DNA from: an uncultured Propionivibrio sp.
Lineage (GTDB): Bacteria; Pseudomonadota; Gammaproteobacteria; Burkholderiales; Rhodocyclaceae
Reading direction: 5' to 3'
DNA length: 64,000 nt
Assembly: GCF_963666255.1 (NCBI RefSeq)
Contig: NZ_OY762655.1
Span: 558,001-622,000, forward strand
A model generated the notes under the pieces. That model did not search any database and had not been told where the DNA came from. It saw only the letters and a program-made list of their open reading frames with translations. A program made the translations under genes and the position numbers. Positions 1 through 64,000 of this stretch are shown here, in pieces. Numbering within the stretch: position 1 is the first letter of the stretch; each line of letters opens with the position of its first letter.

Positions 1-2337
1 ATCGACCTTCTGTTCCTGGTGCCAAAGCGCCCCGAACCAAAACTCGCCGAGACGCTTGAACAGTTCATCGGTCTCCTTTGGGACATCGGCCTGGAAATCG
101 GCCACAGCGTGCGCACGCCGGAAGAATGCCTGGCCGAAGCCGCCGGCGACCTGACGATTGAAACTGCGCTGGTCGAAGCGCGTTTGCTTGCCGGCAACGA
201 GGCCTTGTTCGCAGAACTCTCGACAGCCTTCCGCAAGCAACTCGACCCGCAAACCTTTTTCCATTCCAAACGAACCGAACAAACCGAACGCTACCTCCGC
301 TACCAGGAGTCCCCGTACAGTCTGGAACCGAATTGCAAGGAAAGCCCCGGCGGCCTCCGCGATCTGCAGTCCATTCTCTGGATCGCCCAGGCGGCCGGAT
401 TCGGCAACACCTGGAAAGACCTGCAACTGCACGGATTCATCACCCTGCAGGAGGCGCATGGACTGCAACGGCGCGAACTGTTCCTGCAACGCTTGCGCAT
501 CCAACTGCATATCCATGTGCGGCGGCGCGAAGACCGGCTGCTCTTTGATCACCAGCGTGCCATCGCCGAGAAAATGGGGTTTTCCGACACGACGTCGCTG
601 CTGGCCAGCGAACAACTGATGCAGGAGTACTACCGGACTGCCAAGGCGATCACGCAACTCAACACCATCCTGCTACAGAACATTGGCACAGCGATCTTCC
701 CGATGCGCCCTCACCCGCCGGTGCCAATCAGCAAGCGCTTCCAGGCCGTCAATCAGTTGCTCGACGTCGTCAACGAGGACGTTTTCAACCAGAAACCAGG
801 CGCCATCTTCGAAGCCTTCCTGATCATGCAGCAGCATTCCGAGCTGCGCGGCATGACGGCCCGGACCATCCGCGCCCTGTGGCGGGCGCGCACGCTGGTC
901 GATCATGCTTTCCGCGATTCACCGGAAAACAAGGCTTGCTTCATCTCCTTGTTCCAGCAGGAACGCGGCGTCCTGCACGAACTGCGGCGCATGAACCAGT
1001 TCGAGATTCTCGGCCGCTATCTGCCCAATTTCGGCGACATCGTCGGACGCATGCAGCACGACCTGTTCCACGCCTACACGGTCGACCAGCACACCATGCA
1101 GGTCCTGCGCAACTTGCGGCGCTTTCTCGAGACCGAGTTCGCCCACGAGTATCCCTTCTGCAGCCAGCTGATCAGTAATTTCGACCGCCCCTGGGTGCTC
1201 TACATCGCCGCCATTTTTCACGACATCGCCAAGGGCCGCGGGGGCAACCACTCCGAACTCGGTGCCGAGGATGCGCGGGTCTTCTGCGAAAGTCACGGCC
1301 TCGAGCCCGAGGATCGCGAACTGATCGTCTGGCTGGTGCGGCAGCACCTCGAAATGTCGAGCGTCGCCCAGAAGAAGGACCTTTCCGATCCGGATGTCAT
1401 TGCCGCCTTCGCCGCGCTGGTCGACGACGAAAGACATCTGATCGCGCTCTACCTGCTGACGGTCGCCGACATTCGCGGCACCAGCCCGAAGGTCTGGAAC
1501 ACCTGGAAGGGCCAACTCCTTGAAGACCTTTTCCGCCAGACGCGGCGGGTGCTGAACTCCGGTGGTGCGATACCGCAGAAACAGGGACTGATTCAGGAAA
1601 AACAGCACGAGGCCGAACGGCTGATGCGTTTTCTGGCGATGCCGGACGGCGCGCACGAAATCCTGTGGAGGCAACTCGACACGGTTTATTTCCAGCGTCA
1701 TTCCGCCGAGGAAATCGCCTGGCATGCGCGCATGCTGCACTACCGGGTTGCCAGCGAAGAACCGGTGGTCAAGGCGAGAATCTGCCGCCATGGCGCCGGC
1801 ATAGAAGTGCTCGCCTACACGCGTGACATCAAGGATCTGTTCGTGCGCATGGTCGGCTTTTTCAGCCGGGCCGGTTTCAACATCATGGACGCAAAGATCC
1901 ACACCACGCGCCACGGGTACGCGCTCGACAGCTTCATTGTTCTCGACGTCAGTGGCCGCGACGATGATCGCGATCTCATCCAGTACATTGAGCACGAACT
2001 GCGTGAGCGCCTCAACCGCGAGACAGCGCCGGAAACTCCGGCCAACGTCCGACTTTCGCGTCAGGTGAAGCACTTCCCGATCCAGCCGACCGTTTCGATC
2101 TACCCTGACGACAAGGGCACGAACTTTGTCATGTCGGTCTCGGCGGCAGACCGTCCGGGCCTGCTGTTCACGGTGGCGACAACGCTGACCGAACACGGCG
2201 CCAATCTGCAGACAGCGAAAATTGCCACGCTGGGCGAACGCGTCGAGGACACCTTCCTGATCAGCGGCGGAGACCTGACAGACAGCGCCAACCGGATTCG
2301 GCTGGAAGGAAAGCTGCTCGAACGGCTAAAAGGCTGA
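1..2337 (+). CDS. glnD: [Protein-PII] uridylyltransferase/uridylyl-removing enzyme, 3' part
   Basis: GlnD adds and removes UMP on PII proteins in response to glutamine and so sets nitrogen control. The reading frame is open to the window edge and begins with IDLLFLVP, which matches the end of the nucleotidyltransferase GG..D.D core, so the first part of that domain lies outside. Visible parts are the helical region with [13 protein letters not shown], an HD phosphohydrolase domain near residue 405 ([13 protein letters not shown]), and two C-terminal ACT domains (about residues 600-670 and 710-775) that sense glutamine. 778 residues are present of the usual 850-900. The internal GTG at base 19 is not a real start. 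A hairpin follows the stop. Very sure of the family. Confidence 0.96.
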
Positions 2338-2363
2338 TTCCGGCCGCGAGGGCTGGCAATGAG

Positions 2364-2387
2364 GGCAGCCTTTCGACGAAGGCTGCC
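2364..2387. terminator. Hairpin between convergent glnD and DUF6701 gene
   Basis: Perfect 9-bp stem (GGCAGCCTT / AAGGCTGCC) around a 6-base loop, lying between two genes that end toward each other. There is no long T run on either side, so it may act as a weak bidirectional terminator or only protect 3' ends. Confidence 0.55.
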
Positions 2388-5281
2388 TAGAAATTCTCGC
2401 GTCGATAGAGATAACCCCAATTGCCGCGTGTATTCAGCGCAGCGCCACCGAACAGCACCGTCGCACCGGGATCGGCCGTATAGGCTGCGCCCGTCCAGTT
2501 ACCTCGCAGATAATCAATCGCAGCGGGCGTGCCGGCCGAACAGCCATCCGATGATGATGCCATATCGAGGCAGACGGTCGCCGTACCGGCGGCACTTGGC
2601 CGGGCCAGCGTGATCGAGCCAAAACCGTTTGCCAGCGGGCCAACGGCGCTGACGGTGGTTCCGGTCGTCCCGGACAAGGCGACATTGGCTTTGGCATAGC
2701 TCGTACAACTGTCGGCGATATTTGTCTGCCAGTACGATCCTGTCCAGTATTGTGCCTCGCTGCGGACGACATACGGCGCCAATTCCGATCCCTGTCCGGA
2801 AATCAGGCGCAGGCGTCCGAAACGCAGGGGCGTCGCGCTTGATTGCACGGCAAGGGCCGATGCAGTCGTCACGCCATCCTTGTCGACAGGACGCGCTGTC
2901 ACGATCACGGCGGTCTCGCCGACCGCCGCCGTCGGGCGGCTGATCTGATGTTTCGCCAGGACCGAGGCCGAACCGGCATTCCATGTCCCCGACGGGTTCG
3001 TTCCTCCGGCCGACAACGCGGCGCCGGAAGGCAGCGCGGCCGATGTTGAAAAACCGAATGACGACCAGCTCGTCAAATCAAGCCGGGCAAAGCCGCCCGT
3101 ATAGTTCTGCGTTGTGCCGTTACCGGCATTTTGCGCCGTCAGCACAAAGGGCGTCGCAAAACCGTCCTGGCCGAAATAGGTAAAAGGGCTGACGCCGGAC
3201 GTGCACGCCGCTGTCGGACTTGCCGCGCTGACGGCAAAATGATCCGGAACAAAGCGCCCGAAATAGCCTGTCTGCGCCAAATTCCCGAAGTAGCAACCGA
3301 TCTTCCCATTGACGGCCACATTCGAGTAATCGGCGGTGCAATCGCCTTTCGCGATGTCGACAAAGGCAAAGCTGTCGTCATAAACCCCGTTGACGCCGAG
3401 ACGAAAATAGCCGACTTCCGAATAGCTCACCCCTGCCGCGGTCGCCACGCCCGTTGACGCTACCGCCGACGAAAATGTCGCCAGGAGCGAGCCCGTCGCT
3501 ATCGCAGAGGCATGGGCCGAAACCAGACCCGCATTAACTTTCGGGGTTCCGTTATAGCCGGCGCCAGCAGTCGCCGTGAGGGAGAATCCGGTACCACTGC
3601 CGACGACCGGCGTTGCCGTCGTCAACGTGCCATTAGCATCGGCATTAGCCGACGCGGCAACACTCGAAAAGCTACCGGGACGAACGACGAAATTATCGGC
3701 GCTACAGGCTACGACGCCGCTAGGGGAAGACGCGCAGTTCGTCGAATCGCAGCTTATTCTGATACGCGCATCGGGGTATGCCGTCGCCATGGTTGCCGAT
3801 AGCGTCAGACGACCGGACACGAAGCTGGTCGTGACATTGTCGATGACTTGTGTGGCATCCGCTGTAAAACAGTTCTGGGCATCAAGCGTTGCACCGACGG
3901 CGGTCTTGGCGATGATGCTGACCACTGTTTTCCCGTTGAAGGTCGTATCCAAGGTTCCGTCGGCCTTGAGCGCAACGATGTCGGTCGCAAATGCGGTGCC
4001 GGTGCGTTGCGTATACAAGCGACCTGTCGCAGTCGAACACCCGCCCGAAGACGAATAATTATGACAAGCGTTGAAACGTGCCACCGCCGTGCCGGCTGCC
4101 GTCGTACAGCGCGGATACTGCGATGGCTGGGTCTTCGAGTTACTGTCCGAACTGCACACGCCATAGACCGTCGTGGAAGTATCGGCCACCAACGCAGTAT
4201 TCCAGGAACCCGCGGTAACGCTCCCATACACCGTGGTATTGCTCAAGGTCACGTTATTGTTGGACGTAACCGGGACCAGACTGGACGACGAGCCGATCGT
4301 ACTGCCAGAAATGCTAATGGGGACATTCGTCGTCGTGATGCTGCCGCTCGTCATCGTCGAGTTGGTGATGACCACGCCATTACCGCCACTTGATGAGATG
4401 GCGCCAGCGACAGTGCAACCGATCAGCGTAATGGTGTTGTTCGTGCTGCTGATCACCGTGGTGCTGATGCCGCCGCCAATTGCGACGTTGGTCGCCGTGA
4501 TCGTGCAACATGACGACGACAGACCGCCGGCAACCGAGCCGCCGGAAAGCGAAATCGACCCGTTCGACGCACTGATGTTGCCCCCGAAGACGGTGCCGTT
4601 ACTCGCCGTGATGCCGTTCTTTGACGACACATTGCCGGTAACGGCGCCGCCCGACGTCGTCAGCGTCCCGCCGCCGGTAATGCTGCCGTTGACGGTCGTG
4701 GCGATGATACTGATGTCTCCGCCGCTACTGGTGGAGATGCTCCCATTCTGGGTGACGTTCGACAAAACCACGTCCCCCGACGTCGTCGTGATGTTTCCGT
4801 ACACCACCGAATTGCTCACCACGACGTCGCCTGACAGGCTCGCCAGATTGCCATGGATCGTACTCGTCCCGCTGACGCTGATGTTGCCGTAGGTCGAGGA
4901 CAGGCTGACCGACGCTGTCGCGCTGCCGACGCTGTTGCTGCCTGGCAGCGAGATACCGGCATTAGCGACGACCGAAATCGCTGTCGAGGTCTGGATGCTA
5001 TCGCCACTTGCCAAGGAAAAAGCGCCTTCGCAGGTCCAGGTCGATCCGCTGTTTGTCCAACCGCCATTGCTGCAGGCCGGACGACCCGACGGCGACAGGA
5101 AATCGTAATTCGTCGCCAGGACCAGACCCGGGAAGAAAGACAACAACCAGACAAACAAAATACCCAGCTTGCGAAAGCCAGACAACGACAAGGAATCGAT
5201 GGCGGTCAGTGGCAAGCGCACTCCCGCCTGCCCTGCTATGTGAATCAGATTTATAGGCACAAAATCATTCCACCTGCGCAT
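2387..5281 (-). CDS. Large secreted DUF6701 (MshQ-like) protein
   Basis: Predicted exported protein of about 964 residues. It has a basic start and a hydrophobic segment near residues 37-55 (ILFVWLLSFFPGLVLA) that looks like a signal peptide. Residues about 75-370 are very rich in S, T, G, N and V, with short recurring units such as SGGDISI and NGSITGGG, as expected for a beta-helix or adhesin-like stalk. The C-terminal half carries the DUF6701 pattern known from MSHA-biogenesis MshQ: GSELAPYVVRSEAQYW, then DSCTSY, and an ending YLYRRENF. No pilin or other msh gene is near. The ATG at 5281 has no good Shine-Dalgarno; a GTG 20 codons downstream preceded by a purine-rich stretch is an alternative. 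Role in surface attachment is inference. Confidence 0.75.
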   Translation of the reverse strand: MRRWNDFVPINLIHIAGQAGVRLPLTAIDSLSLSGFRKLGILFVWLLSFFPGLVLATNYDFLSPSGRPACSNGGWTNSGSTWTCEGAFSLASGDSIQTSTAISVVANAGISLPGSNSVGSATASVSLSSTYGNISVSGTSTIHGNLASLSGDVVVSNSVVYGNITTTSGDVVLSNVTQNGSISTSSGGDISIIATTVNGSITGGGTLTTSGGAVTGNVSSKNGITASNGTVFGGNISASNGSISLSGGSVAGGLSSSCCTITATNVAIGGGISTTVISSTNNTITLIGCTVAGAISSSGGNGVVITNSTMTSGSITTTNVPISISGSTIGSSSSLVPVTSNNNVTLSNTTVYGSVTAGSWNTALVADTSTTVYGVCSSDSNSKTQPSQYPRCTTAAGTAVARFNACHNYSSSGGCSTATGRLYTQRTGTAFATDIVALKADGTLDTTFNGKTVVSIIAKTAVGATLDAQNCFTADATQVIDNVTTSFVSGRLTLSATMATAYPDARIRISCDSTNCASSPSGVVACSADNFVVRPGSFSSVAASANADANGTLTTATPVVGSGTGFSLTATAGAGYNGTPKVNAGLVSAHASAIATGSLLATFSSAVASTGVATAAGVSYSEVGYFRLGVNGVYDDSFAFVDIAKGDCTADYSNVAVNGKIGCYFGNLAQTGYFGRFVPDHFAVSAASPTAACTSGVSPFTYFGQDGFATPFVLTAQNAGNGTTQNYTGGFARLDLTSWSSFGFSTSAALPSGAALSAGGTNPSGTWNAGSASVLAKHQISRPTAAVGETAVIVTARPVDKDGVTTASALAVQSSATPLRFGRLRLISGQGSELAPYVVRSEAQYWTGSYWQTNIADSCTSYAKANVALSGTTGTTVSAVGPLANGFGSITLARPSAAGTATVCLDMASSSDGCSAGTPAAIDYLRGNWTGAAYTADPGATVLFGGAALNTRGNWGYLYRRENF

Positions 5282-5326
5282 CACGGAGAAAGAAAGCTCG
5301 ACTGATTCTAACGCAGGGCGCAGGCC

Positions 5327-5863
5327 CTATGGTTGCGCGTCCGGAAACAGAATATCGGCGAATCCGAACTGTCGGAAATCTCGTATTCGCATCGGATAGA
5401 GCATGCCATCGAGATGATCGCATTCGTGCTGAACAACGCGTGCGTGGAACCCCTCGACGGTGCGCTCCAGCGGTGTCCCATGCGGATCGAATCCGGTATA
5501 GCGCAAGTGCTTCCAGCGCGGGACCTTGCCGCGCAGACCGGGCACCGACAGACACCCTTCCCAGTCGTCCTCGGTCTCGTCGGAGAGCGGTGTCAGGATC
5601 GGATTGACGAGCACGGTAAACGGCACGCTCTCGGCATCGGGATATCGCGGATTCTGCTCGAAGCCAAAGATCACCACCCGCAGGTCGACACCGATCTGCG
5701 GCGCGGCCAGACCAACGCCATCGTACTCGCGCATGGTCTCCATCATGTCCTCTATCAGCGCGCGCAACTCCGGTGTATTGAATTCGGTGACTTCGCGCGC
5801 GCGCCGAAGCAGGCGCGAATCGCCCATCCGGAGCACTACCCTGCTAGGCACAACCGCACCCAC
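5327..5863 (-). CDS. def: Peptide deformylase
   Basis: Removes the N-formyl group from nascent proteins. All three family motifs are present: [15 protein letters not shown] and HECDHLDG, giving the Cys and two His metal ligands and the catalytic Glu. 178 residues, normal for the family. The frame opens with GTG 20 bases inside the end of the upstream phosphorylase gene; two more GTG codons follow, so the true start could be up to 9 codons later, closer to the usual LRMGD beginning. Usually def pairs with fmt; here it closes a nucleotide-salvage run instead. Confidence 0.95.
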
Positions 5864-6599
5864 TGCGCATGACGAGTTCTGCGATGATCGAGCGGACGTG
5901 GCTCATTGACTCCTGCAACACGCTCTCGATCGCTTCAAACTTGATCCCGTGACGGCTGTCGGCGCGTCCGGCCGCATAATTGACGACCAGATTGATCGCC
6001 GCATACGGCAGTCCCAATTCACGCGCAAGCGAGGCTTCCGGCATACCGGTCATGCCGACGACATCGGCGCCGTCGCGCTCGTAACGATTGATCTCGGCTG
6101 CCGTCTCGAGTCGCGGCCCTTGCGTCGCCGCATAGACCGATGAATCGCTGACCGGCACGCCGGCACTCGCGGCCGCATCCATTAATTGCCGGCGCAAGTC
6201 CGCGTCATAGGGCTCGGTGAAGTCGATATGTATGACTTTGCCATCCGGCCCTTCGTGATAGGTCGACTTGCGCCCCCAGGTGTAATCGATGATCTGGTGC
6301 GGAACCACCACGTCGCCAGGCTTGAGATCAGCCCGGATACTGCCGACCGAAGCCACCGAAACGATGCGTTGCGCGCCAAGCTTTTGCAGCGCCCAGAGAT
6401 TGGCCCGGTAATTCACCTCATGCGGCGGAATCGTATGCCCGTAACCGTGCCGGGCGAGAAAGGCGACCGGTTCGCCACAGATCCGCCCGAGCGTGACCGG
6501 ACCGGAAGGATCGCCATAGGGCGTGCGTACGACCTCGCGGTGCGAGATATCGAGGTTCGCAAGTTGCGAGAGGCCGCTGCCTCCGATCACGGCGAGCAT
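5844..6599 (-). CDS. mtnP: S-methyl-5'-thioinosine phosphorylase (MTAP/PNP family)
   Basis: 251-residue purine nucleoside phosphorylase of the MTAP family. Seen: N-terminal phosphate loop [10 protein letters not shown], the [18 protein letters not shown] segment, and [19 protein letters not shown] with the purine-pocket region. The stretch [20 protein letters not shown] resembles the Pseudomonas enzyme that prefers methylthioinosine over methylthioadenosine; the substrate call rests on that recalled resemblance. It would split MTI into hypoxanthine and methylthioribose-1-phosphate. One base separates it from the upstream hpt, whose product recycles hypoxanthine to IMP. An AAAGGAG ribosome site lies in the end of hpt. 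Confidence 0.85.
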
Positions 6600-6600
6600 G

Positions 6601-7149
6601 TCATGCTCCTTTCATTGCATAGATGGCCGGCAGATTGCGGAAATGTCCGCTGACGTCCATGCCGAATCCAAAAACGAAACGATCCGGAACCGTCAGCGCG
6701 ACGAAATCCGCCTGGATCGGCTTGTTCTTGCCGTTAAGCTTTTCCGTCGCCACCGCCGTATAGCACTTCCGCGCACCCAGTTCGGTCAGACGGTCGACGA
6801 TGGCCGCCAGCGTCAGCCCTTCATCGAGGATATCGTCGAGCACGATCACCGTCCGACCTTCCACAGGCGTCCGGGGCGCCGCACGCCAGGACAAGGCGCC
6901 CCCCGAGGTTTCCTGGCCGTAGCGGGTGACGTGCAGATAGTCGAACTCGAGCGGAAAATCCAGCTGGGTCATCAGGTGACCGGCAAAGGGCACGCCGCCA
7001 CTCATGACGCACAGCACGAGCGGATTGGTGTCGGCAAGTTGTTGCGTGATCTCGCGCGCGATGCGGGAGACCGCCGCATTGACGGTCTCGGCGGAATGGA
7101 TCAGATCGGCCTCGGCAAGTATCGCCTTGGCATTTTCAATTTCGGTCAT
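6601..7149 (-). CDS. hpt: Hypoxanthine-guanine phosphoribosyltransferase
   Basis: Converts hypoxanthine or guanine plus PRPP to IMP or GMP. The PRPP-binding motif [14 protein letters not shown] and the early [10 protein letters not shown] loop are clear; FVFGFGMD near the end contributes to base recognition. 182 residues, the usual size for the proteobacterial type. The start is the ATG at 7149, which overlaps the galU stop as ATGA; a longer open frame upstream runs inside galU and is not part of this gene. Tight coupling to the downstream MTI phosphorylase suggests a purine salvage pair. Confidence 0.94.
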
Positions 7150-8018
7150 GCGTTTTCCAGGGTGTTGAGGTACTGCGAAAATGCGGCGCCGACTTCGGGA
7201 TGACGACGACCGAAATCGACGGTCGCCTCCAGATAGCCGAGTTTGGAGCCGCAATCAAAACGTTTGCCGAGATAGCGATATGCCAACACCTGCTCTTCGG
7301 CCATCAGCGAGGCGATGCCGTCGGTCAGCTGGATTTCGCCGCCGGATCCCGGCTTCACCGTTTCCAGGTGATGGAAGATCCTCGGCGTCAGGATATAGCG
7401 GCCGACCACCGCCAGCGTCGACGGCGCCACCTCGGGCTTTGGCTTCTCGACGATTGCCTCTATCCGTTCGAGCCGGTCGCCGACCGGCGACGACTTGACG
7501 ATGCCATAACTGGCGGTATCGGCCGGCGGTACGTCGAGCGCGCCGAGAATCGAGCAGCGGTAATAGTCGAACTTGTCCGTCATCTGCTTCATCACCGGTA
7601 CTTCATGGTCGAGCAGATCGTCGGCCAGCAGCACGGCGAACGGCTCATCGCCGACCACCGGCTTGGCACACAGCACAGCATGGCCCAGGCCCAGCGCTTC
7701 GGGCTGGCGCAGATAGATGCAGTTGATGTTCTTCGGCAGCATGTTGCGCACGAACTCGAGCATGTCCGTCTTGTTCTTGGCGGCGAGTTCGGTTTCGAGC
7801 TCATAGGCCTTGTCGAAATGATCCTCGATCGCGCGCTTGGTGCGGCCGGTAACGAAAATCATGTCGGTGATGCCAGCGGCAACCGCTTCCTCGACGGCGT
7901 ACTGGATCAGTGGCTTGTCGACGATCGGCATCATTTCCTTCGGGCTGGCCTTGGTCGCCGGCAAAAACCGCGTACCGAGCCCGGCGACCGGGAAGACCGC
8001 CTTGGTAACTTTTTTCAT
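7146..8018 (-). CDS. galU: UTP-glucose-1-phosphate uridylyltransferase
   Basis: Makes UDP-glucose for envelope polysaccharides and galactose metabolism. The nucleotidyltransferase signature [18 protein letters not shown] opens the protein, followed by [17 protein letters not shown] and the LADD metal site near residue 130. 290 residues, full length for the bacterial GalU family. It starts 10 bases after ligA ends and its stop overlaps the hpt start, so it is probably co-transcribed with both. Confidence 0.96.
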
Positions 8019-8028
8019 GACCCTATCC

Positions 8029-10062
<2,034 letters not shown>

Positions 10063-11523
10063 TCAGGAAAACAGCCGCTGGGCGAAGGCGCCGCCTGCCG
10101 GCAGCTTGCGCGTCGCCATCGTCGTCTGATACTGCGAGATCTGGCGCCGGATCGGGTCGAGCGCACCATCCGAGAGCGGACGCCGATTGTCATCGACGAG
10201 CGCGCCCTTGAGCACGTCGGCAAAGCGCTTGGCCAGATCGACCATCTGCGCGAAGATGCGATCGCCATGAGCGACGGTCGGCACATCGAGCAGGAAGGTC
10301 AAGCCATGCGTCGTCATCGTCTTCATCGCTTCCCCGGCGAACCCGACGGCTTCCTGATTGAGGAGCACGTAGAGGATGTTGCCGTCGTCATCGGCACGGA
10401 CAAAACGGCCGTTCTCGATCACCATCCCGGCGGACTCGGCCAGCGCGCGGATTTTCGTTCCCGGCAAAGGTGCGGCGACACTGACTACGTTGATGCCGAT
10501 CTGGATATCCACACCGGCGCAGAAAGCGTCGAGCGTCGCAGCCTTCTCGAGCGCGCCCTGCCGTTGCGGCATGTCAACGATCGCCATCAGCGCGTGCGCA
10601 AGATCATGCATGGCGACATGAAACACCGTCAGCTCGGCATCCGACACCGGACCGCGACGATCAACGAGTTGCAGGCCGATGCGCAGGCTGCGGTACGGTG
10701 TGCCGCTGCCGGCTTCAATCGCTTCCCATTCACGCGTCATCTCGTTGAAGCCCAGCCAGACCACGCGTTTGCGCACGTGGGCCAGCGCCTCCTTGACGGC
10801 ACCGAGGATCTGCGCCGCCGGCGCCGGCTCGATCGCTTCAAGCGCAGCGATGTAGTCGACCTCCGCCGACAACAGGTGCAAGGGCTCGGCCACTTCGCGG
10901 AATTCCTCGCCGGCGGCGGGGACTTCCACCGGCACGTCGACGGGCTCGGCCCGGCGAGGCGTCGGTTTCGGCTCGGGCATCGGCGTGGCCGTGACCGGCG
11001 GACGCGGCGCCACCGCCGGCTTGGGCGCCACCGCCGCTTGTACCGGCGCTGCCGGCCGGGTCGGCGCAACCGGTTCGGACACAGAAGCAGGCGCCGGGGC
11101 CGTTACCGGTGCGGGCGTGGGAGACGCAATGACGTCGTCCTCGACGCGCAATACCGGTTCGATACGTTCGTCATCGACAGCATCAACACGCAGCACCGGT
11201 TCGATGCGCTGCGGCACCGGCCCGGATGGTGTCCGATTCTCGATCACCGGGGCTTCCGGCACCGGCGCCGGAAGGTCGTCATCCTCTGCCATCAACGCCG
11301 ACGCGTCAGAAGACGGCGCATCTTCCGGTTCCGACGCCTGTTCGACGGACGCCATCGGCGATTCGTCCTCGTCCGACATCGTCACCAGCACATCATCCTG
11401 CGTCGGCTCCAGCAGGCGCTGCGCCAGCGAGCGATGACGGTATTCAACCCAGGCGTTGTAGGCCACCACGCCGGACACGGCGACGACGCCGAGGCCGATC
11501 AGCCCCATCTGCAGTTCGGTCAT
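10063..11523 (-). CDS. zipA: Cell division protein ZipA
   Basis: Membrane anchor that tethers FtsZ at the division ring. Residues about 5-22 form one N-terminal membrane segment (MGLIGLGVVAVSGVVAYNAW region). A long proline-, alanine- and acid-rich linker follows (about 50-220), then the globular FtsZ-binding domain (about 340-480) with FLLDVPTVAHGDRIFAQMV. 486 residues; the linker is on the long side. The position 9 bases after smc and 9 bases before ligA supports the call strongly. Confidence 0.92.
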   Translation of the reverse strand: MTELQMGLIGLGVVAVSGVVAYNAWVEYRHRSLAQRLLEPTQDDVLVTMSDEDESPMASVEQASEPEDAPSSDASALMAEDDDLPAPVPEAPVIENRTPSGPVPQRIEPVLRVDAVDDERIEPVLRVEDDVIASPTPAPVTAPAPASVSEPVAPTRPAAPVQAAVAPKPAVAPRPPVTATPMPEPKPTPRRAEPVDVPVEVPAAGEEFREVAEPLHLLSAEVDYIAALEAIEPAPAAQILGAVKEALAHVRKRVVWLGFNEMTREWEAIEAGSGTPYRSLRIGLQLVDRRGPVSDAELTVFHVAMHDLAHALMAIVDMPQRQGALEKAATLDAFCAGVDIQIGINVVSVAAPLPGTKIRALAESAGMVIENGRFVRADDDGNILYVLLNQEAVGFAGEAMKTMTTHGLTFLLDVPTVAHGDRIFAQMVDLAKRFADVLKGALVDDNRRPLSDGALDPIRRQISQYQTTMATRKLPAGGAFAQRLFS

Positions 11524-11532
11524 AGTTCTCCG

Positions 11533-14500
11533 CTATAGGATTTGCTCGCGCATGCGCAGGGCCTCGTCCATATCGACTTCAACAATGCGCGATACTCCCG
11601 ATTCCTGCATCGTCACACCGACCAACTGCTGCGCCATTTCCATGGCGATCTTGTTGTGGCTGATGAAGAGGAACTGGGTGTTCGTCGACATGCGCTTGAC
11701 CATCGCGCAAAAGCGCTCTGTATTGGTATCGTCGAGCGGCGCATCGACCTCGTCGAGCAGGCAGAATGGCGCCGGATTAAGCTGGAACATGGCGAACACC
11801 AGCGCGATCGCGGTCAGCGCCTTTTCGCCGCCGGAAAGCAGGTGGATCGTCGAATTCTTCTTGCCCGGAGGCTGTGCCATGACCTGCACGCCAGCGTCGA
11901 GAATTTCCTCGCCGGTCATGATCAGGCGCGCTTCGCCCCCGCCGAACAGGATCGGGAACAGCTCGCCGAAATTCTTATTGACCGTGTCATAGGTTGCCTG
12001 CAACAGATCGCGGGTTTCGCGGTCGATGCGCCGGATGGCGTTTTCCAGCGTTTCCATCGCCTGCGTCAGGTCTTCCGATTGCGCGTCGAGGAAGCCCTTG
12101 CGTTCGCGCGCCGATTCGAGTTCGTCGAGCGCGGCCAGATTGACCGGCCCCAGGGCCTCGATCGAGCGCTGCAGGCTGGTGATCGCCCCTTGCAGCGCGC
12201 TCGGACGGGCATTCGGCAAATCGAGCGACAGGCTCGCCTCATCCGCCTGCGCTTCTTCCAACTGCGCTGCCATCTGTTCGACGTTCAAGCCCGCCGCCTG
12301 CTCCTTGAGGCGGAATTCGCCGATGCGCTCGCGCAGCGGCTCGAGACTCATCTCGACCTTCATGCGCTGCTCTTCGAGTGTCCGCAGCAGCCCGGCCGCA
12401 GCCTCCTGGGCATCGCGCGCCGAGATCAGCGCCTGCTCGCAGCTCACACGCCGCTCCAGGGCCGCCTGCAACTGCGGTTCGAGATCCTCGGACTGCATGG
12501 CCTCGGCCGTTTCGGCGCAACGCACCAGTTCGTCGGCGATGCGGTCGATCTGCTTGAGCGCGAGATCGCGGTTGTTCTTGATTTCGCCGAGTTTCGTCCG
12601 GCATTCGCGCTGCGAGAACTGCGCTTCGCGCCATTCGCGTTCAGCCGCATTGACGCGTTCGCGCTCGTCACGCAGTGTCCGCTCGGCCTGTTCGAAGCGA
12701 GAGGCAATCGCGTCGAGCCGCATCTGCAACTCGCGAATCGCCTCGCGCGCGCTCTCGACCGCCTCGTCCGCCATGAACAGGCGCTCGTTTTCGGCCTCTT
12801 CCTCGGCGGCCATGTCGGCAAAGCTGGCGTCGATCTGTTCCTGACGCTCACGGAAACGGTCGAGCGCCTGCGAGAGCTTCAGCGTCTCGACCTGAATGGC
12901 ATGCGCCTGCTCCTGCAGCACATCGAGTTCGCGCCGCGCCTCCTGCAGCGAATTCTGTGCATCGGCAATCGTCGCTTCGATCTCCGCCAAGCTCGCCTGC
13001 GCCTGTTCGACGCGCTCCTCGCGCTCGGCGATGACACGAGCGAGTTCCTCGATTTCGCGTTGGCGTTCGAGCAGACCATGCTCCGCAGCGTCTGCGGCAA
13101 ACAGCGTGACGCTCTGCCGCGTAATGACATCACCATGAGGCGTGACGCAGCAGGCGTTGCCGGTCAGCGTCTCGCGTCGGTCGAGCGCCGCCTGCAGGCT
13201 GGGAACGGCATGCACGTCGCCGAGCCAATCGGAGAGAATCGCCGCCAGTCGGGCATCGTCGCAGCGGATCTTGGCCATCAGGCTGTCATGACGGTGTTTT
13301 GCCTCGGCGCCCTCGACCGGCAGCAGCAGCGTCAGCTTGCTCCCCGGCCGGTCCTTGTCCCAGGCCGGATCGACGTCGTCGGCAGCGAGGGCGTTAAGCC
13401 GCTCGCGCAGGACCGCTTCGACCGCTTCTTCCCAGCCGGCATCGACATGCAGCGACTTCCACAGCGGTTCGTGTTTTTCCAGGTGGTAGCGGCGCAGCCA
13501 TTCGCCGAGCTTGCCGTCGCCCTGAACACGCTTTTGCAGTTGTTCCAGCGCGATGCGCCGCGCATGCGCCTCGGCGCGCTCCTTCTGAACCTGCTGGACA
13601 TCGGCCATGACCTGCCGACGCTGTTGATCGAGCCCCGGCAACGCGCGCTGCCGCGACATCAGGTCTTCCTGCGCCAGCGCGATCTTCTCGCGCAGTTCGG
13701 CCAGCATCTCCTGCTTGAATTCGAACTCGGCGTGATCCGGCACCGGCAAGGCTTCGCGTTCCTGATTCAGCCGGTCGCGCCGGCTCGCCAGGATCTGCAG
13801 AGAACGCTGGGCGTGACCGCGATTCGTCAGTTCGACCTGCAGGCGCTGCTCGGCGCGGGCAATCTCGCCGCGCTGCGTGTTAACGGCCTCCTGCGCTTCG
13901 CCATACGCTTCCTCGACCAGCGGCAGGCGCTCTTGCTGCGCCGCGAGGCGCATTTCGCCCTGCTCGGCGCGCTCGTCGGCCAGTACCGAAAGTTCTTCCC
14001 AGCGCGTCTGGTCGGCATCGTATTTCTCGACGTCGGCTTCCCACTGCTGCTTGTCCGCCTGCAATTGCGCCAGACGCGATTCGAACTCGCTCTGCGACTC
14101 GCGGCGGTGGCGGATCTCGGCCTCGAGTCGCGCCACTTCGGCGCTGGCCTTGTAGTTTTCCGACTGGGCCGACTGTACGCCATCGGTCGCGATGAAATGA
14201 TTTTCGCGCGCCTCTTCCAGCTTGGCTTCGGTCTCGCGCAACGCCGCATTCTGCCCTTCGAGCTCGTTGACGGCGCGTTCAACTTCGCGCGCCACGCGCT
14301 CGCGTTCGGCCTGCGCCTCGTTGCGCCGCAACAGCCAGAGCAACTGCTGCTTGCGCGTCAGCGATTCATGGTATTCACGGAACTGGCGCGCCACGGCCGC
14401 CTGCTCTTCGAGCCGCTCCATCTGGGCGCCAAGTTCGACGCGGATGTCCTCGACCCGTGTCAGGTTTTCCCGGGTATCCGACAACCGGTTCTCGGTTTCC

Positions 14501-15033
14501 TTGCGCCGTTCCTTGTACTTGGTGACACCGGCGGCCTCTTCGAGGAAGACGCGCAGTTCGTCGGGACGCGCCTCGATGATCCGGGAAATCGTGCCCTGCC
14601 CGATGATCGCGTAGGCACGCGGACCGAGGCCGGTGCCGAGAAACAGGTCGGTGATGTCCTTACGGCGCACATGCAGGTTGTTGATGTAGTACTCCGACTG
14701 GCCGCTGCGCGTCAGCAGACGCTTCACCGACAGTTCGGCGTATTGCGACCACTGCCCCGAAATCCGGCCGAGCGAGTTGTCGAAGACGAGTTCGACCGAC
14801 GCGCGCGACACCGGCTTGCGGCCGCCCGAGCCGTTGAAGATGACGTCCTGCATCGATTCGCCGCGCAATTCGGAGGCTTTCGACTCGCCCAGCACCCAGC
14901 GCACGGCATCCATGACGTTGGATTTGCCGCAACCGTTGGGACCGACGACCCCGACCAACTGGCCGGGCAGCGCGATGGTGGTCGGATCGACGAAGGATTT
15001 GAATCCGGCGAGTTTGAGTTTTGTCAGGCGCAT
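11533..15033 (-). CDS. smc: Chromosome segregation protein SMC
   Basis: ATP-driven chromosome-organising protein. Walker [10 protein letters not shown] near residue 33, two long coiled-coil arms (about 165-500 and 660-1000), a hinge around residues 505-640, and the C-terminal head with the ABC signature [11 protein letters not shown] and Walker [14 protein letters not shown]. 1166 residues, full length. It is the first gene of the minus-strand run and faces queF across about 140 bases. The strand opposite it holds an equally long open frame with no family features, which is a GC-bias shadow. Confidence 0.98.
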
Positions 15034-15127
15034 GAAAACCGGTGGCAGCCGGCCTGGCTGCGCAAATCGTGACTCTGTTCTTGGTAGACTCGGCGCCGGC
15101 GATGTCGCTCCGGCATCATTGACCGCC

Positions 15128-15133
15128 TATAAT
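15128..15133 (+). promoter_or_regulatory. Possible -10 element before queF
   Basis: Perfect TATAAT 43 bases before the queF ATG, in the smc-queF divergent gap. The hexamer 17 bases upstream (TCGCTC) is a poor -35, so the assignment rests on the -10 alone. Confidence 0.4.
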
Positions 15134-15175
15134 AGCATTTTGGCAGCCCAATTCGGTTCAAATCAGACCCAAGAT

Positions 15176-15595
15176 ATGACGACTCAACCCTCAAAAACAC
15201 TGGAAACTTTTCCCAATCCGGCCCCGCACCGGGATTTTCACATTCACATGGAGATTCCGGAATTCACCTGCCTCTGCCCCAAGACGGGCCAACCCGATTT
15301 CGCCACGCTGATCCTCGACTACATTCCGGAAAAGACCTGCGTCGAACTGAAAAGCCTGAAGCTGTACATCTGGTCGTTCCGTAACGAGGGATGTTTCCAT
15401 GAGGCGGTAACCAACGAGATCCTCGATGACCTCGTCAAGGCGCTCAAGCCCCGCTACATGCGCCTGACCGCCAAGTTCTTCGTGCGTGGCGGCATTTTCA
15501 CCAATGTCGTTGCCGAACACCGGAAAAAAGGCTGGAAGCCCGAGCCCAAGGTCGAACTGGCCGATTTCGAAACATCGTCGAATACGCGAGGTTAA
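15176..15595 (+). CDS. queF: NADPH-dependent preQ0 reductase QueF
   Basis: Reduces 7-cyano-7-deazaguanine to preQ1 in queuosine synthesis. The short single-domain type (139 residues). The catalytic cysteine is in [13 protein letters not shown] and the substrate/NADPH motif is [16 protein letters not shown] with the following HE. The frame stays open upstream into the smc promoter region, but the ATG at 15176 gives the usual protein length and follows the TATAAT box. It is followed after 6 bases by a YecA-family gene. Confidence 0.96.
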
Positions 15596-15601
15596 CCGAT
15601 C

Positions 15602-16324
15602 ATGAGCGACACATCCTTTTCCTTCTCTGACGAACAACTGGACCGGCTCGAGACCTTGTTGTCCTCGCCGACCCTTGAAAACGCCATGGGGCTCGACTCG
15701 GCGCAGGGCTACCTCTGTGCCGCCCTCGCCGGTCCGCACCCGATGGCGCCGGAACGCTGGCTGACCGACATCCTCGGCAGCGAGAACGCCCTGGAGATTG
15801 CCGAAGGCCTTGAAGCTGCCGGACTTCTCCGCCAGTTTGCCGATGCCATCGAAGCCGAACTCGCCGAAGGCACGCCGCCGGTGCTGCTGCTCTACCCGAC
15901 GAGCGACGAGGAAGACGCGCCGAGCGATTATGTCCCCTGGTGCCAGGCCTACCTGGCCGGCGTCGACGCAGCGGAGCAGGACTGGTTCGAATTCCTCGGC
16001 GAGGAAGAAGCCGACGACAATGAAGAAATCCGCGAGGAAATCGCCTACATCGACGAGTGCCTGTTCCCGCTCATGGTGCTGACCGGCGAGGCCGAAGCGG
16101 CGGCCCGCGAGCACGGCGAGGAATGGCCCGAAGGTGAGGAACTCGAGCAGGTGATCAACGACTGCGAGGAAGATCTGCCGCAAGCCGTCGCCGACCTCTA
16201 CTGCTTCTGGCGCGCCAAGCGCGGCATCGGCACGATCCGCCGCGACGCTCCGAAGGTCGGCCGCAACGATCCCTGCCCTTGCGGCAGTGGCAAGAAATTC
16301 AAGCAGTGCTGCGGCGCCGAATAG
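15602..16324 (+). CDS. YecA/UPF0149 family protein with SEC-C metal-binding tail
   Basis: 240-residue acidic protein. Residues about 10-190 match the YecA/YgfB (UPF0149) helical fold ([26 protein letters not shown]). It ends with a SEC-C motif, [17 protein letters not shown], the zinc-binding tail also found on SecA. E. coli YecA binds ribosomes and interacts with Sec machinery; a similar role is inferred only. Start ATG 6 bases after queF, probably same transcript; a strong terminator follows. Confidence 0.85.
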
Positions 16325-16355
16325 TCAAGACGACAATCGTTCCGCCGATCGATCC

Positions 16356-16386
16356 AACGCCTCCGCAACGCGGGGGCGTTTTTTTT
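16356..16386 (+). terminator. Rho-independent terminator after yecA-like gene
   Basis: Nine-base stem AACGCCTCC / GGGGGCGTT (one G-U pair) with loop GCAACGC, followed directly by TTTTTT. Clear intrinsic terminator for the queF-yecA transcript. Confidence 0.9.
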
Positions 16387-16395
16387 CAGGGCGGT

Positions 16396-16432
16396 GTTCA
16401 TAATCAAGCGCTGGTTGCGGTTGATTGTGAAC
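16396..16432. repeat. 12-bp inverted repeat at the 3' end of the cyclase gene
   Basis: GTTCATAATCAA and TTGATTGTGAAC pair over 12 positions (one G-U on the plus strand) around a 13-base spacer, flanked by GGGC/GCCC. It lies between the terminator above and the cyclase stop. It may end the minus-strand transcript, though no T run follows on that strand. Confidence 0.5.
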
Positions 16433-16436
16433 GCCC

Positions 16437-18389
16437 CTAGGACCAGAAGCGAATGGTGTTGCGGCCGGCTTCCTTGGCCTGATACATCGCGGCGTCGGCC
16501 CGCTTGAAAATTTCGCCGGCATCGATTTCGTGATTCACGAACAAGGTCACGCCGATACTGGCCGAACAATGGTGCACGACCGACAAGGGCTCGCCTTCGT
16601 CGCGCCGCAGGCTGATCCGGTACGGCTGCGCGAGCGAGAGGCGTATCTTCTCGGCGACCGCCAGGGCTTGCGCCCGTACTTGCTCGGGATCGTTCGGGTC
16701 AAGTTCGCAGATCATCACCACGAACTCGTCGCCGCCAAAGCGCGCGACCGTATCCATTTCGCGTATGCACCGCCGCATGCGCGCCGCCACCTCGACAAGC
16801 AGGAGATCTCCGGCGTCATGACCGTGGGTATCGTTGAGCGGCTTGAAGTTGTCGAGATCGATGAACATCAGCGCGCAGTAGCGTCCGCTGCGCTTGCTCG
16901 CCACCATGGCCTGGATCAGACGATCATGGAGCAGACGACGGTTCGGCAGACCGGTCAGCGCGTCGTAGAAGGCCAGTTGCCGAACATGCTCTTCCATCCG
17001 TTTCCACTCGGAAATGTCGGTATGAATGCCGATGATCCGCGCAGCTTTCCCCATGCTTTCCCATTCAACGGTCTTGCCGACCGAACGGATCCAGATCCAT
17101 TCGCCGGAAACGGTCCGGCAACGATATTCGATCGTGTGCGGCACACCGTCCGACGCACATTGCGCCAGCGCAGCAGAAAACGCTGCACGGTCCTCCGGAT
17201 GAACGAGCCGCGTCCATGATGCAATCGTCGTATCGAAGATCGCGGGATCGTAGCCCATCAAGCGAACATAATCGGCACTGACATTGATCTTGCCGCGCGT
17301 CAGGTCGATGTCGAACCAGCCCTGGTTCGACGCGCCGAGCGCCAGACGCAGGCGCTCCTCGCTTTCGCTCAGGGCTCTTTCAATCTGCCGGCGGTCGGTG
17401 ATGTCGTGAATGATCGAGAGGAGCAACGGAATCCGCCCGGTTTCGATTGGCGTCACGTAGGACTCAACATCACGGATCTCTCCCGACGCAAGACGGTGCT
17501 GGAACAGAAAGACTTTCCGTTCGCCCCGGATCGCCCGCTGCCGCTCCAGCGCCTCCTGCTCGCGCGACAGAATGTTGATATCGCCAATCGCCATTTTCAG
17601 CAACTGATCACGCGCATAGCCGTAAAAACGAACAGCCTCGCCGTTGGCGTCCATGATCTCGCCCGTGACCGGGTTGATCAGCAGCATGACGGATGAATTT
17701 TTCTCGAAGAACAGCCGGAAGTTCTCCTCGCTCCGCCGCAGGGCATCTTCGGCCTGCTTGCGCTCGGTAATGTCGCGGGAGAAGCCGAAAACACCGATGA
17801 TCTGGCCATCGCTGTCGCGCAGAGGTCCCTTGGTCGCCATGAAGACGCGATCGCCATCGACCGTCGTCACGATCTCTTCGTAGGTCGTGACGCGCCCGCC
17901 ATTCATCGCGGCAAGATCATTCTGCCGCACGATTTCGGCCTGCTCTGCCGGAAAGATGAAACTGTCGTCGCGGCCGATGATCTGCTCGGCTTCCTTTCTG
18001 ACCAGGCGACAGACCTCGCGGCTGATCATCAGATAACGCCCGTCGCGATCCTTGGCGAAGATGGCATCGGAAGAACTGTCGACAATGGCTTCGAGCAAGC
18101 CGGCCGTACGTTCCTTCTCCCGTCGGGCCGTCTGTTCGAGCTCGGCATAGGCCACCGCCTCATTGATCAGCCCGCGCACGAGCACATAGAGCATCAAGGC
18201 AGTCACCGCGACGAACAGCCACCCCTTGAGCGTACTGACCAGCGTGATCAATTCGCGGTCGTTGAACATGAAGCCGACCGCGGCATCCGAGAAGAGAATC
18301 CACAAGCTCGAAAACAGCGCATAGATCAGGACCACGCGCAACGCGCCCCCGCGCACCCTGGTCTTATGACTCCCCCTCTCCGACGTCAT
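16437..18389 (-). CDS. Membrane PAS-PAS-PAS-GGDEF diguanylate cyclase
   Basis: Predicted c-di-GMP synthase of 650 residues. Two N-terminal membrane segments (about 15-35 and 48-70), then three PAS/PAC units (about 90-205, 215-330, 340-455), then a GGDEF domain. The active-site FGGDEF is intact near residue 553, and REMD sits five residues before it, matching the RxxD product-inhibition site. No EAL domain. The ATG at 18389 is chosen because a GGAGG site lies 6 bases upstream; the frame also extends to GTG 18440 without such a site. It is divergent from a predicted c-di-GMP riboswitch about 250 bases away. Confidence 0.93.
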   Translation of the reverse strand: MTSERGSHKTRVRGGALRVVLIYALFSSLWILFSDAAVGFMFNDRELITLVSTLKGWLFVAVTALMLYVLVRGLINEAVAYAELEQTARREKERTAGLLEAIVDSSSDAIFAKDRDGRYLMISREVCRLVRKEAEQIIGRDDSFIFPAEQAEIVRQNDLAAMNGGRVTTYEEIVTTVDGDRVFMATKGPLRDSDGQIIGVFGFSRDITERKQAEDALRRSEENFRLFFEKNSSVMLLINPVTGEIMDANGEAVRFYGYARDQLLKMAIGDINILSREQEALERQRAIRGERKVFLFQHRLASGEIRDVESYVTPIETGRIPLLLSIIHDITDRRQIERALSESEERLRLALGASNQGWFDIDLTRGKINVSADYVRLMGYDPAIFDTTIASWTRLVHPEDRAAFSAALAQCASDGVPHTIEYRCRTVSGEWIWIRSVGKTVEWESMGKAARIIGIHTDISEWKRMEEHVRQLAFYDALTGLPNRRLLHDRLIQAMVASKRSGRYCALMFIDLDNFKPLNDTHGHDAGDLLLVEVAARMRRCIREMDTVARFGGDEFVVMICELDPNDPEQVRAQALAVAEKIRLSLAQPYRISLRRDEGEPLSVVHHCSASIGVTLFVNHEIDAGEIFKRADAAMYQAKEAGRNTIRFWS

Positions 18390-18633
18390 CCGGCTGCCTC
18401 CGATAACCGCACTTTTTGCGACGGACATCCGCTCCGACACGCGCCACGGCGCTTGTTACGATATAGGCATGACTCACCTTCAGATTACACCGTTTTTTCC
18501 CGTCGGCGACAATATCGTCACAGGATTGCGGCACGGAACAATCCGCTTGCGTACGGACTATACAAACGTGCTATAGTGTGCATATTCATCAGTAATGGCC
18601 CTTGTCGTCTCGACGCCGTCCTTCGGCTGACAC
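18390..18633. other. Divergent intergenic region, cyclase to riboswitch
   Basis: 244 bases with no supported gene. A 35-codon frame from ATG 18468 exists but has no ribosome site or family. The region should contain the promoters of the cyclase (minus) and of the riboswitch transcript (plus). Confidence 0.6.
18547..18577 (+). promoter_or_regulatory. Possible promoter of the riboswitch transcript
   Basis: TTGCGT and TATAGT separated by 19 bases, about 57 bases before the first predicted aptamer helix. The spacing is longer than the ideal 17, so this is a weak call. Confidence 0.35.
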
Positions 18634-18741
18634 CTCAAGGTTCTGTAAACAAGGCAAACCCATCGAAAGGTGGGGACGCAAAATCTCCGGCCTAAAGGAC
18701 GTCCGACGTCCCATGGTAGCGGGATCGCCAGGAAACCGAGC
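18634..18741 (+). ncRNA. Cyclic di-GMP-I (GEMM-I) riboswitch
   Basis: The conserved GEMM-I segments appear in order: GGCAAACC, a helix CCCATC/GGTGGG closed by a GAAA tetraloop (18659-18674), GGGACGCAAA, CTCCGGCCTAAA, and GGTAGCGGGA. A closing helix P1 can form from CTC..GGTT (18634-18642) and AACCGAG (18734-18740). The Shine-Dalgarno AGGA (18730-18733) abuts the P1 3' arm and the ATG follows at 18742. This suggests translational control, with ligand-closed P1 hiding the start (OFF); the sign of control is inference. A diguanylate cyclase is divergent to it. Confidence 0.93.
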
Positions 18742-19395
18742 ATGATGTACTCGACGACGACCAGCCGTCGCATTATCAAGGCAAAGGTCAAAAAAAGCCG
18801 CACCACGCAACGCAGCGTCCGCACCACGCCGAATACCGCGCCGATCAGGACGGATGCACCAAGCCTGCCGCGCTTCAGCCGCAAAGACGCCCCCGCCAAG
18901 AAAACCTCGAAGCACTGGTATTTGAGCTGGAAGCTGTTTGTCCCGCTCGTGCTCTGCTCGTCCGCAGCCATCGCCTATGCGTTCGTCGCTTCGTCGTCCG
19001 ACGAAGACGACCGGCCATCGACCACGCAAGCGCAGCCACAGACACAAACACAACGGAATTGGCGCAAGGCTGAGAAGGAAGAACCGGGCCAGATCCGCCC
19101 AATGGGTTACAGCGGCATCCACCCCCGCGGATCGGCAGGCGACAGCGGTCCGGTAAGCGGAATGGGCGGCGCGCGCCCAACTGGTTCGGTGGGGATACCC
19201 GGCATCGGCCAGACCGCGAGCCCAGCCCGCAAACAGGCCAATAACGGAAGCGACGCCGAGACGATCGAAGCCTCCTTCGGCGAAAACCGCAAGGTCACCC
19301 TGCCTGAAAATGTCGCCGGCAACTGCAAACTCAGCCAGCCGGGGCTCAAGGACCTGAGCAGCTGCCTCGCGCAGAACGGGGCGCGGGCCGAATAA
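18742..19395 (+). CDS. Unrecognised single-pass membrane protein under c-di-GMP riboswitch
   Basis: 217 residues, family not recognised. Residues 1-64 are strongly basic (RRIIKAKVKKSR and more), residues about 65-83 form one membrane segment (LFVPLVLCSSAAIAYAFVA), then an acidic DEDD and a Q/T/P/G-rich linker, and a C-terminal part of about 45 residues with two cysteines (GNCKLSQPGLKDLSSC), possibly a disulfide. Topology would be basic part inside, C-terminus outside. The ATG at 18742 follows AGGA by 8 bases. The in-frame ATG at 18670 lies inside the riboswitch aptamer and is rejected as start. A role in attachment or biofilm is guessed only from the riboswitch. Confidence 0.75.
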   Translation: MMYSTTTSRRIIKAKVKKSRTTQRSVRTTPNTAPIRTDAPSLPRFSRKDAPAKKTSKHWYLSWKLFVPLVLCSSAAIAYAFVASSSDEDDRPSTTQAQPQTQTQRNWRKAEKEEPGQIRPMGYSGIHPRGSAGDSGPVSGMGGARPTGSVGIPGIGQTASPARKQANNGSDAETIEASFGENRKVTLPENVAGNCKLSQPGLKDLSSCLAQNGARAE

Positions 19396-19435
19396 ACGCC
19401 CGTTTCCGGAGAGTCCCGGTACTACGCTTGGTTGG

Positions 19436-19505
19436 CGCGACGAATACCGGAATCCAGCCGACGCAGACACTGGGACCCCGGCTTTCGCCGGGGAGACCCA
19501 GAAAT
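19436..19505. repeat. Hairpin element of dispersed-repeat style
   Basis: The convergent gap before selD holds CCCCGGC-TTTC-GCCGGGG (19476-19493), flanked by CTGGGA and CCCAG arms and a preceding CCGGAATCCAG. This resembles short intergenic palindromic repeats common in proteobacteria. No T run, so it is not a classic terminator. Copy number cannot be judged from one window. Confidence 0.45.
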
Positions 19506-19515
19506 CGAAGGAGCG

Positions 19516-20589
19516 CTAAGCCGACACCTCGATGCGCGGCGCCCCGGCAGCCATTTCACCGATTAGCGCCGCGCGCGCAAAGCCCTGCGCCCGGAATATC
19601 GCCAGCACTTCGGCTTCGAGTTCCGGCGCGCACGCAACCAGCAAGCCGCCGCTCGTTTGCGGATCGGTCAGTAGCGCCCGCTCGACGTCGCCGAGACCGT
19701 TCCCGAGCACGATGCTCTCTCCATAACTCGTCCAGTTGCGTCCGGAAGCACCGGTAACGCAGCCATCGGCGATGTAGCCCGGCACGTTCGGCAGGATCGG
19801 CAGCGCCCGGTAGTCGATGCGCGCGGTCAGGTTCGAGCCCTTGCAGATTTCGAGCAGATGCCCGGCCAGGCCGAAGCCGGTGACATCGGTCAGCGCATTG
19901 ACGCCGGCCAACCCGCCGAGCATCGTTCCCGGCGTATTGAGCTGCGTCGTGCTGGCGATCATCGTCGCGTAGTCGGCGTCCGCCAGACGCGACTTCTTGA
20001 ACGCAGCGCTGTAGATGCCGACACCGAGGCCCTTGCCAAGGATCAGTTTGTCGCCGGCCTTGGCGCCGCTATTGCGCTTGAGCCGCGCCGGATCGACGAG
20101 ACCGATGGCGACAAGGCCGTAGATCGGCTCGACCGAGTCGATCGTATGCCCGCCGGCAATCGGGATGCCGGCTGCGGCGCAGACCGACTCGCCGCCTTCG
20201 AGGATGCGCCGGATCGTGTCCATCGGCAGCGTACTGACCGGCATGCCGACAAGACCGAGCGCGAAGAGCGGCGTACCGCCCATGGCGTAGACGTCGGAAA
20301 TGGCATTGGTTGCGGCGATGCGGCCGAAATCGAAGGGATCATCGACGATCGGCATGAAGAAATCGGTCGTCGCGACGATCGCCTGCCGGTCATTGATCTG
20401 GTAGACCGCCGCATCATCGGCCGTTTCGATGCCGACCAGCAGTTGTGGCGGCACCACCGACTTGGCCGTCTTGGCGAGAATCTGTTCGAGTACGCCCGGG
20501 GCGATCTTGCAACCGCAGCCGCCGCCGTGCGACAGCGAGGTCAGGCGAATCGGCGCTTCTGCTTTTTCAGCGTTCGTTTCAGTCACCAT
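19516..20589 (-). CDS. selD: Selenide, water dikinase
   Basis: Makes selenophosphate from selenide and ATP for selenocysteine or 2-selenouridine. The active-site region reads GGGCGCKIAPGVLEQIL with cysteine, not selenocysteine; DDAAVYQIND and GMGGTPLFAL style segments and the glycine-rich ATP region follow. 357 residues, normal. No selA, selB, tRNA-Sec or selU is in the window, so the user of its product is elsewhere. A GAGG site precedes the ATG. It is downstream of a copper chaperone gene by 7 bases, which is an unusual neighbour. Confidence 0.95.
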   Translation of the reverse strand: MVTETNAEKAEAPIRLTSLSHGGGCGCKIAPGVLEQILAKTAKSVVPPQLLVGIETADDAAVYQINDRQAIVATTDFFMPIVDDPFDFGRIAATNAISDVYAMGGTPLFALGLVGMPVSTLPMDTIRRILEGGESVCAAAGIPIAGGHTIDSVEPIYGLVAIGLVDPARLKRNSGAKAGDKLILGKGLGVGIYSAAFKKSRLADADYATMIASTTQLNTPGTMLGGLAGVNALTDVTGFGLAGHLLEICKGSNLTARIDYRALPILPNVPGYIADGCVTGASGRNWTSYGESIVLGNGLGDVERALLTDPQTSGGLLVACAPELEAEVLAIFRAQGFARAALIGEMAAGAPRIEVSA

Positions 20590-20596
20590 CGCCGCC

Positions 20597-20809
20597 TCAG
20601 ATCACATCGAAACCGGCGCCTTCGATGGCGTCGCGAAATTGCGCCATCCCGGCCTTCGCCGGATCGAAGACGATGCTGGCCTGCGCCTTTTCGAGCGAGA
20701 CCTCAACCGCCGTGACGCCAGGCAGCGCCTGCAACACGCCCGTCACATTCTTGACGCAGCCCTGGCAGCTCATGCCGCCAACGCCGACCGTTGTTTGTTC
20801 CGTTGCCAT
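20597..20809 (-). CDS. copZ: Heavy-metal-associated (CopZ-like) copper chaperone
   Basis: 70-residue ferredoxin-like HMA domain. The metal motif is GMSCQGC, followed by VKNVTGVLQALPGVTAVEV and ending GAGFDVI as in copper chaperones. It would carry Cu(I) to the CopA ATPase encoded 12 bases upstream on the same strand. AAGGAG site before the ATG. Confidence 0.9.
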   Translation of the reverse strand: MATEQTTVGVGGMSCQGCVKNVTGVLQALPGVTAVEVSLEKAQASIVFDPAKAGMAQFRDAIEGAGFDVI

Positions 20810-20821
20810 GTCAAAACTCCT

Positions 20822-23245
20822 TCAGGAAGTTGAATCCGGGTGCCAGCGCTTGAGCAGGAGCGAGTTCGAAACGACCGAGACCGAACTCATCGCCATCGCC
20901 GCGCCGGCCACCACCGGGTTGAGCATCCCGGCCGCCGCCAGCGGGATGCCGAGAATGTTGTAGATGAAGGCAAAGAAGAGATTTTGCCGGATTTTGCCGA
21001 GCGTCGCACGCGAGAGGCGGATGGCGTCGCCGACGCCGTGCAGATCGCTGCGCACCAGCGTGATGTCGGCGACCTCGATCGCCGCATCCGATCCGGCGCC
21101 CATGGCGAAGCTGACGTCCGCCGCCGCCAGCGCCGGCGCGTCGTTGATGCCGTCGCCGACCATGGCGACGAGGCGGCCGCCGGTCTTGAGCGCATCGACT
21201 GCGGCCGACTTGTCAGCCGGCGAAATACCGGCACGAAAATCGTCGATACCGACCTGGGCCGCAATCGCCGCCGCCGTCCGCGCGTTGTCGCCGGTCAGCA
21301 TGACAACATGGACGCCAAGCGCCTTGAGCCGCGCCACCGCGTCGCGCGAGGTCTCGCGCACCGGATCGGCGATCGCCAGCAGCGCCAGCGCCGTTGTGCC
21401 CTCGGCGAGGACGACGACGGTCTTGCCCTCGCCCTGCAAGGCGTCGATCTGCGCTGCCGGCAAAGCGATGCCGTCGAACCAGTCCGGCGCGCCGAGCCGC
21501 AGGCGCCGCCCGTCGATCGTCGCCTCGACGCCACGGCCGGGCACGGCAATAAATTCGCTCACCGCCGGCAAGGCGACGCCCTCTGCCGATGCGCATTGCA
21601 GCACCGCCTTGGCGAGCGGATGCTCCGACCCCTGCTCGAGCCCGGCGGCGAAACGCAGCGCGTCCGGCCGATCCAGCGCCAGCGGCACGACATCGGTGAC
21701 AACCGGTTCGCCGCGCGTCAGCGTCCCGGTCTTGTCGACGGCGAGCACGCGAACCTTTTCAGCGAGTTCAAGCGCCGCGGCATTCTTGACGAGAATGCCC
21801 GAGCGCGCGCCCTGCCCTGTCCCAACCATGATCGCCGTCGGCGTCGCCAACCCGAGGGCACAAGGACAAGCGATGACCAGTACGGCGACAGCATTGACGA
21901 GCGCGACGCTGAAAACGCCGCCCTGAATCCACCAGAACGCAAAGGTCAGCGCCGCGATGGCGCAGACGACCGGCACGAAGATCGCCGAAATGCGGTCGGC
22001 CAGTCGCTGCACAGGCGCCTTCGACCCCTGCGCCTCGGCGACCAGCCGGATGATGCCGGCCAGCAAAGTGTGTTCGCCGACGCCGGTGGCACGACAGCGC
22101 AGCATGCCTTCGGCATTGGCCGTTGCGGCAAAGACACGATCGCCGGCGCCCTTGGCCACCGGCATGCTCTCGCCGGTCAGCATCGCCTCATTGACGCTCG
22201 ACGCGCCTTCGATGACCTCGCCATCGACCGGCAAACTTTCGCCGGGACGAACGATGAAGATGTCACCGGGAATCAGCAGCGCCGCATCGAGCTCGACCAG
22301 TTGCCCGTTGCGCTCGACCCGCGCCGTGCGCGGCTGCAGGCGCACCAGCGACTCGATCGCCGCCGTCGTGCGCGCCTTGGCGCGCGCTTCAAGCAGCTTG
22401 CCGAGCAGCACCAGCGTAATCACCGCCGCCGACGCCTCGAAATACACCGGCATGGCGTGATGGCCGATCAGCGTGACGATCAGGCTGAAGAAATAGGCGG
22501 CGCTGGTACCGAGTGCGACCAGCACGTCCATGTTGGCACCGCCGCCGCGCAAGGCCTTCCAGCCGCCGTCGTAGAAACGCCAGCCGATCCAGAACTGCAC
22601 CGGCGTCGCCAGCGCGAGCTGCAGCCAGCGCGGCAGGAGATCCTGATGGCCGTGACCCGAGAGATCGAATCCGTTGAACATCGTCACCATCTGCGCCACC
22701 AGCGGCAAGGTCAGCGCGGCGGAAATCCAGAAGCGCCGCAGTTCCGCCTGATAGGCCGCGAGCTTGCGCGCCTTCTCCTCCTCGCGCGAACGGTCATCGG
22801 CGACGCGCCCCTTGAAGCCGGCTTTCTCGATTGCCGCCAGTATCCTGGCGGCATCGACGACGCCCGGCACGATGCGCAGGCGGGCGCGTTCGGAGGCAAG
22901 ATTGACCGCCGCTTCGACGCCCGGCAGCCGGTTCAGCACCTTCTCGATACGCGCCGCGCAGGCTGCGCAGGTCATGCCTTCGAGGCCGACTTCCAGCGTC
23001 TGTGGCGGTACAGTGAAGCCGGCTTTCTCGATCGCCGCCACCACCTGCGCCGGCGTCGTCCCATCACCCGCCAGGTCGACGCGGGCGCGTTCCGCCGCCA
23101 GGTTGACGCTGGCCTCGACGCCGGGCAAGCGGTTCAGCACCTTCTCGATGCGTGCCGCGCAGGCCGCGCAGGTCATGCCGGCGATCGGCAGATCGATCCG
23201 GTTCGCCGCCGCGGCCGTGTTCTCATTCGTCATTGTCACGTCCAT
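20822..23245 (-). CDS. copA: Copper-exporting P1B-type ATPase
   Basis: 807-residue Cu(I) ATPase of the inner membrane. Two N-terminal HMA domains, each with [13 protein letters not shown], are almost identical to each other. Then membrane helices, the actuator TGES motif, the metal-site [10 protein letters not shown], the phosphorylation loop [16 protein letters not shown] in the nucleotide domain, and [15 protein letters not shown]. All residues for activity are present. The start may be ATG 23245 or ATG 23233; neither has a strong ribosome site. It forms a group with the chaperone downstream and a TauE/SafE-like gene upstream, an arrangement seen beside cbb3-oxidase assembly genes, so a role in oxidase copper supply is possible. 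Confidence 0.96.
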
Positions 23246-23255
23246 TCCAATTCAT

Positions 23256-23933
23256 TCACATTCCGAGGCCGAGCGCATGGGCGCCACCACGGATACCGAT
23301 CAGCACCACCGCCAGCCCGACCAAAAGGCGTACGACCGGCCGCGCCAGCATTTCGTTCAGGCGGGTCGCCAACAATCCGGCCAGCAACAAGGCCGGCAAA
23401 GTGCCGAGCCCGAAGGCCAGCATCGTCGCCGCGCCGCGCCAGGCCGAGCCGGTGGTCAGCGCCGAAATCAGCGCGCTATAGACGAGACCGCAGGGCAGCC
23501 AGCCCCAGAGCGCGCCGAGCGCCAGCGCCTGACCGAGCGTGCGCGCCGGCAGGAAGCCCCGCGTCAGCGGCGCCACGCGCCGCCACAGATGCTGACCACC
23601 GCGTTCGATCCAGGCGAGGCTGCGCGTCGCCCCCATGAGATACAGCCCGAGCAGGATCAGCATCAGGTTGGCCGCCACCGCCAGCCCGACGCGCAGCGGC
23701 CACTGCGCCGACAGTGCCGTGCCGGCAGCGTCGAGACCGCCGCCGAGCACGCCGGCGAGCGCCCCGGCCGCCGCATAGCTGGCGATGCGACCGGCATTGT
23801 AGGCAAGATGCAGCCCCGGCCGCGCCGTGCCACCGAACGAGAGCGCGCCGACGATGCCGCCGCACATGCCGATGCAATGCCCGCCGCCGAGCAGGCCGAC
23901 CAGGAAAAGCGCGAGATAACCGGATTCAGGCAT
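23256..23933 (-). CDS. Sulfite exporter TauE/SafE (DsbD_2-like) family protein
   Basis: 225-residue protein with about six membrane segments. It opens with LVGLLGGGHCIGMCGGIVG, the hallmark of the TauE/SafE/DsbD_2 group found next to ccoI/ccoS and copA genes. The paired cysteine-histidine motif HCIGMC suggests metal or thiol chemistry. Ten bases separate it from copA downstream. Possible role in copper handling for heme-copper oxidases is inferred from context. Confidence 0.82.
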   Translation of the reverse strand: MPESGYLALFLVGLLGGGHCIGMCGGIVGALSFGGTARPGLHLAYNAGRIASYAAAGALAGVLGGGLDAAGTALSAQWPLRVGLAVAANLMLILLGLYLMGATRSLAWIERGGQHLWRRVAPLTRGFLPARTLGQALALGALWGWLPCGLVYSALISALTTGSAWRGAATMLAFGLGTLPALLLAGLLATRLNEMLARPVVRLLVGLAVVLIGIRGGAHALGLGM

Positions 23934-23996
23934 GGCACGCCGTAATGACGATCGGGAAAACCGCCAGTGTACTCCGGAAGCGCACGCGCGCGCCGG

Positions 23997-24935
23997 TCAG
24001 AAGAAGATGAGATGCAGGACGCCGCGCACCAGGATGCCGAAGGCCGCGCCCTTGATCGCCGGCACGGCGAAGGACGAGAAGCGCGGACCGGCCGACACCA
24101 GCACGGCAAGCCCGACCGGATCAAGCGTGTTGATGGTGAAGCCGGCGATGCGGTTGAGGTCAAGCACGGTCAGCGTCCCGTCCTGCAGCATCGGCAGGGT
24201 GGTACCCATCATCGCCGTGCCACCGGCAAGATACTTGGTGACGATCGGCAGGACCGAGGCCGGCGCCACGCCGATCGACGTGAAGAGCGGTCCGCACAGC
24301 GATTCCAGGAGGCCGATGGCGCCGACGGCCTTGAGCACGTTGACGAGCAGCACCGCCAGCACCAGCACCGGCACGGCCTTGAGCACCAATTGAAACCCCT
24401 CCTCGCCGCCGGCGAGGATCATCTGGACGATGTTCTGGTTACTGCGGCTGGCGTGGATTTCTTCCTCCGCCGGCAACTCGACGCTGTCGGCGAGATGCGC
24501 GGCGAAAAAGCGGTAGGTCAGCGCCGCCGAGACAAGTCCGCCGATCACCGAGGTCGCCATGACCACCGGCAGGTTGAGGCCGAAGGCCGACAGTGGCAGC
24601 GTGGCGTTGGCCTGCGACATGCAGAGGATGGCGGCAAATCCGGCGGCGATCTTGCGGTCGGAAATCGCCGTGTCCTGATCCATGATGCGGAAGGTCGAGA
24701 CAGGCGCGGCGAAGCTGACGAAGAGAATCTGGACGATGGCGAAGACGCCGAGTCCCGGAATACCGAAGATCAGCAGCACCGGCGCGGCGAGGATGGCGAC
24801 ACGGCGCAGCACGCCCTTCTGGTCGAGCACGCGCATGATCGCCATCATGAAGACCATGATCGGCATCAGGATGAAGAAGGCGAGTTCGAAGCCTTTTTGC
24901 CCGGAAGCGAAGAGAATCTTGAGGAATTCCTGCAT
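23997..24935 (-). CDS. Nucleoside recognition (Gate) domain membrane protein
   Basis: 312-residue polytopic inner-membrane protein with two Gate/nucleoside-recognition halves (FELAFFILMPIMVFMMAIMRV and later FQLVLKAVPVLVLAVLLVN), as in spore maturation protein A/B-like and transporter families. Substrate unknown. The ATG at 24935 is chosen because an AAGGTG site precedes it; the longer frame lacks one. It may be co-transcribed with the TauE-like gene 63 bases downstream. Confidence 0.8.
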   Translation of the reverse strand: MQEFLKILFASGQKGFELAFFILMPIMVFMMAIMRVLDQKGVLRRVAILAAPVLLIFGIPGLGVFAIVQILFVSFAAPVSTFRIMDQDTAISDRKIAAGFAAILCMSQANATLPLSAFGLNLPVVMATSVIGGLVSAALTYRFFAAHLADSVELPAEEEIHASRSNQNIVQMILAGGEEGFQLVLKAVPVLVLAVLLVNVLKAVGAIGLLESLCGPLFTSIGVAPASVLPIVTKYLAGGTAMMGTTLPMLQDGTLTVLDLNRIAGFTINTLDPVGLAVLVSAGPRFSSFAVPAIKGAAFGILVRGVLHLIFF

Positions 24936-25061
24936 GCACCTTGTCTTTCGCGAAGTTGCGCCGGGCTCTAAGGCCATCGGCATGAGGCGCAAGAATGAGC
25001 CATTCGCGCCCGGCAGGCAAGCCTCGCTCCGGTACAATGGCAACTTTTGCGCTTCGCCCCG

Positions 25062-25772
25062 ATGCCGATGTCCTCACCCGAACCTGACGCCGCCCCGCCG
25101 CTCTCCGCGCTGGCGCTGACCACGCCGGTGGCGATGGGCTACATCCCGCTCGGCATCGTCTTCGGCTTTCTCTTTGTTCAGGCCGGCGGCGCCGGCTGGC
25201 TTGCCATTCTCGCCAGCATCTTCGTCTATGCCGGCGCCTCGCAGTACATGATGATCCCGATGCTCGCCGCCGGCCTGCCGATCGGCACCATCGCGCTGGC
25301 GACGCTGGTCGTCAATCTGCGCCACGTCTTCTACGGACTGTCGTTGCTCGACCGCTTTCCGGCGCGCGGCCCGCTGCGCGCTTACCTGATCTTCGCGCTG
25401 ACCGACGAAACCTTCTCGCTGCTGACGACGCTGCCGGCCAGCACACCGCCGCGTCGGCTGGCGCTCGTCGCCGCGCTCAACCACTTCTGGTGGGTGCTGG
25501 GCAGCAGCATCGGCGCGATTGCCGGCGCCCAGGCGCGCCTGACGCTCGCCGGTCTCGACTTTTGCCTCGCCGCGCTGTTTGCCGTGCTGACGGTCGAACA
25601 ATGGCGCAGCAAACAGAGCCCGGCACCGCTCTGGATCGCTCTCGGCGCCTATGCCATCGTCACCGTGCTGGCGCCCTCGCATGCGCTGCTGCTGGCGATC
25701 GCCCTGAGCGTGCTCGGCGGCGTTTTCTGGCAGTCGCGCGCAACACCCGCCACGGAGGCCGCCAATGATTGA
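25062..25772 (+). CDS. azlC: Branched-chain amino acid exporter subunit AzlC
   Basis: About 236 residues with five or more membrane helices. The opening MGYIPLGIVFGFLFVQAG and SIFVYAGASQYMMIPML segments are typical of AzlC. It works with AzlD in branched-chain amino acid export. The start is uncertain: ATG at 25062 or 25068, with no clear ribosome site; a TACAAT box at 25033-25038 could be the -10. It overlaps azlD by 8 bases. Confidence 0.92.
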   Translation: MPMSSPEPDAAPPLSALALTTPVAMGYIPLGIVFGFLFVQAGGAGWLAILASIFVYAGASQYMMIPMLAAGLPIGTIALATLVVNLRHVFYGLSLLDRFPARGPLRAYLIFALTDETFSLLTTLPASTPPRRLALVAALNHFWWVLGSSIGAIAGAQARLTLAGLDFCLAALFAVLTVEQWRSKQSPAPLWIALGAYAIVTVLAPSHALLLAIALSVLGGVFWQSRATPATEAAND

Positions 25773-26088
25773 CGAACGTACCGCCCTCGCCGCCATCGCC
25801 GCGATGACGGCCGTCACCTTCGCGCTGCGCGCGCTGCCCTTCGTCGCAACGCGCTGGCTGCAACGCCATGCGATCGTCCGCCGCCTCGGCCAGTTTCTGC
25901 CGCTGGCGATCATGACGCTGCTGGTCGTCCATGCGGCGGCCGGCGCCGCGCGCGAACACGCCGCAGGCCCCTGGTTCGAACTGATCTCGATCGCCATCGT
26001 CGTCGTTCTGCAGTGGACGCGCCGCAACGCGTTGCTCAGCATCGCCGTCGGCACCGCCGTCTACGTCGCGCTGCGCAATTTCGCCTGA
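25765..26088 (+). CDS. azlD: Branched-chain amino acid exporter subunit AzlD
   Basis: 107 residues with about four membrane helices, including AVTFALRALPFVA and the MTLLVVHAA segment of the AzlD family. It is the small partner of AzlC and overlaps its 3' end, implying translational coupling. Confidence 0.92.
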   Translation: MIDERTALAAIAAMTAVTFALRALPFVATRWLQRHAIVRRLGQFLPLAIMTLLVVHAAAGAAREHAAGPWFELISIAIVVVLQWTRRNALLSIAVGTAVYVALRNFA

Positions 26089-26097
26089 CGCCGCCGT

Positions 26098-27132
26098 TCA
26101 GCGCGGCGCCGACAGCGCCGCATCCCAGCGACTGAGGAAAAGCTCGCGCTTCATCTTGTCGAGATAGGTGAGAAGCCCCGTGCTGATGACCACCGGCCGC
26201 AAGGCCGAGCCCATCTGGCGCCGCAGTTCGACGACCGAGTGATCGCCGGCGGGCACGTCCTCGCGCACCGAGAACAGCCCGACCCGGTTGATCATCGCCT
26301 GCCCGCGCTGCGACAGCAGATAGTCGATCCAGCGGCGTGCCGCCTGCGGATGCGGCGCCTGCCGGTTGATGAAGGCGATGCGGCTCAGCACCAGCGTGTA
26401 ATCCCTCGGCAGCAGGAGGCCGATATTCGGATCGACCGCCGCCCGGTTCATCGCGTAGGACAAAAGCACGTTGTAGCCAAGCGCGGCGCGGCCGACCGAC
26501 AGGTGTTCGAGCATCTCGGCCGTCGACGGTTCGAGAATCACACCGGTGCGGCCAAAAGCGCGGATCAGGTTCCAGAAGGCCACCGGATTGGCTTCCATGT
26601 CCTGTGTATGCAGCAGATAGCCAAGGCCGGAACCGCGCGGATCGTAGGACGCGACGCGCAGGCCACGCTGCGGCGAACGTTCGAGAAAGCGGACGAGTTC
26701 GGCATGCGTGCGCGGCACCGCGTCGGCCGCCAGGCGTTTCGTGTTGTAGGCGAAGACCACCGGCTCGAAGGTGACGCCGAAGGCCTCGCCCTTCCAGATC
26801 GCCCAGGCCGGCAAGGCCGCCGTCTCGGCCGACTGATAAGGCGCGGCATAACCGTCGTTGACCAGCTTGAACTGGAGATTCATCGCCGAACTCCAGAGCA
26901 CGTCGGCCTGCCGGGTACTGCCGAGTTCGCTGAGGAAACGCTCGTGCAGCTCACCGGAATTGAGGTCGTGATACTCGACCCGGATATCCGGATGCAGCGC
27001 CTGGAAATCGGCGACCAGCGGTTCAACAACTTGCCGGTCGGTTGCCGCATACAGTACCATCGGCTCCGCCGCGACCGCGCCAGCGACCAGGCACAGCGCC
27101 GCCAGCGCGCGCCGCAGCCAGTCGATCATCAT
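26098..27132 (-). CDS. Periplasmic binding protein, PgtC/ABC-type, linked to TctDE
   Basis: 344 residues with a signal peptide (ALAALCLVAGAVAAEP) and an extracellular solute-binding fold: VLYAATDRQVVEPLVADFQ, then SGELHERFLSE and QADVLWSSAMNLQFKLV. The closest recalled relatives are iron- or phosphoglycerate-regulatory (PgtC) binding proteins placed next to tctDE-type two-component genes with no ABC permease. It is divergent from tctD by 113 bases and no permease is nearby, so it probably serves as a ligand sensor for TctE. ATG 27132 follows AAGGAA; a second ATG follows at once. The ligand is unknown. Confidence 0.85.
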   Translation of the reverse strand: MMIDWLRRALAALCLVAGAVAAEPMVLYAATDRQVVEPLVADFQALHPDIRVEYHDLNSGELHERFLSELGSTRQADVLWSSAMNLQFKLVNDGYAAPYQSAETAALPAWAIWKGEAFGVTFEPVVFAYNTKRLAADAVPRTHAELVRFLERSPQRGLRVASYDPRGSGLGYLLHTQDMEANPVAFWNLIRAFGRTGVILEPSTAEMLEHLSVGRAALGYNVLLSYAMNRAAVDPNIGLLLPRDYTLVLSRIAFINRQAPHPQAARRWIDYLLSQRGQAMINRVGLFSVREDVPAGDHSVVELRRQMGSALRPVVISTGLLTYLDKMKRELFLSRWDAALSAPR

Positions 27133-27245
27133 GGGCGATTTCCTTCCCTGCAGGCCGGTCGTCATGTCGTATTCTTTGCGTTGAAACCCCGAATCGCCGT
27201 CATTCTAGTCCAAGCTTCCGTCATTGCCGAAAAACCGGACACCCC

Positions 27246-27929
27246 ATGCGCCTCCTGCTCGTTGAAGATCATGCCGAACTCGCCGTCTGGGTTGCCAAGT
27301 CGCTGCGCCAGACGGGCTTCGTCGTCGACGTCATCGACCGCGGCGACCACGCCGCCACGGCCCTGCTCACGCAAGGCTATGACCTCGCCATCCTCGACCT
27401 GTCGCTGCCCGGCATGGACGGGCTCGAAATCCTGCAACGCATCCGTCATCAGGAGCGCACCGCCCAGCTGCCGGTGCTGATCCTGACCGCGCGCGGCACG
27501 GCGGAAGACCGCGTCCGCGGCCTCAACCTCGGTGCCGACGACTACCTGCCTAAACCTTTCGAACTCTCCGAACTCGAAGCCCGCGTCCGCGCCCTCTTGC
27601 GGCGTAGCCACCAGCAAGCGCCGGTCGTCCGTCTCGGTCCGCTCGCTTTCGACACGACAACGCGGATGGTCACCGTCGACGAACGTCCGCTGGCGCTGAC
27701 CAAGCGCGAACTCGCCGTGCTGGAAGCGCTGCTTGCGCGCAAGGGCAAGCCGGTGACGCGCGACGCGCTGTTCGAGAAGGTCTTCGGTTTCGACGACGAC
27801 GCCCAGCCCGAAAGCATCGAGCTCTACATCCACCGCCTGCGCAAGAAACTCGACGGCACCGGCGTCGCCGTCACGACGCTGCGCGGCCTCGGCTATCTCG
27901 TCTCGGAAGAAGGCGCCGGTGCGGCCTGA
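27246..27929 (+). CDS. tctD: OmpR-type response regulator TctD
   Basis: 227 residues. Receiver domain with the phospho-acceptor Asp in LSLPGMDGLEIL and the conserved Lys in YLPKPFELSELEARVRAL. The C-terminal winged helix ends with SIELYIHRLRKKL and RGLGYLV. It is closest to TctD, which controls tricarboxylate uptake. Its end overlaps tctE by 11 bases. Likely targets are the downstream dcuC and the divergent binding-protein gene. Confidence 0.92.
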   Translation: MRLLLVEDHAELAVWVAKSLRQTGFVVDVIDRGDHAATALLTQGYDLAILDLSLPGMDGLEILQRIRHQERTAQLPVLILTARGTAEDRVRGLNLGADDYLPKPFELSELEARVRALLRRSHQQAPVVRLGPLAFDTTTRMVTVDERPLALTKRELAVLEALLARKGKPVTRDALFEKVFGFDDDAQPESIELYIHRLRKKLDGTGVAVTTLRGLGYLVSEEGAGAA

Positions 27930-29322
27930 CACGACAGCGCCTGCCAGCCTGCGCCAGCGGCTGGCCTGGTGGATGATCCCGGCCTGGGCGGTGATCCTGA
28001 CGGTCACCGCCGTCTGGTCGTACAAGAGCGCGATGAGCGCCGTCAACCACGCCTACGACCGCTCGCTCACCACCGCCATCAAGGCGATCGCCGAAAACAC
28101 CCACGCCACTGAAGGGCGGGTCATCGCCGACATTCCGTATTCGGCGATGGATCTCTTCGACGACGAAGTCCAGGAACGCATCTTCTACGCCATCATCGGC
28201 GCCGACGGCAAGCTGCTGACCGGCTACGAGGACCTCGTTCCGCCGCCCCTGTTGCGCCTTTCCGGCGAACCGGCGATGACCGACTCGCGCTTCCGCGACC
28301 ATGACGTCCGACTCGCCGCAATGAAGAAACGCCTCTTCGATCCGGAACTCGAACACGGCGACACCGTCACCATCGTCTTCGCCGAAACGATCGAGGCGCG
28401 CACGCACCTCGCGCTGCAACTATTCTTCGGCGGGCTGCGCTGGCAGATCCTGCTGATCGTCTCCTGCGGCATCCTCATCGTTTTCGCCCTCTCGCGCACC
28501 TTCCGGCCGCTGCTCGCACTCTGCGAATCGATCCGCAAACGCGACGCCGAGGACCTCACGCCGGTGCCCGAAGGGGGCGTGCCATCCGAGGTCCTGCCGC
28601 TGATCGCCGCGATCAACGTCCATATCGGCCGGCTCGGGCGGATGCTCGAAGCGCGCCGCCGCTTCCTCGCCGACGCCGCCCACCAGATCCGCACGCCGCT
28701 CGCCGTGCTCGGCGCCCAGGCCGAATACGGTGAACGCCAAGCCGATCCGGAGGAAATGCGCCAGACGCTGTCGAGCATGCGCAGCAGCATCCGGAGCACC
28801 AAGCACATGGCCAACCAGATGCTGACGCTGGCGCGCGCCGAACAGGTCAACGGCCTGATCCAGGAGCACAGCCGGATCGACCTCGTCGAACTGGTGCGCG
28901 AGGTCACCGGCGATTTCGCCCTGCTCGCGCTCGACCGCCAGATCGAACTCGCCTTCGAGACCGACACGCCGCGCATCGACTTCGACGGCAGCCCCGTGAT
29001 GCTGCGCGAGATGGTCTCCAATCTCGTCGACAATGCCTTGCGCTATACGCCGGCCGGCGGCCACGTCACCGTCATGCTGCGACGCGATGGCGACAATATC
29101 GGATTGCGCGTCTGCGACGACGGTCCCGGCATCGCGCCGGGCGAACGCGAAGCGGTGTTCAAGCGCTTCTACCGCATCCTCGGCAGCGGCAACAGCGAGG
29201 GCAGCGGCCTCGGCCTCTCGATCGTGCGCGAAGTCTGCCTCGCCCACGGCGGCAGCATCCGCCTCGACGATGGCCCGTCAGGGCGCGGACTCTGCGTCGA
29301 ACTCCTCCTGAAAGCCGATTGA
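27919..29322 (+). CDS. tctE: Sensor histidine kinase TctE
   Basis: 467 residues starting at GTG 27919 inside tctD. Membrane segments near residues 17-35 and 172-190 flank a periplasmic TctE-type sensor domain; a HAMP-like linker follows. The phospho-acceptor His is in FLADAAHQIRTPLAVL; ATP-binding boxes are MVSNLVDNALRYTP, DDGPGIAPGE and GSGLGLSIV. All kinase motifs intact. It probably reads the ligand state of the nearby binding protein. A hairpin follows before dcuC. Confidence 0.93.
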   Translation: MRPDTTAPASLRQRLAWWMIPAWAVILTVTAVWSYKSAMSAVNHAYDRSLTTAIKAIAENTHATEGRVIADIPYSAMDLFDDEVQERIFYAIIGADGKLLTGYEDLVPPPLLRLSGEPAMTDSRFRDHDVRLAAMKKRLFDPELEHGDTVTIVFAETIEARTHLALQLFFGGLRWQILLIVSCGILIVFALSRTFRPLLALCESIRKRDAEDLTPVPEGGVPSEVLPLIAAINVHIGRLGRMLEARRRFLADAAHQIRTPLAVLGAQAEYGERQADPEEMRQTLSSMRSSIRSTKHMANQMLTLARAEQVNGLIQEHSRIDLVELVREVTGDFALLALDRQIELAFETDTPRIDFDGSPVMLREMVSNLVDNALRYTPAGGHVTVMLRRDGDNIGLRVCDDGPGIAPGEREAVFKRFYRILGSGNSEGSGLGLSIVREVCLAHGGSIRLDDGPSGRGLCVELLLKAD

Positions 29323-29328
29323 AAGCAA

Positions 29329-29350
29329 GACACCGTTTAATGGCGGTGTC
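29329..29350 (+). terminator. Hairpin between tctE and dcuC
   Basis: Seven-base stem GACACCG / CGGTGTC with an 8-base loop, 7 bases after tctE. No T run follows, so it is more likely an mRNA stability or attenuation element than a full terminator. Confidence 0.4.
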
Positions 29351-29377
29351 GTTCAAACATATCCTCAGGAGGGAAGC

Positions 29378-30640
29378 ATGCTGATTGTCATCGGCGCGAT
29401 CGTCGTCGCCATCACCGTCTATCTGATGGTCAAACAATACGAGACCCGGCTCGTGCTCTTCGGCGCCGGCATGTTCCTGGCCCTGTGCGCCGGCGAGCCG
29501 ATGGCGCCGTTCAAGGCCTTCTCGCACGCCATGCAGGAAAACAAGCTCTTCGAGGCGATCATCGCCGTCATGGGCTTCGCCATGGTGATGAAGCTGACGC
29601 AATGCGACCAGCATCTCATCCAGTCGCTCGTCAAGCCGCTGCGCAAAGCCGGCCCGCTGCTGATTCCCGGTGCGACGCTGGTGACCTTCTTCATCAACAC
29701 CTCGATCACCAGCTCGGCCGGCTGCTCGGCCGCCGTCGGTTCGATCCTGATCCCGATCATGCTCGCCGCCGGCGTACATCCGGCCATCGCCGCCGCCGCC
29801 ATCTACGCGGGCACCTACGGCGCCATCTTCAACCCCGGCTATGCCCAGGTCGCGCTCGTCGCCGAAGTGGCCAAGGCCTCGAACATGGAAGTCGTCTCCA
29901 ACCACTTCATGACCATGCTTGCCACCGGCATGATCGGCGCATTCTCGCTGCTCGTCGTCGCGCTGCTGCTCAAGGAAAACAAGGGCTACGTCGTGCCGAG
30001 CGACAAGCAACTGCCGGCCGACTTCACCGTCCATCCGGTCAAGGCCCTGGTGCCGCTGATTCCGCTGGTGCTCCTGCTGCTCGGCAGCTTCGGCCTCGTC
30101 CCGGCGCTCAAGCAGCTCGCCATCTCCCATGCGATGATCATCGGCGTCTTCGTCGCCTTCGCCGTCACCCGCACCAACCCGCAGAAGATCTCCAAGGAAT
30201 TCTGGCACGGTGCCGGCGACTCCTTCGGTCATGTCTTCGGCATCATCATCTGCGCCCTCGTCTTCGTCTCCGGCCTCAAATCGGTCGGCATGATCCAGGC
30301 GATGACCGACGCCATGGTGCACACGCCGGCGATCGCCAAGATCAGCGCCACCTTCGGCCCCTTCATCCTCGGTGTCCTGAGCGGTTCCGGCGATGCCGCC
30401 GCCGTCGCCTTCAACCGCGCCGTGACGCCGGAAGCCGCCAAGTTCGGTCTCGCCGCCATCGACATGGGCAGCGCCGCGGCAATTGCCGGCGCGCTCGGTC
30501 GCAGCATGTCGCCGATCGCCGGCGGCATGGTCATCTGCGCCGGATTCGCCGGTTGCTCGCCGCTTGAATCGGCCAAACGCAACGCGCCTGGCATGTTCAT
30601 CGCCTGCTGTGTCACCATGTGGATGATGCTCTACAAATAA
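29378..30640 (+). CDS. dcuC: DcuC-family C4-dicarboxylate transporter
   Basis: 420 residues, about 12 membrane helices, of the DcuC anaerobic C4-dicarboxylate family: MLIVIGAIVVAITVYLMVKQ at the start, ITSSAGCSAAVGSILIPIM, and GVLSGSGDAAAVAFNRAVTP with an ending like ALGRSMSPIAGG. It exchanges or exports succinate/fumarate-type acids. A strong AGGAGG site precedes the ATG. Being downstream of tctDE suggests its expression follows that system rather than DcuSR. Exact substrate uncertain. Confidence 0.88.
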   Translation: MLIVIGAIVVAITVYLMVKQYETRLVLFGAGMFLALCAGEPMAPFKAFSHAMQENKLFEAIIAVMGFAMVMKLTQCDQHLIQSLVKPLRKAGPLLIPGATLVTFFINTSITSSAGCSAAVGSILIPIMLAAGVHPAIAAAAIYAGTYGAIFNPGYAQVALVAEVAKASNMEVVSNHFMTMLATGMIGAFSLLVVALLLKENKGYVVPSDKQLPADFTVHPVKALVPLIPLVLLLLGSFGLVPALKQLAISHAMIIGVFVAFAVTRTNPQKISKEFWHGAGDSFGHVFGIIICALVFVSGLKSVGMIQAMTDAMVHTPAIAKISATFGPFILGVLSGSGDAAAVAFNRAVTPEAAKFGLAAIDMGSAAAIAGALGRSMSPIAGGMVICAGFAGCSPLESAKRNAPGMFIACCVTMWMMLYK

Positions 30641-30670
30641 GTCCCGCTGCCCGATCGAAAAGGAATCACG

Positions 30671-31438
30671 ATGGCCTGGAATCCCGAGCAATACCTGAAG
30701 TTCTCGCAACCGCGTTTCCGTCCGGCGCAGGACCTGCTGGCGCGCGTCACGGCCGACGCGCCGCAGACCGTCGTCGATCTCGGCTGCGGCGCCGGTAACG
30801 TCACCCAGATGCTGGCCGGTCGCTGGAACGCGGCGCGCATCACCGGCATCGACAGCTCCGCCGAGATGATCGCCGAAGCCGCCAAGCTGCCGGGCAACAT
30901 CGCCTGGCAGGAGCAAAGCATCGCCGCCTGGCAGGCCGACGCGCCGGTCGACGTCATCTACTCGAACGCCGCGCTGCACTGGCTCGGCGATCACGCGACG
31001 CTGTTCCCGCAACTGATGCGGCAACTCGCGCCCGGCGGCACGCTGGCCGTGCAGATGCCGCGCAACTTCGGCGCGCCCTCGCACACGCTGATCTGGGAAA
31101 CCGTCGCCGCCCGGCCGTGGAAAGGCAATTTCGGCCACATTCCGCGTCAGTCGCCGGTGGCCGAGCCGCGTTTCTATTACGAATGCATCGCCCCGGCGGC
31201 GGCGCACATCGACATCTGGGAGACCGAGTACCTGCAGGTACTCGAAGGCAAGGACCCGGTCAAGGAATGGACCAAGGGTACCTGGCTCAAGCAGTTCCTC
31301 GATGCGCTCGACGCGGCCGAACGCGCCGACTTCGAGGAGGACTATGCCAAGCGCCTGCGCGCGGCCTACCCGACGCTGGCCGATGGCAAGACGCTGTTTC
31401 CCTTCCGCCGGCTGTTCATCGTCGCCACGCGCGTCTGA
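30671..31438 (+). CDS. tam: Trans-aconitate 2-methyltransferase
   Basis: 255-residue SAM methyltransferase. It begins MAWNPEQYLKFSQPRFRPA as in Tam, with SAM-binding VVDLGCGAGNVTQML and the acidic TGIDSSAEMI. It methylates trans-aconitate, an inhibitor formed from the citrate-cycle intermediate cis-aconitate. It lies 30 bases after dcuC, in a neighbourhood for di- and tricarboxylates. Followed by a 9-bp hairpin. Confidence 0.92.
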   Translation: MAWNPEQYLKFSQPRFRPAQDLLARVTADAPQTVVDLGCGAGNVTQMLAGRWNAARITGIDSSAEMIAEAAKLPGNIAWQEQSIAAWQADAPVDVIYSNAALHWLGDHATLFPQLMRQLAPGGTLAVQMPRNFGAPSHTLIWETVAARPWKGNFGHIPRQSPVAEPRFYYECIAPAAAHIDIWETEYLQVLEGKDPVKEWTKGTWLKQFLDALDAAERADFEEDYAKRLRAAYPTLADGKTLFPFRRLFIVATRV

Positions 31439-31454
31439 GCGAGCCCATCAACAC

Positions 31455-31479
31455 GGCACCGGCTACCAGCGCCGGTGCC
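31455..31479. terminator. Hairpin between convergent tam and hemN
   Basis: Perfect stem GGCACCGGC / GCCGGTGCC with loop TACCAGC, between two converging genes. No T run; candidate bidirectional terminator. Confidence 0.55.
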
Positions 31480-31483
31480 TGCG

Positions 31484-32881
31484 TCAAATCACCTTGGAAT
31501 AACGCTTGTTCTCGCGATCGGCGCGCAGACGCCGGTCGAAGACCATCGAAATGGCGCGGATCAACATCCGCCCCGGCGGCAGCACGACCAGGCGATCGTC
31601 CTCCAGGCGCACCAGCCCGGCCTGCACCATCTCGTCGAGGGCGGCGATCTCGGTGGCGAAATAGGTCTTGAACTCAAGCCCGTGAGCGCGTTCGACCGCC
31701 GGGAACGACAGCTCGAAGTGGCACATCAGCGACTGGATGATTGAGCGCCGGATGATGTCGTCAGCATCGAGTTCGATGCCCTTGAATACCGGCAGTTTCC
31801 CTTCGTCGAGCAGGCCGTAGTACTCGTCGAGCGTCTTGACGTTCTGGTAGTAGGTCGGGCCGACCTTGCTGATCGACGAGATGCCGAAGGCCAGCATGTC
31901 GCAGTCGGAATGCGTCGAATAGCCCTGGAAATTGCGGTGCAGGCGCCGCTCGCGCTGGGCGATGGCGAGTTCATCATCGGGCTTGGCGAAGTGATCCATG
32001 CCGATGAAGACGTAGCCGGCGGCGGTCAGCTTGGAAATCGCCAGCGAGAGAATCTGCAGACGCTGGTCGGCGCTCGGCATGTCGCTCTCGAGGATGCGCC
32101 GCTGCGGTTTGAACAAACTGGGCAGATGCGCGTAGTTGTAGATCGACAGGCGATCGGGACTTGCCGCCAGCACGCGATCGAGCGTCCGCTCGAAGCCCTC
32201 CACACTCTGCCGCGGCAGGCCGTAGATCAGGTCAAGGCTGATCGATTTGAAGCCGTTGGCGCGCGCCGCATCGATCACGGCCATCGTCTCGGCCTCGCTC
32301 TGAATGCGGTTGATCGCTTCCTGCACGCGCTCGTCGAAATCCTGCACGCCGATGCTCATGCGGTTGAAACCGAGTTCGCCGAGCAAGGCGACGGTCGCAT
32401 GGTCGACCTTGCGCGGATCAACCTCGATCGAATACTCGCCGCCTTCAACCAGCTGGAAGTGGCGACGCGTGATCGCCATCAACTGGCGCATTTCGTCGTG
32501 CGACAGGAAGGTCGGCGTACCGCCGCCCCAGTGCAGCTGCTCGACAACGTTGTCGCCGTCGGCGAGGAAGCTCTGCTGCAGCGCGACTTCCCGCGCCAGA
32601 TAACGCAAATACTTGGCCGAGCGTCCGTGGTCCTTGGTGATGATCTTGTTGCAGGCGCAGTAGTAACAGATCGTGCTGCAGAACGGGATGTGAAAATACA
32701 ACGACAACTGCTGCCGCGCACCGTCCGAATTACGGTGCGACAGCCAGTGGCGGCAGATGTCGGGATTGAACTGGTCGGCGAAGCGATCGGCCGTCGGATA
32801 CGAGGTGTAACGCGGTCCGTTGATGTCGAAGCGGCGGATCAGTTGCGGGTCGAAAACGACGTGGTCGGTCATGGCAGTCAT
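31484..32881 (-). CDS. hemN: Oxygen-independent coproporphyrinogen III oxidase
   Basis: Radical-SAM enzyme that makes protoporphyrinogen IX when oxygen is absent. The iron-sulfur motif CSTICYYCAC is exact for true HemN, rather than the HemW type. GPRYTSYPTADRF at the N-terminus and HWGGGTPTFLS match too. About 465 residues from ATG 32881, or 462 from ATG 32872; neither has a visible Shine-Dalgarno. Downstream of a methyltransferase gene by 40 bases. No FNR box was seen directly upstream. Confidence 0.96.
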   Translation of the reverse strand: MTAMTDHVVFDPQLIRRFDINGPRYTSYPTADRFADQFNPDICRHWLSHRNSDGARQQLSLYFHIPFCSTICYYCACNKIITKDHGRSAKYLRYLAREVALQQSFLADGDNVVEQLHWGGGTPTFLSHDEMRQLMAITRRHFQLVEGGEYSIEVDPRKVDHATVALLGELGFNRMSIGVQDFDERVQEAINRIQSEAETMAVIDAARANGFKSISLDLIYGLPRQSVEGFERTLDRVLAASPDRLSIYNYAHLPSLFKPQRRILESDMPSADQRLQILSLAISKLTAAGYVFIGMDHFAKPDDELAIAQRERRLHRNFQGYSTHSDCDMLAFGISSISKVGPTYYQNVKTLDEYYGLLDEGKLPVFKGIELDADDIIRRSIIQSLMCHFELSFPAVERAHGLEFKTYFATEIAALDEMVQAGLVRLEDDRLVVLPPGRMLIRAISMVFDRRLRADRENKRYSKVI

Positions 32882-32921
32882 GGCAGCAAGTTTAACCCAG
32901 AAGGCATAGCCTTTAGGGCCC

Positions 32922-33557
32922 CTATGCGATCTTCTCGGCAATCATCAGGAAGACCGGATAGTCGCGCGCCGGCGTACCCTTGGCAATCGAAAACACGGTG
33001 GAGAAGCGGACTGCGCCAAACCCCGCCGCAACGAGTCGCCGTTCGAGCGCCCCCCGGTCGAATCCGTTATGAACCGAGGGATCGTGCGCGTGGAACGAGC
33101 CGTCCTCGGCGTCGAGGTCGGCAATGCAGAGCTGGCCGCCAACGGGAAGCGCCTCGGCGAACTGCGCCAGGATGCCGTCGGTATCAGGGACGTGATGCAG
33201 CGTCATCAGCGAAAAGATCATGTCGACGCGCTCACCCGCCAGCGTATCGGCGAGGCCGCCCGCCCCGGCGTCGAGCAGACGCGGCTCAAGACCGACGGCG
33301 TCCGTCCGGGCGATCTTGCGCCGCAGCACGTCGAGCATCCCCGCCGAGGTGTCGGCCATTACGATGGCATCGAAGCGGTCGCGCAGCGCGAAGCTCAGCA
33401 GACCTGTCCCGCAGCCGAATTCAAGGCCGTGCATGCCGGGCTGCCAACGCGCCCCGGCACGCATCGCTGCCGCCACCGCCTCGGCCCGCGCCGTCTTCAT
33501 CGGATCCTCGTCCCAGGTCTCCGCCCGTGCATCGAAACTCGTCGTTTCTGCCACCAT
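32922..33557 (-). CDS. Class I SAM-dependent methyltransferase
   Basis: 211 residues. SAM-binding motif GLEFGCGTGLLSFAL, then VMADTSAGMLDVL and the MTLHHVPD segment. Substrate unknown; resembles small-molecule methyltransferases. ATG 33557 is chosen because a GGAGG site stands 9 bases upstream. It precedes hemN on the same strand. Confidence 0.85.
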   Translation of the reverse strand: MVAETTSFDARAETWDEDPMKTARAEAVAAAMRAGARWQPGMHGLEFGCGTGLLSFALRDRFDAIVMADTSAGMLDVLRRKIARTDAVGLEPRLLDAGAGGLADTLAGERVDMIFSLMTLHHVPDTDGILAQFAEALPVGGQLCIADLDAEDGSFHAHDPSVHNGFDRGALERRLVAAGFGAVRFSTVFSIAKGTPARDYPVFLMIAEKIA

Positions 33558-33702
33558 GCCGCCACGCCTCCGATCGATTTCCGTTTCAAAAAAGACAAAA
33601 CGCCCTTGCCACAGACCCGAAATGGGGCACGTGGGTTTCATTTGGACGACGAATAACGGAAAATACCGCAGATTCTGCCCGAAAGCACTTCCGGACTCCT
33701 AG

Positions 33703-34686
33703 ATGACGCATAGCGCCCCGACCCACTGCCAACGCCCCGAGCGGCCCCGCATCAGCTGCGTGGTTCCCGCGCTCAATGAACACGACAATCTCGCCTTGCT
33801 GCTGCCGATGCTCTCCGACATGCTCGGAAAAATCGCCAGCGGCTGGGAAGTCATCGTCATCGACGACGGCAGCACCGACGCGACGCCGCAACTGCTCGCC
33901 GACTATACCGCCAAGCCCGGCTTCCGCTATCTCCAGCTGTCGCGCAATTTCGGCAAGGAAGCGGCGCTGACCGCCGGCCTGCAAGCCGCCGACGGTGACG
34001 TCGTCGTCATTCTCGACGCCGACCTTCAGCATCCGATCGAGCTGATCCCCGCCATGCTGGAACGCTGGCACGCCGGCGTCGACACCGTCTATGCCGTGCG
34101 CGAACACCGTGACGACGAGCCCTGGCTGAAGCGCATCGGCTCATCGATCTTCTACGGCATCCTCGGCAACGGCGGCCGCTTCCGCATCCCGCCGAACGCC
34201 GGCGATTTCCGCCTGATGGACCGCCAGGTCGTCGACGCCCTGCTCCATCTGCCCGAGCGCACCCGTTTCATGAAGGGCCTGTACGCCTGGGTCGGCTTCA
34301 AATCCGAGCCGATCCTTTACGTGCCGGCCGAACGTCGCCACGGCCAGACCAATTTCAGTTTCCTTCGTCTGACCCGTTTCGCCCTCGACGGCATCACCGC
34401 CTTCTCGACCTGGCCGCTGCGCTTCCTCACGGCCGCCGGCTGCCTCGTCGCCGTCGCGTCCTTTGTCTACGGCAGTTACCTGATCGTCGACTACTTCGTC
34501 AATGGCAACCGGGTATCGGGCTGGACGACGATCGTCACGGCAATGTTCTTCTTCGCCGGCATCAACACCATGGCGCTCGGCACGATCGGCGCCTACATCG
34601 CCTGCATCTTCGACGAAGTCAAGCAGCGCCCGCTCTACGTCGTGCGCCAGAATCTCGGACGATCCACCGGCGCCGACCCTCTCTAA
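33703..34686 (+). CDS. GT2 family polyprenyl-phosphate glycosyltransferase (ArnC/GtrB-like)
   Basis: 327 residues. GT2 domain with CVVPALNEHDNL, VIDDGSTDATP and LDADLQHP (the metal-binding DxD region), then two C-terminal membrane helices (about 235-260 and 270-295). Such enzymes load a sugar from a nucleotide donor onto undecaprenyl phosphate. The next gene, an ArnT-like GT39, would use that lipid-linked sugar. Eleven bases separate the two. Confidence 0.9.
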   Translation: MTHSAPTHCQRPERPRISCVVPALNEHDNLALLLPMLSDMLGKIASGWEVIVIDDGSTDATPQLLADYTAKPGFRYLQLSRNFGKEAALTAGLQAADGDVVVILDADLQHPIELIPAMLERWHAGVDTVYAVREHRDDEPWLKRIGSSIFYGILGNGGRFRIPPNAGDFRLMDRQVVDALLHLPERTRFMKGLYAWVGFKSEPILYVPAERRHGQTNFSFLRLTRFALDGITAFSTWPLRFLTAAGCLVAVASFVYGSYLIVDYFVNGNRVSGWTTIVTAMFFFAGINTMALGTIGAYIACIFDEVKQRPLYVVRQNLGRSTGADPL

Positions 34687-34696
34687 CGATTTAACG

Positions 34697-36280
34697 ATGT
34701 CGAAAATTGATGCATTCCTGTCGTCCCTGACCGACGGCAACTCGCCGCGACGCCTGCTCGCCACACTCGCACTCTGGCTCGTTGCCTTCGCCGGCATCCG
34801 CGCGCTGATGCTTCCCGACGAAGGCCGCTATGTCGGCGTCGCCTGGGAAATGGTCACTACCGGCCAGTGGGATGTGCCGCGCCTCGACGGTCTGCCCTTC
34901 TTCCACAAGCCGCCGCTCTTCTACTGGCTGACGGCACTCGGTCTCAAGCTCTTCGGCATCCACGACTGGAGCGCGCGCTTCGCCTCGATCCTCGCCGGCG
35001 TATTGACGGCCGGCGGCCTCTATCTCTTCGCACGACGCCACCGCAATGCCCGCGTCGCGGCGATGGCCAGCCTGATTCTCGTCACCTCGCCCTTCTTCTT
35101 CGCCGGCTCGCAGTACGCGAACCTCGACATGCTCGTCGCCGGGATGATCTCACTGACCATCCTCGCCGGCGCCAACGCCGTCCTCTGCATCGAACAGGGC
35201 CTGCCGTACCGCGGCGCACTCGCCGCCACCTACGCGCTGGCCGGCCTCGGCGTCCTCGCCAAGGGTCTGATCGGCATCGTGCTGCCGGGCGGCGTCCTCT
35301 TCTTCTGGCTGCTCTGGCGGCGTGCCTGGCGTCCGCTCCTCAAGACGCTGTGGCCAATCGGCCTGCTCGCCTTCGCGTTCGTCGCGCTGCCGTGGTTCTT
35401 CTGGATGCAACACCTGTATCCCGGGTTCTACGACTATTTCTTCATCTATCACCACTTCCAGCGCTTTGCCGAAACCGGCTTCAACAACCAGCGCCCGCTC
35501 TGGTTCTATGTGCCGATCCTCGTCGTCTTCGCCCTGCCCTGGACAATCGGCCTGACGCGGCTCTGCAACCGCGCCTACTGGCAGGATAAGGCGCAAGCCC
35601 CGCTGCGCAGCCTGATGGCGATCTGGCTGATCGTCATCGTCGGCTTCTTCTCGCTGCCGAGTTCCAAGCTCGTCGGCTATGTCCTGCCGGCGCTCGCGCC
35701 ACTCGCCTACCTGATCGCCGATCCGTTCGCCGACTGGCTCGAACGCGAGCCGCAGCGTGGCCGTACGCACTTCCGCTGGCTGCTTGGCCTCGCGGCGACA
35801 GCCTGCGTCGCGCTGGTTGCCGCCATCGCCATCGGCTACACGGTCAGCGCCAAACCACTGCTCGTTCAGGCACGCCAGAGCTTCGACGCCGAAGCCGACG
35901 ACATCGCGATGATCGACTGGTACCAGTACGACCTGCCGTTCTACCTGCGCGCGCGCAAACCGGCCTGGGTGGTCAGCCGCTGGTCCGACCCCGATATCCC
36001 GAAACATGACAACTGGCGCAAGGAACTCTTCGACGCCGGGAAATTCGACACAACCGCCGGCACGGCCCAACTGATCGAGGAGGCGCCGTTCGTCGACCGT
36101 CTCTGCGCCCGCCAGCGCGGCGCGATCTGGGTATGGGCGCGGCCGCCCTCGATGGAATTCGCGCTCTGGCTGAAAGACCTGCCGCCGACCCTGGCCAACG
36201 ACCGTTATGCGTTGTGGCGACTGACGCCGGACAGTGTCAGGACGCTGCCGGTGTGTGCCGGAAAGCCCACAGGCGGCTGA
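34697..36280 (+). CDS. ArnT-like GT39 membrane glycosyltransferase
   Basis: 527 residues with about 11-12 membrane helices. The catalytic region DEGRYVGVAWEM and the FHKPPLFYWLTALG segment are the marks of the ArnT/PMT superfamily. It transfers a sugar from undecaprenyl phosphate to lipid A or another periplasmic acceptor. Sugar and acceptor are unknown; no arnA/arnB is present, so aminoarabinose is not assumed. ATG 34697. Its last 44 bases overlap the end of the convergent gtrA-like gene. Confidence 0.9.
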   Translation: MSKIDAFLSSLTDGNSPRRLLATLALWLVAFAGIRALMLPDEGRYVGVAWEMVTTGQWDVPRLDGLPFFHKPPLFYWLTALGLKLFGIHDWSARFASILAGVLTAGGLYLFARRHRNARVAAMASLILVTSPFFFAGSQYANLDMLVAGMISLTILAGANAVLCIEQGLPYRGALAATYALAGLGVLAKGLIGIVLPGGVLFFWLLWRRAWRPLLKTLWPIGLLAFAFVALPWFFWMQHLYPGFYDYFFIYHHFQRFAETGFNNQRPLWFYVPILVVFALPWTIGLTRLCNRAYWQDKAQAPLRSLMAIWLIVIVGFFSLPSSKLVGYVLPALAPLAYLIADPFADWLEREPQRGRTHFRWLLGLAATACVALVAAIAIGYTVSAKPLLVQARQSFDAEADDIAMIDWYQYDLPFYLRARKPAWVVSRWSDPDIPKHDNWRKELFDAGKFDTTAGTAQLIEEAPFVDRLCARQRGAIWVWARPPSMEFALWLKDLPPTLANDRYALWRLTPDSVRTLPVCAGKPTGG

Positions 36281-36635
36281 CGACAAAGGTCAGGAAGGCG
36301 ATCGCCACGAGAATCGCGGCAAGCAGCAGATCGTAGCGCACCGAAGTCGCCTCAAGCAGCCAGGCATAGGCGCACTCATTGACCGCAAACCCGCTCGCCG
36401 AAACGAGAAAGAAGCGCCGCAGCGCGACGCCGAGCGCCTGTTGCTGGTGACGGAAAGTCAGCCAATAATGCCCGCTGAATGAGACAATGAAGGCCACCAG
36501 CCAGCCGAGCACATTGGCGACCAGCGGCGGTAGCGCGAACATCGTCACGCAGCCGACCGCCGCCAGCCAATGCGTCGCGGCAGCCGCACAACCGACCGCA
36601 ACGAACCAGCCGACCTCCCAGAACACCTTCTTCAT
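36237..36635 (-). CDS. GtrA-family flippase-like membrane protein
   Basis: 132 residues with four membrane segments: FWEVGWFVAVGCAAAATHW, a second at LPPLVANVLGWLVAFIVSF, and two near the C-terminus. Typical GtrA family, thought to help flip polyprenyl-linked sugars. ATG 36635 has AAGGA 7 bases upstream. It is encoded opposite to its likely partners: it converges with the GT39 gene (44-base overlap) and its start codon overlaps that of the divergent deacetylase gene. Confidence 0.87.
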   Translation of the reverse strand: MKKVFWEVGWFVAVGCAAAATHWLAAVGCVTMFALPPLVANVLGWLVAFIVSFSGHYWLTFRHQQQALGVALRRFFLVSASGFAVNECAYAWLLEATSVRYDLLLAAILVAIAFLTFVVSRLWAFRHTPAAS

Positions 36636-37494
36636 GCACGCATCCTTAACGTCATCCTCTTGTTCCACCGGCAAGCGCATCGCCGTCTGTGCCGACGATT
36701 TCGGCCTCAACGCCGACGTCGATGCCGGCATCATGGCGCTGTCCGCACAAGGCCGGCTGACCGCAACCAGCTGTCTCACCACCGGCCCGACCTGGCCGAC
36801 CAGCGCCGCCCGCTTGCGCGAGTTGCCGATCGACGCCGGACTGCATCTCAATTTCACCGAAGCCTTCGCCGACGACGCACTGCACTTGCCACTGCCGGCG
36901 CTGATCCGCGCATGTTACCTGCGCCGCCTGCCAAAGTCGCGTCTCGCCGAACAAATCGAACGCCAGTGCGACGCTTTTGAACGTCATTACGGACGCGCCC
37001 CGGACTTCGTCGACGGCCATCAGCACGTGCATCAGTTGCCGATGATCCGCGACGCGCTGCTGCCGATTCTCGCCCGACGCTATGCCGGACAGCCGCTCTG
37101 GCTGCGCCGGACGGCTGCACCGACGGCCCTGCCTGCGTTCCGTTTCAAAGCTTTTGTCATCGCCGCGCTCGGCAGCCAGCGTTTCGCCGCGCAGGCGGAA
37201 ACAGGAGGATGGCGCCTGAACGGCCATCTGCTCGGCGTCTATGATTTTTCTTCCGATGCCAACGGCTATGCGCAGTTGCTGCGCGGCTGGCTGCAGGCGG
37301 CGAACGACGGCGATCTCCTGATGTGCCACCCGGCAATTGCCGGCGCGGCGTTGACGCAGGCAGCCAAAGACGCGATCGCCGCGCAGCGTCCGGTGGAGTT
37401 CGGCGTCCTTGCCGACCCGCGCATCGACACCTGGTGCAGTGCCGCCGGCGTCCGGCTCGTGCGCCTGTCAGAAATGCTATCCGAGTTGCATTGA
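36634..37494 (+). CDS. ChbG/HpnK (YdjC) family carbohydrate deacetylase
   Basis: 286 residues. Metal and catalytic motifs: CADDFGLNADVDAGI (Asp pair), GLHLNF, and VDGHQHVHQLP; DLLMCHPA near the end. Family members remove N-acetyl groups from sugars such as chitobiose or hopanoid glucosamine. With GT2, GT39 and GtrA next to it, it probably trims the sugar added to a lipid. ATG 36634 shares two bases with the opposite-strand gtrA start and has no clear ribosome site, so the start is less sure than the gene. Confidence 0.88.
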   Translation: MHASLTSSSCSTGKRIAVCADDFGLNADVDAGIMALSAQGRLTATSCLTTGPTWPTSAARLRELPIDAGLHLNFTEAFADDALHLPLPALIRACYLRRLPKSRLAEQIERQCDAFERHYGRAPDFVDGHQHVHQLPMIRDALLPILARRYAGQPLWLRRTAAPTALPAFRFKAFVIAALGSQRFAAQAETGGWRLNGHLLGVYDFSSDANGYAQLLRGWLQAANDGDLLMCHPAIAGAALTQAAKDAIAAQRPVEFGVLADPRIDTWCSAAGVRLVRLSEMLSELH

Positions 37495-38787
37495 AGCGGG
37501 CGGCAAACCGTCGAGCTTGCGCCGATGCGCCGAATACACCCGCATGCCGGCGTGGAGATTGAGGGCCAGCCAGCCCTGTGCGACGATCAGCGCGATGCCA
37601 GCGGGATAGACGAGAAACTCCGGCCAGACCGTCGCCAACGCCAGCAGCAGGCAGGCGACACCATGCGCGCGTAATTGCCGCGCCATCGCCGCTTCGTCGA
37701 TGATCTTCTTCATGTTCGGCGCCATCAGCCGGCCGCTGCCGAGATTCTGCAGATGCAGCCAGATGAGGAAGGGCACGATCTTGTAGAGCATGCCCGTAAT
37801 CACCGAAACGAAGCCGCCGAACAGCACGAGCGACCCGAGCAACAGCGGCCAGCCTTGCCATTCGCCGAGCATATCGAGTCCCATCGCGGCGCCCCAGAGC
37901 AAGGCCGCCAACAGTGTACTGAGCATCGCCAGGCGCCAGAAATGCTGCGAGGGATCGAAGCGCGGGCGCTTGCTGCGCTGCTGCAACCGCACGGTCGCCA
38001 CGGCGAAGGCGAGTGGAAAGACGACGACAAGAGCCGCAACCAGCGTCGCCCACGGCCCCGGCCAGAACAGGTCGACCGCATTCCAAACAGCCAGCGCGAC
38101 CAACGCCAACGTCATGAAGCGCGTGCCGAATATGGCCGGATAATTCGGCGTCAGCTGGAACATCGGCACGACGACAAGCGCCACCGCCGTCAGCAGCACC
38201 AGCCCCCAGCCGACAAAGCCCCAGGCCGCGTGGTAATCGGCGACCTGCAGCAGCGGCAATGAAAACGATCCGCCAAAGGACATTGCCATGGCGACGCCAA
38301 GCGCGATCGTCACTGCCAGCCCGACCAGCGCCAGCTTGAGACCCGAGATGGTCGCGCTGGTCGGCGGCACGCCGCGCAGCGACGCCGCCGCGGCGACAAC
38401 AAAGACCAGCGCGGCAAAGCCGAGGAACGCCGAGGCGGCGGCAAACCAGTACGGGGCGAAGCTGAGAAAGGCGACGGCAAGAAACAATGTGCCAATCGTC
38501 ATCGCCGCGTGCACCACCGCCGAAACCAGCGACAGACGCCATAGGTTGGCGCCAGCGACGACGGGGAGAATCTGCACCAATGCACCGAGCATCACCTGCA
38601 GCATGAAGCCGACAGTCACCAGATGAACCACCGCGAGAATCGCCGGCGTCCAGCGTGAGGCCAGCGCATCGGGGCCGGCCCAGAGCAGCAGCGCGCCGGC
38701 CAGTACGGCAAACAGCGGCGCCGTCAGGAAAAACCGGAACGGCGCCGCCATTGGCGGCGACTGATCGTAAGACAGTAAAGCCTGCAT
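37477..38787 (-). CDS. Polytopic membrane protein, NnrS/heme-copper-oxidase-like
   Basis: 436 residues with about 12 membrane helices. Histidines placed in membrane segments (VVHLVTVGFMLQVMLGALVQ, VVHAAMTIG, DYHAAWGFVGWGL) resemble NnrS and oxidase subunit I-like proteins; the exact family is not certain. It follows DUF2249 and hemerythrin genes on the same strand, a set seen in denitrifying bacteria, so a link to nitric oxide or oxygen handling is inferred. No Shine-Dalgarno precedes ATG 38787; an extended -10-like TGGTATAAA lies 6 bases before it. The 3' end overlaps the deacetylase gene by 18 bases. Confidence 0.7.
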   Translation of the reverse strand: MQALLSYDQSPPMAAPFRFFLTAPLFAVLAGALLLWAGPDALASRWTPAILAVVHLVTVGFMLQVMLGALVQILPVVAGANLWRLSLVSAVVHAAMTIGTLFLAVAFLSFAPYWFAAASAFLGFAALVFVVAAAASLRGVPPTSATISGLKLALVGLAVTIALGVAMAMSFGGSFSLPLLQVADYHAAWGFVGWGLVLLTAVALVVVPMFQLTPNYPAIFGTRFMTLALVALAVWNAVDLFWPGPWATLVAALVVVFPLAFAVATVRLQQRSKRPRFDPSQHFWRLAMLSTLLAALLWGAAMGLDMLGEWQGWPLLLGSLVLFGGFVSVITGMLYKIVPFLIWLHLQNLGSGRLMAPNMKKIIDEAAMARQLRAHGVACLLLALATVWPEFLVYPAGIALIVAQGWLALNLHAGMRVYSAHRRKLDGLPPASMQLG

Positions 38788-38807
38788 CGCGAATTTATAC
38801 CAAGAGT

Positions 38808-39047
38808 CTATGCCGCCGGCTTATGCCATATCAGGACTTCGTAGCAACCGTCCGGTGCCTGCCGCGTCAGCCACTCATAACCGTTGAGCGATAGCGCGCG
38901 GTAGAGCGGAAACGGCTCGCGACCGATCCGCAGCATGACCTTCTCGCCCGGCGCGATCGCGTCGAGCGCCTCCATCGTCCGGACGAATGGCTCCGGCGGT
39001 TCGAGTTCGCGTCCGTCAATGATGCGGTCGGGCTGGACATCGCTCAT
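38808..39047 (-). CDS. DUF2249 domain protein
   Basis: 79-residue protein of the DUF2249 family (DGRELEPPEPFVRTMEALD, GEKVMLRIGREPFPLY), a TusA-like fold often encoded with hemerythrin and NO-response genes. Function unknown. A GAGGAGG site precedes the ATG. Flanked by hemerythrin (14 bases upstream) and the polytopic membrane protein. Confidence 0.85.
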   Translation of the reverse strand: MSDVQPDRIIDGRELEPPEPFVRTMEALDAIAPGEKVMLRIGREPFPLYRALSLNGYEWLTRQAPDGCYEVLIWHKPAA

Positions 39048-39061
39048 GCGTGCCTCCTCGG

Positions 39062-39502
39062 TCAGGGGTGCAGTGTCGATTCGATGCGTGCCGACAGCGA
39101 CGCATAGGCATCGCGCAGATGCTCGTCACACATCGGATAGAGGATATTCTCCTCTTTCATGTTGTGCTGCTGCATCATGATCAATAGCGTTTCGGCATAA
39201 CCCGAATAATCGACCGCGTCGTGCTCCCGCAAGGCCGAGGCCGCCGCTTCGATCAGTTCGCGCATTTGCGCGTGCTCGTTGCGCATCACCTGCGTCGGCC
39301 CCATGCGCATGCCGGTCCGCGCTTCGAATTCTGGGAACAGCAATGACTCCTCGGCGGAAAAATGCGCCAGCATCGCCCGCTCATAAACGGCGAACGCCTG
39401 CGTCGCAGCATTCCAGTCGTCCCGCCCCAGCGCCGCTTCGACCGCGACAAAGCAATCGTCGCAATGGCGGTGATCGCCGGTCATCAATTCTCTGAATGTC
39501 AT
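39062..39502 (-). CDS. Hemerythrin-domain protein
   Basis: 146 residues forming a four-helix di-iron domain: HRHCDDCF at the start, LAHFSAEESLLFPEF, and QQHNMKEENILYP supply the His and Glu ligands. Such proteins bind oxygen or nitric oxide or protect iron-sulfur centres. AAGGAGA site before the ATG. An FNR-like box lies 62-75 bases upstream, shared with the divergent stress-protein gene. Confidence 0.88.
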   Translation of the reverse strand: MTFRELMTGDHRHCDDCFVAVEAALGRDDWNAATQAFAVYERAMLAHFSAEESLLFPEFEARTGMRMGPTQVMRNEHAQMRELIEAAASALREHDAVDYSGYAETLLIMMQQHNMKEENILYPMCDEHLRDAYASLSARIESTLHP

Positions 39503-39563
39503 GGTCGTATCTCCTTCTTCCAGTCAACGACGCCCATCTTGCCGCAAGGCCAAACAGAATGAC

Positions 39564-39577
39564 TTGACGAAGATCAA
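39564..39577. promoter_or_regulatory. FNR/ANR/DNR-type box
   Basis: TTGAC-GAAG-ATCAA matches the consensus TTGAT-N4-ATCAA at 9 of 10 positions. It lies between the divergent hemerythrin operon and the universal stress protein gene and could serve either direction. Confidence 0.7.
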
Positions 39578-39610
39578 ATCCGTCGCGTCGCACGAGTCGC
39601 GATTCCGGCT

Positions 39611-39640
39611 TTGCCCTTCCCCGGCAAAGCGGCCTATAGT
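39611..39640 (+). promoter_or_regulatory. Promoter of the universal stress protein gene
   Basis: TTGCCC and TATAGT with an 18-base spacer, 31 bases before the ATG. The FNR-like box would be centred about 76 bases upstream of the expected start of transcription. Confidence 0.5.
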
Positions 39641-39671
39641 GAAGGTATCAAGAACAACAAAGGAGCCTCTC

Positions 39672-40115
39672 ATGTTCAAGCACATTCTTGTTCCCACCGA
39701 CGGGTCGCCGCTTTCGCAGGAAACCGTCAGCCGCGCCATTTCGTTCGCCAAGGAAGCCGGCGCGAAAATCACGGCGTTCTATGCCAAACCATCCTTCCCA
39801 GAGTGCTTCTTTGGCGAGGGGGCGCTGGTAGACCCGGGTTCGCCGGAAAAATTCGCCCAGATGGCCGAGGAGGAAGCGCTGCGCATTCTCGGCGAGGTCG
39901 AGGCCGGCTGTCGCGAAGCAGAGGTGCCGTGCGACACATGTGCCGTCGAGAGCGACATTCCCTATGAAGCCATCATCGAGGTTGCGACGCAGCGGGGCTG
40001 CGACCTGATTTTCATGTCATCGCACGGCCGCCGCGGCATCGGCGCGCTGCTGCTCGGCAGCGAAACCCACAAGGTGCTGACGCACTCGAAGATTCCGGTG
40101 CTGGTCTATCGCTGA
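39672..40115 (+). CDS. Universal stress protein (UspA family)
   Basis: 147 residues. HILVPTDGSPLSQ at the N-terminus and the ATP-binding motif SSHGRRGIGALLLGSETHK (G-2x-G-9x-G-S) at the C-terminus show the nucleotide-binding subtype. AAGGAG site before the ATG at 39672. The FNR-like box upstream suggests induction by low oxygen. Confidence 0.92.
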   Translation: MFKHILVPTDGSPLSQETVSRAISFAKEAGAKITAFYAKPSFPECFFGEGALVDPGSPEKFAQMAEEEALRILGEVEAGCREAEVPCDTCAVESDIPYEAIIEVATQRGCDLIFMSSHGRRGIGALLLGSETHKVLTHSKIPVLVYR

Positions 40116-40133
40116 TCCCTTCGGCCTCTGGAT

Positions 40134-41141
40134 TCAGGAGGCACGCTTGCGCAGATAGCGCGCCTCCTCGAACAGGGAGGCGATCTCGACCCTAATGATG
40201 TCGGGATCGTCGGGCACGAGGTAGAGCACCGGCATCATCAACTCCTCGAAGATGCCGCGCAGACTGCGCCCGCCAGCCCGGTATTCGACCGCCAGTTCGG
40301 CGATCTGCTCGAAGACCCGCGGCGTAACGACAAGCTCGACGCCGTCGGCCTGCAGCAGATCGGCATATTGCCGGTAGATCGAATCCTTCGGCTCGCTGAT
40401 GATGCGCACCAGCATCGCCTTGTCGAGATCGTCGAAGCGCGCGACGATCGGCAGACGTCCGGTGAATTCAGGAATCAGTCCATACTCGGCAAGATCGGTC
40501 GGCTTGACGCGCCGGTTGAGGCGATCGAGGATCGCCTGGTTGTCGCCGGCCGAGGTGGCGATGAAGCCGAAGCCGCGCCGCTTGGCCATCAACTCATCGA
40601 GCCCGACGAAGGCGCCGCCACAAATGAACAGGATGTTCGTCGTATCGATGCAGCGCCCGTCCTTCAGCCGTACCGGCGCGCCTTCCATGATCTTGAGCAG
40701 CGCATGCTGAACGCTTTCACCCGACGCGGCGCGCTGGGCACCCGGTGACGCCTTCAGCTTGTCGATCTCGTCGATGAAGACGATGCCGCACTGCGCCTTG
40801 CGCAAATCGTCGCCGGCGCGTTCGATCAGGCGCAGCAAGACGGCCTCGATTTCGTCATTGACATAACGGGTCTGCGCCAGCGATGTAGCGTCGGCGGTGA
40901 CGAAGGGCACGCCGAGCATGCGCGACAAGGTCTCGCAGACGAGCGTCTTGCCCGTCCCCGAACTGCCGATCAGGAGCACGTTGCTCTTGGCGGCGACACT
41001 GCGACGCGACGCCGCCGACGCGATCTTGCGGTAGTGCGTATAGACCGCCACCGCCACAATCCGCTTGGCATTTTCCTGGCCGATGACATACTGATCGAGA
41101 TACCTGACGATGACGCTCGGCGTCACTTCCCTGGCCAGCAT
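40134..41141 (-). CDS. ClpX-like AAA+ ATPase lacking the zinc-binding domain
   Basis: 335 residues, close to ClpX from its AAA+ start (LDQYVIGQENAKRIVAVAVY) but without the N-terminal C4 zinc domain; true ClpX has about 420. Walker A GSSGTGKT (59-66), Walker B VFIDEID (121-127), and sensor-2 AGGRSLRGI are intact. The pore-1 loop reads TRYVND where ClpX has GYVGED, and the segment with the ClpP-contacting IGF loop is shortened to RRGFGF. AAGGAGGAG directly supports ATG 41141. No clpP is near. It may be a chaperone or unfoldase with a private partner; function unknown. Confidence 0.85.
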   Translation of the reverse strand: MLAREVTPSVIVRYLDQYVIGQENAKRIVAVAVYTHYRKIASAASRRSVAAKSNVLLIGSSGTGKTLVCETLSRMLGVPFVTADATSLAQTRYVNDEIEAVLLRLIERAGDDLRKAQCGIVFIDEIDKLKASPGAQRAASGESVQHALLKIMEGAPVRLKDGRCIDTTNILFICGGAFVGLDELMAKRRGFGFIATSAGDNQAILDRLNRRVKPTDLAEYGLIPEFTGRLPIVARFDDLDKAMLVRIISEPKDSIYRQYADLLQADGVELVVTPRVFEQIAELAVEYRAGGRSLRGIFEELMMPVLYLVPDDPDIIRVEIASLFEEARYLRKRAS

Positions 41142-41238
41142 CCGCTTCTCCTCCTTGACGGTTTGTACTATGGTAGTCGAACGGAGGAAATTCGGCACGG
41201 CCGGCTCGATGCTATTGCCTTCACACGGGAGAAATTGC

Positions 41239-41679
41239 ATGTTCGAATGGTGGCACTGGATGGTTCTCGGGCTCTGTCTGGCCATGGCCGAACTGGCGGT
41301 ACCGGCCTTCTTCCTGATCTGGTTCGGCATTGGCGCGCTGCTGGTCGGGCTTGTGCTGCTCGCCGCACCGGAAACCGGCATCGCCGTTCAGTTGTTGCTC
41401 TGGGCGGCCACGTCGACGGTGCTGGTGATCGTCTGGTTCCGTTATCTCAAACCGGCCACCGTCAGCGCGGTCGGCAGTTCGACGGCGCATGTCACCGGTG
41501 AGGTCGGCATCCTTGTCGGCGATCTCACCCCCGACGCCCGCGGCCGGGTGCGCTTCCAGAAGCCGGTCCTCGGTGCCGATCTCTGGGAATGCTATGCCGA
41601 CGCACCAATCCGCGCCGGCGCGCGCGTGCGCATCGTCGCCGTCGAAGGCAGTTTCGTCAAAGTGGAGGAAGCATCATGA
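41239..41679 (+). CDS. NfeD-family membrane protein
   Basis: 146 residues with two or three membrane segments (about 7-30 and 38-70) and a C-terminal OB-fold domain (GEVGILVGDLTPDARGRV, ending RIVAVEGSFVKVEE). NfeD proteins pair with SPFH/stomatin proteins in membrane microdomains. The gene overlaps the SPFH gene as ATGA. Confidence 0.92.
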   Translation: MFEWWHWMVLGLCLAMAELAVPAFFLIWFGIGALLVGLVLLAAPETGIAVQLLLWAATSTVLVIVWFRYLKPATVSAVGSSTAHVTGEVGILVGDLTPDARGRVRFQKPVLGADLWECYADAPIRAGARVRIVAVEGSFVKVEEAS

Positions 41680-42536
41680 TCGGCACGACCATCACCTCGT
41701 TCGTATTTCTTGCTTTCGTCATCATCACCATCGCCCGCGGCGTGCGCATCATCCCGCAGGGCGAGGAATGGGTCGTACAGCGGCTCGGCAAGTACCGGGT
41801 GACACTGCTGCCGGGGCTGCGTTTCATCATCCCCTACCTTGACTCGGTCGCCTACAAGGTGACGACCAAGGACATCATCCTCGATGTCCAGGAACAGGAA
41901 GTCATCACCCGCGACAACGCCGTCATCGTCGTCAACGCCATCGCCTTCATCAAGGTCACCGACCCGGTCAAGGCGGTCTATGGCGTCGAGAACTATTCCG
42001 AGGCGATCCGCAACATGATCATGACGACCCTGCGTTCGATCGTCGGCGAGATGGAACTCGACCACGCGCTCTCGCAGCGCGACATGATCAAGGCCCGCCT
42101 CAAGGCCGGCGTCGCCGACGAAGCGCTCGACTGGGGACTGACCGTCAAGTCAGTCGAGATCCAGGACATCAAGCCTTCGCAATCGATGCAGCGGGCGATG
42201 GAACTGCAGGCCTCGGCCGAGCGCGAACGCAAGGCCATGGTGACCAAGGCCGAAGGCGAGAAACAGTCGATGATCCTGACCGCCGAAGCGCGGCTCGAAT
42301 CGGCCAAGCGCGACGCCGAAGCGCAGATCATGCTCGCCGACGCGTCGTCGCAGGCAATCACCAAGGTCACCGGCGCCTTCGGCGCCAACGAATTGCCGAT
42401 GCTGTACCTGCTCGGTGAGAAATATATCGCCAGTCTGGGTAGAATGGCCGACTCGCCCAATGCCAAGGTCGTACTGCTCCCCGCGGATCTGCAGAACACC
42501 TTGCGCGGCCTGTTCCAGCACTTACCCAAGACCTGA
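41676..42536 (+). CDS. SPFH/Band 7 (stomatin, QmcA-like) protein
   Basis: 286 residues. One N-terminal membrane anchor (about 5-22), then the Band 7 domain (IIPQGEEWVVQRLGKY; YSEAIRNMIMTTLRSIVGEM), then a coiled coil rich in A/E/R/K (about 175-235). Partner of the coupled NfeD gene. Probable role in membrane organisation and quality control. Confidence 0.93.
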   Translation: MIGTTITSFVFLAFVIITIARGVRIIPQGEEWVVQRLGKYRVTLLPGLRFIIPYLDSVAYKVTTKDIILDVQEQEVITRDNAVIVVNAIAFIKVTDPVKAVYGVENYSEAIRNMIMTTLRSIVGEMELDHALSQRDMIKARLKAGVADEALDWGLTVKSVEIQDIKPSQSMQRAMELQASAERERKAMVTKAEGEKQSMILTAEARLESAKRDAEAQIMLADASSQAITKVTGAFGANELPMLYLLGEKYIASLGRMADSPNAKVVLLPADLQNTLRGLFQHLPKT

Positions 42537-42548
42537 AGCGAACCCGTT

Positions 42549-43430
42549 TTGACCGACAACCGACATTTATTCCAGGGCTATCTCGCCGCCATCGCCACGC
42601 TCCTGATGTGGAGCGCCTTTTCACTGGTTTCCCGCCTCGGCGGGAAAAGCGTCCTGACGCCGTACGACGTCTATGCGCTTCGGGTTGTCACGGCCGCCGC
42701 CGTGCTGATTCCCTTCATCGGGCGCCTGCCGAAAGGCGCCTGGAAGGACGGCCGGCTTTGGTTGCTCACCACCCTCTGCAGCCTGATCTACTGTCCGCTC
42801 GTCTATAGCGGCTTCAAATACGCGCCGGCAGCGCATGGCGGCATCCTGCTCGCCGGCCTGCAGCCCTTGTTGATCAGCATCGTCGTCTGGATGTTTACCG
42901 GCAAGCGGCCGACCCGCGCCCGCAGCATCGGCCTGCTGTTGATCACCGGCGGCATCGTCTGCGCCGCCGTGCCCTACTTCAATGCGTGGTCGCCTGATTC
43001 CGCCTTCGGCGACCTGCTGATCTTCCTCTCGTCGGTCAGCTGGGCGATCTATTCGGTCCTGGCCGCGCGCTGGGGTTATCCCGTCTGGGGTCTGACCTGC
43101 GCCATCGCCTTCGGCTCGCTGGTCGCCTATCTGCCGATCTACACGCTCTTCCTGCCCAAGGCGCTGGCGGCGGCGCCGCTCTCGGCAATCGTCACGCAAG
43201 GGCTGTATCAGGGCATATTCGCGACCATCCTTGCCATGCTCACCTATCTCAAGGCCATCTCGATTTTGGGGGCCGAACGTTGCGCGCCCTTGCTCGCGCT
43301 CGTCCCGATCGTCATCGGACTCGTCGCCGTGCCGCTGCTCGACGAGCCGCTGACCGGCTGGCTGATGGCCGGCCTGGTTCTGGTGTCGGGCGGCGCACTC
43401 GTCGCCGCGCGACAGAAGGCGACGCTTTAG
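42549..43430 (+). CDS. EamA/DMT-family transporter
   Basis: 293 residues with ten predicted membrane helices in two EamA repeats (ATLLMWSAFSLVSRLGGKS; later LLIFLSSVSWAIYSVLAARW). Probable metabolite exporter, substrate unknown. The frame opens with TTG at 42549, 12 bases after the SPFH stop; no better start is visible before the first helix. Confidence 0.87.
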   Translation: MTDNRHLFQGYLAAIATLLMWSAFSLVSRLGGKSVLTPYDVYALRVVTAAAVLIPFIGRLPKGAWKDGRLWLLTTLCSLIYCPLVYSGFKYAPAAHGGILLAGLQPLLISIVVWMFTGKRPTRARSIGLLLITGGIVCAAVPYFNAWSPDSAFGDLLIFLSSVSWAIYSVLAARWGYPVWGLTCAIAFGSLVAYLPIYTLFLPKALAAAPLSAIVTQGLYQGIFATILAMLTYLKAISILGAERCAPLLALVPIVIGLVAVPLLDEPLTGWLMAGLVLVSGGALVAARQKATL

Positions 43431-43431
43431 A

Positions 43432-43860
43432 TCACGTACACCAGGCCATCAGGACGATATAGCCGGTCACGCCGAGCGCGACGGTGCCGACGACATGCAG
43501 GAGCGCCCGCCAATAACTGGGAGGCGGATAGTGTTCGTTGCCCGGGCGCTCGGCTTCGCGCACGCCCTCGACCCACTGGATCACCTCGCCGAGCGTGAAC
43601 ACGCAGGCAAGACCAAAGACGAAACAGCCGACAATGATCGTTCCCAACTGTCCTTGCCCGGTCCGGCAGCTGAAATCGAGCCGTACCTGACCGCGCGTGA
43701 TCGGGTCGAAAGCCGTTGCCAGGCGGAAAAAGGCGATCGCCATGAGCAGGAACACCAGGATCACGGCCATGTAGATCCAGAACTCGCGCGTGCGCATGAT
43801 GCGCCCGGCTTCGATGATCTGATCCCTCAATTCGCGAAAAAACCCCGCAAACATGCGCAT
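43432..43860 (-). CDS. Unrecognised small membrane protein
   Basis: 142 residues, family not recognised. Three membrane segments: FWIYMAVILVFLLMAIAFF (about 28-46), IIVGCFVFGLACVFTLGEVI (about 74-93), and LLHVVGTVALGVTGYIVLMA near the C-terminus. Start may be ATG 43860 or ATG 43854; AAGGGA fits the second. It is tail-to-tail with the EamA gene and divergent from ycaO. Confidence 0.65.
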   Translation of the reverse strand: MRMFAGFFRELRDQIIEAGRIMRTREFWIYMAVILVFLLMAIAFFRLATAFDPITRGQVRLDFSCRTGQGQLGTIIVGCFVFGLACVFTLGEVIQWVEGVREAERPGNEHYPPPSYWRALLHVVGTVALGVTGYIVLMAWCT

Positions 43861-43982
43861 TCCCTTATCCCCCGTCCGGCCGCTTTTCCGGCCAGTATCG
43901 TATGTAATTGCTTTTTGTGATGCTTGCATTCCCGGGGCAATCCTGCGATAAGCTCGCCCTTTACCTATTATCGGACGAATTC

Positions 43983-45713
43983 ATGGCAACTGAACACTTC
44001 ATTCCCGGCAAGGATGCCTCGCTCGAGACAACGATCGCGCGCATGCAGCAAAAACTCGCCGAACTCGGCTTTCATGTCGAGGAACGTTCGTGGCTCAATC
44101 CCATCGATGACGTTTGGTCGGTACATATCCGCGACCGGGACTGTCCGCTCCTCTTCACCAACGGCAAGGGCGCGTCCCAACTTGCCGCGCGCGCCAGCGC
44201 CCTCGGCGAATTCTTCGAACGCCTGTCCTGCAACTATTTCTGGTCGCACTACCATCTCGGCCCGGGTTTTGCCGACGCGCCCTTCACGCACCATCCCGAA
44301 GAACACTGGTTTCCGCTCGACGAGAACGGCGCCTGGCCCGAAGGCTTGCTGACACCGGATCTGCAGAATTTCTACAACCCGCAGCAGAGCATCGATGCGA
44401 CGATGCTCGTCGACCATAACTCCGGCAATGCCGACCGCGGCATCTGCGCCCTGCCCTTTACCCGCCTCAGCGACGACGCGCGCGTCTGGTTCCCGGTCAA
44501 TATCGTCGGCAATCTCTATGTCAGCAACGGCATGGCCGCCGGTAACAGTCGCAACGAGGCGCGGGCGCAGGCGCTTTCCGAGATCGTCGAGCGCCACATC
44601 AAATTCCGCGTCTTCACCGAAGGGCTGTGCCTGCCAGAAATTCCGGAGAGCGTCATCGCCCGCTTCCCGAACATCGCCGCCGACATCGCCGCACTTCGCC
44701 AGGCCGGCAACGGCATCCTCGTCCGCGACGCCTCGCTCGGCGGCCAGTTCCCGGTCATCTGCGTGACCTTGCTCAATCCGCGCGACCAGGGCTGCTACTG
44801 CAGTTTCGGCGCCCATCCGCGCTTCGAGGTCGCGCTCGAACGGGCGCTGACCGAACTGCTGCAAGGGCGGGCGCTCGACGCGCTGGACGGTTTCCCGCCG
44901 CCGGGGTTCGACCTCGACGAGGTCGCCAGCTCGCCCAACATCGAGATCCACTTCGTCGATTCGAGCGGCATCGTCGGCTGGCCTTTCCTCGGTAACGCCC
45001 CCGATTTCGAGTTCTGCGACTGGAACTTCAGCACGACCACCGCCGATGATTACGCCTGGCTCGTTAACCTGATCCGCTCCCAGGACTGCGACATTTACGT
45101 CGCCGACTACGAACATCTCGGCGTCTACGCCTGCCGGATCATCGTCCCCGGTATGTCGGAGATCTATCCGATCGACGATCTGGACTACGAAAACAACAGC
45201 GTCGCCAACGATTTCCGCGAAGCCATCCTCTACCTGCCCGAACTCGACGACGAGGAATGCAGTGACCTGCTCGACACCTTCAACGACCTCAACCTTGCCG
45301 ACGACCGCCTGGTCGCCGCGCTGATCGGCCTCGCCCCCGATGCAGACTCGTTCTGGGAGGACCTGCGCGTCGGTGAGCTGAAAACGCTGCTGGCGCTGGC
45401 GATCGGCAACGAGGATGCGGTTCGCGAAGGCTGCGACTGGATCCTGCATTTCGGCCAGATCAACCCGGCCCGCCTGCGCGCTTATCGCTGCATAGACACG
45501 CTGCAACGTCTCTACGACACCGGGGAAATCGAGCCCTTCCGGACGGCACTCGAGCACCTGTTCGGATCCACCACGCTCGCCGAAGCCGAAGCGTTGATGG
45601 CGCGCGAACTGCGCTTCTTCGGCATCGACGCACCCGGCACTGCTTTCGCCGGTTGCACGATGCACCAGCGGCTGCTGGCTGCCTATGGAAAGGTAGTCCG
45701 CGCCCACGGCTGA
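43983..45713 (+). CDS. ycaO: YcaO, ribosomal protein S12 methylthiotransferase accessory factor
   Basis: 576 residues, near the length of E. coli YcaO (about 586). ATP-binding glutamates of the YcaO fold are in ASALGEFFERLSCNYF and EARAQALSEIVERHIKF. The C-terminal tetratricopeptide-like part (about 410-570) matches the E. coli type and not the azoline-forming toxins. It is reported to help RimO thiomethylate S12; no precursor peptide gene is next to it. A hairpin follows the stop. Confidence 0.92.
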   Translation: MATEHFIPGKDASLETTIARMQQKLAELGFHVEERSWLNPIDDVWSVHIRDRDCPLLFTNGKGASQLAARASALGEFFERLSCNYFWSHYHLGPGFADAPFTHHPEEHWFPLDENGAWPEGLLTPDLQNFYNPQQSIDATMLVDHNSGNADRGICALPFTRLSDDARVWFPVNIVGNLYVSNGMAAGNSRNEARAQALSEIVERHIKFRVFTEGLCLPEIPESVIARFPNIAADIAALRQAGNGILVRDASLGGQFPVICVTLLNPRDQGCYCSFGAHPRFEVALERALTELLQGRALDALDGFPPPGFDLDEVASSPNIEIHFVDSSGIVGWPFLGNAPDFEFCDWNFSTTTADDYAWLVNLIRSQDCDIYVADYEHLGVYACRIIVPGMSEIYPIDDLDYENNSVANDFREAILYLPELDDEECSDLLDTFNDLNLADDRLVAALIGLAPDADSFWEDLRVGELKTLLALAIGNEDAVREGCDWILHFGQINPARLRAYRCIDTLQRLYDTGEIEPFRTALEHLFGSTTLAEAEALMARELRFFGIDAPGTAFAGCTMHQRLLAAYGKVVRAHG

Positions 45714-45742
45714 CGCCATCCGCAAGCGCGTCGCCACCACAT

Positions 45743-45766
45743 CGACCCGGACGACATTCCGGGTCG
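45743..45766 (+). terminator. Hairpin after ycaO
   Basis: Eight-base stem CGACCCGG / CCGGGTCG with an 8-base loop, 30 bases after the ycaO stop. No T run follows; weak terminator candidate. Confidence 0.4.
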
Positions 45767-45843
45767 GGCGCGCCGTAGACTGCAGACATGTGATATCATG
45801 CTTTCAAAACAGTGCGTCACCGTCATCGCACCGGAGAACTCAC

Positions 45844-46545
45844 ATGCCTCGCACCAAGAACGTCGCCGCTCTCTTTGAAAAAAAGACCAAGGTCTCGGCG
45901 GTCGATCTCGTCATCGACAGCATCAAAAACATCCTGATCCAGAAGAAGATTCTGCCGGGCGACCTGCTGCCGAGCGAACAGGCGCTGGCCGACAGCCTCG
46001 GCGTCGGCCGCGGTTCGGTGCGCGAAGCGCTGAAGATCCTCGACGCCTTCGGCATCGTCGAAATCATCCATGGCGACGGCACGTACATCGCCACTTCGGC
46101 CAACAAGAAGATTTTCGATCCGCTGATCTACAGCATGATCATCTCGAATTCGGACTCGAACGAGCTGATCCAGTTGCGCGAGATGGTCGAAATGGGCGTC
46201 ATCAACACGATCATCGACAACGCCACCGACGACGACCTGCGTACGCTCGAAGCGGTTCACGCCGAGTACGAAGCCCTCGGCCAGCGCGGCGAGACCGACC
46301 TCGCACAACTCAACGCCTGCGACCTCAAGTTCCACCGCACGATGGCGACGCTGACGCACAACCATCTGATCGAGAACATGTACAACTTCGTCATCGACAT
46401 CTTCGCGCCGACGATCAACGCCACCTTCGGGCTGGAGCGTCACCGCAAGATCATTGCCGCGATCGTGAGCCGCGACAAGGCGGCGGCGATGGCGGCCGAG
46501 CACGACCATACGGCAACCTGGATTGCCTCGCAGCAGAGGCTCTGA
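45844..46545 (+). CDS. FadR-subfamily GntR transcription regulator
   Basis: 233 residues. N-terminal winged helix (GDLLPSEQALADSLGVGRGSVREALKIL) and C-terminal FCD ligand domain with metal-binding Asp/His positions (CDLKFHRTMATLTHN; EHDHTATW). Such regulators usually sense a small acid made in the pathway they control. It faces the otnC-otnK genes tail-to-tail and is the only regulator by the catabolic island, so it likely controls it. Confidence 0.9.
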   Translation: MPRTKNVAALFEKKTKVSAVDLVIDSIKNILIQKKILPGDLLPSEQALADSLGVGRGSVREALKILDAFGIVEIIHGDGTYIATSANKKIFDPLIYSMIISNSDSNELIQLREMVEMGVINTIIDNATDDDLRTLEAVHAEYEALGQRGETDLAQLNACDLKFHRTMATLTHNHLIENMYNFVIDIFAPTINATFGLERHRKIIAAIVSRDKAAAMAAEHDHTATWIASQQRL

Positions 46546-46571
46546 CGCCCTACCGCTGCACGCGACAGACG

Positions 46572-46607
46572 CGCGGCACACCAACGATCGGCGTGCCGCG
46601 TTTTTTT
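46572..46607 (+). terminator. Rho-independent terminator after the GntR gene
   Basis: Eight-base stem CGCGGCAC / GTGCCGCG followed by TTTTTTT. Clear intrinsic terminator on the plus strand; its T run touches the stop of the convergent otnC. Confidence 0.88.
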
Positions 46608-47262
46608 AGAGCGCCAGTTTGAATGCGGTTTTCAGTTCGTCGATCTGCGCCGCGTTCAGGCAGTTCGTCGCCCGCCCCTGCAGCAGCAGGAAGATCTTCG
46701 CCGTCTCTTCGAGCTCCTCGCTCGCGTAGATCGCCCCTTCCAGGTCCGGACCCGACACCACCGGACCGTGGTTCGACAGCAGCACCGCGCTGTGCTTCGC
46801 CGCCAGCCCCCGGATCACGTCGCCCAGCGCCTTGTCGCCCGGCCGGTGGTACGCCACCAGCGGCAGCCGCCCGATCTTCATGACGAAGTACGGCGTCAGC
46901 GGCGGCATGCAACTGTCCGCATCCAGACCCGCCAGGCACGACACCGCCGCCGAGTGCGTCGAGTGCAGGTGCACGATCGCCCCCGCCTGCGGCCGCACTT
47001 CGTACATCGACCGGTGCAGGAAGGCTTCCTTCGACGGCGCATCGCCCGCCAGCACCTGTCCGTTCCAGTCCAGCTTCGAGATCCGCGCCGGGTCGAGTTC
47101 GCCCAAGCACGAGTTCGTCGGCGTCAGCAGCCAGCCGTCTTCCAGCCGCACGCTGATGTTGCCGCTGCTCCCCGCCGTCAGCCCGCGCTCGTATAACGAC
47201 CGCGAGAGTCGCGCGATCTTGTCGCGTTCGCGCGTTTCCGCGCTTTGAATGTGTGCACTCAT
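46606..47262 (-). CDS. otnC: 3-oxo-tetronate 4-phosphate decarboxylase (class II aldolase)
   Basis: 218 residues of the class II aldolase/adducin family. Metal ligands are in HLHSTHSAAVS and the later LLSNHGPVVSG; GLTAGSSGNISVRL is the phosphate loop. With OtnK it completes the four-carbon acid-sugar route, giving dihydroxyacetone phosphate and CO2. ATG 47262 overlaps the otnK stop as ATGA. Confidence 0.92.
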   Translation of the reverse strand: MSAHIQSAETRERDKIARLSRSLYERGLTAGSSGNISVRLEDGWLLTPTNSCLGELDPARISKLDWNGQVLAGDAPSKEAFLHRSMYEVRPQAGAIVHLHSTHSAAVSCLAGLDADSCMPPLTPYFVMKIGRLPLVAYHRPGDKALGDVIRGLAAKHSAVLLSNHGPVVSGPDLEGAIYASEELEETAKIFLLLQGRATNCLNAAQIDELKTAFKLAL

Positions 47263-48539
47263 GCTGACAGCTTGCTCCACGCTTTAAGGAAGAAGTCCGG
47301 CGTGCCGAAGTTCCCCGATTTCAATGCCAGCGCCAGCGGCTTCTCCCGCGCTTCGCCGCCGATGCCCGTCGTCCATGGCACGCCCGGATCGATCTCCGGC
47401 CCGATGCGCAGACCGCTCACGCCCAGCGCTTTCACCACCGCGCCCGAGGTCTCGCCGCCGGCGACGATCAGTTGCCCGACGCCCTTGGCCACCAGCCCTT
47501 GCGCGATCTTCGCCAGACAGTCTTCGACGAGGCTCCCCGCCGCTTCGCTGCCGAGTTGCGCCTGTACTGCTTTCACCGCTTCCGGCGCCGCCGTCGCGTA
47601 AATCAGGATCGGCTCACAGCCGAGCTTGTCCGCCGCCCAGGCCAGCGCGGCCGCGGCAACGTCCTTGCCTTGCGCCAGCTCGAACGGATCGACGTTGAAG
47701 GCCGGGCATTTTTCGCGCATCGCCGCGACCTGTCCCTGCGTCGCCACCGAGCAGCTGCCAGAGATCACCGCCCGCGCCCCGCCCGTCGCCGGCAGGGCAT
47801 CGGCCACCTGACCTTCGGCCAGCAGCCCCGCCTTGCGGAAATTCTGCGGCAGGCCCAAGGCGACGCCCGAGCCCGCCGTCACCAGCGGCATCCCGGCACA
47901 GGCCGCGCCGATCGCCAGCAGGTCCGCGTTCGAGATCGCATCGGTCACCGCGAAGCGGCAGCCGTCCGCTTTCAGTTTCGCAAAGCGTGCCGTGATCGCT
48001 TCGGCGCCCCGGCTCACTACCGCTGATTCGACCAGCCCGACCTTGCCCTGCACTTGCGCCTGCAGCACTTTCACCAGGTTCGATTCGGTCATCGGCGTCA
48101 GTGGGTGATGCCGCATTCCCGATTCCGATAACAAACCATCGCCGACGAACAGGTGCCCCTTGTAGATCGTCCGGCCATTCACCGGAAACGCCGGACAGGC
48201 GATCGTGAAGTCCGAGCCCAGCGCCGCCAGCAGCGCTTCCGCCACCGGCCCGATATTCCCCTTCGCCGTCGAGTCGAAGGTCGAGCAGTACTTGAAGTAA
48301 ATCTGCCGGCAGCCCGCCCCCTGCAACCACTTCAGCGCCGCCAGCGATTCCTCCACCGCCTCCGCCGCCGGCGTCGTCCGGCTCTTCAGCGCCACCACCA
48401 CCGCATCAACATCGTCTCCGATCGGCCACGTCGGCACCCCGATCGTCTGAATCGTCCGCATCCCCGCCTTCACCAGCATCCCGGCCAAATCCGTCCCGCC
48501 GGTGAAATCGTCCGCGATGCAACCTAAGAGTAAAGCCAT
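47259..48539 (-). CDS. otnK: 3-oxo-tetronate kinase (DUF1537)
   Basis: 426 residues of the two-domain acid-sugar kinase family: LGCIADDFTGGTDLAGMLV at the N-terminus and VAGGETSGAVVKALGV near the C-terminus. Phosphorylates 3-oxo-tetronate at position 4 for the coupled OtnC. The dehydrogenase (LtnD/OtnR type) that usually supplies the substrate is not in the window. A strong terminator separates it from the upstream racemase-like gene, so it may have its own promoter. Confidence 0.92.
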   Translation of the reverse strand: MALLLGCIADDFTGGTDLAGMLVKAGMRTIQTIGVPTWPIGDDVDAVVVALKSRTTPAAEAVEESLAALKWLQGAGCRQIYFKYCSTFDSTAKGNIGPVAEALLAALGSDFTIACPAFPVNGRTIYKGHLFVGDGLLSESGMRHHPLTPMTESNLVKVLQAQVQGKVGLVESAVVSRGAEAITARFAKLKADGCRFAVTDAISNADLLAIGAACAGMPLVTAGSGVALGLPQNFRKAGLLAEGQVADALPATGGARAVISGSCSVATQGQVAAMREKCPAFNVDPFELAQGKDVAAAALAWAADKLGCEPILIYATAAPEAVKAVQAQLGSEAAGSLVEDCLAKIAQGLVAKGVGQLIVAGGETSGAVVKALGVSGLRIGPEIDPGVPWTTGIGGEAREKPLALALKSGNFGTPDFFLKAWSKLSA

Positions 48540-48560
48540 CTTTCAATCCTCAACCCAGGC

Positions 48561-48601
48561 AAAAAAAAGCCGATCCCGGTCCTCTTCAGACCGAAACCGG
48601 C
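48561..48601 (-). terminator. Strong intrinsic terminator between racemase-like gene and otnK
   Basis: On the minus strand a 13-base stem (with G-U pairs, 48589-48601 with 48569-48581), a 7-base loop, and then eight T residues. It lies inside the otherwise same-strand catabolic island and should reduce otnK-otnC expression from the upstream promoter. Confidence 0.9.
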
Positions 48602-48619
48602 GTTAAACATGGCATTCAC

Positions 48620-49279
48620 TCAGACCAGCGCGGCGACGCGCTCCTTGAAGCGGGCCACGCCACATTCCGGCGAGGTCAGCACCGGAATCGCCGGCTTTTC
48701 CATGCTTTCCATGACGCGCGCCATCGAGGCCTGCGCCAGGACAACGACATCGGCCTTGGCCAGCGCCTCGCGCAAACCAGCCGACACGATCCGGTCATGC
48801 GTGGCGTTGTCGCCGGCCAGCAGCGCAACAAAAGCTTCCGACATCAGGGTCGGCATGATGTCGAGATCCCGGCCGGCTTCGGCAGCCTTGCGCCGGATGA
48901 ATTCAAGCGTCGGCTTGAGCGTCGTCTCGACGGTCGCCAGCACGGCAACGCGCTTGCCCTGCGAAATGGCGGCATCGACCATCGCTTCGTCGATCCGCGT
49001 GACGAGCATATTGGTCAGCGGCCGGCATTGCTCGACACTGGCGCCGATCGACGAACACGCCGTCATGAACGCCGCGCACCCGGCGCGTTCGGCCGCCTGC
49101 ACATAGCCGGCGATGCGGGCGTTGATCGCCGGCGTCGGACCGCCGTTCTTCATGACGTCGCGGATCATCGAATCCTCGACGATATGCATGATTTCAACTT
49201 CCGGCATGATCTTGGCGGAGAGATTCTGGAACAAGCCCAGCGTCGCGGCGCTGGTATGAAAAATAGCTGCCTTGGTCAT
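48620..49279 (-). CDS. Asp/Glu racemase-superfamily protein
   Basis: 219 residues of the aspartate/glutamate/hydantoin racemase fold. The first active-site cysteine is present (FMTACSSIGAS), but where the second usually stands the sequence reads VVLAQASMARV, with Ala. A one-cysteine member may be an isomerase or decarboxylase-like enzyme rather than a two-base racemase. AAAGG site before the ATG. Substrate unknown. Confidence 0.82.
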   Translation of the reverse strand: MTKAAIFHTSAATLGLFQNLSAKIMPEVEIMHIVEDSMIRDVMKNGGPTPAINARIAGYVQAAERAGCAAFMTACSSIGASVEQCRPLTNMLVTRIDEAMVDAAISQGKRVAVLATVETTLKPTLEFIRRKAAEAGRDLDIMPTLMSEAFVALLAGDNATHDRIVSAGLREALAKADVVVLAQASMARVMESMEKPAIPVLTSPECGVARFKERVAALV

Positions 49280-49334
49280 TTCTGAAACCTTTCAATAGAA
49301 GCTGGAGATCGCCCGAAGGCGGCCCGCAGACCGC

Positions 49335-49649
49335 TCAGATCACATCCTGCGTGATCTTCAGCGTCGTTTTTTCGAGGTACTCCTTGATCGCCGCACGAAA
49401 CTCGACGACATGCGCCGGACCGGCCACATGCGCCCGGAAATCGTCGAGCGACTTCCAGCGTTCGGTGATCACGACCATGTCCGGGTCGAGTTGCTGGTTC
49501 GGCAGACCGAAGTCGACATCGATCGTCGGCGAATATTCAAGACAGCCGGGCTCCTTGGCCAGCACCTTCGGCGCCAGCACGCGATAGACATCGAGCGCCT
49601 TGTCGCGCAGCCCCGGCTTGATCGATGCGAATGCAAGTACATGAATCAT
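49335..49649 (-). CDS. Antibiotic biosynthesis monooxygenase (ABM) domain protein
   Basis: 104-residue single ABM domain (YgiN-like): VLAFASIKPGLRDKALDVY, PGCLEYSPTID, ITERWKSLDDFRAHV. Members act as cofactor-free quinol oxidases or small binding proteins. AAAGGA site before the ATG. Role in the island unknown. Confidence 0.85.
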   Translation of the reverse strand: MIHVLAFASIKPGLRDKALDVYRVLAPKVLAKEPGCLEYSPTIDVDFGLPNQQLDPDMVVITERWKSLDDFRAHVAGPAHVVEFRAAIKEYLEKTTLKITQDVI

Positions 49650-49679
49650 TTTCTTGTCCTTTAGCGAAGGTCGGCGATC

Positions 49680-51548
49680 TCAAAGAAAACCGAGCGAAAT
49701 CCACGGGAAGACAGCGACGACGATAAGGCCGAGCACGAGTGCCGCCAGATAGGCGCCGATGTACGGAATACCTTCGTCCGGATGAACCTTGCTGACCGCG
49801 CAACAGCCGTAGTAACCGACGCCGAAGGGCGGCGAGAACAGGCCCGTACCCATTGCCAGGATCACCACCATCGAGTAATGGACGTCGTGGATGCCCATTT
49901 CTCGCGCGATCGGGAAGAGCAAGGGGCCGAACAGCACGATCGCCGGGATGCCTTCGAGCACGCTGCCGAGGATGATGAAGACGACGATCGAGACCGCCAT
50001 GAAGGTCTTGGCACCGCCGAGGCTCTTCATGATCGCCGCCAGATCCTGCGAGAAGCCGGACTGGGTCAGTCCCCAGGCCATCGCGGTGGCGCAGCCGATG
50101 ATGAAGAGAATCGCGCCCGACAGGCAGGCGGTATCGATCAACATCGTGACGGCCCGGCGAAAATCGAACTGGCGGTAGATCAGCAGTCCGGCAAGCAGCG
50201 AATAGGCAATGCCGATCGTCGACACCTCGGTCGCCGTCGCAATCCCGTCAATCACCGCGAAGCGGATCAGGAAGGGCAGCACCAACGCCGGCAGCGCAAT
50301 GACGAACATGCGACCGATCTCGCTGCGGTTGTAGCGTTTGACGTTGCTGAGATCCTCGTTGCGGTTGCGCCACCAGACGACGACGCACAACGCGAGGCCG
50401 CAGATCACGCCGGGCAGCAGGCCGCCAGTGAAGAGCGCCGCGATGGAAACGCCGGTCACCGAACCGATCGTAATCAGCACGATGCTCGGCGGCACCGTCT
50501 CGGTCTGCGCGCCGGTTACCGACAGCAGCGCGACCAGATCGCCGGGCTTGGCACCGCGTTCCTTCATCTCGGGGAAGAGTACCGGCGCGACGGCGGCCTG
50601 GTCGGCCGTCTTCGAACCGGAAATGCCGGAAACGAGGTACATCGCGCCAATCAGCACGTATGACAGGCCGCCCTTGACGTGACCGAGCAGGCTGGCGAGG
50701 AAGCGCACCATGGCGCGCGCCATGCCGGTCATCTCGATCAGGAGACCGAGGTAGACGAAAAGCGGCACCGCCAGCAGCACGAGGTGCGACATCCCCTCCT
50801 CGACCCGGCCGACCATCACCGGCAGCGGCGTGCGCGTCGTCAGCGCGAGATACCCGAAGGTCGCCAGCGCAAACGAGAAGGCGATCGGCACTCCGGCGAA
50901 GACGTTGATGCCGACGATGCCGACGAAGAAGATCAACAGGTTGAGCTTGCCCAGGGACTTGAGCGCCGGACCAAAGAAATAGAAGGCCGCGACCAGCGCG
51001 CCGACCGTGATCACCGACACCAGCACGTCACGCGAACGACCGTGGATCGAGAGGCGCAGGAAGGCGGTGACGATCATCAGCGCACAACCGAGCGGAATCG
51101 CGATGGCATGCCAGAGCTTGCTGATCTCGAGCGCGGGCGTCGTGATGAACGCCTCGTCCTGCGCGTATTCCCAGGCCGGCCAGACAAAGAGCAGCAGGAA
51201 AGCCAGCGAAGCGACGACACTGAAGGTCTCGACCAGGATCTGGCGGTCTTTCGACAGCTTCGAGACGATCGCCGTCATGCGCATATGCGCGCCGCGGCGC
51301 AAGGCGACGACGGCGCCCAGCATCGACAGCCAAAGGAACAGCATCGAGGCGAGCTCGTCCGACCAGACGATCGGCATGTGGAAGACATAGCGCGACACCA
51401 CCCCGGAGAAGAGCACGACGATCTCGGCCAGCACGATCACGGCCGCGATGTACTCGATGCTTACCCCGAGCGCCTTGTCGAAGGCGACGAGTCCCCTCCT
51501 CCTGCCACTGGCATCATCCAGCGGCAGGACAACAGACGACGATTGCAT
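49680..51548 (-). CDS. TRAP transporter fused DctQM permease
   Basis: 622 residues. Residues about 20-185 are the four-helix DctQ subunit (VVSRYVFHMPIVWSDELASM); residues about 195-620 are the large DctM subunit (FVGIVGINVFAGVPIAFSF; LYLGLLIEMTGMARAMV; SPPFGVGYYG). Imports an organic acid driven by an ion gradient, together with the DctP protein encoded 14 bases upstream. AGGAGA site before the ATG. Confidence 0.95.
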   Translation of the reverse strand: MQSSSVVLPLDDASGRRRGLVAFDKALGVSIEYIAAVIVLAEIVVLFSGVVSRYVFHMPIVWSDELASMLFLWLSMLGAVVALRRGAHMRMTAIVSKLSKDRQILVETFSVVASLAFLLLFVWPAWEYAQDEAFITTPALEISKLWHAIAIPLGCALMIVTAFLRLSIHGRSRDVLVSVITVGALVAAFYFFGPALKSLGKLNLLIFFVGIVGINVFAGVPIAFSFALATFGYLALTTRTPLPVMVGRVEEGMSHLVLLAVPLFVYLGLLIEMTGMARAMVRFLASLLGHVKGGLSYVLIGAMYLVSGISGSKTADQAAVAPVLFPEMKERGAKPGDLVALLSVTGAQTETVPPSIVLITIGSVTGVSIAALFTGGLLPGVICGLALCVVVWWRNRNEDLSNVKRYNRSEIGRMFVIALPALVLPFLIRFAVIDGIATATEVSTIGIAYSLLAGLLIYRQFDFRRAVTMLIDTACLSGAILFIIGCATAMAWGLTQSGFSQDLAAIMKSLGGAKTFMAVSIVVFIILGSVLEGIPAIVLFGPLLFPIAREMGIHDVHYSMVVILAMGTGLFSPPFGVGYYGCCAVSKVHPDEGIPYIGAYLAALVLGLIVVAVFPWISLGFL

Positions 51549-51562
51549 CAGGTCTCTCCTGG

Positions 51563-52588
51563 TCAGGACAACTTGCCGACGGATTGCTCCAGGTAACCCC
51601 AGGCTTCCTCACCAAACTTCTTGCGCCATTCCTCATAGAAACCGGCCTTCTTGAGCGCGGCGCGGAAGCTCTCCGGCGACGGCGAATTGAAGACCATGCC
51701 CTTGGCCTTGAGGTCGGCCATCGTCGAATCGTTGAGGGCGCGCACGTCGGCACGCTCCTTGATGACAGCATCATTGAAGGCGGTCGACAGGATCTTCTGC
51801 AGGTCCGGCGGCAGACCCTTCCAGGCGCGGCCGTTGATGATCATCCACCAGCCGTCCCACATGTGGTTGGTCAGCGAGCAGTACTTCTGCACTTCGTACA
51901 TCTTGGCGATCTGGATGATCGACAGCGGATTTTCCTGGGCGTCATAGACCTTGGTCTGCAGCGCCGTGTAGAGCTCGGCGAACTGCAGGCTGCCCGGCGC
52001 GGCGCCGAGGCCCTTGAACATCGACACTGGCAGCGGGCTGACCGGCACGCGGATCTTCAGACCGGCCATGTCGGCGACGCTGTTGATCGGCTTGCTGCTG
52101 GTGGTGATATGACGGAAGCCGTTGTCCCAGACCTTTTCGAGCGCGTACAGGCCGGCCTTTTCCAGTTGCGTGCGGACGTGTGCACCAACCTTGCCGTCCA
52201 TCGCCGCCCAGACCTGGTTGTAATCGGCGAAGGCGAAGCCGATGGCATTGATCGCCGCGACCGGCACCAGCGTCGACAAGCCAAGCGAGGCCGGCGTATA
52301 CATTTCGATACCGCCGCTTCTCACCTGCGACAGCATGTCGTTGTCGCCACCCATCTGGCCGTTCGGGAAAATCTTGACTTCGAGGCGTCCGTTCGATTCC
52401 TTGAAGACGCGGTCGGCAGCTTCCTGCGCACGGATATGCAGCGGGTGATTGGTCGGCTGGTTGTGGCCGAATTTGAACGAGAACTCCGGTGCGGCAGCGC
52501 GGGCGAAGCCCGGAATGGCACCGACGGCGGCGACGACCGGCGCGGCCGCCAGCGTGCGCAGAACGTTACGACGAGAAGAATTGACCAT
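51563..52588 (-). CDS. TRAP transporter substrate-binding protein DctP
   Basis: 341 residues. A twin-arginine-type leader SRRNVLRTLAAAPVV ends near ARA, then the DctP fold: FSFKFGHNQPTNHP, GRLEVKIFPNGQMGGD, and the carboxylate-binding Arg in GLKIRVPVSPL. AAGGAGG supports ATG 52588. Ligand unknown; context suggests an acid sugar or keto acid. Confidence 0.94.
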   Translation of the reverse strand: MVNSSRRNVLRTLAAAPVVAAVGAIPGFARAAAPEFSFKFGHNQPTNHPLHIRAQEAADRVFKESNGRLEVKIFPNGQMGGDNDMLSQVRSGGIEMYTPASLGLSTLVPVAAINAIGFAFADYNQVWAAMDGKVGAHVRTQLEKAGLYALEKVWDNGFRHITTSSKPINSVADMAGLKIRVPVSPLPVSMFKGLGAAPGSLQFAELYTALQTKVYDAQENPLSIIQIAKMYEVQKYCSLTNHMWDGWWMIINGRAWKGLPPDLQKILSTAFNDAVIKERADVRALNDSTMADLKAKGMVFNSPSPESFRAALKKAGFYEEWRKKFGEEAWGYLEQSVGKLS

Positions 52589-52636
52589 GATGACGCCTCC
52601 TTGAATATTGAATCGTTGATATCCCGACAAACCCGA

Positions 52637-52665
52637 GGAACGGCCCCCGATCAACCCACCGTTCC
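52637..52665 (-). other. Hairpin in the BKACE-dctP intergenic leader
   Basis: Seven-base stem GGAACGG / CCGTTCC with a 15-base loop in the 119-base gap. No T run. It may tune the ratio of binding protein to enzyme by mRNA processing. Confidence 0.35.
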
Positions 52666-52707
52666 TGTCCCGTTACGAACGACCTGCAAGCCTGAAACGC
52701 CTGACGC

Positions 52708-53514
52708 TCAAGCCAGCAGCACTGCTTTGGCTTCCGCGACCGTCGCGATCGAGAAACCGTTGTCTTCCAGCTCGGCGCGCAGGGCCTTGACCAGTTCGAC
52801 GTTACGTTGCGCAATCTTGCCGTCATAGCGGCGCGAGTCCTCGAAACCAACCCGGACAACGGCGCCACCGAGCTTCGCCACCTCGACATGCTGCGAGAAA
52901 TCGGCGCTGTTGATCAGATTGGCGCCCCAATGACTGCCCGTCGGCACCTGATCGCGCAAATACGACAGGATCGCCGGATGGTAAGGCATGCCCCAGTTGA
53001 GATTGCAGACGAAGCTGAAATTGCACGGCGGCGTCAGCAGCCCCTGCTTGAGCAGGTTCAGCGCGCAATCCATGTTGCCGGTGTCAAAGATTTCCATCGA
53101 CGGCTTGATCTTCAGATCGGCCATGATCCCGATCCACTTGCGGATGTCGGGCACGCTGTTGATGTAGACCTTGTCGCCGAAATTGAGCGTGCCGATGTTG
53201 AGCGAGGCAATCTGCGCATGCGGGTTGGCGGCCGGATAGGTGCGCTCTTCCGCCGTCATCGTCGAAATGCCGCCCGTAGACGCCTCAATGATGATGTCGC
53301 TGCCGGCGCGGATCAACTCGCAAGTCCGGTTGAAGCACTGCATGTCGGCCGTCAGTGCGCCCTTCTCGTCGCGCGCATGCATGTGCACGACGGCGGCGCC
53401 GGCGGCGGCGCATTCAAAGGTCTGTTCGGCAATGGCTTCCGGCGATACCGGATTGCCTTCGCCCAATCCCCAGCCACCGGTCGGGGCCAGGGCAATGATG
53501 ATTTTTTTCTGCAT
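52708..53514 (-). CDS. BKACE family (3-keto-5-aminohexanoate cleavage-like) enzyme
   Basis: 268 residues of DUF849/BKACE. The metal site is VVHMHARDEKG with further ligands at SHWGANLI and the catalytic region IIIEASTGGIS. These enzymes cleave beta-keto acids with acetyl-CoA. The substrate varies widely across the family and cannot be read from motifs. First gene of the island, with a strong promoter upstream. Confidence 0.92.
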   Translation of the reverse strand: MQKKIIIALAPTGGWGLGEGNPVSPEAIAEQTFECAAAGAAVVHMHARDEKGALTADMQCFNRTCELIRAGSDIIIEASTGGISTMTAEERTYPAANPHAQIASLNIGTLNFGDKVYINSVPDIRKWIGIMADLKIKPSMEIFDTGNMDCALNLLKQGLLTPPCNFSFVCNLNWGMPYHPAILSYLRDQVPTGSHWGANLINSADFSQHVEVAKLGGAVVRVGFEDSRRYDGKIAQRNVELVKALRAELEDNGFSIATVAEAKAVLLA

Positions 53515-53587
53515 GGATGACGCTCCGCGAGAATGGTTTGACCCACATCAGACCTGTTTTCGCCAGACATCCGATGTGTGTTGTCGT

Positions 53588-53615
53588 ATTTTCCATTCAG
53601 CCGGCTTTTTGTCAA
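53588..53615 (-). promoter_or_regulatory. Promoter of the catabolic island
   Basis: On the minus strand TTGACA (53610-53615) and GAAAAT (53588-53593) with a 16-base spacer, about 75 bases before the BKACE start. The -35 is perfect and partly inside a GGCTT/AAGCC dyad. Confidence 0.6.
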
Positions 53616-53628
53616 GCCTTTTTGCAGT

Positions 53629-53643
53629 CTTTTGTAACAAAAG
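53629..53643. promoter_or_regulatory. Perfect palindrome, candidate GntR operator
   Basis: CTTTTGTAACAAAAG is a perfect 7+1+7 inverted repeat, 13 bases upstream of the -35 of the island promoter. FadR-type regulators bind GT-N-AC-centred palindromes of this style, and such a regulator is encoded at the other end of the island. Confidence 0.55.
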
Positions 53644-53727
53644 CGACACGCTCTGTAACCGACGGCGGCTCAAAATGTCGCATGCGCCGCCGCCACGCCG
53701 CGACTCAGGGAGCGCGGCGGACAGACA

Positions 53728-54207
53728 TCAGTCGGGGCGTTCGATCAGTGCGATCGCGTCGCAGGAGATTCCCTCTTCCCGGCCAACGAAGCCGAGACGT
53801 TCGCCGGTCTTGGCCTTGACATTGACGCAGGCGTCGGCGATGCCCAGATCGGCGGCGATGCACGTCACCATGGCGGGGATGTGCGGCGCCATCTTCGGCC
53901 GCTGCGCATTGATCGTCGAATCGACATTGACGATGCGCCACCCGACGGTCGTCAGCATGTCGCGCGCCGCCCGCAGCAGCACGCGACTGTCGGCGCCGCG
54001 ATAACGCTCGTCGGTATCCGGGAAATGACGGCCGATATCGCCGAGACCGGCGGCGCCGAGCAAGGCATCGATGATCGCGTGGAGGAGCACATCGGCATCG
54101 GAATGACCGAGCAGGCCGCGCTCGTGCGGAATCTCGATGCCGCCGATGATCAGTTTGCGCCCTGCCGCCAAGGCATGGATATCCGATCCCTGACCCACCC
54201 GAATCAT
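53728..54207 (-). CDS. ispF: 2-C-methyl-D-erythritol 2,4-cyclodiphosphate synthase
   Basis: 159 residues of the MEP isoprenoid pathway enzyme. Metal site GQGSDIHAL and [27 protein letters not shown], then [17 protein letters not shown] 54207 overlaps the ispD stop as ATGA and has a GGGAG site. Confidence 0.97.
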
Positions 54208-54893
54208 GGCTTTCTCCCTTTCAGAATCCATTCCGCTAGCAAAAGATCGGCGGGATACGTCACCTTGAGATTGGTGACATCCGAACGCACGAGGCGTGGC
54301 GTGAAACCCGCCGCCTCCAGCGCCGACGCTTCGTCGGTCACAGCTTTCGTGGACGCCAGCGCCCGGCGCAACCGCCCGAAACGGAACATCTGCGGCGTCT
54401 GCGCCTGCCACAAGCCGTCGCGCGGTTCGGTCGCCGCGATGCGCTGCTGCGGGTCGGCACGCTTGAGCGTATCGGCCACCGGCACCGCGAGAATGCCGCC
54501 GACCGGATCCTCGTCCAGTTCGGCGAGTTGCCGCTCGAGCAAATCGAGCGAAAGACAAGGGCGTGCGGCGTCGTGGACAAGCACCCAATCGTCCTCGCCA
54601 AGCGTCGCGGACAGGGCATCCAGACCGTTGGCGACACTCTCTGCCCGTGTCGCACCGCCGCAATAGACCGGATGCAATTTGTGACCGAGCGCCGACCAGT
54701 CCTCGGCCGCCCACCACTCATCGCCGGGCGACAGCACGACCCAGACTTCCTCGATACGGGGACAGGCACACAAGACGGCCAGCGCGTGATGGATCACCGG
54801 CCGACCGGCCAGCGGCAGATACTGCTTGGGCGTCTCGGCGCCGAAGCGGGCGCCGCTGCCAGCAGCAGGCACCAGAGCGAAATAACGTGACAT
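54204..54893 (-). CDS. ispD: 2-C-methyl-D-erythritol 4-phosphate cytidylyltransferase
   Basis: 229 residues. CTP-binding [30 protein letters not shown] and the C-terminal [11 protein letters not shown] are exact for IspD. Coupled to ispF. Divergent from the amrB gene by about 80 bases. Confidence 0.97.
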
Positions 54894-54974
54894 CCGCGCA
54901 TTCTAGCGGAAAGCGGCAGCCGGCTTGCAATTGGCGGTGTCCGACCCATAATGGGGGCAGACGAGGAGACCACC

Positions 54975-55796
54975 ATGGACACACGCGTGCGCCCCGCGGC
55001 CGTCGCCGGCGCTTTTTATCCCGAGAAACCATCGACACTCGAAGAACAACTGAGAAAACTCCTGGACGGCGCGCCACGCCTCCCCCTTGCCACGCCCAAG
55101 GCAATCATCGTCCCGCACGCCGGCTACATTTATTCCGGCCCGGTCGCAGCCAGTATTTACGCCCCCCTGCGCCGGCTCAGCAGCACGATCCACCGTGTCG
55201 TCCTGCTTGGCCCGACACACCGCGTCGCCATCAACGGCCTGGCCGTCCCCTCGTGTGAGGCCTTCGAAACCCCCCTGGGCGAGGTTCCGGTCGACCTGGA
55301 GGCGATTGCCGCGCTCGCCGACCTGCCGCAAGTCGGTATCAACGACGCGGCCCACGCTCAGGAACACGCGCTCGAAGTTCAGCTCCCTTTCCTGATCGAA
55401 ACACTGGAACGCTTCACGCTCGTCCCCCTGGTCGTCGGACGCGCCAGCCCGGAGGAGGTCGCGGAAGTGATCGAACGCCTGTGGGGCGGGGATGAAACGC
55501 TGATCGTGGTCAGTTCGGACCTTTCGCACTACCTGCCGTATGAAAGCGCCTGGTCGATCGACGGACAGACGGCTCAGGCCATCGTCGCCCTCGAAGCGAA
55601 TCTGACGCCGCACCAGGCCTGCGGCGCCGCCCCCATCAACGGCATGCTCGACGTCGCCCGGCGACACGGCCTGCACGTCCGCATGATCGACCTGCGCAAC
55701 TCCGGCGATACCGCCGGCGACAAATCACGCGTCGTCGGTTACGGCGCATTCGCCTTCTTCGAAGCTGCGCCGGAGACTCCACGCCATGAGCACTGA
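54975..55796 (+). CDS. amrB: AmmeMemoRadiSam system protein B (MEMO1 family)
   Basis: 273 residues of the MEMO1 fold, related to extradiol dioxygenases: VRPAAVAGAFYPEKP, IVPHAGYIYSGPVAASIY with metal-type His, and VVSSDLSHYLPYE. ATG 54975 follows GAGGAG; an earlier in-frame ATG at 54951 lacks one. Overlaps amrA by 11 bases. The function of the three-gene system is unknown. Confidence 0.94.
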   Translation: MDTRVRPAAVAGAFYPEKPSTLEEQLRKLLDGAPRLPLATPKAIIVPHAGYIYSGPVAASIYAPLRRLSSTIHRVVLLGPTHRVAINGLAVPSCEAFETPLGEVPVDLEAIAALADLPQVGINDAAHAQEHALEVQLPFLIETLERFTLVPLVVGRASPEEVAEVIERLWGGDETLIVVSSDLSHYLPYESAWSIDGQTAQAIVALEANLTPHQACGAAPINGMLDVARRHGLHVRMIDLRNSGDTAGDKSRVVGYGAFAFFEAAPETPRHEH

Positions 55797-56334
55797 CGTC
55801 TTGGGGGCAAGCCTGCTGAGCCTCGCACGCAACGCGATCGGGCATCGGTTTTCGCTGCCGACCAGACCGGTGACGCAACTGCCGGAACACCGCCAGCCGG
55901 CGGCGACCTTTGTCACGCTGACGCAGCACGGCGAATTGCGCGGCTGCATCGGCAGCCTCGAAGCGCACCGTCCGCTGGCCGAGGACGTCAACGAAAACGC
56001 GCTCGCCGCCGCCTTTCGCGACCCGCGTTTTGCACCGCTCCGGGCCGAGGAATTCGAACTGACGCGCATCGAAGTCTCGCTGCTGACACCGGCAACACCG
56101 CTGCGCTTCAGCGATGAAGGCGATGCGCTGCGCCAGCTCCAACCCGACCGTGACGGCATCATCCTGCAGCACGGACGCCGTCGCGCCACCTTCCTGCCGC
56201 AGGTCTGGGCGTCCTTGCCGACCCCCGAGCTGTTTCTCCGGCAACTCAAACGCAAGGCCGGACTGCCGGAGGATTTCTGGGATTCCGACCTTGCCTTGTT
56301 CCGCTACCACGTGCGCAAATGGAAAGAAGCATGA
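55786..56334 (+). CDS. amrA: AmmeMemoRadiSam system protein A (AMMECR1 family)
   Basis: 182 residues of the AMMECR1 domain, with the hallmark LRGCIGSLEAHRPL and FRDPRFAPLRAEEF. Its stop overlaps the amrS start (ATGA). Biochemical role unknown; always seen with the MEMO and radical-SAM partners. Confidence 0.94.
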   Translation: MSTDVLGASLLSLARNAIGHRFSLPTRPVTQLPEHRQPAATFVTLTQHGELRGCIGSLEAHRPLAEDVNENALAAAFRDPRFAPLRAEEFELTRIEVSLLTPATPLRFSDEGDALRQLQPDRDGIILQHGRRRATFLPQVWASLPTPELFLRQLKRKAGLPEDFWDSDLALFRYHVRKWKEA

Positions 56335-57431
56335 GCCCCCCCGAATCGAACCATCCCGCCCGTTGGTGGCATGCGCTGCCGCACGAAGAAGGCAAGCCGG
56401 CGCGCATCCAGTGTGATCTGTGCCCACGTGACTGCCGCTTGCAGGACGACCAGCGCGGCGCCTGTTTCGTACGAAAAAACGTCGGCGGCCAGATGCAACT
56501 GACCACCTACGGCCGTTCGTCCGGCTTCTGCATCGATCCGATCGAAAAGAAGCCGCTCAACCACTTCTTTCCCGGTTCGTCGGTGCTGTCCTTCGGCACC
56601 GCCGGATGCAACCTGAACTGCAAGTTCTGCCAGAACTGGGATATTTCAAAATCGCGCGACACCGACCGGCTCACCGATGCCGCCAGCCCGGACGGCATCG
56701 CCGCCGCGGCCGCGGCCTACGGTGCGCAGTCCGTCGCCTTCACCTACAACGACCCGGTCATCTTCGCCGAATATGCCATCGACACGGCGCGCGCCTGCCA
56801 CCGCCGCAACATCCGCACCGTCGCCGTCACCGCCGGCTACATGCGCGCCGAACCGGCGCGCGAGTTCTATTCGGTGATGGATGCCGCCAATGTCGACCTC
56901 AAGGCCTTCTCGGAGGAGTTCTACGTCGGTCTCTGCGGCGGCCACCTGCAACCGGTCCTCGACCTGCTCTGCTACATCCGCCACGAAACCGACTGCTGGC
57001 TTGAAATCACGACACTGCTCATTCCCGGCAAAAACGACTCGATCAAGGAACTCTCGGCCCTGTCGTCGTGGGTGGCCGACACGCTCGGGCCGGACGTGCC
57101 GCTGCACTTTACCGCCTTCCATCCCGACTGGCACCTGCAGGACCTGCCGCGTACGCCGCCATCGACCCTGAGCCGCGCCCGCCGCATCGCAATGGATGCC
57201 GGATTGCACTACGTCTACACCGGCAACATCCGCGACAGCGAAGGCGGCACGACGTTCTGCCCAACCTGCCATGCGGCGCTGATCGAACGCGATTGGCATG
57301 ACATCCGCCAGTGCGATCTGCCGCGCGACGGACGCTGCCCACACTGCCAGACGCAGATCTCGGGCCGTTTCGGCACCTTTGGCAAACCGTTCGGCGCCCA
57401 GCGTCTGCCGATCCGGATCGCCCGGCGATGA
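56331..57431 (+). CDS. amrS: AmmeMemoRadiSam system radical SAM enzyme
   Basis: 366 residues. Before the radical domain is a cysteine group CDLCPRDCRL...GACFVRKN; the 4Fe-4S motif is CNLNCKFCQNW; the C-terminus carries two CxxC pairs (CPTCHAAL, CPHCQTQI) like a zinc ribbon. Related to pyruvate-formate-lyase activases. ATG 56331 overlaps amrA; GGAAAG is the ribosome site. Its stop overlaps the next gene's ATG, so a fourth protein is coupled to the trio. Confidence 0.94.
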   Translation: MSPPESNHPARWWHALPHEEGKPARIQCDLCPRDCRLQDDQRGACFVRKNVGGQMQLTTYGRSSGFCIDPIEKKPLNHFFPGSSVLSFGTAGCNLNCKFCQNWDISKSRDTDRLTDAASPDGIAAAAAAYGAQSVAFTYNDPVIFAEYAIDTARACHRRNIRTVAVTAGYMRAEPAREFYSVMDAANVDLKAFSEEFYVGLCGGHLQPVLDLLCYIRHETDCWLEITTLLIPGKNDSIKELSALSSWVADTLGPDVPLHFTAFHPDWHLQDLPRTPPSTLSRARRIAMDAGLHYVYTGNIRDSEGGTTFCPTCHAALIERDWHDIRQCDLPRDGRCPHCQTQISGRFGTFGKPFGAQRLPIRIARR

Positions 57432-58096
57432 GCGAGGACACTCCGGAGACAAGGACGCAGGCGCTGATCGTTCCCGGCGAACACGGCGCACTGCACGGCA
57501 GCCTCAGCCTGCAGCCCAACGCGCCCGGGCTCGTCGTTCTTGTCCATGCCGGGCCGCCGGATGAAGTCGAGACCGGCGTTTTCACCGACCTGTTGCGCCA
57601 GACCGGCCTCTCCACCCTCAACGCCGATCTGATTGCCGCCAACGAGGAACACTATCCGGACCTGCATCACAACATCCCGCTGCTCGCCCGTCGCCTCCTT
57701 CTCTTTCTCGGCCAACTCCGGCATCGCGTACAGATGGGCGAGTTTCCGGAACAACCGATTGCACTCCACGCCGGGGAGGATACGACACCGGTCATCGTCC
57801 GCATCGCCGCGCAGCGCGACCATGACATCGCCGCACTTGTCTGCCGCGGCGGACTCGTCGACCTGGCCGGTGTCGTTTATCTGCGCACGCTGACTTCGCC
57901 CTTGCTGCTCCTGCACGACGCCGGCGACGACCATCGCATCGCCGCCAACCGCCGCGCCCTGCGGGAAGTTCATTGTCATAGCGAGTTGCGGGTCATCGCC
58001 GACAACGACACGCGAAAGGCGGATACCGCCAACCAGTTGGCAGCGCAGTGGATGCGCCGCCACCTGGAGGCCCCGGCGCAACCGCGGCCTCGCTGA
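57428..58096 (+). CDS. Alpha/beta-hydrolase-fold protein, apparently without catalytic residues
   Basis: 222 residues. It aligns by memory with dienelactone-hydrolase-like proteins: GLVVLVHAGPP (family FAHGSGSS), ADLIAANEE (family DLLTPDEE), IPLLARRL, LVCRGGLVDLAG (family SRGGRPDLAG), and PLLLLHDAGDD. The nucleophile segment GASTGA is replaced by HAGEDTT, and the C-terminal THLFEE histidine region reads NDTRKAD. So Ser and His seem lost while Asp is kept. It starts inside the amrS stop (ATGA), suggesting a non-catalytic partner of the amr system. Confidence 0.72.
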   Translation: MSEDTPETRTQALIVPGEHGALHGSLSLQPNAPGLVVLVHAGPPDEVETGVFTDLLRQTGLSTLNADLIAANEEHYPDLHHNIPLLARRLLLFLGQLRHRVQMGEFPEQPIALHAGEDTTPVIVRIAAQRDHDIAALVCRGGLVDLAGVVYLRTLTSPLLLLHDAGDDHRIAANRRALREVHCHSELRVIADNDTRKADTANQLAAQWMRRHLEAPAQPRPR

Positions 58097-58103
58097 GTGC
58101 CCA

Positions 58104-58133
58104 TTTCGGCGGGGATCGCAAGCCCTGCCGAAA
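58104..58133. terminator. Hairpin between amr operon and LysR gene
   Basis: Eleven-base stem TTTCGGCGGGG / CCCTGCCGAAA (one G-U) with an 8-base loop, between converging genes. No T run; candidate bidirectional terminator. Confidence 0.55.
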
Positions 58134-58139
58134 CAGGCG

Positions 58140-59066
58140 CTAAGCCGTACCTTCCTCGCGGAAAATACCGACCAGCCAGCGGCAGAAGGCGCGCGCCACC
58201 TCGGGCTGATGCGAACGCGGATTGACCCAGGCCGAGTAGTGCGCAAGGCCACGGACGGGCGGCATCCCGGCGTCGCACAGTTGGCCCTGACGCAGTGCAT
58301 CGGCCACCAGCAGGCGCGGCGCGACGAGATACCCCATGCCGCCGATCGCCGCCGACACGGCTAGATAGTAGTGTTCGAAGGCGGCGCCGACGCGAATGAA
58401 CGAAGCATCAAGCCCCTGCGCATGGACCCAATCGACCAGCACTTCGGGACGCGATTTCGCGGAAATGAATGACCATTCGGCAATGCCGGACGCCGCGCAG
58501 CGGGCGTGCACGGATGGCGCCGCCACGCAGACCAGGGTTTCCTGCGCCAACTGCCAGTGCGCTTCATCGGGCAGGGCAAGATCGCGTGTCAGCAGCACGT
58601 CGAACACATCCTCCGGTGCCGGCGGCGACAGCGAGGTCAGCAGATCGACGCTCACGGGCGGATGCTGCACGAAACGGGGCAAGGCGGGAATCAGCACGGT
58701 CATGGCCACCGTCGGCAACGAGGTGCGCACGACCAGCCGGCAACCGGGCGCATTGGCGCGCAGTTGCCGCGTAGACAACTCGACGCTCGCCATTGCCTCG
58801 CGCACCGCCTCGAAGTACTGCCGTCCAGCGTCCGTCAGGCTGAGCGACGCGCCCTTGCGGTCGAACAGGCGGCGCCCGAGATAGCGTTCGAGGACGCCGA
58901 CATGGTGGCTGACACCACTCTGGGTCATTCCCAAGGCCGTCGCGGCACGGCTGAAATTCTGCGCCCGCGCCGCCTCGACAAAGACGCGGATCGAATTGAG
59001 CGGCGACAGCGCCGCGCCGGAATCATCATCAGTTTTACTCATCACAGCACAAGTATCGCTCATCAA
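58140..59066 (-). CDS. LysR-family transcription regulator
   Basis: 308 residues from ATG 59066 (300 from ATG 59042). Helix-turn-helix FSRAATALGMTQSGVSHHVGVLERYLGRRLF split as in LysR (FSRAATALGMTQSGVSHHV), then a substrate domain of the GcvA type (LVAPRLLVADALRQGQL). Divergent from an EamA exporter gene, its probable target. Confidence 0.92.
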   Translation of the reverse strand: MMSDTCAVMSKTDDDSGAALSPLNSIRVFVEAARAQNFSRAATALGMTQSGVSHHVGVLERYLGRRLFDRKGASLSLTDAGRQYFEAVREAMASVELSTRQLRANAPGCRLVVRTSLPTVAMTVLIPALPRFVQHPPVSVDLLTSLSPPAPEDVFDVLLTRDLALPDEAHWQLAQETLVCVAAPSVHARCAASGIAEWSFISAKSRPEVLVDWVHAQGLDASFIRVGAAFEHYYLAVSAAIGGMGYLVAPRLLVADALRQGQLCDAGMPPVRGLAHYSAWVNPRSHQPEVARAFCRWLVGIFREEGTA

Positions 59067-59219
59067 ACAGGATGACTCAATCGCCGCATGGGCGGATCAT
59101 TGCGGTCATGACGGCGCCACATCGTGTCGCCCACCACAGATCAGGAGAACCTGCCGCATGCCCAACTGCCCCCGCGCCGCGCTGTCCGGCACCACCGCCC
59201 CCCTGCCCGGCGCCCGATC

Positions 59220-60089
59220 ATGAGCCTGAGCGCGCTTGCCCTTGTCCTGTTCGGTGCGCTGTGCCACGCCACCTGGAACATCGTCGCGAAAAAATCCGGC
59301 GGCGGCCTGCCCTTCGTCTGGCTCTTCGGCATGGTCAGCGTCATCGCCGCCATCCCCGTCGCCACCTGGGCGTGGCAAACGCACCCGCAACAGTTCGACA
59401 CGCTGATGTGGGCGGCAGCGCTCGGCAGCGGACTGATCCATGTGCTCTACTCGCTGATCCTGCAGCAAGGCTATCGCGTCGCCGATTTTGCCGTCGTCTA
59501 TCCGGTCGCGCGCGGTTCGGGACCGATGCTCACGGTAATGCTTTCGGTAGTGCTGCTTGGCGAACGACCGAGCCTTCTCGGCGCGGCCTCGATTGGCGCC
59601 ATTCTCGCCGGTGTGTTCATTTCGGCCGGCGGCACCGGGCTCTTCTCCGGCAATCTGTCCAGCCGCCGTCACCTCGGCGTGTGGTGGGGTCTGCTGACCG
59701 GCCTCTTCATCGCCGCCTACACGCTGCTTGACGGCTGGGCCATCCGCTCGCTCGGCATGGCCCCGATCCTGTTCTATGCCGTCGGACTGGCATTCCGCTC
59801 GTTCCTGCTCGCCCCGTTCGCCCTGCGCCAGCCGGCACGCCTCGCCGAACAATGGGCCTTGCACCGGCGCGCCATCCTGATCGTCGGCATTCTCTCGCCG
59901 CTCGCCTACCTGCTCGTGCTGTTCGCCCTGCAACTCGCGCCGCTCAGCTATGTCGCGCCGGTGCGTGAAATCTCGATGCTGCTCGGCACTTTCGTCGGCG
60001 CACGCAGGCTGCAGGAAGCGCTCAAGCCGTCGCAGTACGTCGGTGCTATCGTCATGCTGCTCGGCGTTCTCGGCCTCGGCTACGCCTGA
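59220..60089 (+). CDS. EamA/DMT-family transporter
   Basis: 289 residues with ten membrane helices in two EamA repeats (LVLFGALCHATWNIVAKKS; later LLTGLFIAAYTLLDGWAI). Likely exporter of a small metabolite, under the divergent LysR gene. ATG 59220; the frame extends upstream without a ribosome site. Confidence 0.88.
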   Translation: MSLSALALVLFGALCHATWNIVAKKSGGGLPFVWLFGMVSVIAAIPVATWAWQTHPQQFDTLMWAAALGSGLIHVLYSLILQQGYRVADFAVVYPVARGSGPMLTVMLSVVLLGERPSLLGAASIGAILAGVFISAGGTGLFSGNLSSRRHLGVWWGLLTGLFIAAYTLLDGWAIRSLGMAPILFYAVGLAFRSFLLAPFALRQPARLAEQWALHRRAILIVGILSPLAYLLVLFALQLAPLSYVAPVREISMLLGTFVGARRLQEALKPSQYVGAIVMLLGVLGLGYA

Positions 60090-60093
60090 GCGA

Positions 60094-62139
60094 TTACTCG
60101 GTCACAGTCCGCGCGCCGGTATCGAGCCACTCAAGCAGCGCAACGAACAACTGCGCCGGATCGAAGGGCTTGCTGAGAAAACCGTCGATGCCCACATCGC
60201 GGCAACGTTCCCGGTCCTCGGTAAACACGTTGGCGGTCATCGCCAGGATCGGCGTCGTCGCATAGTCGGGGATCTCGCGCAAACGCCGGGCGACCTCCAA
60301 GCCGCCGATATTCGGCATCTGCAGATCGGTAACGAAGATATCGAACCGCCCCTCGGTTGCCTTGGCCAGACCCTGCAAGCCATCTTCGGCGGTTTCGACA
60401 AGCAGTCCGGTTTCCTCCGCGAGAATCCGGACGATATCGAGATTGACCGGATCATCGTCGATAAACAGCACCCGGCGCCCGCCATGACGTTGGCGTAGCA
60501 TCTCCTCCGCCTCCTGCCCGATCTCTTCCGTCGACAACACCACCTCGGGCATCTGTCGCTTCTGCAATCGGGCCGTGAACCAGAAGGTGCTGCCCTTGCC
60601 CGGTTCGCTGACCGCGTTCGCCTCTCCCTGCATCAGCGTCGCCAACTTGCGCGTGATGGCGAGGCCCAAGCCTGTGCCGCCGTACTTGCGCGTCGTTGAG
60701 TTGTCGGCCTGCATGAAGGAGTCGAACAAGCGCGCCAGGATGGCCGGTTCGATGCCGATGCCCTCATCGCTGACCTCGAAGCGGACCATGACTGAATCCT
60801 CGCGGTCGTCCTCCTTGATGGCACGCAAGGTCACCGTACCACCGTTCGAGAACTTGACGGCATTGCTGGCGTAGTTCAGCAAGGCCTGCTGCAAACGAAT
60901 GCGATCGCCGAACAGGTTGTCGGGAAACACATCCTCCTCGACGCGCAGGGCAATGCCCTTGGCGCTGGCACGTTCGACCAGCATCGTCACGGCATTGCCG
61001 ACGAGATTCTGGATGGATACATGGCTCTCATCGAGAACGAGTTTGCCCGCCTCAATTTTCGAAATATCGAGCACACTGTTGATAATGCCAAGCAGATGTT
61101 CGGCGGCAACATCGACGCGATCGAGGTGGGCCGCCTGACTCAACGACACGCCCTCCCGCCTCATCAGCCGCGACATCCCGAGAATGGCGTTCAGTGGCGT
61201 CCGGATTTCATGACTGATATTCGCGAGGAACGCGCTCTTCGCCATATTGGCGGCCTCCGCGGCCTCCTGGCCCTCGCGCTGGATGCGCTGGACCTCGGTC
61301 ACATCGACGCAAATGACAACCAGCGCCGGACGTCCCTGATAGAGGTCGCCAAAGGACACCATTACCTCGGCGGGGAAGGCGTCGCCATCCGGCCGCAGCA
61401 GTCGCGTCAGATAGTGGGCATCATGCGTTTCGCCGCTCATATGCCGTTGATATCGCTCCGCCACCGAGGCCCGTTCGGCCGGATCGACGAGGTCGAGCAA
61501 AGGCCGGCCGACAACGGCCTCGGCCGTGCAACCGAGCATTTCCAGCCCCTTGACACTGATATCGATGATGCGTCCGTCCTGAATCCGGCACATGCCGAAA
61601 GGCACGATCGGATTATTGAGAATGGAATCGGATGTGCGCAAGCGCTCGTAGAGCCGATAAAGCCGTGAAATCTCCTCGGCGGCCCGGTCGAAAAAAGCGA
61701 CGGTCTCTGGCGCATAGACATAGCCGGGTGTAAACGATTCCATACACATGACGCCGAAGGCGTGATCGCCGGACATCATTGGAACGGCATAGCGCGCAAG
61801 CACTGGATTGCACGGCAACGCAAGATCGTCGCTCCCTGCGTCGGCACGCCACAGGCGCCCGCGACGATGCTGGAGCACCCAGTCGAAAATGCCGAACTTG
61901 GCCTTGAACGGCCGGTTCTCCGGACAGGGATAAGGCTGCTCGGCCTTGAAATAGACAAAATTGAGCCAATCGACGGCCGGATCGTGCAAGACGATGACAA
62001 AGGCGTCAACAGTATGCGGCGGCAATGCCAGGCGCAATTGCGCGTGAATCGCTTCGTACAAGACATGCGGCGGCGGCACCGAATCAATCAGCGCCAGCAG
62101 ATTGCTGACAAAACGATAAAGGCGTTGGTCGTCGTTCAT
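60094..62139 (-). CDS. Hybrid sensor histidine kinase/response regulator
   Basis: 681 residues, apparently cytoplasmic. GAF-like N-terminus (about 10-165), PAS domain (about 185-300), kinase core with phospho-His in [21 protein letters not shown] boxes [23 protein letters not shown] and GGTGLGLAI, and a receiver domain with Asp in [15 protein letters not shown] and Lys in [10 protein letters not shown]. No output domain or DNA-binding partner next to it. No Shine-Dalgarno before ATG 62139; TATATT ends 7 bases upstream, so the message may be leaderless. Confidence 0.93.
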
Positions 62140-62194
62140 TGGGAATAATATAGTATGGATTCGCCGCTTATGCTCCTTGATTTTTATGACGGAT

Positions 62195-62222
62195 AAAAAA
62201 TGGCCAGTGCAAGCACTGGCCA
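62195..62222 (-). terminator. Rho-independent terminator after the SDR gene
   Basis: On the minus strand TGGCCAGTG-CTTG-CACTGGCCA (9-base stem, 4-base loop) followed by TTTTTT. Clear intrinsic terminator for the thiolase-SDR transcript. Confidence 0.92.
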
Positions 62223-62246
62223 AGGTAGTCCAATCGACTCGACTGA

Positions 62247-63041
62247 TTATTTAGCAATGCCACCCGGATAGCAGAGTCCGCCGGTGATCTCCATCGTTGT
62301 GGCGTTGATCGCCTCGTTTTCGACAGCATGTCCAATCAGGCGGGCGATTTCGATCGGTTCGACCAGGCGTCCGAGATGCACATCCTTGAGCAGCGCCTGC
62401 AGCGCATCCTGGTTCATCCCGGCAACCATCGGCGTCGCCGTGTAACCCGGAGCGATGGCGATGCAGCGGATGTTGCGGATGCCGCGCATCAGGAACTCGC
62501 CGACGACGATCTTCGGCAACAGCGCGTCGGCGACCTTGGCCGACGAATAATTGAGCTGACCGACCTGACCCGCCTTATTGACCGACGAAATCGCCACCAG
62601 CAGACCCTTCCAGCCGCCGTTGACCATGGCCTCAGCACCGTCACGAATGGTCAGGAAGGTGCCGGTCAGGTTGGTATCGATCACCGGCTGCCACTTGTCC
62701 AGTCCCATCTTGCGCGAGACCTTGCCGGTTTCCTTGTCGAGCGCCAGCATCGTGCCGTCACGGATGATGCCGGCGCAGGACACGACGATATTGACCTGCC
62801 CGAAAGCCTCGATGGCGGCCTGGTAGAAGCGCGCCGTATCGGCCTCGCTGGTGACGTTGGCCTGAACGCCGATGACTTCGCCGCCCATGCCCTTGATTTC
62901 GGCGACGACACGGTCGATGTTGGCTTGCGCCATATCGACGATGACGACCTTGGCGCCGTTGCTGACGAAATACTTGGCGACGGCTTCGCCAATCCCGTTT
63001 CCACCGCCAGTGATGACGGCGACGCTACTCTTGATTTCCAT
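62247..63041 (-). CDS. Short-chain dehydrogenase/reductase
   Basis: 264 residues. NAD-binding [25 protein letters not shown], catalytic Ser in [10 protein letters not shown] and Tyr/Lys in YSSAKVA. Could be a 3-hydroxyacyl-CoA type dehydrogenase given the thiolase two genes upstream. GAGGA site before the ATG. The set recalls anaerobic aromatic or beta-oxidation gene groups (bbs-like), but this is not settled by the sequence. Confidence 0.88.
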
Positions 63042-63068
63042 GATGTTGTCCTCGTTGAGAAAAAAAGC

Positions 63069-63386
63069 TCAAAGCGCTTTTGGACAGGACGCGCTGTCCT
63101 TGTTCCAGTAAATGAAGTTCGGATGCCCGACGTCGGGACCGACGATGATGATGTCACCCACTTTCTGCGGATGCCCGACATCCGGGCCGACCAACCGGAT
63201 GCCGACGGGATTGATCACCCGGACGATGGCGCGTGCCCGTATTTCGACCTCACCCTCGGCGACGCCGGCAAGAACGCCGGCCGCGACATAGGCAGTCTTG
63301 CCGTCGCCCCGCGTGCAGACGATATCCCAAGCATTTCCCGCCGGCTCGATCGAATACGCCAGATCGTTATAGCTAAAGGTTTTCAT
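63069..63386 (-). CDS. Unrecognised small protein with an internal repeat
   Basis: 105 residues, family not recognised. Predicted mostly beta (SYNDLAYSIEPAGNAWDIV; VEIRARAIVRVINPVGIRL). VGPDVGHP occurs twice, 15 residues apart, and the DNA copies of about 23 bases are nearly identical. It sits where small OB-fold thiolase partners (DUF35/BbsA type) are often found, but has no zinc-ribbon cysteines. ATG 63386 has GGAGG 5 bases upstream. Confidence 0.6.
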   Translation of the reverse strand: MKTFSYNDLAYSIEPAGNAWDIVCTRGDGKTAYVAAGVLAGVAEGEVEIRARAIVRVINPVGIRLVGPDVGHPQKVGDIIIVGPDVGHPNFIYWNKDSASCPKAL

Positions 63387-63411
63387 GCATGCCTCCTTCG
63401 GCACGGCCGCT

Positions 63412-64000
63412 CTACTTCGGCGCCTTGAGCACGGTCACGCAATTGGTGACCGACGAACCGCCCACATTGAAAACGACGCCGACGTCGGCCTTTTTAGCGA
63501 CGACACCGATCGGTTCGCCGATCAGTTGCTTGTACGCCAGCGCATGCATCGACGCGCCCGTCGCGCCGACCGGATGCCCCTTGGATTTCAGGCCACCGGA
63601 CAGATTGACGGCCACGCGGTCGTCGCGTGTAAAGCGGCCGTCGAGGTAGTCGTAGCCGCCGCGACCGTCCGCCGACAGACCGAGCGCCTCGGTCGACAGG
63701 ATCATGTTGATCGTGAAGCAGTCGTGCACCTCGGCGAAATCGACATCGGCGGCCGTGATGCCGGCCTCGCGATACGCCTTGGCGACGGCATCCTTGCCGG
63801 CCATCAGTTCGTGCATGTTCGGACGTACGTTCTCCGGCAAGCGCTCGATCGAATGGCCGATCCCGGCGACTTCGACGGCGCGCGCCTTGTTGACCACCTG
63901 CGATGTCGAGGTGACAACCAGCGCGGCAGCGCCGTCGGTCACCAGCGAACAATCGTGCAGGCGCAACGGCGGCGCGATCATCACGTTCCTGCACTTGCCA
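63412..64000 (-). CDS. Thiolase (acetyl-CoA acetyltransferase/SCP2-like), C-terminal part
   Basis: The frame is open to the right edge of the window, so the N-terminal half with the acyl-accepting cysteine is missing. Seen: VTDGAAALVVTS, AEVHDCFTINMI with the catalytic His, and KGHPVGATGASM. This is the lipid-transfer-protein-like thiolase group, which often needs a small partner protein. Probably co-transcribed with the two genes downstream. Confidence 0.9.
   Translation of the reverse strand, partial: GKCRNVMIAPPLRLHDCSLVTDGAAALVVTSTSQVVNKARAVEVAGIGHSIERLPENVRPNMHELMAGKDAVAKAYREAGITAADVDFAEVHDCFTINMILSTEALGLSADGRGGYDYLDGRFTRDDRVAVNLSGGLKSKGHPVGATGASMHALAYKQLIGEPIGVVAKKADVGVVFNVGGSSVTNCVTVLKAPK

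What the first reader, a model, noticed from the sequence alone, without database searches (positions are those of the whole stretch)
18634..18741. c-di-GMP-I riboswitch with the ribosome site at its closing helix, divergent from a diguanylate cyclase
All GEMM-I sequence blocks are visible, and the AGGA ribosome site touches the 3' arm of P1, one base before the start codon follows. A c-di-GMP maker and a c-di-GMP-sensing RNA share one intergenic region, which suggests a local signalling pair. The direction of control (ligand hides the start) is inference.
Basis: partly seen in the sequence, partly recalled or inferred. Interest (0 to 1): 0.8.

Follow-up and report, generated by a model that had tools for sequence, protein, structure and literature searches.

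The report
c-di-GMP riboswitch on unknown membrane gene
A known type of RNA sensor for the bacterial signal c-di-GMP sits at the very start of an uncharacterised membrane-protein gene, with the ribosome's landing site built into the sensor's closing stem, so the signal probably switches off making of the protein; the neighbouring signal-making gene looks like an accidental neighbour.

Summary
The finding is real: window 18643-18732 (+) matches Rfam RF01051 over its full length (74.7 bits, gathering 35, E 8e-13), the only such match found in this Propionivibrio genome. The SD-like AGGA (18730-18733) lies inside the 3' arm of closing helix P1 (18729-18737), 8 nt before ATG 18742. Fifteen leaders in the sampled family share this layout; the outer part of P1 is 85% paired, with two-sided changes at 3 of 5 pairs. 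Best reading: translational control, most likely OFF (ligand closes P1 over the SD). Direction is inferred; folding energies do not decide it. The target is a single-pass membrane protein with two C-terminal cysteines and no Pfam family. A profile search of 395 family genomes found it in 10 at E<1e-7, each directly behind a c-di-GMP-I-type aptamer. Not supported: the 'local signalling pair'. A GGDEF gene adjoins the riboswitch in only 2 of 10 loci, both Propionivibrio; five others sit beside a chaperonin gene. New here: a compact expression platform and a small riboswitch-linked protein family, not a new riboswitch class.

The parts
18572..18577 (+). probable -10 promoter element TATAGT of the riboswitch transcript
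   Evidence: The stretch GTGCTATAGT is kept between the window and P. dicarboxylicus inside a diverged region. The consensus scan found no sigma-70 site. Start site inferred, not mapped.
18639..18645 (+). 5' arm of P1 (GGUU outer part, CUG inner part)
   Evidence: alignment A6 and pair counts.
18643..18732 (+). c-di-GMP-I (GEMM-I) riboswitch aptamer
   Evidence: RF01051, 74.7 bits, E 8e-13, model 1-87/87.
18720..18726 (+). CGGGAUC, 3' strand of P3; could instead pair with the P1 5' arm 18639-18645 (7 bp including G-U), a candidate rival helix
   Evidence: In the window's minimum-energy fold with 12 nt of upstream leader, but at 0.00-0.02 in ensemble folding with 60 nt.
18729..18737 (+). 3' arm of P1: CAG, bulged GA, AACC
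18730..18733 (+). Shine-Dalgarno-like AGGA inside P1, 8 nt before ATG 18742
   Evidence: AGGA (14) or GGGA (1) at the same place in the 15 leaders of alignment A6.
18742..19395 (+). target gene: 217-aa single-pass membrane protein, basic N-terminus, two C-terminal cysteines, no Pfam or NCBIfam family
   Evidence: The longer ORF from GTG 18670 runs through the aptamer; the start at 18742 agrees with the closest homologues.
16437..18389 (-). divergent diguanylate cyclase (three PAS, one GGDEF), adjacent but not a conserved part of the unit
   Evidence: conservation.

Best explanation
This is a c-di-GMP-I riboswitch that controls translation of the membrane-protein gene directly behind it. Transcription starts upstream (probably near 18583) and reads through the aptamer into the gene. 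When c-di-GMP binds, the aptamer's closing helix P1 becomes stable; its 3' strand is CAG-GA-AACC, which contains the Shine-Dalgarno AGGA, so the ribosome site is held in the helix and initiation at ATG 18742 falls (an OFF switch). Without ligand P1 is open and the gene is translated. Shown here: aptamer, layout, conservation and two-sided changes of the outer P1, and linkage to one protein family. Inferred: ligand identity in this strain, translation as the level of control, and the OFF direction. The diguanylate cyclase next door is one of many possible ligand sources, not a dedicated partner.
For: RF01051 match at twice the gathering score. Base G at the place of Vc2 G20 (18653), the c-di-GMP-type base; G20/A47/C92 as ligand contacts from PMC4744006 (passages), placement on this sequence recalled. 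A model built from 5 leaders, without the outer P1 pairs, led to 15 leaders (those 5 included) with the SD in P1 and an ATG 8-9 nt behind the aptamer. In these the outer P1 is 85.3% paired (shuffles mean 80.0, 0 of 500 as high), 6 cells with changes on both sides (shuffled mean 1.6), covariation 0.318 against at most 0.143 when slid. Outer-P1 complementarity, best of three offsets, averages 4.40 of 5 in these 15 against 2.66 of 5 in 164 other c-di-GMP-I leaders. Protein family: 10 of 395 genomes at E<1e-7, riboswitch directly upstream in 10 of 10 and in 0 of 4 weak hits. Precedent: Vc2 described as a translational OFF switch governed by P1, and P1 of the pilM switch forming only with ligand (PMC9262584, section 21 read).
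Against: For the window RNA the state with aptamer and P1 forced is 4.7 kcal/mol less stable than the free ensemble, and AGGA is only slightly more open in the free ensemble (0.61 unpaired against 0.50). In the free minimum-energy fold there, AGG of the SD pairs with an upstream CCU. With 60 nt of leader P1 is not populated without ligand (0.00). Two of the four AGGA bases are bulged in P1, so masking may be partial. The two-sided changes rest on few independent events, one measure (further pair types) does not exceed the shuffles (157 of 500 reach it), and the model includes the 5'-arm sequence of 5 leaders. Four of the 10 family members (G194, G149, G056, G154) have 90-182 nt between aptamer and start codon, so the P1-SD design is not universal for the gene family. 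Two of the 15 leaders (G412, G442) show no long ORF from the ATG, and two (G044, G105) pair less well in this register (4 and 6 of 8 pairs).
Confidence: 0.6

Rival explanations
1. Translational ON switch: without ligand the P1 5' arm and upstream leader pair elsewhere in a way that covers the ribosome site; ligand binding rearranges the leader and lets ribosomes in through the bulged GA.
For: In the free minimum-energy fold of the window leader (12 nt upstream) the 5' arm pairs with the P3 strand and the AGG of the SD pairs with an upstream CCU. P1 leaves two SD bases unpaired. GEMM-I switches of both signs exist (PMC9262584, title and passages).
Against: Outer P1 pairing over the SD is what is conserved across 15 leaders. 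The 5'-arm:P3 helix by itself frees the P1 3' arm rather than hiding it.
Confidence: 0.2
2. Control is not at initiation: ligand binding alters Rho-dependent termination or mRNA decay, with the SD overlap a by-product of a short leader.
For: Four members of the same gene family have 90-182 nt between aptamer and start codon, so other mechanisms are probably used there.
Against: No terminator-like site on the + strand in 18380-19530. AGGA or GGAG near the aptamer end in 15 of 15 direct leaders against 14 of 164 others, although carrying it helped define the 15.
Confidence: 0.12
3. One reading: riboswitch and divergent diguanylate cyclase form a dedicated local signalling pair.
For: Both share one intergenic region here and in P. 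dicarboxylicus, with a conserved block upstream of the cyclase and a kept TATAGT on the riboswitch side.
Against: Adjacent GGDEF in only 2 of 10 loci of this riboswitch-gene unit; G013 has a hybrid-kinase-like ORF upstream (by sight). 51 GGDEF domains in the genome. The riboswitch cannot control the cyclase in cis, as it reads the other way.
Confidence: 0.06
4. The aptamer senses 3',3'-cGAMP rather than c-di-GMP.
For: Same aptamer architecture; A at position 20 (cGAMP-type) occurs in other aptamers of the same genus.
Against: The window aptamer has G at that position; G20A is the change studied for cGAMP binding (PMC6274999, passages).
Confidence: 0.02

Closest known systems
c-di-GMP-I riboswitch, Rfam RF01051 (GEMM-I)
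   Same: Full-length match 74.7 bits, P2/P3 scaffold, GAAA tetraloop, GACGCAAA block.
   Different: Nothing in the aptamer; the expression platform is the unusual part.
Vc2 riboswitch of Vibrio cholerae (translational OFF switch)
   Same: Same class; P1 stability is described as the key to switching translation (PMC9262584, section 21).
   Different: [quoted passage not shown] here the SD is inside P1 itself and the ATG follows 9 nt after the aptamer.
Cd1 and pilM riboswitches
   Same: Same aptamer fold; pilM P1 forms only with ligand.
   Different: Described as transcriptional switches (PMC9262584, passages); no terminator-like site on this strand here.
c-di-GMP-I-GGC, Rfam RF03167
   Same: Same clan; it is the best-scoring model in front of the G149 and G194 members of the protein family.
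   Different: For the window RF01051 is the best-scoring clan member.

Membership tests
c-di-GMP-I riboswitch (RF01051) | Covariance-model score above gathering, full length | tested here: met
   74.7 against 35 bits, model 1-87/87
c-di-GMP-I riboswitch (RF01051) | G at the position of Vc2 G20 (c-di-GMP type rather than cGAMP type) | tested here: met
   G18653 in the GGCAAA block; position identity recalled, contact role from PMC4744006
c-di-GMP-I riboswitch (RF01051) | Binds c-di-GMP | not testable with these tools
   needs probing or calorimetry
c-di-GMP-I riboswitch (RF01051) | Lies in the 5' leader of a gene on the same strand | tested here: met
   ATG 18742, 9 nt after the aptamer; unit kept in 10 of 10 loci
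translational OFF riboswitch | Ribosome site sequestered by the ligand-stabilised helix | tested here: inconclusive
   Layout and two-sided changes met; folding energies undecided
translational OFF riboswitch | Output falls with ligand | not testable with these tools
   needs reporter or toeprint
dedicated cyclase-riboswitch pair | Adjacency conserved with the riboswitch unit | tested here: not met
   adjacent in 2 of 10 loci, both Propionivibrio
known protein family for the target gene | Match to a Pfam or NCBIfam model | tested here: not met
   0 Pfam families for 10 of 10 members at E<=0.01; in NCBIfam one weak TAT-signal match (E 0.0053) in 1 of 10; no PDB sequence match at E<=1

The most novel reading that the evidence does not exclude
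Rhodocyclaceae use a compact translational form of the c-di-GMP-I riboswitch in which the P1 5' arm chooses between the ribosome site (ligand bound, off) and the aptamer's own P3 strand (ligand free, on). They keep it in front of a previously unnamed family of single-pass inner-membrane proteins with a periplasmic two-cysteine tail, which would be a c-di-GMP output of the cell envelope known only through its riboswitch.
Probability: 0.3. Interest if true: 0.6.

Novelty: new variant of a known kind. Interest (0 to 1): 0.42.

Why it matters
The c-di-GMP-I switches described in PMC9262584 (Cd1, pilM, Vc2) either act on transcription or, for Vc2, mask a distant ribosome site. A short version with the ribosome site inside P1 is easy to test and could serve as a small translational c-di-GMP sensor. 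It also points to an unnamed membrane-protein family whose one constant genomic feature in this sample is its riboswitch, a clue that the protein acts in the change between motile and attached life. In this genome it is the only c-di-GMP-I target found, against 51 GGDEF domains.

Tried and rejected
Local signalling pair with the cyclase: checked by synteny and rejected as conserved. Strand exchange between P1 and a rival 5'-arm:P3 helix: the 7-bp complementarity is complete in 10 of 15 direct leaders and 0 of 164 others. However, the conserved CUG and CGGG bases make part of it automatic, and ensemble folding populates it above 0.5 in only 4 of 15 truncated leaders and at 0.00-0.02 in the window with 60 nt of leader, although it is in the window's minimum-energy fold with 12 nt of leader. 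Kept as a hypothesis only. Minimum-energy folding of the leader: z 0.21, uninformative. Structure of the target protein: model mean pLDDT 49, one helix 58-85, otherwise unreliable, so no fold search was run. The family beyond this bacterial family: 175 genomes of the class searched; the only match besides the window's own genome is a frame with four stops at E 2.5e-4, discarded. Four weak family hits (E 0.004-0.009: G159, G207, G236, G244) were dropped as chance (two look like other known proteins by sight; none has a c-di-GMP-I aptamer; the G159 locus has an unrelated V_AS9 match). Rows dropped: one search lists only its best matches and one search's list was not fetched in full; leaders were read for 172 places, and the direct-start leaders among them were picked by eye. 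Leaders with an SD just after P1, such as G037, G031, G317 and G373, were not counted as direct. A first version of the contrast with other leaders had one leader (G442) on a wrong offset; the corrected numbers are those. In one search one of the 30 printed leaders (G217) was read on a wrong offset; it is in no count.

Full report
WHAT IS THERE. The window carries a c-di-GMP-I aptamer at 18643-18732 on the + strand: 74.7 bits against a gathering score of 35, E 8e-13, the full model. It is the only RF01051 match found in the 3,993,109-base genome. The nearest named relative found is Propionivibrio dicarboxylicus DSM 5885 (G005/L116), and 28 genomes of the genus, the window's own included, are held. 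The family was taken as Rhodocyclaceae from this match (family name recalled; the tools give only numbers).

ANATOMY. Reading the sequence, the closing helix P1 is GGUU-CUG (18639-18645) with CAG-(GA)-AACC (18729-18737). AGGA (18730-18733) is therefore inside P1, two of its bases paired and two bulged, and ATG 18742 follows after 8 nt. A second ATG lies at 18745. The called ORF that starts at GTG 18670 runs through the aptamer and is unlikely to be the real start: the closest homologues begin at the ATG 8-9 nt behind the aptamer. Upstream, TATAGT (18572-18577) is kept in P. dicarboxylicus inside a diverged stretch, a probable -10 box; the consensus scan did not find a promoter, so the start site is inferred.

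THE SAME LAYOUT ELSEWHERE. RF01051 matches occur in 53 of 99 relatives and 199 of 395 family genomes, the window's own counted in both. I read the leaders of 172 places and picked by eye those with an ATG directly behind the aptamer and the SD in the aptamer's end. Five such leaders gave a covariance model (R1), deliberately built without the outer P1 pairs. A search of 395 genomes with it, and inspection of the best 30 matches, gave 15 leaders with this layout, the window and the 5 model leaders included. Behind them are: the membrane-protein family (6: window, G005, G013, G105, G135, G328); a roughly 580-aa protein without a Pfam match (G402, scanned, and G267, G351, G420, G428, alike by sight); an HDOD-GGDEF protein (G414); a PilZ protein (G044); and two with no long ORF from the ATG (G412, G442).

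PAIR COUNTS. On the alignment of these 15 the outer P1 of five pairs is 85.3% paired (shuffled mean 80.0, 0 of 500 as high). Three of five pairs have two-sided changes (13 of 500 shuffles reach this), in 6 cells (0 of 500). The covariation score is 0.318, against at most 0.143 when slid. One measure is not above the shuffles: further pair types, 6 against 5.1, reached in 157 of 500. The types are G-C and A-U at one pair, A-U, G-C and G-U at the next, and C-G, U-A and U-G at the last, where 6 of 15 do not pair. Few independent events are involved and the rows are related. The whole structure of 32 pairs is 92.9% paired with 17 pairs changed on both sides. Against 164 other c-di-GMP-I leaders, outer-P1 complementarity (best of three offsets) is 4.40 of 5 against 2.66 of 5; because the 5'-arm sequence was part of the model, this contrast is not fully independent.

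THE TARGET GENE. The 217-aa product has no Pfam or NCBIfam family. Three members were found by sequence. A fourth, G194, was a weak protein hit (E 4.9e-4) that turned out to lie behind an aptamer. Two more, G135 and G328, came from reading behind aptamers. A profile of these six over 395 genomes gave 10 genomes at E<1e-7 and 4 at 0.004-0.009. All 10 have a c-di-GMP-I or c-di-GMP-I-GGC aptamer directly upstream; none of the 4 has. Counting only members first found by protein sequence, the window aside (G005, G013, G194, G056, G105, G149, G154), it is 7 of 7. In six the start codon follows 8-9 nt after the aptamer (window, G005, G013, G105, G135, G328); in four it is 90, 115, 158 and 182 nt away (G194, G149, G056, G154). 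All 10 have one hydrophobic segment near residues 60-89, an N-terminus of net charge +7 to +15, and two cysteines near the C-terminus, invariant in the alignment. By the positive-inside rule (recalled) the tail is periplasmic. Codon differences between window and P. dicarboxylicus fall mainly on third positions (39, 37, 85), as in a coding gene. In the class beyond, 175 genomes gave nothing credible apart from the window's own. The structure model has one helix (58-85) and is otherwise unreliable.

THE CYCLASE NEXT DOOR. The divergent gene is a PAS-GGDEF protein. In 10 loci of the riboswitch-gene unit a motif search for GGDEF in ORFs of 150 codons or more finds one adjacent in 2 (window, P. 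dicarboxylicus) and about 2.6 kb off in 1 (G105). In five loci (G056, G105, G149, G154, G328) the unit lies beside a chaperonin gene: Cpn60 by Pfam in G056, G149 and G328, Cpn10 by Pfam in G105, GroEL by sight in G154. On the other side there is a response regulator and sensor kinase by Pfam in G105, and like proteins by sight in G154 and G328. G013 has a hybrid-kinase-like ORF in front (by sight). With 51 GGDEF domains in the genome, adjacency is weak evidence for a private pair.

MECHANISM. Most likely P1, closed by the ligand, holds the ribosome site. Precedent: Vc2 is described as a translational OFF switch whose P1 is the key element, and P1 of pilM forms only with ligand (PMC9262584, section 21 read; other passages). 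Against: the folding runs do not settle the direction. Free ensemble -47.8, aptamer plus P1 forced -43.1 kcal/mol; AGGA unpaired 0.61 free and 0.50 with P1; and in the free minimum-energy fold AGG pairs with an upstream CCU. A rival helix between the P1 5' arm and the P3 strand CGGGAUC would give a strand-exchange switch and is enriched in this class (complete in 10 of 15 against 0 of 164). It is in the window's minimum-energy fold with 12 nt of leader but at 0.00-0.02 with 60 nt. So the OFF direction stands at about two in three by my judgement.

LITERATURE. Searches for GEMM or c-di-GMP riboswitches with Propionivibrio, Rhodocyclaceae, Rhodocyclales, Accumulibacter, Dechloromonas or Azoarcus, and for c-di-GMP riboswitch with Shine-Dalgarno or ribosome-binding-site terms, listed no paper on this leader layout or gene family (titles and abstract starts seen, and the longer lists were cut: 25 of 133, 20 of 21, 8 of 27). 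Only the open part of PubMed Central is held, so this is not proof of absence from print.

VERDICT. A sound observation of a known riboswitch class. What is added is the expression platform inside P1, supported across a bacterial family, and a small unnamed membrane-protein family tied to it. The pairing with the cyclase should be dropped.

Noticed in passing
L037 (G013:C71:88024-88109), L043 (G018:C94:4787-4872), L073 (G044:C53:444429-444524): Aptamers with A instead of G at the place of Vc2 G20 (AGC before the CA-rich block), the base recalled as typical of cGAMP-sensing GEMM-I switches; the one in G013 stands before a GGDEF-EAL protein.
   Followed up: partly
L039, and by sight L038, L041, L045, L047, L048, L050, L051, L053, L054: In 10 same-genus leaders the c-di-GMP-I aptamer precedes a large protein, DUF1631 by Pfam in the one scanned (L039, 776 aa, PF07793 E 2.1e-149), similar by sight in the other nine, two of them shorter ORFs. 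Their aptamer ends are variants of CCAGAAAGCGGGGUUGAUCGUG, perhaps a second conserved platform.
   Followed up: partly
L215 (G414), 337-2332: A HDOD-GGDEF protein is translated directly behind an aptamer with the same P1-SD layout: a possible feedback loop in which a c-di-GMP-making enzyme is under its own product's riboswitch.
   Followed up: partly
L057 (G030:C18:88577-88664 - and 89017-89104 +); L147 (G295:C1, 671446 and 673626); L146 (G256:C1, 3501102 and 3503392): Two c-di-GMP-I aptamers within about 0.4-2.3 kb in one genome, divergent and nearly alike in G030, in the same direction in G295 and G256.
   Followed up: no
window 18430-18510: A block of about 80 bases upstream of the cyclase is well kept between the window and P. 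dicarboxylicus although the bases that follow are not; probably the cyclase promoter or operator.
   Followed up: no
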